Source of the DNA: Candidatus Bathyarchaeota archaeon
GTDB lineage: Archaea; Thermoproteota; Bathyarchaeia; 40CM-2-53-6
Direction: 5' to 3'
Length of the DNA: 51,334 nt
Assembly: GCA_005881615.1 (NCBI GenBank)
Contig: VBBR01000034.1
Location: 1-51,334, forward strand
Shown here: positions 1 through 51,334 of the stretch, piece by piece
How the letters are laid out: each line of letters starts with the position of its first letter
Numbering within the stretch: position 1 is the stretch's first letter
Notes under the pieces: generated by a model
Databases searched by the model: none
What the model saw: the letters and a program-made list of their open reading frames with translations, nothing else
What the model was told of the DNA's origin: nothing
Translations under genes and position numbers: made by a program

Positions 1-30
1 GCCTTAGTATCATTGGAATGACCCTTGTTC

Positions 31-77
31 GTTACTCTAGGTAACGGAATTAAGCTATAAATGTTACCTTTAGTAAC
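31..77. promoter_or_regulatory. Two palindromes GTTAC-N5-GTAAC (31-45 and 63-77) flanking a TATA-like CTATAAAT (55-62)
   Basis: gttactctaggtaac and gttacctttagtaac, centres 32 bp apart; arms extend to CGTTAC/GTAACG and AATGTTAC/GTAACATT. Confidence 0.6.
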
Positions 78-94
78 ATTGTGAGTTCCGGTAC

Positions 95-598
95 TTAGTA
101 AACCGACACCTTGGCAACTCCTCTGATTTTCAGAATCAGCGGAATCGCCTTCCCAGGGATGACTCGGTCCCCAATCAGAGTGAGCTTGGGATCTGGATTC
201 ATTTCAGGGTCGTCGACTAGCGCCTGTCTAATGCTTATCCCATGCTCAGCCAAGACTCTGGCCGCATTTGCAAGAATTCCTATCTCGTTCGGGTCGTCCG
301 ATGCTATCTCGATCACTCCTAGCCCCATCTGCTTCGCTACCGCTCGGAACGAAGGCCCCGCTGACTCTAGTCCCGAAAAGACCAGCTTGATTTCTTTGTT
401 CATGTTGATCTCTCGGATCGTCTCCTTTATGGTACGCCGGTCGACTCCCATCACTCTCGCCACTTTGAGGGTGGGGACCTCGACTTCATTGACGTAGATC
501 TTGTCGCCTTTGACTGAGAGCCCATTTTGGAGCAGAAACCTGGCAACTCGCAGCCGTTCGGGATGTGCCTCAAAGAGATCGCGTATTCTCTCCCACAT
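95..598 (-). CDS. ACT-domain protein with N-terminal HTH-like region (predicted amino-acid metabolism regulator)
   Basis: VARVMGVDRRTIKETI HTH-like; GVIEIASDDPNEIGILANAARVLAEHGISIRQALVDDPE ACT-like. Confidence 0.75.
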   Translation of the reverse strand: MWERIRDLFEAHPERLRVARFLLQNGLSVKGDKIYVNEVEVPTLKVARVMGVDRRTIKETIREINMNKEIKLVFSGLESAGPSFRAVAKQMGLGVIEIASDDPNEIGILANAARVLAEHGISIRQALVDDPEMNPDPKLTLIGDRVIPGKAIPLILKIRGVAKVSVY

Positions 599-759
599 TA
601 CAGGTCGAGAAGAGTGTTCTGTTCAAAGAACCTTAAAGAGTTGCATTGCGAAAACGCCAACATCTTTGCGCACTAACGCATGGACGAGGTCGTCACAACG
701 GTAGTTGAGAATCTCTGAGCCCTATACACCCGGCGCCAAGAAACGCCTTTGACGAGGCC

Positions 760-1095
760 ATGTTTCAGGGAAAGATTGTCCGGCTCATTGCAATTGAGAA
801 AAAGCCTGAGGAAGCGCTAGATGCCCTCTGCGCACGCTACCGAGTAGAAAGGCCTATTCTAAGGATCGGTCTGCCCAAGGGGGAAAAAAGGGCCCTAGGA
901 TGCTACGTGCACAAAGAGCGGACCATCTACATGTCGAGTGAAGAATACCTGTTTGATCCATACGTTTTGATCCATGAATTCTACCATCACTTGAGACATG
1001 TCGACGGAAAACACAGAGGAACTGAGCGACACGCGCGCGACTTCGCTCTTTCGTTCCTAAGGAATGCTCAGAGGAGCGGCGATAGGCTGCTATGA
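760..1095 (+). CDS. Small HExxH zinc metallopeptidase-like protein
   Basis: HEFYHHLRHVDGKHRGTERHARDFA. Confidence 0.55.
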   Translation: MFQGKIVRLIAIEKKPEEALDALCARYRVERPILRIGLPKGEKRALGCYVHKERTIYMSSEEYLFDPYVLIHEFYHHLRHVDGKHRGTERHARDFALSFLRNAQRSGDRLL

Positions 1096-1104
1096 TGGCT
1101 TGAG

Positions 1105-1674
1105 TTAAGCTTTGAACCAGCTAAAAACGAGATATCTTATCTCGTCCAGCTTAGCGTCTGGAATCGCTATGATGAATTGCTTCCTAACGGTAGTTGCCAG
1201 CCTTCCAGCTCGGACTACCTCAAAGGGCCCCATGATGGACTCTGGATCTTCCACCGAGACGATGAAGGGAGCATGATCGATCCCAGGTCCATGCTCGTAC
1301 ACGGCAAAGTCGGCGCCGAACTTTATTCCTGGGGTGACGATGTAGCCCTTGTTTCTCAAGTCCTTGTATACTTGGTAAGCCTGACTGAATCCACGATACG
1401 TCTCTCTGGCTTCTCTCAATAGAAGTGACTTGCGAACGGGTTCTTTGGTCCTTCCATCAATTACGGATATTCTGTGATGCTCGAGAAGATAGAGTCCTTC
1501 CATAAGGTCGAGCAGAAGCGGAACGTCGAAGTCTTGGTCTGGTTTTGGTTTTGGTATTCCGACTGGTTTTCCGAAGAATCCTGAGCGGTAAATGTCGAGC
1601 CCGGTTTTTGCGTCCCATACGATGAGGCGGGTTCCGATAAGTTCCGCTTCGCCTTGAAGTGTCGTGGGCTTCAT
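1105..1674 (-). CDS. endA: tRNA-splicing endonuclease (catalytic type)
   Basis: GIKFGADFAVYEHGPGIDHAPFIVSV...VRKQFIIAI; Tyr/His/Lys catalytic motif and family fold. Confidence 0.92.
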   Translation of the reverse strand: MKPTTLQGEAELIGTRLIVWDAKTGLDIYRSGFFGKPVGIPKPKPDQDFDVPLLLDLMEGLYLLEHHRISVIDGRTKEPVRKSLLLREARETYRGFSQAYQVYKDLRNKGYIVTPGIKFGADFAVYEHGPGIDHAPFIVSVEDPESIMGPFEVVRAGRLATTVRKQFIIAIPDAKLDEIRYLVFSWFKA

Positions 1675-1681
1675 GATCCTT

Positions 1682-2344
1682 CTAGGCCGTCAGGGCGATT
1701 ACCCTGATCAGGTCTACAACGTCCACTCCTAGGTCGGCCATATTCTCCATGTGAGCGCTAAGGTCTCTGACTAGAAGGAGAGTTCGTAAGGGAATCTTCT
1801 CGTCTAGTACTTCGAGGTCGAGAGATCGATAAACCATATCGACTTTCTTTTCCGTTTCCTCGACGCCTCTGGAGAGCTCCATGGCTTTGGTCGGGTTGAA
1901 CCCGAGGGACATCACTGTCTCTCTTATTTTGGACATCTCCTCAAGAACTAGAGCGTTCAGTTCGGCCAGTCGCTTGGTGTATTTCTTGTCGATCTTCCAG
2001 TTCCGGTCGATCACGGCGGACAGCCGGTAACCAATGCCCTGCGCATAGTCGGCTACCTCGCCGATCTTGAAAATGAGTCTGATGAAATCCTCCCGGTTGC
2101 TCAGGAGGGTTCCGAAAGAAGCGACCTCTTCCAGAAGTTTCTTCTTGGTTCCTTCGAAGTCTCCTAGAATCTTTAGCATGTTTTGGTAGTGTTCCTTGGC
2201 TTCCTTTGCCTTTCCATCCGAAACGTTGTCGGTCATCAGGGCTAGTTCGCGTGTTATGTCCACGACGTTTCTAGTTTGTTCTCGGCAGATGTCGAGTATT
2301 CTTCGTCGTATGTTTGCTTCGGTTTCAACTGGAAATGTCATCAA
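1682..2344 (-). CDS. DUF47/PhoU-like protein
   Basis: All-helical; KIGEVADYAQGIGYRLSAVI and MENMADLGVDVVDLI patterns. Confidence 0.65.
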   Translation of the reverse strand: MMTFPVETEANIRRRILDICREQTRNVVDITRELALMTDNVSDGKAKEAKEHYQNMLKILGDFEGTKKKLLEEVASFGTLLSNREDFIRLIFKIGEVADYAQGIGYRLSAVIDRNWKIDKKYTKRLAELNALVLEEMSKIRETVMSLGFNPTKAMELSRGVEETEKKVDMVYRSLDLEVLDEKIPLRTLLLVRDLSAHMENMADLGVDVVDLIRVIALTA

Positions 2345-2408
2345 GTAGCACTATCTCGCAACGTGAAGCTATCCTTGCCATAAAAAACTAGCAGCAGTCT
2401 AGTCTAGG

Positions 2409-4136
2409 TCATTTTGACGGTTTGAAACCTTCTTTCACTATCGTGTGGATGGTCGATGAGAGCGTTCCTATAGGGGTTCTCATTTGGTTCCAGCTATCAC
2501 GATCTCGGACGGTGACCGTGTCGTCTTTGAGGGTATCATAGTCTATGGTGATTCCAAGAGGCACACCGGCCTCATCCGCCCTGGCATATCTCCTTCCTAT
2601 GGAGCCTGATTCGTCGTAGTCTACTCTCAAGCCGTTGGCGATGAGAGTTTCGAACACCTCGGTTGCCCGCTTTGGCAACCCATCTTTGTTTACCAGGGGG
2701 AAGACCGAGGCTTGTATGGGAGCAAGGTTGAATGGGAGACCTAGAATCAGTCTATCTTCCTTCATTGTAAGGTTGTATTCGAGGGTGGCATAGAGAAGAC
2801 GTTCCACTCCGAAGCTTGGCTCTATTACGTGTGGTAGAAAGCGGGCGCCTGTTTCCTTTGCCTCTTCCTCAACGACGTCGAAGCAATCTGGGGGAACAGT
2901 GTACGACCCGATTCTTACGGTCTGTCCGGCCTTCTTGGCTCTCAGCAGTCTTTCCGGGTCGTCTTTGGATATTAGATCGGCGACTCTTCCTGTCTCTTCT
3001 TGAAAGATCTTTCTGATGTTCGGGTGGATTGGCTTGATCGATCTAACCTTACGGATCCGCGGTGTTGGATAGGGTTTGAAGACCCGGAGGTCTTCTCCGG
3101 TGGCTTCCATGTGTTTTCGCAAGTCGTAGTCTGTTCTGTAAGCGAAGCCTGCGACTTCCGTCCAGCCCCAGCGGTCCAGCCTAACTTCGTGGTCGAATGT
3201 TTGTGCTGAGTAGTGGGCCCTTTCGCTCGGAAGTTTTTCGAAAAATCTTTGATGATGCGGCTCGACTCCTAGTTGATTCAGGAACCGTTTTGAGAGTGCC
3301 ATGAAATATGCTGCCCATGGTGCTTTGATCACTTGTTTCTTGACCGCGTCGCCTACTTCAACGCGGGTCGCATTTTCTGTGCCTTTCTTTCTATTGTCTT
3401 CCGTAACAATCAATAGCTCCTCGGAGCCGACTTCATCAAGGTAGGGACAGTCCGGCTCTTCAGGGTCGAAGAAGAGCTCAAAATCCATTATCGTGAACTC
3501 ACGCAATCGTAAGGGACCCTGTCTAGGTGATATTTCGTTGCGGAGAACGGTCCCGACCTGGGCTATCCCGATCGGAAACTTCTCCCTCATCGTCTCAAAA
3601 ATTCGGCGGAAGTTGACGAATATTCCCTGAGCCGCCTCCGGGCGGCCGTAAGCAGGATCCTCGCCGTACGGACCTATGCTAGTCTTGAACATTGTCATGA
3701 AATACTGAGGCGGCCCTAACTCTCCGCCACACTCTGGACACTTCACATGTCTTTCCTTCAGGAGCGAGCCAAGCTGTTCAAGACTCATTCCTTCAGTCTC
3801 TAAGCCTGTAGCTTCCTTGACCAATTGGTCTGCTCTGAATCTTCTATGGCAGTTACTGCACTCCGTCATCGAGTCTTTGAAGTTCTCAACGTGACCTGAA
3901 GCTTCCAAGACCTTGTGAGGGGTGATTATGGGAGTGGAGACTTCGACGAACCCATGGCGTTGAAGGAAGAATTGACGCCACGTATCCTCAATCTGCCTTT
4001 TCAGCCCCACGCCTAGGGGCCCTAGATCCAGGAATCCGCTGAGGCCACCGTAGATCTCGAATGAGCCCCAGAAGAATCCTCTCCGCCGGGCAGTCTCGGA
4101 TAATAGTTTGTACTTGTCTTTGATTTGTTGCTGCAC
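2409..4136 (-). CDS. glyS: Glycyl-tRNA synthetase (archaeal/eukaryotic class II)
   Basis: RRGFFWGSFEIYGGLSGFLDLGPLGVGLKRQIEDTW; FRRIFETMREKFPIGIAQVGTVLRNEISPRQG. Confidence 0.97.
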   Translation of the reverse strand: MQQQIKDKYKLLSETARRRGFFWGSFEIYGGLSGFLDLGPLGVGLKRQIEDTWRQFFLQRHGFVEVSTPIITPHKVLEASGHVENFKDSMTECSNCHRRFRADQLVKEATGLETEGMSLEQLGSLLKERHVKCPECGGELGPPQYFMTMFKTSIGPYGEDPAYGRPEAAQGIFVNFRRIFETMREKFPIGIAQVGTVLRNEISPRQGPLRLREFTIMDFELFFDPEEPDCPYLDEVGSEELLIVTEDNRKKGTENATRVEVGDAVKKQVIKAPWAAYFMALSKRFLNQLGVEPHHQRFFEKLPSERAHYSAQTFDHEVRLDRWGWTEVAGFAYRTDYDLRKHMEATGEDLRVFKPYPTPRIRKVRSIKPIHPNIRKIFQEETGRVADLISKDDPERLLRAKKAGQTVRIGSYTVPPDCFDVVEEEAKETGARFLPHVIEPSFGVERLLYATLEYNLTMKEDRLILGLPFNLAPIQASVFPLVNKDGLPKRATEVFETLIANGLRVDYDESGSIGRRYARADEAGVPLGITIDYDTLKDDTVTVRDRDSWNQMRTPIGTLSSTIHTIVKEGFKPSK

Positions 4137-4179
4137 GGTTTCTCTGCTCGGATTTGACCAGAACGGAGTAGGTTAGTTA

Positions 4180-4200
4180 TATCCGCTTTCAGAGCGGATA
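4180..4200. promoter_or_regulatory. Inverted repeat TATCCGCT-N5-AGCGGATA between rpo12 and glyS
   Basis: tatccgctttcagagcggata; overlaps an A/T-rich TATA-like stretch upstream of glyS. Confidence 0.45.
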
Positions 4201-4210
4201 ATTGGGCTTG

Positions 4211-4432
4211 CTATCGTGCCTTCACGTGCTTTACTATGGGAGGTCGTACTTTTCGAAGTATTCTGTAGCCGCAGAATGGGCATTTGATCTCCGGGGTCAT
4301 CGCTAATTGATCAGCCGTCAGTTTTGATCCGCAGTTTATGCACTCGTAGATGAGTCCGCCTGGGTTTCGTTCGCGTGGTGGAGCCTCTGGTGGCGCTGGC
4401 TCGATAATTGGTTCTTCGGGACCGGATTCCAT
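4211..4432 (-). CDS. rpo12: DNA-directed RNA polymerase subunit P (Rpo12)
   Basis: YECINCGSKLTADQLAMTPEIKCPFCGYRILRKVRPP zinc ribbon. Confidence 0.85.
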   Translation of the reverse strand: MESGPEEPIIEPAPPEAPPRERNPGGLIYECINCGSKLTADQLAMTPEIKCPFCGYRILRKVRPPIVKHVKAR

Positions 4433-4469
4433 TGTTGCTATTCCGAGAATACAGAGATGGGGGTCGAGT

Positions 4470-7166
4470 TCAAGTTAAGGATTTCGAGGTCGAGGTTCCA
4501 GGATTCGGTTTGGCTTTACCGCCTGCCGGCTTGTCTTTTGTCGTCGTCTCGGGGCTGGGCATTGGTTTCTTTCGGAAGAGAAAGAAGAGGAGGATGACTA
4601 TCGCGGCTGCGACTCCGATTATTGCTGGGATGAGCACTTGGAGATTGCTTGGGAGGACCGTCACTTGAAGGGTGCCGGTGATAAGCGGAGCTCCGTAGTC
4701 TGGTGATAGAAATGTCACTGTGTATGTTCCAACACTAGGCGGGGCGCTGAAGGCGAACTGCACATCCTTCGGCTGCCCGGGACCTATGATGATTCCAGAC
4801 ACGGTTTTTGTGACTATTGTCTTGAGGTTGCTATCCTGAACGTTCAAAGTAACGCTGAGATTCATGTTCAAAGCGGTGGAATTGCTCTTCAAATGAAGAA
4901 CCAGGGTCGTCGGTTGATTCTGCGTAACCGAAGGAATGCTATCGAGGGTTGTCTGAAGTAACGTCGATTCCTGTGATGATTGTCCCTGGACCGTAATCGC
5001 GAATCCTGAGGAGTCAGTCCCGAGCGCCAAGAATGTGAGCTTGTTAGCGCCCAGTACTCTCCCAGAAAGGATCGTGGAAAAAGCTCCCGTCGTGCTCGAA
5101 GACGTGAAACTTCCAGTTGCTAACAGGCGTCCTGGAACAGGCGGATTGACTAGCACATAGGCGTAGGCTGGGGATTCCAGACCGTTGCTGCATGAAGGCA
5201 CGCATGCTCCTGTACCTGACAACGGCTCGCTTGCTATGGTTATCTTGAACAGACCGGCGTGTTGCCGGAGACCTGTTACTGGTGGGTTGCCAGGGGGTAA
5301 TAGAGCAGAGACTGAGCTGCCGCCGACATTGATTCCCCTTACGACAATTTGGATTCCTGCAGGAGTGAAGGTTGCGCTCAGCTGGTATACATATTTTGAA
5401 TTAATAGTGAAGGTGTCGTAGCCTGAAGGCAGTGGAATCATCACGTTTGACTGGTGAGTGGTCCCACTAGCATACTCGTGCTCGATGGTCAAATTCGCGT
5501 TCGAGTTAATCCTCGTTCCCGCCGAGGGGTTGACTAGGGTGAACACTATCATCAGTTGTTGACCCGTAGTGAATACTCCGTTGACTAGGCTGATATTGGA
5601 AACATAGATACCGGTTCCGCTCGTGATCGTTGGGGTCGTTAGTGGTGCGGGTCCGGCGCCATTGTCGATGGCGAAGACGTAGCCGTTCACGTTGATGTTG
5701 GTGGGATTCGTAGGCGAATATGCCAGGGTTCCTTGAGTGTTCAATCGCTGGTTCGATCCCGAGTACGAGAATCCTGTGACTCCAAGTTGTTGGAGTGTGA
5801 AAGATGTCGCGTTGTAACCGAAATCGTACATGTTGTTATACGTGCTATTCACAGTCCATAGGCCGAACAGCGATGCGCCTTGAGGGATGGGCGTGGTGAA
5901 ATTGAGCAGTGAGATTCCCTGCCGCGTACTTGTGAAAGTCTGCGTGACTTGAACAGATGTTTTGTTGGCTGTCACGTAGTCCGAACCGGTCACATTGACT
6001 CCTTGGCGGAGAGTGACTCGTACCTGCAGGAGGTCGCCTGTCCCCCACGTAGTCGTTGGGATTCCGCCCAGGGTGGTCTCTACCTTAGCGCCGAGATTGT
6101 TCGAGTTGGCTGTTATGATGATCAGAGAGTGCTTGATTCCGGTAGAATTGCTAATAGAGACGACGTACGAATTGGTGCAGAAGAACGCTGTACAATTACC
6201 CTGAAAGATAGGGGAGGCAGGTGAAGTCGTGGGGAAGATGGTTGTCCCGTTTTGGACGATCTTGACTGTTGTGTATGAATTCGGGTAGTAGAAGCTCAAT
6301 ATCATGTTAGACCACGTATGGTTGAGATGGCCGCTTGCCCCGTTAGGCTTGGGATAGGTTACGTTGGCAAAGTAACCGGTTGGAATGGCGAGATCTGATT
6401 TGTGGTTCACGGTCATGCTTGTTTGATCGGTGGGATCGAGTCCCATCGAATGTGAGTAGGAGTTGATGGGCAGACCGTCAGCTGAGACGACCGCCACGTT
6501 GCTAACTCGTATGCTAAGTCCCTTCCCTTGGGAGGTCGAGTTGAACGCGAAAACTAGCGTTAGGTTGAATCCTAGGTATTTCGTAACATCGTAGCAATTG
6601 TCACTTGGACCGCATCCCACTGGAGGGCTTCCAGCTGTGAACGAAGTGCCTTCTCCACCCATAATTGAGGTCTGGTTGGTCTTGGTCAGCTGGTGGATTG
6701 GAGCCAGTTTCGTATCATTGTAGATGAAGTAGCTCAGTTTTGTGAAGTTACCTAGATTGCCTCTCCAGTCGAATCTGAGATACGTTGTTGACGAGACGTT
6801 TCCCTTTGGTACGTTGAGTACGTTGCTGAAAGTGACGTTATCATTGGCTGGAGGTGCGCCGCTCGGAATCGTAACATTGAACGTCGTTCCAGGTATGGGC
6901 GTCCCATTCTGAGGATTGGTGAAATTCCCTCCGAACCAATTTACTGGGGTTCCCGGAGTGAATGTCGCGTTTAGCCGTGTGTAAACGTCGAACTGGGCTC
7001 GGCTTACGTTAAACGCAAACCGGGTTCCATTGGGATCATGTCCCGGGACAAGTGGAAGTGAGTGGGTTTGTGGCCCCGAGGAGTAGTGACTAATCTGAGA
7101 AGAGAGAGGGATGGCAGGCAATAGAGATAGCACTATGAGAATTACGCATAGGCTCCCCCGGATCAA
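4470..7166 (-). CDS. Large secreted or surface protein with signal peptide and C-terminal TM anchor
   Basis: Hydrophobic N-terminus, Ser/Thr/Asn-rich ectodomain, C-terminal VLIPAIIGVAAAIVILLFFLFRKK. Confidence 0.8.
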   Translation of the reverse strand: MIRGSLCVILIVLSLLPAIPLSSQISHYSSGPQTHSLPLVPGHDPNGTRFAFNVSRAQFDVYTRLNATFTPGTPVNWFGGNFTNPQNGTPIPGTTFNVTIPSGAPPANDNVTFSNVLNVPKGNVSSTTYLRFDWRGNLGNFTKLSYFIYNDTKLAPIHQLTKTNQTSIMGGEGTSFTAGSPPVGCGPSDNCYDVTKYLGFNLTLVFAFNSTSQGKGLSIRVSNVAVVSADGLPINSYSHSMGLDPTDQTSMTVNHKSDLAIPTGYFANVTYPKPNGASGHLNHTWSNMILSFYYPNSYTTVKIVQNGTTIFPTTSPASPIFQGNCTAFFCTNSYVVSISNSTGIKHSLIIITANSNNLGAKVETTLGGIPTTTWGTGDLLQVRVTLRQGVNVTGSDYVTANKTSVQVTQTFTSTRQGISLLNFTTPIPQGASLFGLWTVNSTYNNMYDFGYNATSFTLQQLGVTGFSYSGSNQRLNTQGTLAYSPTNPTNINVNGYVFAIDNGAGPAPLTTPTITSGTGIYVSNISLVNGVFTTGQQLMIVFTLVNPSAGTRINSNANLTIEHEYASGTTHQSNVMIPLPSGYDTFTINSKYVYQLSATFTPAGIQIVVRGINVGGSSVSALLPPGNPPVTGLRQHAGLFKITIASEPLSGTGACVPSCSNGLESPAYAYVLVNPPVPGRLLATGSFTSSSTTGAFSTILSGRVLGANKLTFLALGTDSSGFAITVQGQSSQESTLLQTTLDSIPSVTQNQPTTLVLHLKSNSTALNMNLSVTLNVQDSNLKTIVTKTVSGIIIGPGQPKDVQFAFSAPPSVGTYTVTFLSPDYGAPLITGTLQVTVLPSNLQVLIPAIIGVAAAIVILLFFLFRKKPMPSPETTTKDKPAGGKAKPNPGTSTSKSLT

Positions 7167-7459
7167 GACCTTTCACGAAGTGAAACGCGACAGCCGGACG
7201 GATTCTATTTAACCTTTGTAGGTTGCGGGATTCGAGTTGGGCTGAATTGGAGCATCGCTTGGCCTAAACTATCAGTTTCGCGCGAAGCCAATAATTCAAG
7301 AGGTCCGAAACAGGTCAAGTTCGAGGTAGTTATTGCTTGAATGCCAACTGATCAATTTCCCCTCAATGTAATATAATAACAAAAGCTGGCCTAAGAGTCT
7401 ATACAGCGATGACCCGCCAACCCTCTAGTGACGTCTTGCACAGTGAGAAAGAGGAGAGC

Positions 7460-7690
7460 TTAACGCTTTGGTGGCGGGGACACAAGAACCACGTTGTCTC
7501 CTCGAACAATTATTGTGCCAAGCTTCTTAGTTGACTCGGCGTTGGTTACATCCTCTGCGTCTTCCAGTACTAGGTTCATGTGTTGATCGAAGCTGTAGAG
7601 TCTTCCTCGCACGGTCCGTCCTCCTTTGAGCTGGACCAGTACGACTTTGTTCAGGCTCTCTTCGAAGATCTTCGCCGCAACTTCAGACAT
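7460..7690 (-). CDS. Lsm/Sm-like RNA-binding protein
   Basis: LVQLKGGRTVRGRLYSFDQHMNLVLEDAEDV...LGTIIVRGDNVVLVSP (Sm1/Sm2). Confidence 0.95.
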   Translation of the reverse strand: MSEVAAKIFEESLNKVVLVQLKGGRTVRGRLYSFDQHMNLVLEDAEDVTNAESTKKLGTIIVRGDNVVLVSPPPKR

Positions 7691-7743
7691 TCATCGTTCA
7701 ACCGGAGATTTGCGGTTGTCCGGCGAAGGTACTCTTTTAAAGA

Positions 7744-8277
7744 TTGTCTCCCTTTGATGATCGCGAAAAAGTCTTGACAGTTAGAACAATACTAAAAGAT
7801 CGAGACTCGAAGCCTCTAATTGAAGAGTTGCGACGTCTCCCAAACCAACAACAGCTCGCCCACAAATCAAGAGTAGAGATAGAGACTGTCAAAGACTCAG
7901 AGATAGTATTCGTCGATGGTGTCGCCATAGCTTTTAGACGGAAAGGCGAACTTGCACCAGTATTAACCAATACCTCTGCTCTAGACAGCATGCCAAGGAT
8001 CGTCGTCGATATGGGAGCTGTCCCACATGTAGCAGGAGGGGCAGATATCATGGCCCCGGGAATCCGGAAGGTCAATGGAGAGTTTGGCGAAAAGCAACTC
8101 TTGGCGGTAGTAGATGAGAAGCACGGCAAATACCTCGCCGTGGGGAGAGCACTCATTGGATCAGGTCTAATGGCAGCGACAAGGAAGGGTAAGGTCGTCG
8201 AGAACGTCCACTACGTCGGGGACCTAATTTGGGAGGTCATAAAGCCCAAGGGCCCGACAGCAGCAAGCTCGAGTTGA
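7744..8277 (+). CDS. PUA-domain RNA-binding protein
   Basis: MPRIVVDMGAVPHVAGGADIMAPGI...GKYLAVGRALIGS. Confidence 0.85.
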   Translation: MSPFDDREKVLTVRTILKDRDSKPLIEELRRLPNQQQLAHKSRVEIETVKDSEIVFVDGVAIAFRRKGELAPVLTNTSALDSMPRIVVDMGAVPHVAGGADIMAPGIRKVNGEFGEKQLLAVVDEKHGKYLAVGRALIGSGLMAATRKGKVVENVHYVGDLIWEVIKPKGPTAASSS

Positions 8278-8370
8278 CGCTTTCTATCGAAAAAAGTCAG
8301 GGAAATGTTTAAAGTTGAACCGGCTCCGAACCCGATGATAAGCTCCCGGAGCCCAGCCTGATCCTTCCCA

Positions 8371-8697
8371 ATGCAGCATTCTACGATCTACGTGAAAGCG
8401 CTCCCACTTCAGGAACTAGACGACGTGGAGACGATTAAGGGGGAAGTCAGAACTGGTAATATTCTCATCGTAAGAATCACTCCCTTGGCGCGAAAGAGCG
8501 TGGAGGAGACAAAATTGGCAATAACTGAGTTGACTGACTACACGAAATCCTTAGGCGGAGACATTGCTCGTCTAGGGGAAGAGCGGATCGTCATAACGCC
8601 AGCGGGTGTGAGGGTTTGGAGGAAAGAAGCGGCATCGTCTGAAGGAGCGATCCCCGCTGTTCCCATTCAGAACGAAGCTGTTCCCGGAACACGTTGA
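8371..8697 (+). CDS. sepF: Archaeal SepF-like cell division protein
   Basis: IYVKALPLQELDDVETIKGEVRTGNILIVRITPLARKSVEETKLAI...GGDIARLGEERIVITPAGVRVW. Confidence 0.85.
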   Translation: MQHSTIYVKALPLQELDDVETIKGEVRTGNILIVRITPLARKSVEETKLAITELTDYTKSLGGDIARLGEERIVITPAGVRVWRKEAASSEGAIPAVPIQNEAVPGTR

Positions 8698-8709
8698 CGT
8701 TACAGTCTA

Positions 8710-10629
8710 TTATCTGAGTCTTATTGATTCGAGTACATCGGGCACGACTGTTTTGATTCCAAATATGCGGTTGACGTTCTGAGCGAATAGGTCAGATTTT
8801 CTTCTCTCTCCGTGGTTGACGATAATTTTCGTCGGCTTCGGAGTCATTCTCTTGATGAACCCTAGGAGCTGGTTTCTGTCTGAATGTCCTGAAAATCCTT
8901 CTATGGATTCTACTCTCATGTTTACTTTCACCATTTCCATTTTGCCGTCGTGGGCGTAGAGAGAGACCTCCTTGAGACCGTTCTTGATTCTGTTCCCTAA
9001 TGTACCGTCCACTTGGTAGCTGACGTAGGCGAGTGTATTTCTCGGGTCGGGTGCAAGGTGTCGGAAGTAGTCTATCGCGGGGCCGCCTTCGAGCATCCCT
9101 GATGTAGCGATGATTACGCAGGGTCCACCGGCGATGATTTCCTCTCTATCGCTCGGGTGAGTTACGGGGTGGAAGTATTCGGATTGGAATGGGTTGATGT
9201 CTTTGTGGAGGATCTGTTCTTTGATGTCGCGAACTAGGTATTCAGGGAAGGCTGTGTGGATTGCGGTTGCCTCGTTGACCATTCCTTCGATGTAGATTGG
9301 GAGTTCTCGGAGAGCGCCGTTTTTCATGTACGCGTCTAGGACGAGCATTATTTCTTGAGCTCGTCCAACTGCGGGAACTGGTATCAGCACTTTTCCTCCT
9401 TTTTCGACTGTGTCGTTGACGATGCTGACGAGCTTGCCTTCTACTCCTTCTCTGTCGGGCATGATGTCGTCGGGTCCTCCGTACGTGCTCTCGATGATGA
9501 GTGTTTCAGCTCTTGGGAACAATGCTGTGGCCGGATCGAGCATCATGGTTCGTCCGAACTTGAAGTCGGCGCTGTAGACTATGTTGTGGAGACCCTCACC
9601 TATGTGAAGATGGACCATGGAGCTTCCAAGGATATGGCCGGCGTTATGGAAGGTGAGTTTGATGTCCGGAGCCACGTCTGTAACTACGTTGTAGCGCAGT
9701 GGTATGGTGTGAGTTACGACTTCTCTGACGTCTTTTTGGTCGTAGGGAGAGTATTCGCCTTCCCTGCTGTGAACATCGAGATAGTCTAACTGGTGGAGTG
9801 TCATCAGGGTCTGTGTCGGTTCCGAGCAGTAGACGGGTCCGTCATAGCCATACTTGTAGAGGAAGGGGAGTATTCCGCAATGGTCGAGGTGGGCGTGAGA
9901 TATGACTACTGCATCAAGCTTTTCCAGGTCAAATTCGTCCGTATCGAACCTTGGGTACGCTGAAGTGGGGTCTTGGGCTCCAGGGTTTATTCCGCTGTCC
10001 AGCAGGACGCTGCTTGATCCTGCTTGGATCAGCATGGCGGCTCGTCCAACTTCATGAAACGCTCCAAGGGTTACGAGTCGAACGTAGCCGGCTTTACTAA
10101 ACGTGGGTCGAAAGATTCTTTCTCCGACGTCACGGAGGATCCTGCTGCGCTCTTCGCTTTCGGTGTGAAGGATGTGTCTGGTGCTTGAAATGATCTTGGA
10201 GTGCAGGGGTGGTGCTCTGAGGATTCTTGGCCGCCATCTTGTCTCTTTCACGACCTGTTGCAGGACGGTAGCCTCTTTCCCAATTGCCACCCCGGGCTTG
10301 GCTGCTTCCACCACTACCTCTCCGAGGCTAGGGTCGAAGTTGATCGAGGAGATTTCAGCTTCGAGGGGAATGATTTTTCGAATGTACGCCTCGGCCTCTC
10401 GTTCTGGAAGCCGTATGGATTGATCAGATCGGATGACGATTCTCTTGTGAAGAAGGTTAACGATCTCGGTCACAACGTAGTTCTGTTCAGCAAGCAAACC
10501 GACGTTCTTTACGTAGATCGCAAGTCGTGGCCCTTCGAATTCTATACGAGTTATCTCGGCGTCTTTCGGCATATGCTCTACGATGGTTTCGCGTATCTTT
10601 GCGTGCACGTCATTGTAGGTTCTAGTCAA
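8710..10629 (-). CDS. KH-domain beta-CASP ribonuclease aCPSF1
   Basis: HAHLDHCG, metallo-beta-lactamase and beta-CASP motifs (SGHSDRNQL, NHGE), N-terminal KH region. Confidence 0.95.
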   Translation of the reverse strand: MTRTYNDVHAKIRETIVEHMPKDAEITRIEFEGPRLAIYVKNVGLLAEQNYVVTEIVNLLHKRIVIRSDQSIRLPEREAEAYIRKIIPLEAEISSINFDPSLGEVVVEAAKPGVAIGKEATVLQQVVKETRWRPRILRAPPLHSKIISSTRHILHTESEERSRILRDVGERIFRPTFSKAGYVRLVTLGAFHEVGRAAMLIQAGSSSVLLDSGINPGAQDPTSAYPRFDTDEFDLEKLDAVVISHAHLDHCGILPFLYKYGYDGPVYCSEPTQTLMTLHQLDYLDVHSREGEYSPYDQKDVREVVTHTIPLRYNVVTDVAPDIKLTFHNAGHILGSSMVHLHIGEGLHNIVYSADFKFGRTMMLDPATALFPRAETLIIESTYGGPDDIMPDREGVEGKLVSIVNDTVEKGGKVLIPVPAVGRAQEIMLVLDAYMKNGALRELPIYIEGMVNEATAIHTAFPEYLVRDIKEQILHKDINPFQSEYFHPVTHPSDREEIIAGGPCVIIATSGMLEGGPAIDYFRHLAPDPRNTLAYVSYQVDGTLGNRIKNGLKEVSLYAHDGKMEMVKVNMRVESIEGFSGHSDRNQLLGFIKRMTPKPTKIIVNHGERRKSDLFAQNVNRIFGIKTVVPDVLESIRLR

Positions 10630-10674
10630 TTCTCTCTACGACTGTGATATCTGTGGAAGGTTTGAAAGAAGGGG

Positions 10675-11274
10675 TCAGGCGTGCAGGATGTGCTTCTTCT
10701 CGTCCTCTGGCAGTTCCCTGTATCCTTCCTTCGTGATTATGGCAACATCGAAACTGTCGCCGCTTGCAGAATCTCTCTTCATTGCTGAATCGACGGCTCT
10801 GACAACTACGGGAATCGACTCCTTCACGTTCATTGAGTCCTTCCACTCTGACTCGAGGACTCCGTAGGCGACGGGAGATCCGGATCCGGTTGAGACGTAT
10901 TTCTCCTCCATCATGCTTCCAAGAGGATCCAGGGCATAGATGTGCCCTCCACTGTCGTCTACTCCTCCAATGAGGGCCTGGACTCCGAGAGGGTAGTATC
11001 TGGCGCCGAAAAGGATGTTAGAGACCAATCTGGCTGCGGAGTTCACCGGGATTGGCCTTGCGAGGTCAAGTCTGTAGAGCGAAGAGTTTGCTCTAAGCAT
11101 TTCCACCAATGCCTGCGCATCTCCTACCGTTCCTGCGATGGTCATAGCTAGGTGATGGTCGATCCGATAGACTTTCTTGGCGTGTTTATGGGCGACAAAG
11201 GATCCCATAGTGGCTCGAGTGTCAGTCGTAAGAATGACTCCGTCCTTACAGACGACACCGATTGTCGTTGTCAT
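10675..11274 (-). CDS. psmB: Proteasome subunit beta with intact Thr1
   Basis: MTTTIGVVCKDGVILTTDTRATMGSFVAHKHAKKVYRI; T1, D17, K33 aligned. Confidence 0.93.
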   Translation of the reverse strand: MTTTIGVVCKDGVILTTDTRATMGSFVAHKHAKKVYRIDHHLAMTIAGTVGDAQALVEMLRANSSLYRLDLARPIPVNSAARLVSNILFGARYYPLGVQALIGGVDDSGGHIYALDPLGSMMEEKYVSTGSGSPVAYGVLESEWKDSMNVKESIPVVVRAVDSAMKRDSASGDSFDVAIITKEGYRELPEDEKKHILHA

Positions 11275-11435
11275 TTCAGAACTCTCATCTTTGATGGTCT
11301 CGGGCTTTCCAACTTGTCGTGTGTCCAGTTGTTTTTCTTAGATCATGGCTTTCCCGGAAACGGAAAGATTTGCTTCTGAATCGGTTTCTGATAGCTTAAA
11401 AACGTTTTCAGCGATAGCTAAGCTGTTTGATCTGC

Positions 11436-11461
11436 GTTGGATCGTTCATTGTCGATCCAAC
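11436..11461. terminator. Perfect 9-bp inverted repeat downstream of larE
   Basis: GTTGGATCG-ttcattgt-CGATCCAAC; no strong T run, so function uncertain. Confidence 0.45.
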
Positions 11462-11477
11462 AGTTCTCAGGCTCAAA

Positions 11478-12347
11478 TCACTCATTTGTTGTGTTAATTA
11501 TCGGAAGCAGATAGTCATGCGCTGTAGCTGCTGTGTCTTGTCTGCTTGGGTATTTCCGTGGTCCGATAGTTACACTTGTGAACCCTATTAGTCTAAGTTC
11601 CTTCTTCACACGGTTCATCAAGCGGTTTCGATGAAACAATAGTAGCTCTTCTTGGGACACTTCGATCGCCGCACCCTCTCCATGATGCCTGACTCTTATG
11701 TCTCGGGCACCACTCAAGCGCTTCACCGTCGATTCCGCCTGTCCGACCTGAGATAACTTCTCGACAGTGATCTCTTCGCCATGCGGTATCCTGGATGATA
11801 GACAAGGCATTGCTGGTTTGTCCCAAACCTCAAGTCCGAAAAGGTGAGCGGTCTCTCGTACGTCTTTCTTAGAGAAACCTGCCTCTGCTAGAGGGCTTCT
11901 TACCCCAGCCTCCTTAGCCGCCAGAAGTCCGGGCCTAGTATCTCCAAGATCATCAAGCTGGGTTCCATCAAGAATCGCCTCAAATCCGGAACGGTCAGCT
12001 TGGCGTCTCAGTTCGCGATAGAGTGTGTCCTTGCAGTAATAGCATCTGTTCGTGGGGTTCGCCGTGTAGCTTGCGTTATGAACCTCATCGGTGGCCACAA
12101 CAATGTGTCTGATCCCAATGCCTCTAGCAGTTTTCTTCGCGATTTCGATCTCTCCCGGGGCGAGGGATTCGGAGACAGCCGTTACAGCGGCTACTCGATC
12201 TCCCAACGCCTTGCGTGCAAGAGCTGCGACCAGTGAGCTGTCCACTCCTGCGGATAAGGCGACAACTGCTCCGTTGAATTGCTCGATAATGTGAACGGCC
12301 TTCTCTATCTTCGCTTGCAAACCTACCTTGAAAGGGCTAGGCAACAT
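11478..12347 (-). CDS. larE: LarE-type ATP-dependent sacrificial sulfur transferase
   Basis: VVALSAGVDSSLVAALARKAL PP-loop; NRCYYCKDTLY; CLSSRIPHG. ORF runs to 12392 but the ATG at 12347 fits the family start and promoter better. Confidence 0.9.
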   Translation of the reverse strand: MLPSPFKVGLQAKIEKAVHIIEQFNGAVVALSAGVDSSLVAALARKALGDRVAAVTAVSESLAPGEIEIAKKTARGIGIRHIVVATDEVHNASYTANPTNRCYYCKDTLYRELRRQADRSGFEAILDGTQLDDLGDTRPGLLAAKEAGVRSPLAEAGFSKKDVRETAHLFGLEVWDKPAMPCLSSRIPHGEEITVEKLSQVGQAESTVKRLSGARDIRVRHHGEGAAIEVSQEELLLFHRNRLMNRVKKELRLIGFTSVTIGPRKYPSRQDTAATAHDYLLPIINTTNE

Positions 12348-12372
12348 ATTCAAGACATGCCACTCGTAACGA

Positions 12373-12378
12373 TTTAAA
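12373..12378. promoter_or_regulatory. Symmetric TATA-like TTTAAA between divergent larE and larB
   Basis: 26 bp from the larE ATG (12347) and 28 bp from the larB TTG (12406). Confidence 0.5.
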
Positions 12379-12405
12379 CAGTTCACGCGCAAAGAGAATG
12401 ATCAA

Positions 12406-13176
12406 TTGTCTTCCCTGAAAAAGTTTGAGCGAAGCCGAAGACTATTCGAAAAGAAGGAAAGAATGCTTGCCATCGCAAGTCTCTCTCGGTTCGCGAAGCT
12501 TGACGTCGGCCGTGAAAAACGCAAAGGACTTCCCGAAGTCATTCTAGCGGAAGGCAAGCTTGCTCGCGATGTTGCGAAGATTAGCCAGGCAATGGTAAAA
12601 CGGACCGGCCGTGCAATTATCAGTCGCTGTGACCCACGCCAGGTCAGGGCTGTTAGATCCGGCTTGGGAAACGGGTCGAAAGTCGAATACTTTCCACGCT
12701 CTCGAATGGTGGTAGTAAAATCGAGGAGCTACAAGCCAAGGCGTACAGGCGGTAGGGTGGCGATATTGACTGCGGGAACTTCGGACATACCCATAGCTGA
12801 GGAAGCAGAGGTTATCGCTCGGGAGATGGGGTGCGAAACCAGGTCATTCTATGATGTAGGCGTCGCCGGGATTCACCGTTTGTTCGAGCCAGTTAGCGAT
12901 CTACTCGGGTGGGATTGTGATGTCATTCTTGTGGTCGCCGGTCGTGAAGGAGCACTCCCTACTGTTGTAGCGGGAATTGTAGATGTCCCGGTCATAGGAG
13001 TTCCCACTTCCAGAAGCTATGGATTCGGGGAAAAAGGTCTCGCGGCCCTAGCTGCGATGCTGCAGTCATGTTCCCTGGGAATGGCCGTGGTTAACATAGA
13101 TGGAGGAGTGGGTGCTGGAGCGGTCGCGGCGCTGATGGCGAACCGAGTAGGCGAATACCGGATGAGGAGAGACTAG
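12406..13176 (+). CDS. larB: LarB, nickel-pincer cofactor biosynthesis protein
   Basis: RVAILTAGTSDIPIAEEAEVIAREMGCET...VVAGREGALPTVVAGIVDVPVIGVPTSRSYG. Confidence 0.93.
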   Translation: MSSLKKFERSRRLFEKKERMLAIASLSRFAKLDVGREKRKGLPEVILAEGKLARDVAKISQAMVKRTGRAIISRCDPRQVRAVRSGLGNGSKVEYFPRSRMVVVKSRSYKPRRTGGRVAILTAGTSDIPIAEEAEVIAREMGCETRSFYDVGVAGIHRLFEPVSDLLGWDCDVILVVAGREGALPTVVAGIVDVPVIGVPTSRSYGFGEKGLAALAAMLQSCSLGMAVVNIDGGVGAGAVAALMANRVGEYRMRRD

Positions 13177-13204
13177 CGTCAGCAATCGGGAGTAATGCGA
13201 AGTT

Positions 13205-14242
13205 TTGGGCGTAGATCTAGGGGACATAATTACTCGTTCCAAGAGTTCGCTGGACGAGTTTTCAGGAAAGACTTTCGCGGTCGACGCCTACAACGCGCTC
13301 TATCAGTTTCTCGCGATAATTCGCGGGCCCACCGGCGAGCCGCTGATGGACCGGCAGAGCAGAGTTACTAGCCACTTGAGCGGGCTCCTTTACCGAACGA
13401 CCAACTTGGCAGAGAGAGGAATCAGGCTCGTGTACGTCTTCGATGGGAAACCTCCAAGTCTCAAAGATACGGAAATAAAGCGAAGACAAGTCGTCAAAGT
13501 CGAGGCCACAACGAGATACGAATCCGCGCTGTCAACCGGGAAGTTTGAGGAAGCGAAAAGGTACGCTCAGGCTACTTCCAGCCTTAAGGACTTGATGATT
13601 GATGATGCTCACAAACTTCTCCAGTATCTGGGCGTCCCGATCGTCCAAGCTCCATCTGAAGGAGAAGCTCAGGCCGCCCACATGGCCGCTCGCGGAGATG
13701 TTTGGGCCGCGGTCAGCCAAGATTATGACTCGTTGCTATTCGGGGCTCGGAGACTTGTCCGGAATCTGGCGATAAGTGGAAAGAGAAAGCTGCCCATGCG
13801 AGAGGCCTATGTTCAGGTAGAGCCGGAACTGGTAGACCTCGAGTCAACTCTACAGACTCTCCAACTATCACGAGAACAACTCGTGGACTTGGGGATACTC
13901 ATTGGAACAGATTTCAACCCCGACGGTTTCAAAGGAATAGGGCCTAAGACAGCGCTGAAACTGGTCAGAGAATACGGCAAGATCGAGAAAATCGCAGAAT
14001 CGAACAGGGAAGTGGTCCCACCACCAGAGCTGGACAGAATTAGAGAGATATTTCTGAAGCCAGCAGTCACCTCGAACTACAGTCTATTGTGGCGTGAAGC
14101 AGATGTCGAATCTCTTGTCCGGTTCCTCTGCGGGGAGAGAGACTTCAATGAGGAGAGAGTCCGGACAGCCGTGGAACGGGCAAAGACTGCGATGGCCAGA
14201 GAGAATGGGAAAAAAACGCTTGAGTCATTCTTCGGCACCTAA
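13205..14242 (+). CDS. fen: Flap endonuclease 1
   Basis: MGVDLGDII...[59 protein letters not shown]-terminal LESFFG PIP-like box. Confidence 0.96.
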
Positions 14243-14892
14243 TCATTGAAACCGAACTTCCCGACAAGTGGGACAAATGCGACCCCTCCCAAGGAATCCC
14301 GCTCTAAGGCTCCATCAGGTTTTTTCCTGACACGAACAAGTTCTTGCGGGAACATTCTTCCTCCTACAGGCATAACTAGGATTCCGTTGGGCTTCAACTG
14401 TTCCAGCAAGGGGGGCGGGATCCTGGGTGCTGCCGCTGTCACCAGTATTCTGTCATAGGGGGCTCGCTCTGCGTATCCTAACGATCCATCGCCTTGGAAT
14501 AGCGTGACACGGTTGGCGTATCCTGCTTGACTCAGGTTATTCCTCGCAATCGCGACCAGCTTGTCGACGTATTCAACCGTGAAAACGTGTCCAGTGTCCC
14601 CGACTATTTCTGCAATAGTAGCGGCATGGTATCCGCTCCCGGCACCTACTTCTAACACCTTCATCCCTTGCCGTAGCTCCAATGCCTCGTCCATTATGGC
14701 CACCATGTAACGCCCGGCTGGTCAGCCGAGTGGCGCACTGATCGTCTGGCCATGATCCGTTGGCAAAGGAGTATCACTGTAAGCGTATTGGCGAAGGTGG
14801 GTGGACGCGAACAGTTCTCGCCGCACCTTTCTCATTGCATCGACGACCTCGCGGGTTTTGAGGACCCCTTCTGCGACGAGCGCCTGGACCAA
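14239..14892 (-). CDS. pcm: Protein-L-isoaspartate O-methyltransferase, interrupted by a candidate 21-nt intron (14709-14729)
   Basis: ORF track shows only [29 protein letters not shown]..., but the same frame upstream reads [54 protein letters not shown] before a TGA inside the insert. Removing 21 nt gives a 633-nt ORF (210 aa) from a TTG at 14892. Start codon is tentative. Confidence 0.85.
14709..14729 (-). other. Candidate BHB pre-mRNA intron (21 nt) in pcm
   Basis: Sense GUG-CGCC-AC^U-CGGCUG-AC-CAGCCG-GGCG-UU^A-CAU: outer helix GUG/CAU, 3' bulge UUA, 4-bp helix CGCC/GGCG, 5' bulge ACU, inner helix CGGCUG/CAGCCG. Cutting after nt 2 of each bulge joins CCAC+ACATG. Confidence 0.8.
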
Positions 14893-14997
14893 TCTTTCCC
14901 TCTCACTTGCGTAATCTACGGACCTCGGTCATCCCTCCGGTCCGTCAAAGCAGAGCTGAGCATATTAGACTCTCTAGTTTGTCTAGCGCAAGTCCCG

Positions 14998-15417
14998 ATG
15001 AACTTCAGGTTTTATGCTCGCGGCCATCCGGCAGTATTGTCGACGCATACAACAACCTTGGAGCTTACAAAGGAGGCCGCCCTTAGCAAAAATGGAAATT
15101 GCATCATCGCGGTTGGGTCTTCCGCAGGATTGCGAGACTTGCCTCAAGCTATGAAAAACGCTCTATCCAGCGAAACCTGTAGAGCCCGCCTAACTCTGAC
15201 GCTAGGGGATCATCGATTCTCGACAGAGGGACATGGCACGCAGGGCTTGACGTTTTCCCATCCAACAGACATCGTGGTTAGAAGGAGCGGTTTCGTGTCT
15301 GACAGGACGCTCATGGTGCACGCCAATCGAGCGGCGTCAGATCTTCCTAGATCACTGGTAGAGTTACTTCAAGACCCAAGCCGAAAGATATTGGTTGAGC
15401 TGACCGTAGAGACCTAG
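14998..15417 (+). CDS. DUF371 family protein
   Basis: MNFRFYARGHPAVLSTHTTTLELTKEAALSKNGNCIIAVGSSAGLRDLP. The listed ORF start at 14752 is antisense to pcm and unlikely. Confidence 0.8.
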   Translation: MNFRFYARGHPAVLSTHTTTLELTKEAALSKNGNCIIAVGSSAGLRDLPQAMKNALSSETCRARLTLTLGDHRFSTEGHGTQGLTFSHPTDIVVRRSGFVSDRTLMVHANRAASDLPRSLVELLQDPSRKILVELTVET

Positions 15418-16641
15418 GCTGGCTCGAGTTTCGCATCTACCGCAACCTGCCACCTCATCGGAGCGACGCCTCTCACTTTATGAGTAGCTGCGGGATTCTC
15501 AATTGTCCAACCTGAACCTTCAACGGCATTCGTAAGTTCTTTTCTGGCCTTTGACTCGCTGTCCAAACCGTCTGCGAACGTGTAATAGTGTAATATTCCT
15601 CCGTCGCGTCTAAGCGTTTCGCAAGCAGATAGGAGAAATTCCCTCGCTTGTGAGGGGTGGTTCATTATTACTCGCGTGGCTATTCCTAGGAGATTGTCTT
15701 TGATGACGGTCCGAGCATCGCCGGCCCACACTCTTACCCGGTCTTGGACCCTGTTCAGCCTTGCATTTTCCCGGATCAGCTTAGCCGCCTCAAGGTTCGC
15801 ATCGATAGCATTGACTTGTACTTCTTGCAACCGTCTTGCGATCAGAATCGAGAATGGGCCCACACCAGCAAACATGTCTACCACGCATTCACCTGGCCGG
15901 ACTTGTTCGGCGACTCTATTGTGCTCGGAGGAGAGACGGGGGGAGAAGAAGGCTTTCGAAATATCGATCTTGAAGCGGCACCCTAATTCTTTGTGGATGG
16001 TCTCCGTTCGAACGGTGCCGAGCACGTGATGGAGAGGTCGCAATCGCTGGTTGTCGGTTATCGGTCCGGCCTTTGAGTAGACTGTCTTGACGTTCTTGTG
16101 TACCTTCATCACTGCTTCGGCGATGTTCCTTTCGAACGGTTCGGTGCACGTGATGGAGAGGTCGCAATCGCTGGTTGTCGGTTATCGGTCCGGCCTTTGA
16201 GTAGACTGTCTTGACGTTCTTGTGTACCTTCATCACTGCTTCGGCGATGTTCCTTTCGAACGGTTCGGTTGTTGGAGATAGTTCTATGATAGCGATGTCT
16301 CCGATCACGTCGAACGATTTTGATACGAGAGGAACAATGCTCGACGGTAGTTGCTGCGCCAGAACTTCCTCCAGCGATCCAACAGCCGGCGACATGGAAG
16401 GAAATTTTTCTTGCGATAGGTTTTGCTTGCCTAGGGCCCTATCAAGCTGTTTTTGTTCTTCCGGTTGTGGTGCTCGGGAGAGTGGCACGTGAAGCACATC
16501 GCCTGTTGTTTGTGGTGCAAGTTTTCTGTTTAGCAGTTTGAGTTTTGCGAGGAGCTTGATCGCGTTCTCCCCCTGCGTTTTAGGAATGTTGAGAGACAGG
16601 TTTTCCTGGAGGTTGTCTGGGTCCTCCTCGTTTCGGCTCAA
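15414..16641 (-). pseudogene. Trm5-like tRNA (guanine37-N1)-methyltransferase, split by a 124-bp frameshifting duplication
   Basis: N-terminal part in 15916..16641, C-terminal part (VDMFAGVGPFSILIARR...NHP) in 15414..16112; removing one repeat copy rejoins TDNQRLRPLHHVLGTVRTETIHKELGCRFKIDISKAFFSPRLSSEHNRVA. Confidence 0.85.
16022..16269. repeat. Perfect 124-bp tandem direct repeat (16022-16145, 16146-16269)
   Basis: gcacgtgatggagaggtcgcaatcg...ttcctttcgaacggttcggt occurs twice back to back, identical by eye. Confidence 0.97.
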
Positions 16642-16657
16642 CTGTGATACTCGGGAT

Positions 16658-17167
16658 TTATCCCCTGCTGGTTCGTGCTCTGAGTCGTTCTAGAAAATCG
16701 AGATCTGCCAAGGCAACCTGCGCGGACAATCGCACATCTTCGTCCGGGTCTTGGAGTCGATCAATCAGTCCTGGGCGAGCTATCTCGTCTCCGATAGACC
16801 CGAGAGCAACTGCTGATTCATGCCTTACGAGGACACTCTCGTCGTTCGCCATAGCATCCATTAGAGCGGAAACTGCGGATTTGAACTCCAACTGGCCAAG
16901 AGAGAACGCCGCTTCATGTCTAACTAGAGGGCTTGGATCCTCTTTCAAGGTCTCGCAGAGTGCCGGAACCGCTCTCTCATCGTTCATATCTGCCAGCATG
17001 CAGACTGCGTGTATTCGGAGAAGCAGGCTCGGTCTAAGGTCGAGTACCGTCTTGAAGAAGTTAACATCACCTTTTGAGAACGCCCATTCCATTTTTTCAA
17101 GGGTCTCAAAGTCCTTTGAGTAGTCAGGAGGCGCCCTTATCGTTTCGTTCTGACCGATTGCCTTCAA
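16658..17167 (-). CDS. HEAT-repeat (PBS-lyase-like) protein
   Basis: Repeats RAVPALCETLKEDPSPLVRHEAAFSLGQL / VSALMDAMANDESVLVRHESAVALGSIGD. Confidence 0.85.
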   Translation of the reverse strand: MKAIGQNETIRAPPDYSKDFETLEKMEWAFSKGDVNFFKTVLDLRPSLLLRIHAVCMLADMNDERAVPALCETLKEDPSPLVRHEAAFSLGQLEFKSAVSALMDAMANDESVLVRHESAVALGSIGDEIARPGLIDRLQDPDEDVRLSAQVALADLDFLERLRARTSRG

Positions 17168-17284
17168 TACGATCTCACCACCCCTTGCATTAACAAAGGT
17201 TCACAGTCGTCGGGCTCTCTATGAGACAGATGGGACAATCGGTTAATCACTACGCCGGCAAATGGGTCGGATATCGGGATTATT

Positions 17285-17428
17285 TTAGCTCAATGGCGCC
17301 GTCTTGCTGATGGAGTCGCCGCTCATGGCGCGTTCGTAGCATTCTGGGCAGTAGGGACCGTCGTATGGGCCGTGTTTGGAGCAAGAAGGTCGCCGTTGAC
17401 CTTTTTCGAAGGGCTTGCGGATTTTCAA
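17285..17428 (-). CDS. Possible 47-aa zinc-finger microprotein (TTG start)
   Basis: MKIRKPFEKGQRRPSCSKHGPYDGPYCPECYERAMSGDSISKTAPLS; C-x2-H...C-x2-C; absent from the ORF track because it is short. Confidence 0.55.
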   Translation of the reverse strand: MKIRKPFEKGQRRPSCSKHGPYDGPYCPECYERAMSGDSISKTAPLS

Positions 17429-17492
17429 TCGCCGAATGATCCTCTTTTACGGAGTGCTGGGCTGTGACCGAGGGTTGATGTTGTCTCGCTGA

Positions 17493-18080
17493 TTATTCCT
17501 TACCGCCACGTCCTCTAAGGAGTTGAGCAATGGTTTCATGCTTTCTTTCGATCGCGACCGACAGGGGACTCTTTCCCTGAAAGTTCTTCGAATTTAGATC
17601 TGGGCTAGCGTTTTCGATCAGCCAGACGACCAAGTCATAGTAGCCTCTTGTAACTGCATTGTGGAGTGCGGAAGACGATCCCGCATTCGCTCCGTTTCGG
17701 AACAGGAATTGGACAAGTTCGAGATCGCCACTCCAGACTGCATGGGGCAAAAGTGGAATGCCGTGGGCTCCTTTCGAGTTTATGTTTTCGGGTTTGTCTC
17801 TGATCCTTCTCTCTACCTCTTCCCTCTGGCCCAGCATTGCTGCTGTGGAGAGTTCGAGAGGTGCTCCTTGCTCGAGCAGGTACGTCGCAAGGGGAACGTT
17901 GCCTACTTGGGCTGCGCCTTGGACCGCGGTCTCATGGTCGGTTTCGCTCCAAGCGTATGATGCGTTGAGCAACTCTGGATTCTCCTCTAGCATTTTTCTG
18001 ACTTTCTCCAGGTTCCCGTGACCCGCGATTACGAACTCGCGAATTAGATCTGTCGAGAGAGGCGTATTAGTCTGTTGCAC
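17493..18080 (-). CDS. Ankyrin-repeat protein
   Basis: ETAVQGAAQVGNVPLATYLLEQGAPLE; ALHNAVTRGYYDLVVWLIENASPDLN; SPLSVAIERKHETIAQLLRG. Confidence 0.88.
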   Translation of the reverse strand: MQQTNTPLSTDLIREFVIAGHGNLEKVRKMLEENPELLNASYAWSETDHETAVQGAAQVGNVPLATYLLEQGAPLELSTAAMLGQREEVERRIRDKPENINSKGAHGIPLLPHAVWSGDLELVQFLFRNGANAGSSSALHNAVTRGYYDLVVWLIENASPDLNSKNFQGKSPLSVAIERKHETIAQLLRGRGGKE

Positions 18081-18219
18081 GAGAAGGATATTCGATTTCG
18101 CAACCTATAACCGTTCGGAGAACAGCCCAAAGCCGGAACTCTATGTTTTGCTCATTCAGGATGGGCGGAAAAGTGCGATAGCGCCGTGGCGGGCCCGGAG
18201 GGATTTGAACCCTCGACCA

Positions 18220-18250
18220 TTCCCCGGACGAGTCGGATGGACTCGTCCTT
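18220..18250 (-). other. tRNA-Lys intron 3 (about 30 nt, near position 43/44; exact sites uncertain)
   Basis: Extra AAGGACGAGUCCAUCCGACUCGUCCGGGGA with 9-bp hairpin GGACGAGUC/GACUCGUCC between CCUG and (A)UGGUC. Confidence 0.6.
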
Positions 18251-18262
18251 CAGGTTAAGAGC

Positions 18263-18276
18263 TTCAGCCTTAGAGT
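18263..18276 (-). other. tRNA-Lys intron 2 (14 nt, between positions 30 and 31)
   Basis: Outer AGAG/CUCU, 3' bulge AAG, helix CAGC/GCUG, 5' bulge AGA, short inner CU/AG; AG^A and AA^G give GCAG|GCUCUUAACCUG. Confidence 0.75.
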
Positions 18277-18298
18277 CTGCTGCTCTACCTGGCTGAGC

Positions 18299-18329
18299 TG
18301 CCCGACTAGACCAGTATGCGTGTCCGGTT
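18299..18329 (-). other. tRNA-Lys intron 1 (31 nt, between positions 9 and 10)
   Basis: Outer GGG/CUC, 3' bulge CAG, helix CCCG/CGGG, 5' bulge UAA, inner ACCGGAC/GUCUAGU; UA^A and CA^G give GGGCCCGUA|GCUCAG. Confidence 0.85.
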
Positions 18330-18622
18330 TACGGGCCCACGAACCCGCCGAAGGCTCGGTCCCGGCCGAATTTCTAATAAGGGTTACCGTTTTAGAGAGG
18401 AAATTGATTCCGAATTAGACGAATGATGGATGAAGATTTCTTCACCTCGATACTCAGGGGACTTAAAGCACGGTAGGAACTGTATCATGCTCACCTCAGA
18501 CGCTTGGTTAGGGGCTCCCGCTCTCGTCATTTCACGGAAAAGCACATTGGTGTCCCTAGCCTGCCTCTGTTTCGGTAACACAAGGCTTCCCCGACACACG
18601 ACACTGCCCCTGCGTGGATGAT

Positions 18623-18640
18623 GCCTCAGACTACTGAGGC
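18623..18640 (+). promoter_or_regulatory. Leader hairpin 9 nt upstream of the KaiC-like gene start
   Basis: GCCTCAG-acta-CTGAGGC, perfect 7-bp stem, ATG at 18650. Confidence 0.45.
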
Positions 18641-18649
18641 TGGGTACTA

Positions 18650-20692
18650 ATGAGACCACGTGTAATCTTTCTAGCTCTATTGATGGCCTCGGTCTTGACT
18701 TTAGTAGTCCAAGTACAAGGGATCGCTCCTTACTCTCTCTCAATCAGTCCATCGACTACGAGCCTGGGTAACAGTGTCGCAATCGCGGTGACTATCACCA
18801 ATGGAGTGAGGAACGCGTTCTACGGGGTCACAATCGAGGTGCAGAAGCCGAACGGTACCGGTTCCGCGATCTCAAACCAGGTAATATCCACCGACAATCG
18901 AGGGTCGGGGAGGATATCTGTCCAATACGACCAGTCGTCAACTTCATGGACCGTGTTGAATGGCACCGTCAACACCAACGTCGGAGGCGTCTACAACGTG
19001 GCGGTAAATCAAACATCGCCGACAAACATCGCCAATGTTGCCACTGGCCAGTTCACTGTGACTGCTCTGATGAGCGTTGTAGTGTCTCAACCAACTTCCG
19101 GGACAATTGTCCAGAGGGGGCAGGCTTTGACAATCACAGCTGCCGTGACGAACTCTTTGGGCGCGGTAACTGGTGCGGTGGTAACCGCAGACACTCCTTC
19201 GAACAGCCAACTTACGATTCCCGAAGTGAGCTCTGCGAATGGGGTCTACTCCACTAGCTATCAGGTCTCGATGAATGACCCACTTGGTTCATGGACGATA
19301 ATAGTAAAGGCCAAGGACACCAATCAGAACTCCGGAGTGAGTCTTCCCGTTACTGTAACCGTTGCGAAGAGCGACTTGTTTGTCGACGCTATGGTCACTT
19401 ACAACTCCAAGGGTGTTCCAACGGCTAGCTTTTCGACAGGGGATACTATCTACCCTTATTTTCGGATAAAATACTCTGGCTCTACGGGCGCATTTCTCAC
19501 TACTGGCCAGTATGTAGTTTCGGTGAAGAATCCTACAGGAGCTACAGTCGCAAACCTCACCGCGGTTTACGACGCGGGCCGTCTTGGCTTCTATACCCCT
19601 ACAGGATACTCTGTATCTACTTTCGACCCGGGAGGCGCGTGGACGGTCGGGATCAACGCTAACAGTCTAAACGATGGTTTCGGGAATACCGGGCCCAGCA
19701 TCGCAACCTCGATCCGGGTGGATATAGTGATTTCACCGCTTGGCTATCTTCCGTTCGTGGCTGGCGGCTTAGTTGCTCTTCTTGGAGGAATTTTCGTGCT
19801 TAAGCGGTACGACAGGTCGCTTGCTGGGTTCGAGCATCTCGAGAAGATGATGGGAGGGCCAATTCCTCGTGGGTCTAGTCTCCTACTCCTAGGGGATCCA
19901 GGTAGTGGAAAGACCGTTCTATCCTATGAGCTGTTGCATGAGGAGCTTGATGCGGGGAGACCATGCGCTCTCTTGTCATACGATGCTTTTCCGGAGGACG
20001 TTCAAGCCCGTATGGGCGAGTTTGGTTGGGACATTATCTCCCCCCTCCGCAAGGGGCGGTTGAAGATTATCGATTGTTATTCTGGGCTTGCCGGGCAAGG
20101 TGAAGGCGCTCTTCGGGACCCTTCGGATCTCACTGAGCTCAACATTCAGGTCACCTCGTTCATAACAAAGGCCAAGAATGCGGCTGTGACCCTAGTTCTC
20201 GACTCTCTTACGCCCATCTTTAACGGGGTCGAAGCCAAGCAAGCGATTAATTTCCTGCAGACTGTCGGTGCGAAGGTGAAGATGACTGGCGGCTTGTTTA
20301 TCCTGACTGCCTCGCGAGGTGCTATACCGGAGGACTCGATAGCGAAGATGAAGAGCATAGTGGACGGCGTTATCGAACTCACATTTATGAGATCTGGAAG
20401 GAAGGGTGTCAGATATCTGTCGGTTTTGAAAATGGAACGGAGACGAACCGCGTCCGACACGGTTTCGTTCGAGATAGAGCGGGGGCGAGGTTTGGTCTTC
20501 CGAGTCTCGCGCTTCGGAATCCTGCGTGGAAAGCTGCAGCAATTGAAACTCAAGCCAAACCACTCATCAACAAAGGACGCTCCAAAAGCGGAGCCCCCAG
20601 CTAAACCGGAGGGAAAGCACACGGAAGAGAAAGACAAAGGAGCAGCGAGCTCCGGGCTACCGTCGAAGGGAACAGGCACAAGACCGCGGTAG
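18650..20692 (+). CDS. Membrane protein: signal peptide, Ig-like ectodomain, TM helix, cytoplasmic KaiC/RadA-like ATPase
   Basis: Ectodomain PYSLSISPSTTSLGNSVAIAVTITNG; TM LPFVAGGLVALLGGIFVL; Walker A LLLLGDPGSGKTVLSYELLHEEL; Walker B-like VTLVLDSLTPI. Confidence 0.85.
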   Translation: MRPRVIFLALLMASVLTLVVQVQGIAPYSLSISPSTTSLGNSVAIAVTITNGVRNAFYGVTIEVQKPNGTGSAISNQVISTDNRGSGRISVQYDQSSTSWTVLNGTVNTNVGGVYNVAVNQTSPTNIANVATGQFTVTALMSVVVSQPTSGTIVQRGQALTITAAVTNSLGAVTGAVVTADTPSNSQLTIPEVSSANGVYSTSYQVSMNDPLGSWTIIVKAKDTNQNSGVSLPVTVTVAKSDLFVDAMVTYNSKGVPTASFSTGDTIYPYFRIKYSGSTGAFLTTGQYVVSVKNPTGATVANLTAVYDAGRLGFYTPTGYSVSTFDPGGAWTVGINANSLNDGFGNTGPSIATSIRVDIVISPLGYLPFVAGGLVALLGGIFVLKRYDRSLAGFEHLEKMMGGPIPRGSSLLLLGDPGSGKTVLSYELLHEELDAGRPCALLSYDAFPEDVQARMGEFGWDIISPLRKGRLKIIDCYSGLAGQGEGALRDPSDLTELNIQVTSFITKAKNAAVTLVLDSLTPIFNGVEAKQAINFLQTVGAKVKMTGGLFILTASRGAIPEDSIAKMKSIVDGVIELTFMRSGRKGVRYLSVLKMERRRTASDTVSFEIERGRGLVFRVSRFGILRGKLQQLKLKPNHSSTKDAPKAEPPAKPEGKHTEEKDKGAASSGLPSKGTGTRPR

Positions 20693-20738
20693 AGCTACGA
20701 AAGCGGCCTTTTAGCAAACAATCCATCTCCCTATCGTC

Positions 20739-21515
20739 ATGAGCGTCGCGTTTATCGGGTTAGGCCTGAACGATGAAAAAGGTCTCACCATTGAAGGGCT
20801 GGAGGAGGCTCGACATGCAAACAGCGTCTTTGCAGAGTTTTACACCAACACAATGCCCGGCTTGGATAGGAAAAAGCTTGAGATTGTGCTCGGCAAGAAG
20901 GTTATCGTTTTGAGTCGAGTCCAGCTCGAGGATGAACAAGCCAAGCCGATTGTTGAGGCAGCTGAGAGGGGAAAAGTTGCTTTTCTGGTGCCTGGAGATC
21001 CGATGATTGCTACAACTCACATTTCTATCAGGCTAGAACTGGCGAGAAGGGGGATTCCTTCAAGGATCATTCATGGCCCTTCGGTGACGTCAGCTGTCTG
21101 CGGAGCCACAGGTCTTCAGAGCTACAAGTTCGGAAAATCCGTTACCTTACCGCGGGAGCCTGGTGTGCCGGGCTCGTTGTTGGACACTGTTCGTGATAAC
21201 AAGAATAGAGGGCTTCACACTTTGCTTCTTCTTGACGTTAGACCGGAAATGGCTCAACAGCTGACGATAGGGGAGGCGGCGGCGAAACTGGTTGCCGCCG
21301 ATCCAACGCTTGGGAATTGGATGGGAATTGGTGTTGCACGGATAGGATCCGAAGACCAGTTCGTACTATCAGCCAAGCTTGGAAAGCTTCAGAACCAAGA
21401 CTTCGGAAGTATTCCTCACTGCCTCGTGATCCCGGGCAGGCTCCATTTCATGGAGGTTGCGGCGTTGAAGGCGTTTTGTAGAGCGGAGGATGCGGATCTG
21501 GAGGCGTTGAAATGA
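20739..21515 (+). CDS. dphB: Diphthine synthase
   Basis: FIGLGLNDEKGLTIEGLEEARHANSVFAEFYTN; VAFLVPGDPMIATTHISIRLE; ATGLQSYKFGKSVTLP. Confidence 0.95.
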   Translation: MSVAFIGLGLNDEKGLTIEGLEEARHANSVFAEFYTNTMPGLDRKKLEIVLGKKVIVLSRVQLEDEQAKPIVEAAERGKVAFLVPGDPMIATTHISIRLELARRGIPSRIIHGPSVTSAVCGATGLQSYKFGKSVTLPREPGVPGSLLDTVRDNKNRGLHTLLLLDVRPEMAQQLTIGEAAAKLVAADPTLGNWMGIGVARIGSEDQFVLSAKLGKLQNQDFGSIPHCLVIPGRLHFMEVAALKAFCRAEDADLEALK

Positions 21516-21769
21516 GGGAGCGGGCAGGAGAAAGAGCCGCGAAATATCTGGAGACAACGACAAAGTCCCTTCAAGGCCTGAAAGTCAAGGAGAATCTTGG
21601 AACGGTTTCCTCTGTTCAGCTTGATCGTGTTTCGGAACTTGCACGGGATTATGCTCGAGATGCTAAACACTATTTGGGCGACCGGAAACCGGTCACTGCG
21701 CTCGCGTGCATCGCTTATGCTGAGGGTCTTCTTGACGCTCTGAAATTTCTTGAGTTGGCTGAGTTCTAG
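21512..21769 (+). CDS. DUF357 family protein
   Basis: ELARDYARDAKHYLGDRKPVTALACIAYAEGLLDALKFLEL; ATGA overlap with dphB. Confidence 0.8.
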   Translation: MRERAGERAAKYLETTTKSLQGLKVKENLGTVSSVQLDRVSELARDYARDAKHYLGDRKPVTALACIAYAEGLLDALKFLELAEF

Positions 21770-21837
21770 CCAGAACAGATTGTTTGGGTAACACTGCCCT
21801 GATATCGTGGTGCCGAGTCGTGTTATCGTCGAGACTT

Positions 21838-22404
21838 ATGGAGAATTGTGCGGTCTGCGGCAAGTCCATTCATAGGGACGAGCCAGTCTCCGCCTCGTTC
21901 AATCAGGAAGGCCAGAGGAGCTTCTTCCACAAGACATGCGAAGACAGAGCCGAGCACGTGAACAAGTGGAAGGAGGAAGCAGCTTGGGCTTTCAGGGTGA
22001 CGCGAATGACGATGTCCGAGTGGAACGCGTGCAGTCCCAGAAAGCATATTGGTGTTTGGCAGTCGATCTTCATTGCGCGTAGAGACGAGGATGTTTGGTG
22101 CCCGGATTGCGGTCTCAAGATCGCTAGACAAGAAAGGTTCGCGTGTCCGACTTGTGGCGGTCGGGTCATCGTCACCAACGCTGAGACAACGAATTTGGTG
22201 TTCACTCACAGAGAGCCTCTCTACAAACTCCAGGTCCACTGCACCGAGAGGGGAGATGACGCGTTCGTTTACGCGATAGTTAGCGGATACACTCCAGTAA
22301 CTATCACGTCGAAGAGGGGCGAGGCTCCAGAGGCTTCATCGAAACAGGCGATGATGTTGAAGTATGAACCGAAGGGAGATCTCAAGAAGGGGCTAAGCGT
22401 ATAG
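21838..22404 (+). CDS. Zinc-binding protein of unknown function
   Basis: MENCAVCGKSIHRDEPV...CPDCGLKIARQERFACPTCGGRV; ATG at 21838 chosen over 21784. Confidence 0.6.
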   Translation: MENCAVCGKSIHRDEPVSASFNQEGQRSFFHKTCEDRAEHVNKWKEEAAWAFRVTRMTMSEWNACSPRKHIGVWQSIFIARRDEDVWCPDCGLKIARQERFACPTCGGRVIVTNAETTNLVFTHREPLYKLQVHCTERGDDAFVYAIVSGYTPVTITSKRGEAPEASSKQAMMLKYEPKGDLKKGLSV

Positions 22405-22462
22405 CCTCTCACATCGTCGAGAAAGCGTTCTTATTCTCTCTAATCGCAGATTCGTCCCGTTT

Positions 22463-22921
22463 TTGGCCTTGCCATCGGGAAAGACAGTGCTAGCCACTGG
22501 AGTCTTTGATCTTCTGCATCTTGGTCATCTTAGATTCCTTGAAGAATCCAAGAGAAAAGGAGGACCTAGGTCAAAACTCGTGGTTGTCGTCGCCCGCGAC
22601 AAGACCGTGTTTCGCAGGAAAGGGAAGGGTCCGATTGTCCCTGAAGATCAGAGAAGGGAGCTTGTTGGGGCTCTTCGAGTAGTGGACCGCGCGATTCTTG
22701 GGAGAGAAGAGATTGATCTTCTCGGAATTCTCAAAGAAGTCAAGCCTGATATTGTCTCTGTCGGATATGACCAAGATGAGATCAGAGCCGCCGTCACAGC
22801 GCTAATCAGGAAACAGGGGTTGCCGATCAAGGTTGTTCGGATTCGAAAGTTCGGGCCTACAGGTCTCAACAGTAGCTCGCAGCTCAAGAGCAGGGTTGCT
22901 AAGGCATTATCGGCGTCTTAG
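22463..22921 (+). CDS. ribL: Archaeal FAD synthase (cytidylyltransferase-like)
   Basis: VLATGVFDLLHLGHLRFLEESKRKGG...VSVGYDQDE. Confidence 0.88.
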   Translation: MALPSGKTVLATGVFDLLHLGHLRFLEESKRKGGPRSKLVVVVARDKTVFRRKGKGPIVPEDQRRELVGALRVVDRAILGREEIDLLGILKEVKPDIVSVGYDQDEIRAAVTALIRKQGLPIKVVRIRKFGPTGLNSSSQLKSRVAKALSAS

Positions 22922-23610
22922 GGTTTTGTTGGGACTCTGACGCGCACCTTGTCTCCATCGTTTAGCTTGAACTGTTTCCTGAGGGATACGGGAGCGATTA
23001 GTTCGACAACATCCTCTCCGTAGTGGGCTCTGATGGGAAGGACGATTGCGCTCCTGACCTCCTCGTTGACCATCGCCATGAAGCATTTTGCTGGGCCATA
23101 GGTTCGGTTCTCATTGGCGAAACCTTCGATGTAGACAAACGGGTATGTGTCCAGGATTTTTCGACTGTCGAGATCTTCCTTACCGACCCTGAGGTTGAGC
23201 GTGCCGGGAAAAGGGTCGAATCCCAGTTTCGACACGAACTGTTTCCGGTAACCGTCGCGGCTCATATAATATGAGCCTTCCCGGAGCCCGGTGAACACTG
23301 TTCCAGTGATGATCAGGTCTTTCTTGGGGGCTTCGAAGACTCGCCTGAGGTTAACGTACATGTCGGATAGCTGGCGAAGTCCTTCGCCGGTTATTCTTAC
23401 CTTCTGGTCGCGTCCGTTTCGAGCTCTCTCTATCAAGCCAAGTTTTTCCATCTCGATAAGGCGCCGGGAGGCGGTTTGTTGAGAGCTTCCAATTCCTTTG
23501 GCCACGTCCGACGTGCTGCAAACGACTTCTTTGTCGGTTGCTCCCATCTCGGACAGTTTATAGAGAGCTAGTAGATGGGAGGGTTTCATTTCTAGTTCGG
23601 CCCGTCTCAA
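22918..23610 (-). CDS. ribK: CTP-dependent riboflavin kinase with N-terminal winged helix
   Basis: GTVFTGLREGSYYMSRDGYRKQFVSKLGFDPFPGTLNLRV; HTH SSQQTASRRLIEMEKLGLI. Confidence 0.93.
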   Translation of the reverse strand: MRRAELEMKPSHLLALYKLSEMGATDKEVVCSTSDVAKGIGSSQQTASRRLIEMEKLGLIERARNGRDQKVRITGEGLRQLSDMYVNLRRVFEAPKKDLIITGTVFTGLREGSYYMSRDGYRKQFVSKLGFDPFPGTLNLRVGKEDLDSRKILDTYPFVYIEGFANENRTYGPAKCFMAMVNEEVRSAIVLPIRAHYGEDVVELIAPVSLRKQFKLNDGDKVRVRVPTKP

Positions 23611-23631
23611 AGGATGGTCGTGGATCGCTTA

Positions 23632-24258
23632 CTATTTTTCTATCTTCTTTCCGAGACGGTCTAGGGCCTGTTCGAGTGAGAATCGTCTGATTTCTGTGAC
23701 CACGTCCCCTCTTGTGGTCTCGATGATTCGTCTTGCTGCGTCCATTTTGACTCTGAACGTTGGAACGATCGAAGTGTGTTCGAGGGTTTGTAGGTCATCG
23801 TATACTCCTTCCATCGCGTCTAGAAGTTTCTCGGCCTTTCCAACGTCGCCTTTTCGTAGGGAGTTTAGTGCCATTCTGCGGAATTCTCCAACGGCGTCCA
23901 GGAGTCCGAGCATGTAGCTTCGGTGGTCGGCGCCAGACTCTGCCATCGATACAATTCCTTCGTTCCGCGAAACCTTGCGCAGAGTGATCGCTTCCACGTA
24001 CTCTTGGAATGCAACTATGACTCCGTTCGAACTTCGAAGCTCCGGGGCATCAGCGGACATCTTTTCGATCTCCTGAAGGGTTTTCTGGGCTTGTTCAAGT
24101 GTGGAATTTGCCGATTTCAGGTCTCCTCGGTGAATCTCTAGAATTGAGGATGACGCCATTCTCGTTGCGGCTCTGGAAAGATCGAGGACTCTTTCACGCG
24201 CGCGATCGTATTGGGAGAGGTCTTTCTGGATTGAGGTCAGGTCCTTTTTCGATAGCAT
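23632..24258 (-). CDS. Translin-family RNA-binding protein
   Basis: All-helical; FQEYVEAITLRKV...HRSYMLGLLDAVGEFRRMALNSLRKGD...YDDLQTLE. Confidence 0.8.
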   Translation of the reverse strand: MLSKKDLTSIQKDLSQYDRARERVLDLSRAATRMASSSILEIHRGDLKSANSTLEQAQKTLQEIEKMSADAPELRSSNGVIVAFQEYVEAITLRKVSRNEGIVSMAESGADHRSYMLGLLDAVGEFRRMALNSLRKGDVGKAEKLLDAMEGVYDDLQTLEHTSIVPTFRVKMDAARRIIETTRGDVVTEIRRFSLEQALDRLGKKIEK

Positions 24259-24309
24259 GTTGCGAGCTTCCGCTCCGCTGAGCTTCGCGGTATTAAAACA
24301 GGGTTCTCG

Positions 24310-24954
24310 TTATTCGTTTTTCTCTTTGACGAGCTTGTGGGATTCTTCCTTTATCCCGCTCTCTGTTATTACGAGTAGATCGACTCCATCTCCGCTTGAG
24401 ATGTCTCGAGCGAGGGCGGATCTTATGGCTCGAAGGATCAGCGGGCGGGCTTCATCAACTGACAGTCCTTCTCGATATTCTGATTCCAAGACTCCCATGG
24501 CGACTTCTGCGCCGGTTCCGACTGCGGCGAACTTGTCTTCGAGCACGGATCCGATGGGATCCATGACGAATAGGCTTGGTGAGCCGCTGTCTACTCCCGC
24601 GATTATGGTCTGGGCGAGATAGGGCATGAAGCGTCTCGCTGATAGCAGGTTGGCCATTAGTTTAGCAGTGTTCCTTACCGTTCCAGCTCTTCCTCGTTCG
24701 TATTCGAAGATGTTCATGTAAGCTAATGCTTCTCGTGATAGGACTTGCATGTCTCCGATAATTCCAGCGCAGCCGATTCCAATATTGTCTGTTATCTTGA
24801 AGACTTTCTTGGCTACCTTGCTCATGACGAATGTTCCATACGCGTATCTGCGCTCGGAGCCTAGGATGGCTCCTTCCTTGCAGACGAGTCCGACTGTTGT
24901 TGCCCCTGGCATGTAGATGTCATCGCTCATAATCGGGTCAATGTGCGACCTCAT
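24310..24954 (-). CDS. psmB: Second proteasome beta subunit; Ala at the Thr1 position
   Basis: GATTVGLVCKEGAILGSERRYAYGTFVMSKVAKKVFKI; likely start at internal Met (24930). Confidence 0.9.
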   Translation of the reverse strand: MRSHIDPIMSDDIYMPGATTVGLVCKEGAILGSERRYAYGTFVMSKVAKKVFKITDNIGIGCAGIIGDMQVLSREALAYMNIFEYERGRAGTVRNTAKLMANLLSARRFMPYLAQTIIAGVDSGSPSLFVMDPIGSVLEDKFAAVGTGAEVAMGVLESEYREGLSVDEARPLILRAIRSALARDISSGDGVDLLVITESGIKEESHKLVKEKNE

Positions 24955-25019
24955 GCCGTTTTGCTATAAAGCTAGCGCTTGGACTGACTAGGGTTTGTAA
25001 TGTTCCGGGGAAAGCGATG

Positions 25020-25559
25020 CTAGTGCGTTTCGACGGGGACGTGATCGCGGATTCGAGGCTCGCGTTGTCCGAGCCAGGCTGGAACATAGGGTTTCCTCCA
25101 GTCGATGGGGCCGGAGGAGAATCTTTGTTGCATTCTCGCTAGGTCGAGGTCCCATGCGCGGTCGAAGAATTCGTAGGCTTCGTCCCATTCTTCTCCCTCT
25201 TGCCAGCCGGAATGAGCAACGCTGACTTTCGTCAGGGCTTCAACCCTCTCTAAAAAGATGTCAACACGCGTCTTTTGCCTTCGCACATTAGGAAACTGGG
25301 GCGGAGCCTTCCATTCTACGGATAGCGTCTTCGCCTGCTCGAATCCGAGTATTCTGCAGCCTTCTGTTCCCTTGAAGCCTAGTGGAGACTCGGGGTCGAA
25401 GAATATCTCGTAGAGTCCTTGGACTTCGAGCTTGATGTTTGCTTTCGGAGCGAGAAAGCTGATGATTCCATCGATGGTGGTCCAGACGGTCCAGACATCT
25501 GCGATGGTCGTTGATGTGATCGCTTCCTTTCGTAATATCTTTGGATCCAAGGAGCTCAC
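25020..25559 (-). CDS. SRPBCC/AHSA1-like protein
   Basis: TSTTIADVWTVWTTIDGIISFLAPKANIKLEVQGLYEIFFDP...GWQEGEEWDEAYEFFDRAW. Confidence 0.78.
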   Translation of the reverse strand: MSSLDPKILRKEAITSTTIADVWTVWTTIDGIISFLAPKANIKLEVQGLYEIFFDPESPLGFKGTEGCRILGFEQAKTLSVEWKAPPQFPNVRRQKTRVDIFLERVEALTKVSVAHSGWQEGEEWDEAYEFFDRAWDLDLARMQQRFSSGPIDWRKPYVPAWLGQREPRIRDHVPVETH

Positions 25560-25662
25560 TGTTTCTTGTCTGGAAGGTAGGAGTTGCAGGGCTACTGGAA
25601 CGATTTAGCCTTGTGCCTTCACGATGGAAAAACCCATCTTCTGACCATTCAATTGTCCTTCC

Positions 25663-25917
25663 ATGCGGGAACACCCTCTGAAGGCAATCCTTTCGAGGAT
25701 CATGCGCGGTGGAAGTGATCCTTCAGAGTTCAAGTTGGCCTACGTTCATCGGGGCGCAGCGGACGATCAGATGATCATCAAAGTCTCAGACATAGTTAGG
25801 CTGGGAAAAGGGTCGTTCTTGTTGCGGGACGGTGAGACTCAGATTCCCTTTCATAGGGTCCTGTATGTAGTAGACGGGGAGAAGACGTTGTTGTGGAAGA
25901 AGATGCACAGACACTAG
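25663..25917 (+). CDS. DUF504 (MJ1316-domain) protein
   Basis: HPLKAILSRIMRG...YVHRGAADDQMIIKVSDIVRLGKGSFLLRDGETQIPFHRVLYV. Confidence 0.85.
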   Translation: MREHPLKAILSRIMRGGSDPSEFKLAYVHRGAADDQMIIKVSDIVRLGKGSFLLRDGETQIPFHRVLYVVDGEKTLLWKKMHRH

Positions 25918-26094
25918 TTATCTGGTGTTGACTCCGGTTGGTCCAGTAGGTCTGAGAAACCTATCGTTGTCTGGGCCGGGGATTTACTTTCGCAGGAGTC
26001 CGCGAGGACCACTCATGCCACGCGAGGTGCTCTCAAGGGATCCATTTTCTGAGGGGTGTTCCTGTCTGGGCGTGATTCTGGGCTTGTTTGTTGA

Positions 26095-26129
26095 AGACAG
26101 GCTTGTTATCTGCCTGTCTGGTCGTTTTT
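26095..26129 (+). terminator. Terminator-like hairpin plus T5
   Basis: AGACAGGC-ttgttatct-GCCTGTCT then ggtcgTTTTTg. Confidence 0.5.
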
Positions 26130-26356
26130 GATCCCCGCGGATTCCCTAGGGATAAGCGTGGAAGATCGTGTTCTGGAAATCACGAGCTTGGATTCGCGAT
26201 TGGGGCTGATATTGGGCGATTTCTATCTAGGAACACGGAAGCTGATTCAAACATCAATCGGGGATTATCCAAGGACAGCAGAGAGCCTGGAATGAGATCG
26301 CCAGCAGTTCTTGGAACTGCATGCGAATTTGTTCGCGGGAAGAGAGTAATAGAATA

Positions 26357-26857
26357 ATGCAGATTCCAATTCATCATCTAACCTTTTTTAGTCGAATACG
26401 GATAGCAAGCGTTCCAAACTTGCCACGGAAAGAAACTCTCGATCTTTCCATGATAGCAGATCGCGTTCATCCACAAACCTGGTCTCTCTTCCAAGCATTA
26501 AGAACCCGCATGCGACAACTGAAAGGCGTGTCGATGAAGGTCCTCTACGAAAAAAACAGTAGCGAGCCTACGCCCGCCTTCTTTTACGAGGGCCGCCAAC
26601 TCTTCCATCTGCACCTCAGAGGAATTGAGATCAGCGCGACATTCCACACCGACTTCAAGTCAAGACTCCTCCTGGCAGAAAACCAATCGATTGACTGGCG
26701 GCTCCGGGACGAGATTAGGAAACGGACCTGGGCAGGCTTCGCCTTCGAGAACTCGAAGGATCTCGGACCCTTCATGGAGCTCGTCAAGGCAAAATACCAG
26801 ATCATTGCCGAGGAGATCGGTGCCAAACCGCGAGAGGAAAGACCAATCGCCGTCTAG
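26357..26857 (+). CDS. Hypothetical protein, possibly DUF3788/DUF5655-like
   Basis: Conserved-looking order (VHPQTWSLFQALRTRMRQL...FAFENSKDLGPFMELVKAKY); family assignment weak. Confidence 0.4.
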   Translation: MQIPIHHLTFFSRIRIASVPNLPRKETLDLSMIADRVHPQTWSLFQALRTRMRQLKGVSMKVLYEKNSSEPTPAFFYEGRQLFHLHLRGIEISATFHTDFKSRLLLAENQSIDWRLRDEIRKRTWAGFAFENSKDLGPFMELVKAKYQIIAEEIGAKPREERPIAV

Positions 26858-26929
26858 ATATCCTAGGAACAAGAACACATAACGGACTCTTGCCCATGGT
26901 GAAAGGCTCAGCGACAGCGTGATAGGCCT

Positions 26930-27511
26930 TTGCCAAAACCAGACCTGAGTTCGACTCTTCTTCAGGTCAAGGACGATCTGGCGTCGATTCATCGATCCGG
27001 TGACGGCGAACGTGTTGAAGCGGTTGTCGCGATTCTTCTCTGGGACGAGCCTGGAAAAGGACTGCAAACACTCCTAGTACAAAGGGCGGAAAGAGAAGGC
27101 GACCCGTGGTCGGGACAGATTGGGCTTCCCGGTGGCCGAGTCAAACTCGTCGAATCGCCTCGAGCGGCTCTTCATCGGGAGGTCGAGGAAGAAGTTGGAA
27201 TCAAGCTTGGAGAAGTTGGCGTGGAGCTTGGCTGCCTCTCCGTGGGTCATCCTATGCGGCGGATGGAAATGAGGGTTCAACCGTGGGTTTTCGGATTGAG
27301 CGTCAAGCCTAAAGTCAGTATCGGCTCCGAGATTGCTAGTTCCTTCTGGGTGAACTTGACGGAGCTACCCTCTATGATGAAGATGAGCGAGGTTACGGTC
27401 AGAAACGAACCGAGGAGCGTAGAATCCTTCGTGGTCGAAGGAAAGATCGTCTGGGGTTTTACATATCGGGTCTTGACTGAGTTGATTCCAATTCTGAAAG
27501 TCTCGTCTTAA
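26930..27511 (+). CDS. NUDIX hydrolase
   Basis: Nudix box GLPGGRVKLVESPRAALHREVEEEVGI. Confidence 0.93.
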   Translation: MPKPDLSSTLLQVKDDLASIHRSGDGERVEAVVAILLWDEPGKGLQTLLVQRAEREGDPWSGQIGLPGGRVKLVESPRAALHREVEEEVGIKLGEVGVELGCLSVGHPMRRMEMRVQPWVFGLSVKPKVSIGSEIASSFWVNLTELPSMMKMSEVTVRNEPRSVESFVVEGKIVWGFTYRVLTELIPILKVSS

Positions 27512-28455
27512 ACGCTGATTTCAGGGATAGCGGAACCTACGCCCTGCATCTTGCAGGCCTCGCAAATCTCGAACGGTGTAGGTTCTCCACAAGACTTGCA
27601 AGGTTGCAAGTGAGACGGTGCGAGATTGGGTTCGGCTAGGGTTCGAAGCCGGAGCATCGCTCGGTAGGCTGAGAAAGTTACGCCTGGATGGGCCAGCTCC
27701 AGCTTGTTCAGTACAGTCCGGAGCTCATTCCGCAAGGCTTCAGTCATGTAGGGACATGAGGCGGTTTGAAACTGGAGGCCCTCAGCGTATCCGTACATGA
27801 CGATCTCTCTCTCAGGAATCTCGCAAAGCGGCTTTACCCGGGTTAGGAAGAGTCCGCGGGGATCTTTGAGAACAGGACTGAATCTGACGAATCGATCGGC
27901 ATCGCCTTGGAACAAGTTCAACATGTAAGTCTGCACGATATCATCGAGATTGTGACCTGTTGCAATCTTGGTGGCTCCAATCTTCTTTGCGGCTAGGTTG
28001 ATTGCTTTTCTACGAAAAACACCGCAGTAGGAACAAGCGGTCATCCTCTCCTGCTCGTTCTTTAGAAAATCGTCTAGTCCGGATCCAAACAGATCCTCGA
28101 ACGAAAGAACTTCATGCTCGATCCCGAGATCTCTACAATACCTTGTCGCAAGGTCGACAGCTTCCTCTCGGTAACCGGCAATACCTTCGTCCACTGTGAC
28201 AGCGGTGATTCGAGTGCGGGGAAATCGCTTCGCGAGCTTGTGGAGGATCATGAGAAGTGTCAAACTGTCCTTTCCCCCAGACACCGCCACTGCAACATGG
28301 TCTTCGGGGCTGAACATGTCCCAGTGACTGACAGTCCGACGAACCTTGCGTTCTAACGAATCTCTAAAGCAGCTCTTGCATAGAATCGACCCCTCATACT
28401 CTCTTCGGAAATAACCGGGATTGCGCTTACACACCGTGCAAGAACTAGGATCCAT
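27508..28455 (-). CDS. ttuA: tRNA 2-thiolation protein, TtuA/Ncs6 family
   Basis: PP-loop AVAVSGGKDSLTLLMIL; zinc pairs CTVCKRNPGYFRREYEGSILCKSCF and CKSCGEPTPFEICEAC; CSYCGVFRRKAIN. Confidence 0.93.
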   Translation of the reverse strand: MDPSSCTVCKRNPGYFRREYEGSILCKSCFRDSLERKVRRTVSHWDMFSPEDHVAVAVSGGKDSLTLLMILHKLAKRFPRTRITAVTVDEGIAGYREEAVDLATRYCRDLGIEHEVLSFEDLFGSGLDDFLKNEQERMTACSYCGVFRRKAINLAAKKIGATKIATGHNLDDIVQTYMLNLFQGDADRFVRFSPVLKDPRGLFLTRVKPLCEIPEREIVMYGYAEGLQFQTASCPYMTEALRNELRTVLNKLELAHPGVTFSAYRAMLRLRTLAEPNLAPSHLQPCKSCGEPTPFEICEACKMQGVGSAIPEISV

Positions 28456-28459
28456 CGGA

Positions 28460-29617
28460 CTATCTCGGAAATATCGTCCCGAATAGGATGTAGGACAGAA
28501 TAATGTTTGAGCCTAATAGACCGAGAGAAATGACGCTGGCCACTGTCCGAATGTTCTTGGTATTCTTGAGTCCCAGAACGCCCAAGAGAGTGTCTAGGTA
28601 GCGATCTCCGTCGAATGGGAAGAGAGGCAGCATGTTGACCAAGGCGACTCCGAGGAGAATCAACTGCATCCAGCCGAATGCAGTGAGAAGTTGATATGAT
28701 GAAACAACCGGGAGAAATTGGTATTTAAGAGGAACGTAGTTCGCGGTTTGTACCCCAAGTATTGCCCTGCTGGAGTTGGTCTCAGACTTCCCTGTCGTCA
28801 CCTTCAGAGTCTGTGATGGATTACTGAAATGAACTGTAACGTTCGTGCCAGGGCTGAGACTGCCCAGGTATGACCCTAGGTGCTGGACATCCGACGTCGA
28901 ATAGTTGTTGACTTGAGAGATTATGGACCATTGGGGCAGGCCCGCGGTCTGTGCTGGGCTTCCATTTGTGAATCCGGTCACAAGGACCCCGGTGGGTGCA
29001 GGCTGATAGAGGGCGACTAGAAGAACTAGGACGAGCGCCCAGGTGGCTACGTTGGTGAATGATCCGGCAGCGAAGACTCTCAACTTTGTCCTCGCCTTAC
29101 GTTTCGCGAGATTCTCTTCATCGATTTCCACGAACCCGCCCGGCAGGAAAACCGCCATGAAGACTCCTGAGGATTTCAGAGGAACTTTGTCAAGTACACT
29201 GGCTATTCCGTGCGCTACTTCGTGAGGAATTAGGAGAACGGCTATCGCCAATAAGATGTATGGAAAAATATCCCATCCGATGGTCAAACCAGGGAGGGGA
29301 ATAATCAGAAGGGTAGGTCCCGCACTTGAACTATGTCTGAACAATCCAACAGCGTTGTTGATGAAACTGTAGATTACGAATGCTAGAAGACCAATTCCCA
29401 TGGCTGCGCCAATGTCGAAGAAGGCGAGCCAACCTCTCCGAAATCGTCCCCCTATCCTCTCTATCCAGCTGTTGAAGACTACTGTTTTCAGCATGATGTA
29501 GTAGGGCTTGGCTATGATGCCGTGCTTGTCGGCCTTCGACAACACTGCTAGAGCGTAGATGATGACCCAAACGGCGAGGTAGAAGAGTAACGGAGTGTAA
29601 GGGTCGAGTAGACTCAA
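28460..29617 (-). CDS. Site-2-type membrane metalloprotease (M50) with PDZ-like insert
   Basis: LLIPHEVAHGIASVL, FPFDGDRYLD, multiple TM segments. Confidence 0.88.
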   Translation of the reverse strand: MSLLDPYTPLLFYLAVWVIIYALAVLSKADKHGIIAKPYYIMLKTVVFNSWIERIGGRFRRGWLAFFDIGAAMGIGLLAFVIYSFINNAVGLFRHSSSAGPTLLIIPLPGLTIGWDIFPYILLAIAVLLIPHEVAHGIASVLDKVPLKSSGVFMAVFLPGGFVEIDEENLAKRKARTKLRVFAAGSFTNVATWALVLVLLVALYQPAPTGVLVTGFTNGSPAQTAGLPQWSIISQVNNYSTSDVQHLGSYLGSLSPGTNVTVHFSNPSQTLKVTTGKSETNSSRAILGVQTANYVPLKYQFLPVVSSYQLLTAFGWMQLILLGVALVNMLPLFPFDGDRYLDTLLGVLGLKNTKNIRTVASVISLGLLGSNIILSYILFGTIFPR

Positions 29618-29677
29618 GAAGCTCTTCTCTTAGTTCGGGGAATTAGGCTCGGCTCAAGCGGGTTTCATATTACCTTT

Positions 29678-30409
29678 TCAGTTTCTTCCTCTAAGCGTTC
29701 TTCTCAGAGCTGGGTCAGAGTCCACACGTGCCTGGAGTACCTCCTCAAAGGATTCTCCATCTCGGACTGGGATCCTGAGATACATTCCCGTTCTACCAAT
29801 CGTATCCCTCCGAGTCAAGACTCTTACTCGCTCTGTGACAATGGCAACACTGACTCCCAGCAGTCTCGCGACTTCATTTTCTCTGCCAATGACGGGAGAC
29901 TCGAAATGCCCCTCTGCTGTGGGTTCGATCAGAATCAGCCTCTTAGTACAACCCGGAGTTCGAATACTGTTTTTCAATTCGGGAAGTGTGATCTTTCCCC
30001 CGAACGCGTAGAATTCCAGTTCTAATGAGCGGAAAGGAGTTAGCGGAACAGTAACGGAAGTTGTCTGTTCAGCGTCTAATTGGAGATGTGCTTTGGGGGA
30101 ATGAGATGGTGTTGCTTGGGCGATTTCTTTTGAGAAGATGGTGAGGCCACCGCTTTCTAGCGCCGCCTCCACCAGTTGCGTGTTGACATTGGATGGGATC
30201 AACACGTCAACATCGCTCTTGTCATCTACGTCGCCTCTGGCTACGCTACCATGGGTGAGAGCGATCTGGCTCCACGCTGCCAAGGCGTTGATGACGAGGA
30301 CAGCTCTATCCCTCAGAGACTCCAGTCTTGCCCAATGAGACACGGGATAGTTGACTTGGACCCCGTCAGAGGTTCTGCTCGGCTTTGAACCCGAGCCCCG
30401 TCTTTTCAC
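29678..30409 (-). CDS. Pol-beta-superfamily nucleotidyltransferase-domain protein
   Basis: LTHGSVARGDVDDKSDVDVLI. Confidence 0.8.
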   Translation of the reverse strand: MKRRGSGSKPSRTSDGVQVNYPVSHWARLESLRDRAVLVINALAAWSQIALTHGSVARGDVDDKSDVDVLIPSNVNTQLVEAALESGGLTIFSKEIAQATPSHSPKAHLQLDAEQTTSVTVPLTPFRSLELEFYAFGGKITLPELKNSIRTPGCTKRLILIEPTAEGHFESPVIGRENEVARLLGVSVAIVTERVRVLTRRDTIGRTGMYLRIPVRDGESFEEVLQARVDSDPALRRTLRGRN

Positions 30410-31179
30410 AATGTCCCCTTGAACAGATCGTCTCGGGTGGGTCCCGTTAAGTCAGAACTTCTCGCTTTGTCCTGGAATCGAACTCTCTTCAATCCTCTCA
30501 CAATGGCTGCAGGAATAGCCTCCTTCCCTTGACCCATAACGAGCTCAGCTGCGCCAGCTACTTCGTCCGCCAATGCCACGTTCTTAAAACGCAATTGATA
30601 CCCGAACAGGTCTCTTTGGCCCCTATAGTCAGCATGAGGCTTGAGCCCAGCGATTCCAATCGTTTCCTCAACCTGCCCCAATCTGAACGGCCGACTGTGA
30701 GTATCTGTTATAATGACGCCAATTTCCTTGCCGGTGAGGCGTCTTATCCTGTTTCTGATCTTCCTCGCTGAAACATCTGGGTTTGTGGGAAGTAGTGCAT
30801 AATTCTGGTCCCCTTTCACATTCGACTTGTCCACGCCCGCGTTGAGACAAGTCCAGCCATGTCTTGTTGTGACTATCAAGGCCATCTTGTCAGCTCTAAC
30901 AACCTTCTTTGAATCATTGAGGACTATCTGAACGAACCCCGATTTCCGCCCGGTCTTCCGCGCAATGACCATGGCCCTTTTCGAAGGACGAACAGAGGTA
31001 ATATCTACGAGCCTTCCCTCGGCCTTTGAAACGGCCTTCTGACCAACGACAAGCACGTCTTTTTCTCGGATTCCCCATCCGAGCTTGCGGGCAGCTTCAA
31101 CCATCAATCGAGGCAAGTCGTCGCCTGGTCGGATTAATGGAAGCCCGGTTAGGGGAAGTATTTGGACAGCACCGTGCAT
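30406..31179 (-). CDS. cofE: Coenzyme F420-0:L-glutamate ligase
   Basis: ILPLTGLPLIRPGDDLPRLMVEAA...VVGQKAVSKAEGR; ALLPTNPDVSARKIRNRI; VIITDTHSRPFRLGQVEETIGIAGL. Confidence 0.93.
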   Translation of the reverse strand: MHGAVQILPLTGLPLIRPGDDLPRLMVEAARKLGWGIREKDVLVVGQKAVSKAEGRLVDITSVRPSKRAMVIARKTGRKSGFVQIVLNDSKKVVRADKMALIVTTRHGWTCLNAGVDKSNVKGDQNYALLPTNPDVSARKIRNRIRRLTGKEIGVIITDTHSRPFRLGQVEETIGIAGLKPHADYRGQRDLFGYQLRFKNVALADEVAGAAELVMGQGKEAIPAAIVRGLKRVRFQDKARSSDLTGPTRDDLFKGTL

Positions 31180-31401
31180 GAGGAGTCGAATTATTGCATG
31201 GGGTATACAAACTAGGTTTTAGGAGAGAATTACGTTTCTTGCCGCGCCACAACGAAAGCATGTTTATATTCTGAAACGTCCGGTTTCTAGCTGTCAGGTT
31301 GACTGGCCGGAGAACGTCCGGTAGCCGTTACGAAACGACGACTGCTGATTTCTCCCGTAGCAACCGAACGGAAGAAACGAAGAACGGAGGTGGAAAATGC
31401 T

Positions 31402-31641
31402 ATGGGTTATGAAAGGAGAGGCTATGGCGGCGGTGGCGGTGCGAACAGATTCGGACCGAAACCGGTCGAGGAAGGCAAAGAATACGACGTCGACATCAAG
31501 GAGATCAGTCGCCGCGGTGAGGGAATCGCGCGCGTTGAAGGACTTGTTGTCTTCGTACCGAACACGAAACCCGGAGATCATCTGAAGATAAAGATCACAC
31601 GGGTCTCGAACCGCTTCGCTTCAGGCGAAGTCGTCCAATAA
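31402..31641 (+). CDS. TRAM-domain small RNA-binding protein
   Basis: KEYDVDIKEISRRGEGIARVEGLVVFVPNTKPGDHLKIKITRVSNRFASGEVV; SD ggaggtgg upstream of ATG 31402. Confidence 0.9.
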   Translation: MGYERRGYGGGGGANRFGPKPVEEGKEYDVDIKEISRRGEGIARVEGLVVFVPNTKPGDHLKIKITRVSNRFASGEVVQ

Positions 31642-31719
31642 GACGCCCTTGGAGTTAGGGAGAAACCATGTTTCTCCCAAATCCCCTATTTCTTATTTCT
31701 ACAAAAGCCTAAAGGCTCA

Positions 31720-32451
31720 ATGGTCCGTCAAGGGAACGAGTTTCCTATGACTGACGGGAAGCCAGCCAGTCCGCGTTTTGCTGAACTCCGGTCTTTCATC
31801 GAGCGACGACCCTGGTCCGTCATATCGTGGTCGGCGGGGTTGTCGGCGATGGCTTTCATAGTATTCTATGGGCTGCAAGCCACCACGAATCCCCAGGTGG
31901 GGATACAGTTTGTCCAGTCTGAATGGCCCGATCCCTCGATCTTTCCCTATTTTTACGCCAAACCCATAACTTGGTTCGCATACTTTAGTTTCGTATACTG
32001 GGCTGCAGGCCTCGAATCAAACAAAGAACATTTTCTCAAGTTCTCCCCGAGGGCTAGAAACATGCTGTTCCTCGTCACGGCGCTCGTTGCCTTCGCCTCA
32101 TTCTACGAGATTTTCTACAACTTCATGGTCTGGTTGGCTCTCGAAGTCTTAACGACTAATTGCAGGCCGTTCCCCTGCAACCCTGACCAGGTGGCAAGCA
32201 TTTTCGATCTTCGAAGTCCGCTCAATCTTGTTTTCGCGACAAAGATCGTGACCACAGCTTTCGGCTTGTCTATGTACTCGCTGTGGTTCCTTCACCGCGT
32301 GGACGTGGAGACGGAAAGGCAAAATCGGACAACGAAGACAGTCGATATGGATGTGAAGGCTCCAATGGGCAACCCAGTAAGGAAACCTATAGAAATTGGA
32401 GCCCGCCTTGTTGTCCAACAACCGATAGACCCAACAGTAGACAAGACCTGA
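31720..32451 (+). CDS. Multi-pass membrane protein of unknown function
   Basis: Several hydrophobic segments (VISWSAGLSAMAFIVFYGL, MLFLVTALVAFASFYEIFYNFMVWLAL). Confidence 0.65.
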   Translation: MVRQGNEFPMTDGKPASPRFAELRSFIERRPWSVISWSAGLSAMAFIVFYGLQATTNPQVGIQFVQSEWPDPSIFPYFYAKPITWFAYFSFVYWAAGLESNKEHFLKFSPRARNMLFLVTALVAFASFYEIFYNFMVWLALEVLTTNCRPFPCNPDQVASIFDLRSPLNLVFATKIVTTAFGLSMYSLWFLHRVDVETERQNRTTKTVDMDVKAPMGNPVRKPIEIGARLVVQQPIDPTVDKT

Positions 32452-32478
32452 ATCACCATAGTAGGAAAAAGTTGACTT

Positions 32479-33642
32479 TTGGAAACGTATGATGTAGCCG
32501 TTATCGGTGCTGGTCCCGCAGGAGTGATGGCCGCGTGGAAATCGGCAGAGTCACACGCGAGAACTGTACTGATAGAGCGAGAAGGTTCTCCCGGAAAGAA
32601 GGTTTGCGCCGAGGGAGTATTGGCAGACGTTCTTACCGATGCAGAGGTTAAGCCGTCGCCTGAGTTTGTAGCCAACGAAATCTCCGGGGCTTTCCTCTAT
32701 GCTCCAGATGAAGCGAAGAGAGTGAATGTCGGAGGCGAGGGCTATATCCTTGACAAGCCAGCATTTCTCAGAATCCTTGCCGATCGTGCTGAAAAAGCAG
32801 GCGCAGTAGCAAGATACTCGACCTCAGTAGAGGACATCGAGCGTCAAGATGGATTGATCGAGATCCGCGGCAAGACGGAAGGAGACCCCAGTTCGGTAAA
32901 AGCAAGAATCGTCATAGGATGCGATGGGACGGGGTCAATACTGGCTAGGCGGTTCTTTCCGCGGAAGAACTACGAGGCTATTACGGCTTTGCAATACTCG
33001 ATGACCAATTGCGAGGTCGAGGACGAGTCAAAACTGGAAATCTACGTCGGGCACGAAAAGGCACCTGCCGGGTACATCTGGGTGTTTCCTAAAGGAAAAG
33101 GCGAAGCGAACGTTGGCATAGGCGTGAAGGGAGCTGGCGCGAAAATGCTTCTAGACAAGTTCATCGACAAACACCCCAAGGCGTTCGGATCTGCCAAGAT
33201 AGAGCGGACTCTTGCTGCCCCGGTGCCCGTCGGAGGGGAGGTCGAGAGTTATGTTGCTGACAACATGATGCTTTGCGGTGACGCAGCAGGCCAAGTCATA
33301 CCGCTTACGGGAGCGGGGATTCACACCGGGCTAGTAGCCGGAAAGATTGCTGGTGAAGAAGCGGCCATCTCGGCCCTCAGCGGGAATACGTCAGCTGAGA
33401 ATCTGAAACGCTACCGTGATAGATTCGACAAGTTATGGGGCCAGCGCATCTCCAATAGTCTGAGAGCCCTGGACTCCTTCGAGAGATTCTCGGATTCTGA
33501 GCTCAACGTCATAACGGGCCTATTGGAGGGCCAAGATCTGGTCGAGATGGCAAACGGTTTCAGTCCAACGAAAGCGGTAGGGCTGATGGCACGACACCCG
33601 CTTCTTGCGATGAAGGTCGCCTACCAGTTGTTGACAGGATAG
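32479..33642 (+). CDS. Geranylgeranyl reductase family FAD protein
   Basis: YDVAVIGAGPAGVMAAWKSAE; LCGDAAGQVIPLTGAGIHTGLVAGKIAGE. Confidence 0.93.
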   Translation: METYDVAVIGAGPAGVMAAWKSAESHARTVLIEREGSPGKKVCAEGVLADVLTDAEVKPSPEFVANEISGAFLYAPDEAKRVNVGGEGYILDKPAFLRILADRAEKAGAVARYSTSVEDIERQDGLIEIRGKTEGDPSSVKARIVIGCDGTGSILARRFFPRKNYEAITALQYSMTNCEVEDESKLEIYVGHEKAPAGYIWVFPKGKGEANVGIGVKGAGAKMLLDKFIDKHPKAFGSAKIERTLAAPVPVGGEVESYVADNMMLCGDAAGQVIPLTGAGIHTGLVAGKIAGEEAAISALSGNTSAENLKRYRDRFDKLWGQRISNSLRALDSFERFSDSELNVITGLLEGQDLVEMANGFSPTKAVGLMARHPLLAMKVAYQLLTG

Positions 33643-33650
33643 TAGGCCAA

Positions 33651-34391
33651 ATGGGACCGGTAGAATCTTCCTTACTTTCCGCGATCAAAGAACAAGGCTG
33701 CATTCACCTATCACTCATTGACCCCGAGAAGTTTACCGGCCGCCTATCAAGATCACTAGAAGACCTTCAGAGTTGGGGGACAGCTGCAATAATGGTGGGA
33801 GGCTCCACCGTCAGATCAGTTGACCAACTCGACGGAACTGTGAAGAAAATCAAGGAGCTAACTAATCTGCCGGTCATTCTTTTTCCGAACGGTCCCGCAG
33901 GGGTAAGTCGTTTCGCCGATGCAATATTCTTCATGTCTCTACTCAATTCTTCTACTCCTCGATTTCTGATTCGTGCCCAGGCGAAAGGGGCTCCGTCGGT
34001 CAAGCGGTTCAAGCTTGAACCGATTCCCTTGGGATACTTGGTGGTGGGAGATTCGAAGACTGCTGTGAGCGCCGTCGGAAGAGCGAACAGAATCCCGTAT
34101 TCTAAACCAGAATTGGCAGCTGCATATGCCCTTGCCGCCCAATATTTGGGGATGCGATTTGTCTACCTTGAAGCGGGGAGCGGGGCAGAACACCCGGTAG
34201 AAGCGAGCATGGTTCACAGGGTTTCTTCCGACTTGGACATCCCAATAATTGTGGGAGGGGGCATTCGAACACCGGACCAAGCGCGCGCATTGGCAAAGGC
34301 GGGAGCATCGGCTATTGTGACGGGGACCCTTCTTGAGCAACAAGGACCAGGTCCAGTGAAGAATATCGTATCAGCCATGAGACGCGCTTAG
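33651..34391 (+). CDS. Geranylgeranylglyceryl phosphate synthase
   Basis: HLSLIDPEKF; AIMVGGSTVRSVDQLD; LFPNGPAGVSRFADAIFFMSLLNS; YLEAGSGAEHPV; IIVGGGIRTPDQARALAKAGASAIVTGTLLE. Confidence 0.95.
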   Translation: MGPVESSLLSAIKEQGCIHLSLIDPEKFTGRLSRSLEDLQSWGTAAIMVGGSTVRSVDQLDGTVKKIKELTNLPVILFPNGPAGVSRFADAIFFMSLLNSSTPRFLIRAQAKGAPSVKRFKLEPIPLGYLVVGDSKTAVSAVGRANRIPYSKPELAAAYALAAQYLGMRFVYLEAGSGAEHPVEASMVHRVSSDLDIPIIVGGGIRTPDQARALAKAGASAIVTGTLLEQQGPGPVKNIVSAMRRA

Positions 34392-34401
34392 TGGATGCGT
34401 C

Positions 34402-36234
34402 GTGGCTCAAGAGGCTACCGGGGGAGTAGGTGGAACAGTTGGCGCCTTCAATTTCATCCGAAGAGTAGGCTTTCCATCGACACCTGAAGTTCTCTCAGTC
34501 TTCCTAACTTTGACAGTGCTTGCATCGATTCTTGCACTTCCCGTAGCGGGCGTCGGTCTTCAAGCGGCGCTGCTCTTCCCTTTGACTGTAGTTGTGATTC
34601 CGACAGTTGTCGGAGAAGCCCTGAACTCAGCAACGCTTCTTCATGGGGACAAGGTTCTGAACTTTCGACGGCTCATCGGACTGGAGATTCTATCATGGTT
34701 CTTACTCATGGCGGCGTTGCCGCTCGGTGCGATCGCCGGAACAGTTGTTTCGAATACCACATTATGGGCTGATGGGTTCTTTACAGTACTAGCATTCTCT
34801 TTGCCAATCCGTTTTCTCACAATTGCCTCCATCTCATCGACGCCACCTTGGAAGAAATTCTTAGCATCCGCATTGCCTCCTGTTCTCTCGATCATCTGCT
34901 TTTCGATCATATGGCCTGCTGCTGATTTGGCAAACGCTGCGAGTGCGCTTTTCATCCGCGGAACCGCCGCAATCGTAGCAGGCATCGTTCTCTCAGCAGG
35001 CGGCGTATCAAGAATCATACGAGACGTTGAGCGTTCAGGCACTCCGGAAGTTCGGGATTCTCCGCTGATCCTCTTCAGGGTGTTCCTTCAACACTGGCTA
35101 AGGTCCGACGCGGAACCGCTAGAAAACCGACTCGGCACGCTGGGGACCCAAGGAATGATCGAAGGTTCGATTCTTGGCTTCTCTGGCACGAAAGGAGCGG
35201 TCGGATCTATCGTGGTATCGAACTTCCATCCAGGACCTTATCGCGATCTTGGAAGTGCAGGTCTCCCTTCTCGGCTGAAAGCCTCCCTTGAACGATCTAA
35301 AGGAGGAGTTGTTCAGGTCCCACATGGGATCTCAAACCATCAGTTGAACATCGTTTCGCAAAAAGATGTGCAGAGGGTCATAGAGAAGATTGTAGCAGAA
35401 TACCCTGTCGAAACCCCGGTTCACGACTCTAGTGCGATGGTCAGATCCTCGGTAGACGAGGCCAAAGCATCTGGCCAGGTCTTCGGCAATATCGCATTTC
35501 TCACCTTGACGCTCGCTCCCACGGAAATGGAAGATTTGCCCAGTGAGGTTGCCCACGACATCGAGGAGGAAGCGCAAAAACGAGGTCTGAGCGCTATTGT
35601 CGCGGACGCTCACAATAGTCTTTCAAATCAAACCTCAATAACCCCGGAACAGGCACGAAAGCTCGTTGAGGCGTCAGTCAAAGTGCTGGACCAGCTGGCT
35701 CTCGCCCGAAGATCACCGTTTAGAGCAGGGTCCGCAGCGGACCCGCTAGAAGAGTTTCGACTTGAAGATGGCATTGGCCCAGGTGGACTTTCGTCCTTAG
35801 TTGTCAAGAGCGGGGATCAGATTGTCGCGTATCTGACTATCGACGGGAATAACATGCTTACGGGAGTGAGAGAGGCCTTACTGAAAGACCTTGAAACGAT
35901 TGGAGTGTCAGATGGCGAAGTGATGACAACTGATACGCATCTGGTGACAGGACTAGTCAGATCGACCCTTGGATACTACCCTGTTGGAGCCCATCTTGAT
36001 ATTGGGCTTTTGACCCGTAAGGTGAGAGAAACAGTTCAGCAGGCTATGGCGACGATGGAAGATGCGACCGCAGGCTTCTCGAAATCCTCGATTGAAGTGC
36101 GAGTGCTCGGATCGGAGACATTCCAAACCATAACGAGTTTCGTAGCTCGCATCGCAAGGCGAATTGGACGTCAATTCTACAGACTTGAAGCCCTGACTCT
36201 TCTCGTAACTCTACTCATCCTATTCTTCCCGTGA
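34402..36234 (+). CDS. DUF2070 family membrane protein
   Basis: N-terminal multi-TM; C-terminal VSNFHPGPYRDLGSAGLPSRL, VVQVPHGISNHQLN, VADAHNSL, VMTTDTHLVTGL. Confidence 0.85.
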   Translation: MAQEATGGVGGTVGAFNFIRRVGFPSTPEVLSVFLTLTVLASILALPVAGVGLQAALLFPLTVVVIPTVVGEALNSATLLHGDKVLNFRRLIGLEILSWFLLMAALPLGAIAGTVVSNTTLWADGFFTVLAFSLPIRFLTIASISSTPPWKKFLASALPPVLSIICFSIIWPAADLANAASALFIRGTAAIVAGIVLSAGGVSRIIRDVERSGTPEVRDSPLILFRVFLQHWLRSDAEPLENRLGTLGTQGMIEGSILGFSGTKGAVGSIVVSNFHPGPYRDLGSAGLPSRLKASLERSKGGVVQVPHGISNHQLNIVSQKDVQRVIEKIVAEYPVETPVHDSSAMVRSSVDEAKASGQVFGNIAFLTLTLAPTEMEDLPSEVAHDIEEEAQKRGLSAIVADAHNSLSNQTSITPEQARKLVEASVKVLDQLALARRSPFRAGSAADPLEEFRLEDGIGPGGLSSLVVKSGDQIVAYLTIDGNNMLTGVREALLKDLETIGVSDGEVMTTDTHLVTGLVRSTLGYYPVGAHLDIGLLTRKVRETVQQAMATMEDATAGFSKSSIEVRVLGSETFQTITSFVARIARRIGRQFYRLEALTLLVTLLILFFP

Positions 36235-37304
36235 AAGCCATGGAAGCAGATGAATCCCTACACTACATGCAACTTCCACGCGAAGTCATAGTAGGCAAGA
36301 ATGTGCTCGGCCGGACAGGAGAGGTTTGCGCACGGCTTGGTTACAGTGGTATGGCTCTCGTAGTTTCGGGACCGATAACCTACCCTCTCGCAGGCGAGCC
36401 CGTTGCCAAGTCAGTTGTGAAGGCGGGTTTGAAGGTTGACCATGTTATCGTCCGAGAATCGACAGAGGCAGTCGTAGACCATGTGATAGGAGCGATCAAG
36501 CGCTCAAAGGCCTCCATTGCCCTAGGTGTCGGCGGCGGCAAGGATATCGACGTAGCCAAACTCGCATCAGCCAAAGCCTCTGTTCCCTTCATGAGCATTC
36601 CAACAGCTGCAAGCCACGACGGAATCGCAAGCCCCTATGCTTCGATCAAGGGCGGTTCAAGGCCTTATTCGATTAGAGCACAAGCACCGGTGGCAATCCT
36701 TACGGATATCGATGTCATAGCCGGTTCTCCCTACAATCTGTTGGCCGCTGGTTGTGCGGACATCGTTGCCAAGTTTACGGCTGTTAAGGACTGGCAGCTC
36801 GCCCACAAACTGAAGAACGAATACTACGGAGACTACGCGGCCGATCTCGCACTGATGAGTGCGGAACTTGTTACGAAGAATGCTAAGGAGATCCTCAAGC
36901 GGAACATCGAAGGGGTCAGAACGGTAGTAGAGGCGCTCATAAGCTGCGGAGTGGCTATGAGCATTGCGGGAAGCTCCAGGCCCTGCAGTGGGTCGGAACA
37001 CTTGTTCAGTCATGCCCTTGACCTCGTGGCTGCTGAAACAAGTTTGCATGGTGAGAGAACTGGTGTTGGCGCAGTCTTGTGCGCGTATCTCCAAGGGTCC
37101 AACTGGGAAGCAATTCGAAGCTTTCTCCAAGAGATAGGCGCACCTTCAACCGCTAAGGAGCTTAACGTCTCACCCGAACAAGTGGTAAAGGCACTGACCA
37201 TGGCTCACAGTCTTCGTCCCGAACGGTACACGATTCTGGGTGAGACGGGAGTGGCCGAGGCCGCTGCTGAGAAAGTCGCTCGGACAACAGGCGTTATCGG
37301 ATAG
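36231..37304 (+). CDS. egsA: sn-Glycerol-1-phosphate dehydrogenase
   Basis: LPREVIVGKNVLGRTGEVC; ALGVGGGKDIDVAKLASAKASVPFMSIPTAASHDGIASPYASI. Confidence 0.95.
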   Translation: MKAMEADESLHYMQLPREVIVGKNVLGRTGEVCARLGYSGMALVVSGPITYPLAGEPVAKSVVKAGLKVDHVIVRESTEAVVDHVIGAIKRSKASIALGVGGGKDIDVAKLASAKASVPFMSIPTAASHDGIASPYASIKGGSRPYSIRAQAPVAILTDIDVIAGSPYNLLAAGCADIVAKFTAVKDWQLAHKLKNEYYGDYAADLALMSAELVTKNAKEILKRNIEGVRTVVEALISCGVAMSIAGSSRPCSGSEHLFSHALDLVAAETSLHGERTGVGAVLCAYLQGSNWEAIRSFLQEIGAPSTAKELNVSPEQVVKALTMAHSLRPERYTILGETGVAEAAAEKVARTTGVIG

Positions 37305-37309
37305 GGACA

Positions 37310-38278
37310 TTGAAGGCCTCCGCTCGAGCCTACGCAATTCAAGGGCTCGTGAAATACCACGGTCTCCGAAACGAGAAACTGCGCCTACCATTCCACGACA
37401 GCATATCCGTCTGCATGAAAGCACTCCCGACCATCACAACAGTGGCGTTCAACCGAGAGTTCGCGGTTGATCGTATCGGAATAAACGGAAAATTGCCATC
37501 GCGAAAAGAACAGGATAGAGTGTTAGCGGTTGTCAACCATCTCCGACACATGTCTCATCTGAGGTCACTGAAAGCAAGAATCGAATCCAGAAATCCCGAT
37601 GTCAAGGGTAAAGGATTGGGCTTCTCGGCCTCAGGGTTCGCTGCATTAGGACTTGCAACCGCAAGAGCGTTGGAGCTGGGCATCAAGACGCCCGAGCTAT
37701 CCGAGGTTGTTAGATTGGGCGCAGGTTCTGCCTCGCGGAGCTTGGCCGGGGCATTCTCGATTTGGTACGCAAACAGAAACGGTCGGTCCTATGCCGAGGA
37801 GCTTGCATCTGCCAGTTCGATCAAGATGAGAACAATTATTGTTCCAATAGAGTCCGAGATCAAAACGGATAGAGCTCACGCTGACGCTGTCAAGTCTCCA
37901 TTTTTCAAGCCACGGCTGGTTTACCTTAGAAATATCCTTCCACGAATGAAACGGGCGATTTCACGAAAGGATGTCGAGTCTATTGGAAGGCTGTCTGAAG
38001 AGGATACTCTCAACCTGCATGCGGTTACCATGACTGGTAAGGAGGGGCTGATTCTTTACAGTCCGCTCTCCATCGAGATAATCCGAGAGGTGAGAAGGCT
38101 CCGAACCGAAGAGGACGTTCCAGTCTGGTTTTCTCTTGATACCGGTCCATCGGTATTCGTCAACACTACTCGAGACGCTGCCCAGTCGGTTCGAAGAAGC
38201 CTCAGCAAGGTTACGGACAACCTTTTGGTCTCGGATCCCGGTGGACCTGCCGAGATAATCGACAAGCACCTTTTCTAA
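37310..38278 (+). CDS. GHMP-family diphosphomevalonate decarboxylase-like protein (substrate unverified)
   Basis: KGKGLGFSASGFAALGLATA; VVRLGAGSASRSLAGAFSIW; WFSLDTGPSVFVNTT. Confidence 0.85.
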   Translation: MKASARAYAIQGLVKYHGLRNEKLRLPFHDSISVCMKALPTITTVAFNREFAVDRIGINGKLPSRKEQDRVLAVVNHLRHMSHLRSLKARIESRNPDVKGKGLGFSASGFAALGLATARALELGIKTPELSEVVRLGAGSASRSLAGAFSIWYANRNGRSYAEELASASSIKMRTIIVPIESEIKTDRAHADAVKSPFFKPRLVYLRNILPRMKRAISRKDVESIGRLSEEDTLNLHAVTMTGKEGLILYSPLSIEIIREVRRLRTEEDVPVWFSLDTGPSVFVNTTRDAAQSVRRSLSKVTDNLLVSDPGGPAEIIDKHLF

Positions 38279-38317
38279 CCACTCAATCCGTTTGAGTCTG
38301 CGGAACTAGATACTCTA

Positions 38318-39838
38318 ATGTCATCGCAGAAGGTCCCCAGTGCGGGACCGTTAGACGCCAAGATTCTGGCTGCTCTGCCCAACGCGGACAAGTATTCCGA
38401 GATCGTAACCCGGTTCGCGCCAAACCCGGACTTTGTACTGCATATTGGGTCTCTTCGCGCTGTGTTTCTCTCTCATGACTATGCGAGGATGTACAAGGGC
38501 AAATTCATTCTTCGTTTCGAAGACACGGACCCAAGGCTGAAGAAGTCTGTTCTCGAGTATTATGGCCAGATCGAGAAGGAGGTGAAGTGGCTGGGTTGTC
38601 AGTGGGACGAGGAGTACATCATGAGCGATCGAGTCCCGATCTATTACGAGTATGCGGAGAAAGCGTTGAGGCAGGGATTTGCGTTTGTCTGCACGTGTGA
38701 ACCTGACCAGTTCAAGAGGATAATCGAGTCAGGCCGGGCTTGTCCACACAGGTCCAAGAGTCCCACTGAAAATCTAGAATTGTGGCACAATATGCTGAGT
38801 GGAGGGCTGAAAGAAGGAGAGGCGGTGGTTCGGGTCAAGACGGAGACGACTCATCCGAATCCGGCGGTTAGAGATTGGCCAGCTTTCCGAATAATAGATC
38901 CTGAAAAATATCCTCATCCTCGGGTCGGGTCCAAGTATCGGGTGTGGCCGCTGTACAACTTTTCCGCTGCAGTAGATGATCATCTGATGGGAGTTACTCA
39001 TATCATCCGGGGAAAGGAGCATTTGACGAATGCGGTCAGACAGACTTACCTCTACAATCACATGGGCTGGTCGTATCCTGAAGCGATAGAATATGGACGG
39101 TTGAAAATGATCGGGTTCAAGCTTAGCAAGTCAGAGATGGTGAAAGAGCTAGAAGAGGGATTGGTTGAGGGATTCGATGATCCACGGATTCCGACGATAG
39201 CGTCGCTTAGGAGGAGGGGATACTCGCCTGAGGCGCTGCGAAAGATCGTGCATGAGATGGGCGCTCGCCCGGTGGACGCGACGTTGAGCTGGGACAATAT
39301 CAACGCCACGAATCGCAAGGAAATCGACAAGCTTGCTCACAGATACAATTTCATTCCTAATCCTGCTCCCATGGACGTGGACCATGTCTCCCAATCGTTT
39401 GAGGCCCATCTTCCTCTCCACCCCGAACTCCCATCGCTTGGAAACCGGACGTTGAAAGTGGTACCGCGCGACGGTGTTGCACGCATCTGGTTATCTGGAA
39501 CGGACCTTCAGGCGTTCGAGAAATCGAAAGTTGTGCGGCTTATGGAACTGTTCAACGTAGAGGTTCACTCAACAACTCCTGATTTGGTCAAAGCAACTTT
39601 TCACAGTCAAGAATACGCAAAGGCTAGAGAGCTCAAAGCACCTCTGATGCAATGGCTTCCTGACGACCAACACATTCTGTGTGAAGTGGTCATGCCGAAT
39701 GCGACACGGACGAAGGGGTTTGGCGAGACCAACCTGCTCGGCGAGCAGGTGGGGAGTATTATCCAGATGGTTAGATTCGGCTTCGGAAGAATCGACTCCA
39801 AAGAAGAGCCACTAACTGTCTACTTCGCCCACAAGTAG
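38318..39838 (+). CDS. gltX: Glutamyl-tRNA synthetase (archaeal type)
   Basis: TRFAPNPDFVLHIGSLRAVFLSHDYAR; ILRFEDTDP; MIGFKLSKSEMVKELEEG. Confidence 0.96.
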   Translation: MSSQKVPSAGPLDAKILAALPNADKYSEIVTRFAPNPDFVLHIGSLRAVFLSHDYARMYKGKFILRFEDTDPRLKKSVLEYYGQIEKEVKWLGCQWDEEYIMSDRVPIYYEYAEKALRQGFAFVCTCEPDQFKRIIESGRACPHRSKSPTENLELWHNMLSGGLKEGEAVVRVKTETTHPNPAVRDWPAFRIIDPEKYPHPRVGSKYRVWPLYNFSAAVDDHLMGVTHIIRGKEHLTNAVRQTYLYNHMGWSYPEAIEYGRLKMIGFKLSKSEMVKELEEGLVEGFDDPRIPTIASLRRRGYSPEALRKIVHEMGARPVDATLSWDNINATNRKEIDKLAHRYNFIPNPAPMDVDHVSQSFEAHLPLHPELPSLGNRTLKVVPRDGVARIWLSGTDLQAFEKSKVVRLMELFNVEVHSTTPDLVKATFHSQEYAKARELKAPLMQWLPDDQHILCEVVMPNATRTKGFGETNLLGEQVGSIIQMVRFGFGRIDSKEEPLTVYFAHK

Positions 39839-39845
39839 GACCGAA

Positions 39846-39864
39846 CAACTCGCTGTGCGAGTTG
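39846..39864. terminator. Perfect 8-bp inverted repeat downstream of gltX
   Basis: CAACTCGC-tgt-GCGAGTTG. Confidence 0.45.
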
Positions 39865-39961
39865 CTAATGCAGGAACGGGACTGGAACTCTGACCAGCTG
39901 GCGCAGAACAAGGAAACCATCTTTTACCTAATCCTCTCATGAAGTAAAATTATATATACTT

Positions 39962-39976
39962 CTACGCTTCGCGTAG
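39962..39976. promoter_or_regulatory. Candidate operator CTACGC-ttc-GCGTAG just downstream of TATA-like ttatatatac
   Basis: About 16 bp upstream of the TTG start of an HTH regulator gene. Confidence 0.5.
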
Positions 39977-39991
39977 TATAGAGACGTTTAC

Positions 39992-40534
39992 TTGACAAGC
40001 GAAAAAGACGACTTACGAGACGAACTTCGGGAAGAAATCAAGTCTCTCAAGGATGAGATACGCCACCAGGTGTCCAAAGCCCTTGAGAGCTCGGGAAATG
40101 GCTCAATCAGGGTTGATCTCCACAAGGACGACATGGCACAATCCGAGCCATCCTTTGTCGTAGTCAAAGACCTCGTCAGACAGATCCGCGAGAACGTGAA
40201 GTCAAGTCTAGCGACACGGGGAGAAATTGCCGTCGACGAACTTGTTGAAGGCATGCCGGAGACCACTGCAGCCGACCTGTTGAAATCATTGGCTAACACT
40301 GACAGAATCAAGATGGTCAAAATGCTCTATTCTACTAAGAAGACTTTCTCGGACTTCAAGACGGCCACAAGCCTTGAGGCCGCCTCGGTCAACAATCACT
40401 TGAAGAGTCTCCTGAATATGGGCTTGGTTTCCCACAGCGACGAGGGAGGATACGAGCTCACCAAGAGAGGCAGAATACTCACCAGGACTTTAGCATTGAT
40501 GAGTGAGGCACTTGGAGGAGAACAAATTGATTGA
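39992..40534 (+). CDS. Winged-helix (ArsR-like) transcriptional regulator with N-terminal coiled coil
   Basis: DLLKSLANTDRIKMVKMLYSTKKTFSDFKTATSLEAASVNNHLKSLLNMGLVS. Confidence 0.82.
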   Translation: MTSEKDDLRDELREEIKSLKDEIRHQVSKALESSGNGSIRVDLHKDDMAQSEPSFVVVKDLVRQIRENVKSSLATRGEIAVDELVEGMPETTAADLLKSLANTDRIKMVKMLYSTKKTFSDFKTATSLEAASVNNHLKSLLNMGLVSHSDEGGYELTKRGRILTRTLALMSEALGGEQID

Positions 40535-41786
40535 GATAGGACGCGATTCTAGGATCGCGCTGGCGACGCGGCGAACCGCAACCACACTGGGTGGGATGTC
40601 GGCGATTCTCGCACTGGTCTGGCTGATCAGGGGGCCGCTCGGACTACAACCGTACTCCGTTTCCATACTCCTCGCCGGGATCGGGCTGTTCCTTCTCGGC
40701 CGGGTCTTCCGCACGGAGACTAACGCGGGTGCAGGGAGGGCTGTTTCGAGCTTCCTCTGGACGCTCACGTATGCGTTTGTCGGGATCTTATTGTCGATCT
40801 GGATCCTCGGCTGGGTGGCGTCCTTGCAATCCGACGTTTATCCAAACGTCATCTCTGGCCGGGTCCCCTATCTTGCGGTCGCAGCGATCACCACTGGTCT
40901 TGGAGCGTACGCGGTGCAAAAGCTCGGTCTGACGCGCAAATGGACGGCAACCCCCTTCATCGTCGCCGAAGGCAAAGGGCCGACAATGGAAGGAACCAAG
41001 CTGACGGTGAAACAGGACACTCTGGGTATGCCGATCAGGCGCGAGGGACGGACCGTGGGCTGCGTGCTGTTGGGTGAGGTCTCAGGATCGTTCAAGACCC
41101 CGATGGGAATGGTTAGCGCATCGCTCCCAGGCCCAGTCACCACAGTAGGAGTGCCATTCCAAGGAAGAAAGGTATCCAGCGAAGATGTCGTGAAGATGAC
41201 TGGAAAGTCGCCGAGCCAGCTTGCTGGAGATGCAAGTTCGCGGGCTGACGATGTGGATGTTGGCCGGATACGGCTCCGCGACGGCTGCATGGGTGACCGA
41301 TGGAGGATTGGTCCACTGGTCTTCGACTGGGACGGGGACGGCGAGCATCATCCGCAAGAGAGATGGTTGGCGAAGGGAGTTGGGACCGCCTACGTTACCA
41401 CGAACGGTCAGCGAGCTACGGCGAAATGGAACGGAAGCGTCCTCTCGCTCGGGGAGGGATCGATGGAGCTCTCAGCTGGCTCTGACAGTTTCTCCTACAC
41501 TCCGACAGAGGTGAAGACGGCATCTCCTCTCCACTCGCTCCAGGTCATGCAGGACAAGATTACACTTGATGTTCGAAGGTTCACGTTGAAGGTCTCAGGG
41601 GACACTGTCCTACTGAGAACTGAGAGCAAGACCAGCAGAACCGAATCAAAGGTACTGGCAAATGATCTACGATCTCTACTTACTGAGACCGCGAAGAAAC
41701 AGGTGAAAGATGTGATGGAAGGATCCCCGATCGACATTGGCGAGATGCTCAACACCACAGAGGAGGTTCTCGCCAAATATGATTGA
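40503..41786 (+). CDS. Membrane protein of unknown function coupled to the upstream regulator
   Basis: About 4 N-terminal hydrophobic segments, long soluble C-terminus; true start may be TTG 40527. Confidence 0.65.
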   Translation: MRHLEENKLIEIGRDSRIALATRRTATTLGGMSAILALVWLIRGPLGLQPYSVSILLAGIGLFLLGRVFRTETNAGAGRAVSSFLWTLTYAFVGILLSIWILGWVASLQSDVYPNVISGRVPYLAVAAITTGLGAYAVQKLGLTRKWTATPFIVAEGKGPTMEGTKLTVKQDTLGMPIRREGRTVGCVLLGEVSGSFKTPMGMVSASLPGPVTTVGVPFQGRKVSSEDVVKMTGKSPSQLAGDASSRADDVDVGRIRLRDGCMGDRWRIGPLVFDWDGDGEHHPQERWLAKGVGTAYVTTNGQRATAKWNGSVLSLGEGSMELSAGSDSFSYTPTEVKTASPLHSLQVMQDKITLDVRRFTLKVSGDTVLLRTESKTSRTESKVLANDLRSLLTETAKKQVKDVMEGSPIDIGEMLNTTEEVLAKYD

Positions 41787-41832
41787 GGAACCTGCAAGGG
41801 TCACTGAATCAAAGGAAATTGAGAGTGGACGA

Positions 41833-42873
41833 ATGAAAGCGATTGTCCGCGACGGTTTCGGATCACCCGATGTTCTCCAGGTTAAGGAGTTGGAGAAACC
41901 TGTTCCAGACGATGTTCGCGGAGTACTGGTAAAGATCTATGCGTCCTCGGTTAATGCAGCTGACAAGCATGACATAAGAGGACCACCCTTCATCCTACGA
42001 CTTGTCCTACCCCTATTCCGGTTGAACACTGGAGTACGCCGGCCAAAGGAGCCAGGAGTTGGGACCGATATCGCTGGAAGGGTGGAAGCTGTTAGCAGTA
42101 ATGTGACTCAGTTCAAGCCAGGAGATGAGGTATATGGCGTGTGCATGGCTGGTTATGCGGAGTACGGGACTGCCAAAGAAAACAGAATAGCTCTGAAGCC
42201 CGAAAATCGCTCTTTTGAGGAATCCGCCGCGGTCCCTATCGCTGGATTCACAGCATTACAGGCTCTCCGAAACCATGGACACATCAAGCCCGGACAGAAG
42301 GTCCTGGTTAACGGCGCGGGTGGTGGAGTAGGGACATTCGCGGTACAGATCGCCAAGTCTTTCGGAGCCGAAGTCACCGCCGTCACCAATACGGGAAATC
42401 TGGGCATGGTCCGTTCTCTCGGCGCAGACCATGTCATTGACTATACCAAGGAAGATTACACCAAGAACGGGCAAAGGTACGACTTGATCGTTGACATTGG
42501 CGCGAGTCATTCAATCTCTGACTACAAACGAATAATGAATCCCACCAGCGTCTTCGTCCTTGTCGGAATGAAGGATAAGATCATCAGGCGCCTACTCCCC
42601 TTCATTATTCGAGCACGATTGTCAAGAGGAGACAAGAAATTCACCTTCTTCGTAGCAAAATCAAACCAGGAAGACCTCGTAACATTGAAGGAGCTTATGG
42701 AAGCAGGAAAGATGGTGCCGGTAATCGATCGGCGCTACTCGTTAGGCGAGACTGCTGAGGCGGTCCGGTACTTTGAAGAAGGACGTACCCGAGGAAAAAT
42801 AGTCATCACCATGGATAATAACGACAAGCCCTCCCGGTCTGCTTCGTATCCTTCCTCTAGGAGGATGGCATAG
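41833..42873 (+). CDS. Zinc-less MDR-family NAD(P)-dependent oxidoreductase
   Basis: MKAIVRDGFGSPDVLQVKELEKP...VLVNGAGGGVGTFAVQIAKSFGAEVTAV; start moved from 41737. Confidence 0.88.
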   Translation: MKAIVRDGFGSPDVLQVKELEKPVPDDVRGVLVKIYASSVNAADKHDIRGPPFILRLVLPLFRLNTGVRRPKEPGVGTDIAGRVEAVSSNVTQFKPGDEVYGVCMAGYAEYGTAKENRIALKPENRSFEESAAVPIAGFTALQALRNHGHIKPGQKVLVNGAGGGVGTFAVQIAKSFGAEVTAVTNTGNLGMVRSLGADHVIDYTKEDYTKNGQRYDLIVDIGASHSISDYKRIMNPTSVFVLVGMKDKIIRRLLPFIIRARLSRGDKKFTFFVAKSNQEDLVTLKELMEAGKMVPVIDRRYSLGETAEAVRYFEEGRTRGKIVITMDNNDKPSRSASYPSSRRMA

Positions 42874-42875
42874 CG

Positions 42876-43820
42876 ATGATTCTTGTCGTTGGCGGCCTGA
42901 ACGGCTTCATAGGGTCGAACACCACAGAAGCCTTGGTTGATCAGGGCCAGGACTGCGTGGTTACCAGGCACGAGAACTCAGAGGTCCCAGGGTTTCTGAA
43001 GAAGCACATTGATCATCGCCACACGTTCGTTGAACCCGCCGACTCAACCTCTATTGCAGATTTACGAAGGATCGGCGAGAAACACAAGATCGATGGCATC
43101 GTCAACGTCGCAGGAGGTTTCGCCTCAGGAGAAGGCCCGTTACGCGGTCTCCGGGGATATTTCGACATGCTCAACGCCACCTTCCAGGTGGCTCAGGAGT
43201 GGAAGGTCAAGCGTGTGACATTTTCCAGCACGGGTGGAATGTACCTCGGACTCCAGGGAACAGCAAACGAGGACGCTCCAATCTCCCTCCCAAGCATGTT
43301 CCCAATTCTAGCATACCAGAAGATCGTCGAGGTGGCCGCGGACCAGTTCGCAAAGAAGACCGGCATCAACACCATCTGCGTACGACTAATGGGAATGTTC
43401 GGCCCATTTGACGGTGGACAGCTCGGCCTCGCCCCACGGCTAGTTCACGCTGCAGTGAGCGGAAAACCCCCGAACCTCAAGGACGTATTTTTCGGTCACG
43501 CAGATGATGAAGGCGATTCGCTCTACATCAAGGACATGGCCCGCGCCATTGCACTGCTCCAGACCGCAGAGAAACTCCAGTACGAAGTCTACAACATAGC
43601 CTCAGGGAAGTTCACTTCGAATATCGAACTGGTGGAAGCGGTCAAGAGAGTGGTTCCGAACTTCAAAGTAGACCTTCCCCCAGGACACTTCCCATTCCCA
43701 CCGCTACCTATCGCGGAGACCAAACGGTTAGAGGCGGACACTGGATTCTCACCCAAGTTCGACACTCAGTCGGCCATTCAACACTATGCCGACTGGCTTA
43801 GGGCAGGGAACCCGAAGTAG
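42876..43820 (+). CDS. NAD-dependent epimerase/dehydratase (extended SDR)
   Basis: MILVVGGLNGFIGSNTTEAL; VTFSSTGGMYLG; YQKIVEVAADQFA. Confidence 0.85.
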   Translation: MILVVGGLNGFIGSNTTEALVDQGQDCVVTRHENSEVPGFLKKHIDHRHTFVEPADSTSIADLRRIGEKHKIDGIVNVAGGFASGEGPLRGLRGYFDMLNATFQVAQEWKVKRVTFSSTGGMYLGLQGTANEDAPISLPSMFPILAYQKIVEVAADQFAKKTGINTICVRLMGMFGPFDGGQLGLAPRLVHAAVSGKPPNLKDVFFGHADDEGDSLYIKDMARAIALLQTAEKLQYEVYNIASGKFTSNIELVEAVKRVVPNFKVDLPPGHFPFPPLPIAETKRLEADTGFSPKFDTQSAIQHYADWLRAGNPK

Positions 43821-43847
43821 ACTAGGAAACGACGCGATCAAAGCAAA

Positions 43848-43855
43848 TTTTTTTT
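43848..43855 (+). terminator. T8 tract downstream of the epimerase gene
   Basis: gcaaaTTTTTTTTgtggg; T-rich tracts terminate archaeal transcription. Confidence 0.5.
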
Positions 43856-44082
43856 GTGGGCAGCTTGTCGTCCGTCAAATCTCAATTCGCGGTGCTCTCA
43901 GTCGTAATCAGAAAAGACTTGTATCACCGAGCAGGTGCGCACTGTCGCTTAGCGTTTGACCTCCCGTCATTCTGTATCAATACGACGATGCTCGTGTGAA
44001 TCAAACAAAGTAACGCGAATTAGTCGTCGGGTCACGGAGCTGCCCAGTAGAATATCGCACTCGAGCGGTCGGGTTGGACTGA

Positions 44083-45111
44083 CTACCTTCTCGAAATAGA
44101 TAGGTCTCCGGTTGCGGAGAGGGCTCTGAAACAGTTCAGGGTGATCCACTTGCTTGGCTTCCAGAGCTCTTCAACATCCACCAGCGCCTTCCTCTTGTTC
44201 TCCTGCGCCTCCGGCTCGCGAGACCAGTCTCCCTCCAACAACCACTTCCCGTCTGGAGAACGCTTGGATAGGATCAGGTGGACCGCGTCCCTAACACGCT
44301 CATCGTCTCCGTATCCCAATTTTGCGAGGACTCTCAGACCGTGTAGGGCATCGTAATAGTAGTACATTGGAAAGTGGAACGTCGTAGCGAATGGCAAGCT
44401 GTGCTTCCAATGATGATGGTCACTCTTGTAGACTCGGTGCATCAGCAAGAACTCTGCTCCCCGCTCGGCGGACCGTTTCATCTTACGCGTCCACTTTGTA
44501 CGTGGAATCTCCGCGTAGGCCCAGAGTGGTTCGATTGTTGACATGAAGCTGCTGTGCTTCACTTTCTTCTCGGGATAGTTGCAGTTCCAGCCACCGTCGT
44601 CAAGCTGGTGCTCGGGCATCCAATCGATCGCCTTCTTTACCCTCTTGTCCTCTCCATACCCGAACACGAGCAGGGTCCGGATCATGTTCCCAGTGAGGCA
44701 AGGCTCCTCCCAGCGTTTCCCCTTTTTCCCAGGGTGGCGGCCAACCCAGCGCTTCACGTCCAGAGGGCTAGGACATGTGAAGGCCCCGTTTTCCAGCTGG
44801 TGGAGGTCTAGAAATGTCTCACAGGCGCGCTTAACGCCGTCGTCCGGGATGAACCCCATCTCGCCGAGAAGCATCAACGGCCAGACCGTCGATGTCCACT
44901 TGGGAGAATAGCACGTCTCCTTCGGTGGCCAGTATCCGTCCTCTGTCCGAGCCGCCAGTACCTTTCGTACTGGAGAATATTTTCTGATCTGTTCTCTTGT
45001 CTCGAGCACTTCCTTGCTGTTCGGATTCCGTCCAAGGATATCTTGAAGAGCAAATAGTCGAATAGGAGGATCCTCTCGCTCAAGGAGCCAGTCCAATCCT
45101 GCCGGTTTCAT
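44083..45111 (-). CDS. Prenyltransferase/squalene-cyclase-like alpha-toroid repeat protein
   Basis: Repeats CETFLDLHQLENGAFTCP, AIDWMPEHQLDDGGWNCNYP, AVHLILSKRSPDGKWLLEGDW. Confidence 0.75.
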   Translation of the reverse strand: MKPAGLDWLLEREDPPIRLFALQDILGRNPNSKEVLETREQIRKYSPVRKVLAARTEDGYWPPKETCYSPKWTSTVWPLMLLGEMGFIPDDGVKRACETFLDLHQLENGAFTCPSPLDVKRWVGRHPGKKGKRWEEPCLTGNMIRTLLVFGYGEDKRVKKAIDWMPEHQLDDGGWNCNYPEKKVKHSSFMSTIEPLWAYAEIPRTKWTRKMKRSAERGAEFLLMHRVYKSDHHHWKHSLPFATTFHFPMYYYYDALHGLRVLAKLGYGDDERVRDAVHLILSKRSPDGKWLLEGDWSREPEAQENKRKALVDVEELWKPSKWITLNCFRALSATGDLSISRR

Positions 45112-45188
45112 CGCACGCGGGCGGGGGGCGTAACCCTATCAAGATTTCGCCGAAAAGCTGATTTTGTCCTGCATGGGACAGCCCGACC

Positions 45189-45776
45189 ATGCGAAGGGTA
45201 ATTGTCTCCAACGTCATGTCTCTGGACGGTTTCGTGTCCGGGCCGAACGGGGAACTGGACTGGTTCGTGTACGCCGGGTTCGTAAAAGGAACAGAGTTCG
45301 GGGAATACGCACGCAACGTCATAAGCAGTGTCGACGCCATTCTGCTGGGACGCCTGACCTACGAAGAATTCTCCAGCTACTGGCCCACGGCCAAGAATGA
45401 CGACCCGGTCATCACTGAAAGAATCAACAACCTGCCCAAGTTCGTGTTCTCGAGGTCTCTGAAACAAGTCGCCTGGGGCGACTGGGGAACAGCGAGGCTG
45501 GTCAAGGAGGAGGCTGCCGTTGCGGTCAGCAAAATGAAACAGGAAACCGGGAAGGACATGGTGATCTATGGGAGCGCTACACTCGTGTCCGCGTTGATGA
45601 AAGCTGGCCTCATAGACGAGTACCAGCTGATTGTCTACTCGGTCGTCTTGGGGAAGGGGAGACCCGAGTTCAAGGACCTGAACGAAAGGTACCCGCTGAG
45701 CCTGATAGACGTAAGGCAGTTCAAGTCCGGAGTAGTGAAACTCGTCTACCATCCTCTCAGACAAGCAAAGCCGTGA
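45189..45776 (+). CDS. Dihydrofolate reductase-like/RibD C-terminal domain protein
   Basis: RRVIVSNVMSLDGFVSGPNGELDWF...DAILLGRLTYEEFSSYWP...MVIYGSATLVSALMKAGLIDEYQLIVYSVVLGKG. Confidence 0.92.
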   Translation: MRRVIVSNVMSLDGFVSGPNGELDWFVYAGFVKGTEFGEYARNVISSVDAILLGRLTYEEFSSYWPTAKNDDPVITERINNLPKFVFSRSLKQVAWGDWGTARLVKEEAAVAVSKMKQETGKDMVIYGSATLVSALMKAGLIDEYQLIVYSVVLGKGRPEFKDLNERYPLSLIDVRQFKSGVVKLVYHPLRQAKP

Positions 45777-45933
45777 GTGGATCGAGAAGGCGTATTTTTC
45801 CTGATCATTCGAAGGTAAGAAGTGCCATCGCGTTCTTTCCGAAGCTTCGAAAGGCACGTAGGTCCACTTGTGAAAGTAGAGTCGATACGAGCCGTAACCT
45901 CTAAGTTGACCAATATTCATCAGTCGTCTTGAC

Positions 45934-46908
45934 TTGAGCCCAAGTTCCAGCGCCGAAACAATCAATGTCGCAAATGCTTCCAACGTTTCTCGGGATGAAA
46001 AAAACCTAGTTAGTAGGGTGGGCGCCTACGGATATTTCCTGCGGAGATACTCTGCAACTGTGATCAAGCATGCAGGGTTCCATGTCGAGGAAGAGTATCC
46101 TATCACACTAGGCTACACATTGGGGCCGCAGACCTACGTTTACGAGAGCTCGGTGGATGTATTGGCTCGACGTCACCATCGAGAAACTGATTATGAGCTG
46201 GTTCTTCATACCCAGTCCAAGCGAAGATCCTCGGAAGACTGGTTCTTTCTCCCTGAGATGGGCAAGAGCATTGTTCGGTTTAATCAAGTGAGCCGGTTAG
46301 AATCGGAGCCGTTTGTTGTTTCTGATTTCGGCGAGATTCAGCTTTCGAAGTGGCCCGGTCCAGATGTTCCCGTCTGTACGATAGGACGGGAGTTGAGGGA
46401 TGACTCGACCGATCCTACCACGATTGAGTTTGGACGGCAGGGAAGGGACGCGGTGTACGATGCGCGCAGAGAGGCCGCGTTCTCTGTAAAGTCAGTAATT
46501 GCCGAGAACCGTCGTTCTGACGAGGACCTTGTGAGGGAGGATGCCCTCTACTCTGTCTTGGCTGCCAATTCCATTCACATACCTCTAGTTGTGACGGCGG
46601 CGAACCTTCACCTTGTAGAGTTCGACGCCACAGGTTCCGGGATAGGAGGGGCAGCGAACGCCAAGTCTCGTGTTGTACCATATCTAATCTACAGTTTTCC
46701 ACTGAACCGGTACCTGCAGATAGACTCCGATCTTCCAGAGCCGACAGGTTTACACCGGTTGAGTCATCTGAATATTTTCGTCGTAAACTATCAATCACTT
46801 GATTCATTCTTGCGAACGCTGATCAACTATTTTGTCGGTCATCACGAAGAATCCTTCCACCAACCCAGACAGGCCACAGACACGTTGACATCAGACGGTC
46901 AGATTTAG
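45934..46908 (+). CDS. Hypothetical protein
   Basis: Long open frame without obvious family; D-x(n)-ELVLHTQSK is weakly PD-(D/E)xK-like. Confidence 0.55.
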   Translation: MSPSSSAETINVANASNVSRDEKNLVSRVGAYGYFLRRYSATVIKHAGFHVEEEYPITLGYTLGPQTYVYESSVDVLARRHHRETDYELVLHTQSKRRSSEDWFFLPEMGKSIVRFNQVSRLESEPFVVSDFGEIQLSKWPGPDVPVCTIGRELRDDSTDPTTIEFGRQGRDAVYDARREAAFSVKSVIAENRRSDEDLVREDALYSVLAANSIHIPLVVTAANLHLVEFDATGSGIGGAANAKSRVVPYLIYSFPLNRYLQIDSDLPEPTGLHRLSHLNIFVVNYQSLDSFLRTLINYFVGHHEESFHQPRQATDTLTSDGQI

Positions 46909-47010
46909 CTTGCGAAGAATCGACTCTAGACAGAACCATTGACAATTTACTCCAGCCCAAGCAGGATTCAGGTCGGGAGAAGCAGAATTCGTGAATTGCA
47001 CGAAAAACGT

Positions 47011-47060
47011 CGAGGTCATCAAGCACAAGAGAAGAGAAGAGAAGAGAAGAGAAGACCTCG
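47011..47060. repeat. (AAGAG)5 pentanucleotide tract flanked by 7-bp inverted repeat CGAGGTC/GACCTCG
   Basis: AAGAG x5 + AAGA at 47027-47055; arms 47011-47017 and 47054-47060. Confidence 0.85.
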
Positions 47061-47195
47061 CGGGAAGAGGGCAAAGAGGAAATTTCTATCAGGGAAATCA
47101 GATCAGCGTTTGGTTTGGCACGGTTGTTGGTGGTTTTGATTAACCAAGAACCAGGCTTCGAAACCGATGGGTGTGACTCTCTAGACTGAAGTTCA

Positions 47196-48077
47196 CTATC
47201 GTTGGTTTTCGGATCCCATCTTCGCACGCTTGCGAGAAGTACTCGTTGAAGCCTTTCTTGGCGCTGCTTCTTTCTTCTTTGCGGGAGATTTCGGTTTCTT
47301 AGGAGTTGTGGCAGGCGCCGCTTCTTCGTCCTCTTCCTTCTCTGGAGAAACCTCTGTCACTTTCGCGGTGCTAGCGGGCAATTCTGGTTTTGGTTCGGAT
47401 CTCTTGAAGACTTCTTGGAAGGCGACGGTACCTATGTCGGGGAAGAATTTTTGCAGGTCCGATGTGACGGCTTTCTTCGCTACTTGTAGTCCACTTAGAT
47501 AGAAGGCCTCCTCGGGCACCTCGATTGTGAGGTCTCTCTGATGCTTTTTTAGGGCGAATTTTTCCTTCGGTACCTCAGGAATTCGCAGGGCGATTAGGTT
47601 GAGTATCTTCTCGTTTTCATTGTCTAACACCTTGTCAATAGATACGTCGTATACCAGGGTTCGACCGGCAAGTGGGTGGTTATAGTCTACTTGGACTCTA
47701 CCCGCTCCTACGGCACGGACAACCGCGGGTCTTCCATCGAACTCCACTTGTTGACCGGGAGTTGGATATTCCTTGTCGCGGAATCGTCGTAGCGGGACAA
47801 GCCGCATTTTCTGCGGGTCGCGGGCCCCGAAACCCTTCTCGGGGGTTAGCTCAACCGTCTTGTTCGTCCCCGGATCTAAACCGACGAGAGACTCTTCGAG
47901 TCCTTTCGGCAACCATCCCTCGCCGAGAATGATGAATTTCGGACCGAAGGTAGAATCTTCTCGGTGAATATGAGCATCCTTCGCCACCGAGTCGAAAGTG
48001 GTGTCGACTGTTTCCCCGCTCTCTTTTACTTTTAGGGTGTAGTTGACTAGGAGGAAGTCGCCTGGTTTAACTGCCAT
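47196..48077 (-). CDS. FKBP/SlyD-type peptidyl-prolyl isomerase with Lys-rich tail
   Basis: VKPGDFLLVNYTLKVKESGETVDTTFD; LVGLDPGTNKTVELTPEKGFGARDPQKMRLVP; VDYNHPLAGRTLVYDVSI. Confidence 0.93.
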   Translation of the reverse strand: MAVKPGDFLLVNYTLKVKESGETVDTTFDSVAKDAHIHREDSTFGPKFIILGEGWLPKGLEESLVGLDPGTNKTVELTPEKGFGARDPQKMRLVPLRRFRDKEYPTPGQQVEFDGRPAVVRAVGAGRVQVDYNHPLAGRTLVYDVSIDKVLDNENEKILNLIALRIPEVPKEKFALKKHQRDLTIEVPEEAFYLSGLQVAKKAVTSDLQKFFPDIGTVAFQEVFKRSEPKPELPASTAKVTEVSPEKEEDEEAAPATTPKKPKSPAKKKEAAPRKASTSTSRKRAKMGSENQR

Positions 48078-48082
48078 GATTC

Positions 48083-49252
48083 TCAGTTCACTCTTCCGGG
48101 AAGTCTTGATAGGGTTTCTCTCGCCGCTTCTAACCCTTCGTCAATCTTCGCCTTGAAACCCAGTTCGGATGTCGCGGATCCAATGGCGCCGACTGTCGTC
48201 ATGATGTCCGAGGATCCGACGTTACCCATTATTCCAACTCTGAACATTTTTCCCTTCGCTTTCCCGAGGCTTCCCCCGAAGTCTATTCCATACTTCGTTC
48301 TTATGAGTTCCCTCACTTTTCCCTCATCCATCCCCATAGGACTGTTAACAGCCGCAACCGTGTGCGATCGAGATTCCTTCTCCGCATACAACCCGAGACC
48401 CATAGCTTCCATTCCATTGTAGACCGCCTCCGCACATATCTTATGCCTCTCATAACGAGGTTGCAATCCCTCTTCGAGAATCATATCACAAGCCTCATTC
48501 AACGCGTAAAGTAGACTGACAGCGGGAGTAAACGGCGTGTAGCCGTCCTCGATGTATTTCTTGTACATCACAAGATCAAGGTAGTAAGACCGACTGACTT
48601 TCTTCGACTTGATCTTCGTCCAGGCCTTATCGCTGACTGAGATAAAGGCCAACCCCGGCGGAGTCATCAAACACTTCTGACTAGCGGTCACACAGATGTC
48701 GACGTTCCAATCGTCAACAGGCAGCTTATCTCCGCCAAGAATCGAGATTGCATCCACTATCAAGAGCATGTCATGGTCCGAGCAAAGCTCTCCAAGCTCC
48801 TCAAGAGCCCTGACAGTAACACCAGTAGATGTCTCGTTGTAAACAACTGCCAGCGCCTTGGCGTCAGGGTTTGCTTTGACAATTTTCTCGAAATCTTCAA
48901 CCCGAGGGGCCTTACTCCATTCGGAGCTCAAGACCACGGGCTTTCCCCCGTAGGCCTTGATAGCCTCGCCTAGGCGTTCGCTGAAGAACCCGTTCACGTT
49001 AACGATAATCTTGTCTCCATCATCGGTTATGTTCTGTAGAGCAGCCTCGGTGGCTCCGGTACCTGAGGACGTGAGAATGAATATGTCCCCTTTGGTCTCG
49101 AAGACTTTCCTGGTCTTGCCGAGAAGTTTGTTGAAAAGTTCCTTGAATTCTGGACCCCTATGTCCGATAAGGGGCTTCAACATTGCCCTCATCACTCGAG
49201 GCGGAACGTTGGTGGGACCGGGCAACATCAGAAGTTTCTGAGTCTCACTCAC
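48083..49252 (-). CDS. Class V aminotransferase (alanine-glyoxylate/serine-pyruvate type)
   Basis: MLPGPTNVPPRVMRAMLKPLIGHRGPEFKEL; LTSSGTGATEAAL; VDAISILGGDKLPVDDWNVDICVTASQKCLMTPPGLAFISVS. Confidence 0.94.
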   Translation of the reverse strand: MSETQKLLMLPGPTNVPPRVMRAMLKPLIGHRGPEFKELFNKLLGKTRKVFETKGDIFILTSSGTGATEAALQNITDDGDKIIVNVNGFFSERLGEAIKAYGGKPVVLSSEWSKAPRVEDFEKIVKANPDAKALAVVYNETSTGVTVRALEELGELCSDHDMLLIVDAISILGGDKLPVDDWNVDICVTASQKCLMTPPGLAFISVSDKAWTKIKSKKVSRSYYLDLVMYKKYIEDGYTPFTPAVSLLYALNEACDMILEEGLQPRYERHKICAEAVYNGMEAMGLGLYAEKESRSHTVAAVNSPMGMDEGKVRELIRTKYGIDFGGSLGKAKGKMFRVGIMGNVGSSDIMTTVGAIGSATSELGFKAKIDEGLEAARETLSRLPGRVN

Positions 49253-49400
49253 AAAGTAACCCTGCTGGTAATAATTCGCGAAGCGAAGCCGTGATTCTTT
49301 TAAGTCTTAGTCTTTTAGGCTCTGTTAACTTCTAGGACATCTCGCCATTTCTTCTCGCTGTCAGCGATCGAGAAATACCGATTCCAAAAGGGAGGAGGTG

Positions 49401-49420
49401 GGTGAGGTTTCTCTCACCCA
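49401..49420 (-). terminator. Terminator-like hairpin after the 24-aa ORF
   Basis: Sense GGGTGAG-agaaac-CTCACCC, then ACCTCCTCCCTTTT. Confidence 0.5.
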
Positions 49421-49429
49421 ATCAGGTTT

Positions 49430-49504
49430 TACTTCGGATTATTCCCCCGACCTTTTCCTGAGCGCTTGCCAGTTGTACTGGGATAGTTGGGGTTCTTCCC
49501 CATT
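49430..49504 (-). CDS. 24-aa microprotein MGKNPNYPSTTGKRSGKGRGNNPK
   Basis: Strong SD AAAGGAGGTG ending 7 nt before ATG; stop TAA at 49430-49432; too short for the ORF track. Confidence 0.6.
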
Positions 49505-49625
49505 CCGGTTCACCTCCTTTGTGGGATTCGACAGCTGCCTGCGATCTCACAGTGTAATTATTACCAAAATATTACCCAACTCTAGTTCTCTCTTTCAACT
49601 AGCGAGTTGTGGGCTGAGCATTCTC

Positions 49626-50066
49626 TTACTTCTGGCGCGCCGCGGCGGCTTTGGCGGCGAGAGCTGCGAACTCTTCGCGGCCGAATGCTGTGCCCGAAAG
49701 CCCCCAACCACCTTCAGCGGCCTCAGTGAGTAGCACCCAAGTCCGACTAGCTTCGCTTGGGTCACCCGAGATCTTGGTGACGATCTCAGTGATCTCCTTG
49801 ACCAGTTGTTTCTGGCCTTCGCGGGTCAACGCCGCTGGGGGTGTGATGACTTGGACGCGTACGGTACGAGCAGAGGGGGTGGCGGCGGTGTGAACCGTCT
49901 TCGGGTCCATTCGGTGGATGTATGCGGCGGTGTTGTTCAGGTGGAAGGGACCAGGGGTTTTCACGCCTTCGGCGCGGAGAACGGCCATTGTTAGCTCGTG
50001 GCCAAGCTGAGCATCAGTTCCTGTTGGAAAGAGGTCTGCTGGTGCGTAGACATCGATCATGGGCAT
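49626..50066 (-). CDS. Tautomerase-superfamily protein
   Basis: MPMIDVYAPADLFP... PPAALTREGQKQLVKEITEIVTKISGDPSEASRTWVLLTEAAEGGWGLSG. Confidence 0.75.
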   Translation of the reverse strand: MPMIDVYAPADLFPTGTDAQLGHELTMAVLRAEGVKTPGPFHLNNTAAYIHRMDPKTVHTAATPSARTVRVQVITPPAALTREGQKQLVKEITEIVTKISGDPSEASRTWVLLTEAAEGGWGLSGTAFGREEFAALAAKAAAARQK

Positions 50067-50254
50067 GGACGAAACGATCGGCAGGTGGCAAAATGATAGC
50101 TAATATAGGTTGTTGGCTCCTAGGTCACCAGAGGGCATAATGCAAGCTAAACGAAGAAAACGCACAGTGGGCTGATTACGCGAAGACCACTACGAACGGT
50201 TACACGATTTGTGCGTCGGTCGAGTCAGCCCGAAGGATAGGAAACCGTTGGCGG

Positions 50255-50518
50255 TTGATAGTAATCAGGTACCTCTTGGAACATCCTATCAGGTTCAACG
50301 AGCTGCTCAAAGTTGCCTGTGATATTGACCCCAAGACGCTCTCTCGAGTCCTGAAATATCTAACGAAGGAACTGATCGTTAGAAGGGAGGTTCTCGGCGC
50401 GCAGCCCTTCACTGTCCGGTACGCGCTGACAGACAAGGGAGAGCAGGCAAGACCGATAATGCAATCTCTGAAGGAGTGGGGAGAGGCCTGGGTGCTGCCC
50501 GAGATTTCGGCGGCGTGA
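50255..50518 (+). CDS. HxlR-type HTH regulator; 5' end uncertain
   Basis: IRYLLEHPIRFNELLKVACDIDPKTLSRVLKYLTKELIVRREV. Homologous-looking residues NGYTICASVESARRIGNRWR continue upstream of the only in-frame start. Confidence 0.75.
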   Translation: MIVIRYLLEHPIRFNELLKVACDIDPKTLSRVLKYLTKELIVRREVLGAQPFTVRYALTDKGEQARPIMQSLKEWGEAWVLPEISAA

Positions 50519-50525
50519 GTTCAAA

Positions 50526-50666
50526 TCAGGCTTCTGCCCTTACTAGGAACTCTCGGTGTCTCTTCTTCCGTTTCGCGACCCTGTGTCTCATGTAGAGCGT
50601 ATAGCCTCCAAGCACAATGCAGATTTCTCCGATGACGAATGCCCAATCATTCAGAGATACGGTCAT
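50526..50666 (-). CDS. Possible 46-aa single-TM protein
   Basis: MTVSLNDWAFVIGEICIVLGGYTLYMRHRVAKRKKRHREFLVRAEA: TM followed by basic tail. Confidence 0.55.
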   Translation of the reverse strand: MTVSLNDWAFVIGEICIVLGGYTLYMRHRVAKRKKRHREFLVRAEA

Positions 50667-50768
50667 GAGACGTCGGAACGATTATCCTAGACCATCATAT
50701 CTCTGTAACAGTGGATACGTGAACCAGGTGACGCGCTTAAGTCTGACTTCCCGGGTCTCAACTCTCTG

Positions 50769-51334
50769 ATGAGAGTCGTCACTCTACTTTCTGACTTCGG
50801 ATTAAGAGACGGCTACGTTGCACAGATGAAAGGAACCATTCTCGACCTCTGCCCCAGTGCCGTCATCACGGACGTTTCCCATGATGTCGAACGACACAAC
50901 ATTTCTATGGGCTCGTTCATTCTTGAAACGACAGCTCCCTTTTTCCCAAAAGACACGATACATGTGGCCGTCGTCGATCCAGGAGTTGGAAGCGATAGAA
51001 GGGCGATTGTTATCGAATGCGAAAAGGCATCGTTTGTCGGACCGGACAATGGACTCATGGCCAGAGCAAGCGAAAAGCTGGGTCTGAAGGCGATTTATGA
51101 GATCCGAGAAGAAGCGTTTCAAAGGAAGCTCGTGTCATCGACGTTTCACGGGAGGGACATATTCGCCTACACTGCTGGCCTATTGGCATCTGGCCGGAGA
51201 CCCAAGGAAGTGGGACCCAGAGTCTCCAGATTGGAAACACTCGATCTATCTCCGCCGACGCTCTTAGGAAAGAGACTCGACTGTCATGTATTGCATGTTG
51301 ATGTCTTTGGAAACGTTGTCACTGATGTCGGTGA
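50769..51334 (+). CDS. SAM hydroxide adenosyltransferase (DUF62) family, truncated by window end
   Basis: MRVVTLLSDFGLRDGYVAQMKGTILDLCPSAVITDVSHDV; VVDPGVGSDRRAIVIE; FVGPDNGL. Confidence 0.93.
   Translation, partial: MRVVTLLSDFGLRDGYVAQMKGTILDLCPSAVITDVSHDVERHNISMGSFILETTAPFFPKDTIHVAVVDPGVGSDRRAIVIECEKASFVGPDNGLMARASEKLGLKAIYEIREEAFQRKLVSSTFHGRDIFAYTAGLLASGRRPKEVGPRVSRLETLDLSPPTLLGKRLDCHVLHVDVFGNVVTDVG

Follow-up and report, generated by a model that had tools for sequence, protein, structure and literature searches.

The small accessory proteins found in defence islands, like the morons of prophages, usually differ between elements, and defence and accessory genes generally share islands. 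The microprotein described here resembles both in being apparently mobile, patchily distributed and carried by prophages and small plasmids, as well as in lying beside restriction-modification (RM), viperin, TIR, Abi and SIR2 genes, but it differs from them in having one nearly invariant core across bacteria and archaea. A second likeness, which we take to be one to AT-hooks and the C-terminal part of H-NS, lies in an SGxGR-type Gly/Arg core beside basic tails; however, the second basic residue of such a hook is variable in the microprotein, and an identity of this type was rejected. Self-regulated mRNAs, in which the Shine-Dalgarno (SD) sequence pairs with an anti-SD, offer a third comparison, as the SD of the gene studied here can pair with its own 3′ end, but the pairing is not conserved in the paralogue from the same genome and this mode of regulation was likewise discarded.

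The gene lies in a contig of a Candidatus Bathyarchaeota archaeon (GCA_005881615.1, VBBR01000034.1; 51,334 nucleotides, hereafter the window). Between positions 49,520 and 49,386, the minus strand carries in order AAAGGAGGTGA, a short spacer, the ATG-initiated frame of 24 codons, TAA, a hairpin, and a C-rich tract ending in T (Table 1). Read on this strand, ACAAAGGAGGTGAACCGGA-ATG leads into the ORF, which has a ribosome-binding site and contains, within a short frame, the family core PSxTGxxSGxGRxN; the 24-codon ORF is a real and clearly protein-coding gene. The preliminary description had proposed a 24-residue microprotein gene with a strong SD, and this stands, since both ORF and SD are read in the sequence and the peptide is conserved in two domains of life.

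Table 1. Positions of the microprotein gene and associated features in the window
Feature	Position	Strand	Basis
Microprotein gene, 24 codons + TAA, encodes MGKNPNYPSTTGKRSGKGRGNNPK	49503-49429	minus	
Shine-Dalgarno AAAGGAGGTGA	49510..49520	minus	seen in sequence
Conserved core NPNYPSTTGKRSGKGRGN (residues 4-21)	49441..49494	minus	46-row alignment
Hairpin GGGTGAG/CTCACCC, probable terminator stem	49400..49419	minus	pattern search of own genome and inspection of archaeal relatives
C-rich tract with SD-complementary CACCTCC (49394-49400) and TTTT (49386-49389)	49386..49400	minus	sequence
Variable intergenic spot flanked by the tautomerase and class-V aminotransferase genes, containing the microprotein gene	49313..49628	minus	comparison with congeners

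The neighbours of the window copy are ordinary genes (an aminotransferase, a tautomerase and an HxlR regulator), and no defence gene was recognised near it. The aminotransferase is present in 16 of the 17 other genomes of the genus and is 92–96% identical in the eight full-length cases; the conserved DNA ends at its promoter, beyond which the sequence varies among the congeners examined. When positions 49,252–49,628 were set against the corresponding congener loci (L298–L305), the spot 5′ of the class-V aminotransferase gene differed. The microprotein gene, which occupies a variable spot, looks mobile. A profile search of the class detected the microprotein in none of the 17 congener genomes at E ≤ 0.01, and gave strong matches in 5 of 257 genomes, its own genome among them. 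Searching 101 related genomes recovered a second, diverged copy in the same genome (MGKGKGKAGYPSKTGNPSGKGRDNTPKK, contig C76, with its own SD GAGGAGGTGAG) and, from a different family of this class, a match with 80% identity. The SD of other archaeal members reads AGAGGTGA or AAGGTG.

Across GTDB species genomes, 79 loci were found, with carriers in Vibrio, Shewanella, Flavobacterium, Helicobacter, Campylobacter, Halomonas and Thauera as well as in Chloroflexi, planctomycetes, Poribacteria, Myxococcota and Thermoplasmata. Separate scans of viral contigs yielded 18 loci, several of them apparently in prophages of isolate genomes, and dozens of plasmid records contain the microprotein, including plasmids of 2.4–5.7 kb. 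Neither isolate phages (tblastn) nor Escherichia coli chromosomes and plasmids (searched with a Cronobacter member) gave any match. The gene is patchy, being present in 2–14% of genomes depending on the group (e.g., 27 of 198 in a Vibrio family, 15 of 198 in the class of a Flavobacterium genome, and 7 of 243 in the phylum of a Thermoplasmata genome). This scattered occurrence in bacteria and archaea implies that the gene spread horizontally. Most members are free-standing ORFs of 24–50 residues, mostly with an SD outside Bacteroidota. Two copies lie close together in a Myxococcota contig (L111:2820-3070) and in a Bacteroidales contig (L068:1-1560), and 26–30 Acinetobacter plasmids carry a recurring member (hits H1, H6–H20, H48–H68) that is mostly unannotated in PLSDB.

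The family core is P-S-[T/K]-T-G-x-x-S-G-x-G-R-[G/D]-N, with eight residues invariant among 46 aligned members (P8, S9, T11, G12, S15, G16, R19 and N21), and it is flanked by variable tails rich in Lys, Gly, Ser and Pro. In 120 distinct 19-codon core DNAs, gathered by a regular expression that fixes the eight invariant columns, mean column entropies were 0.50, 0.54 and 1.75 bits at codon positions 1, 2 and 3, i.e., third positions are near-saturated and the first two are not. Columns left free by the expression are equally constrained (N in 105/120, G in 111/120 and 109/120, P in 103/120 and 104/120). Moreover, the window copy and its paralogue differ at 14 of the 19 third positions within the core. 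Taken together, the entropies and the third-position differences indicate that the peptide is what is conserved. The peptide had initially been said to look selected, being rich in Gly, Asn, Pro and Lys, and a homologue search had been suggested as a check; the codon-level constraint over the 120 cores bears out the former, and the latter returned strong conservation across bacteria and archaea. AlphaFold, run with 42 sequences, reached a pLDDT of 59.5 and a pTM of 0.14, so the microprotein alone has no predicted fold.

None of the 46 members had a significant match in Pfam-A, NCBIfam 20.0 or PHROGs v4, and the PDB gave no meaningful match for the family. The family motifs occur in none of 5.4 million openly available papers, and individual members are either unannotated or listed only as 'hypothetical protein'. 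On these comparisons, it is nearly certain that the microproteins form a widespread, undescribed family, which is new in the sense that the searches turned up no relative whose function is known. A peptide of 24–50 residues that keeps eight invariants from archaea to many bacterial phyla, and is carried on small plasmids and prophages, must have a specific task, and its core is short enough to be synthesized, which makes its function directly testable. Genomes often leave the gene unannotated, and a family model does not exist.

Defence genes recur in the neighbourhoods of the family. In Vibrionaceae, Shewanella and Pseudoalteromonas, the microprotein is the middle gene of a three-gene module, between an HTH-like gene and a convergent zinc-ribbon membrane gene, which is found mostly within hsd type I RM loci, in one case (Pseudoalteromonas) beside McrBC, and sometimes without either. 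At L041:2361-3513 and about 30 similar loci, the two larger products measure 121 aa (HTH-like) and 132 aa (zinc-ribbon membrane protein); neither was matched by PADLOC. Viperins adjoin the microprotein in Flavobacterium and Helicobacter, as well as in another Bacteroidia genome, this one sampled regardless of context, and the V. cortegadensis copy and a ThsB-type TIR gene converge. The paralogue of the window gene is flanked by the genes of an N6/N4 DNA methylase and HEPN_AbiV (L204:6583-9141), and other copies adjoin an Argonaute-type gene, SIR2, PDC-S02 or a ScoMcrA/TagI-like nuclease. When 15 microprotein loci were compared with control regions by PADLOC, the controls yielded only TnpB/Cas12f-like and Csx1-like matches; this comparison is biased, as several contexts were already known when the loci were chosen. 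A general linkage to type I RM was rejected: it holds in Vibrionaceae/Shewanella and a few others, and no HsdM-type methylase was found within 10 kb of the microprotein in 29 further genomes picked regardless of context. Many loci have no recognised defence gene nearby. The neighbourhoods thus suggest a linkage to defence genes that is recurrent, not obligatory.

The best explanation of these data, to which we give slightly less than even credence, is that the microprotein is a mobile, disordered, basic accessory factor that would act through its invariant core in phage defence or in conflicts between mobile elements. The window gene would be expressed from a short transcript ending at the GGGTGAG hairpin, and the core P-S-x-T-G-x-x-S-G-x-G-R-x-N would bind, or be bound by, a partner found in bacteria and archaea alike, for which a nucleic acid or a conserved protein is the candidate, while the basic tails could add affinity for nucleic acids. 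The tie to defence, taken by itself, is a tentative proposal drawn from gene neighbourhoods, and any specific binding mode is at best unlikely. The boldest version, in which the 18-residue core, free or fused, is a trans-domain mobile immunity factor that binds such a partner and modulates viral infection or an adjacent defence system, we consider rather doubtful.

Among the alternatives, one that we also hold to be doubtful sees the microprotein as a small nucleic-acid-binding protein of mobile elements (nucleoid-like or RNA-binding) that is unrelated to defence as such. The Lys/Arg-rich tails, the Gly/Ser/Asn/Arg core, the lack of a predicted fold and the members on plasmids and prophages would all suit such a protein, but SGxGR can have K, G, P, S or others between its two glycines, and therefore the two-arginine minor-groove hook of the AT-hook/H-NS type is not conserved.

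An antitoxin-like or regulatory peptide that neutralises or triggers a linked effector is less probable still. It could account for the middle position of the microprotein in the Vibrionaceae/Shewanella module, the convergent TIR gene of V. cortegadensis, a conserved gene upstream in four Bacteroidia genomes and RelE-type genes nearby on Acinetobacter plasmids, whereas the partners are unrelated between lineages although the core is nearly invariant, and many copies, including that of the window, have no such partner. A constant adjacent toxin gene, as in type II systems, was not found among the neighbours, which differ from one another. The Bacteroidia gene encodes an uncharacterised protein of 95–115 aa directly upstream of the microprotein (L315, L318, L320 and L322); its identification as DUF4258 was dropped because the model gave no match there, which also counts against the antitoxin reading. 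The RelE-type toxin-antitoxin genes were seen on the two Acinetobacter plasmids examined.

Fusions bear on the possibility that the core is a portable terminal tag, i.e., a short linear motif, alone or on the N or C terminus of unrelated proteins, read by a common recogniser, for instance a protease or modifying enzyme, or else an export system. The core is N-terminal in a 202-aa Xanthomonas plasmid protein and in a 179-aa frame of a viral contig, and C-terminal in plasmid proteins of 94–101 aa from Cedecea, Salmonella and Citrobacter as well as in a 206-aa Halomonas protein. The position of the core at either end of the Xanthomonas, enterobacterial and Halomonas proteins speaks for such a tag; against it, most members are stand-alone genes and a common processing gene is not linked, and we regard it as improbable. 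The fusions suit a portable peptide that a partner would recognise. The enterobacterial proteins (L290, L291, L295 and L136) consist of a short N-terminal domain and the C-terminal core, and one of them is encoded by a plasmid of 2.4 kb on which two genes are annotated.

The preliminary description had also seen a possible RNA device at the locus, in which the SD is sequestered by the 3′ end. Both sequences are present, GGAGGTG at 49,517–49,511 and its complement CACCTCC at 49,400–49,394, each one base away from the positions first given. The 135-nt element folds at −47.9 kcal/mol (z = −2.70 vs. shuffles) and is therefore more structured than its own shuffles. Opening the window SD costs 7.5 kcal/mol, a value reached by 12 of 200 tail shuffles, which makes its sequestration by the 3′ end marginal. 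In the paralogue, where the SD/anti-SD helix was looked for by the same measure and was absent, the opening energy is 1.7 kcal/mol, reached by 180 of 200 shuffles. Rfam covariance models matched no family across the window, and a tRNA search found none.

The terminator-like hairpin (GGGTGAG-AGAAAC-CTCACCC, 49,419–49,400, followed by CACCTCC and TTTT) was confirmed in the sequence. In the 2.2 Mb genome, GGGTGAG N3-9 CTCACCC has just two occurrences, both immediately 3′ of a microprotein gene copy, and the GGGTGAG hairpin was not seen in the other archaeal relatives inspected. Since within the genome it stands only behind these two genes, it has either co-travelled with the gene or been kept with it. 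That the locus is a self-sequestering micro-mRNA or a structured regulatory RNA, its peptide incidental, is very improbable: the fold and the confinement of the hairpin to the 3′ side of both copies would favour it, but the SD pairing is missing from the paralogue, the hairpin from the other archaeal relatives and a match from Rfam, and constraint acts on codons, at the amino-acid level, with synonymous change saturated. Riboregulation is thus not supported, and the simplest reading of the hairpin is a terminator. The two loci of the genome are alike over ~99 nt, much of the gene and the hairpin included (blastn), and two other archaeal relatives have T-rich 3′ ends.
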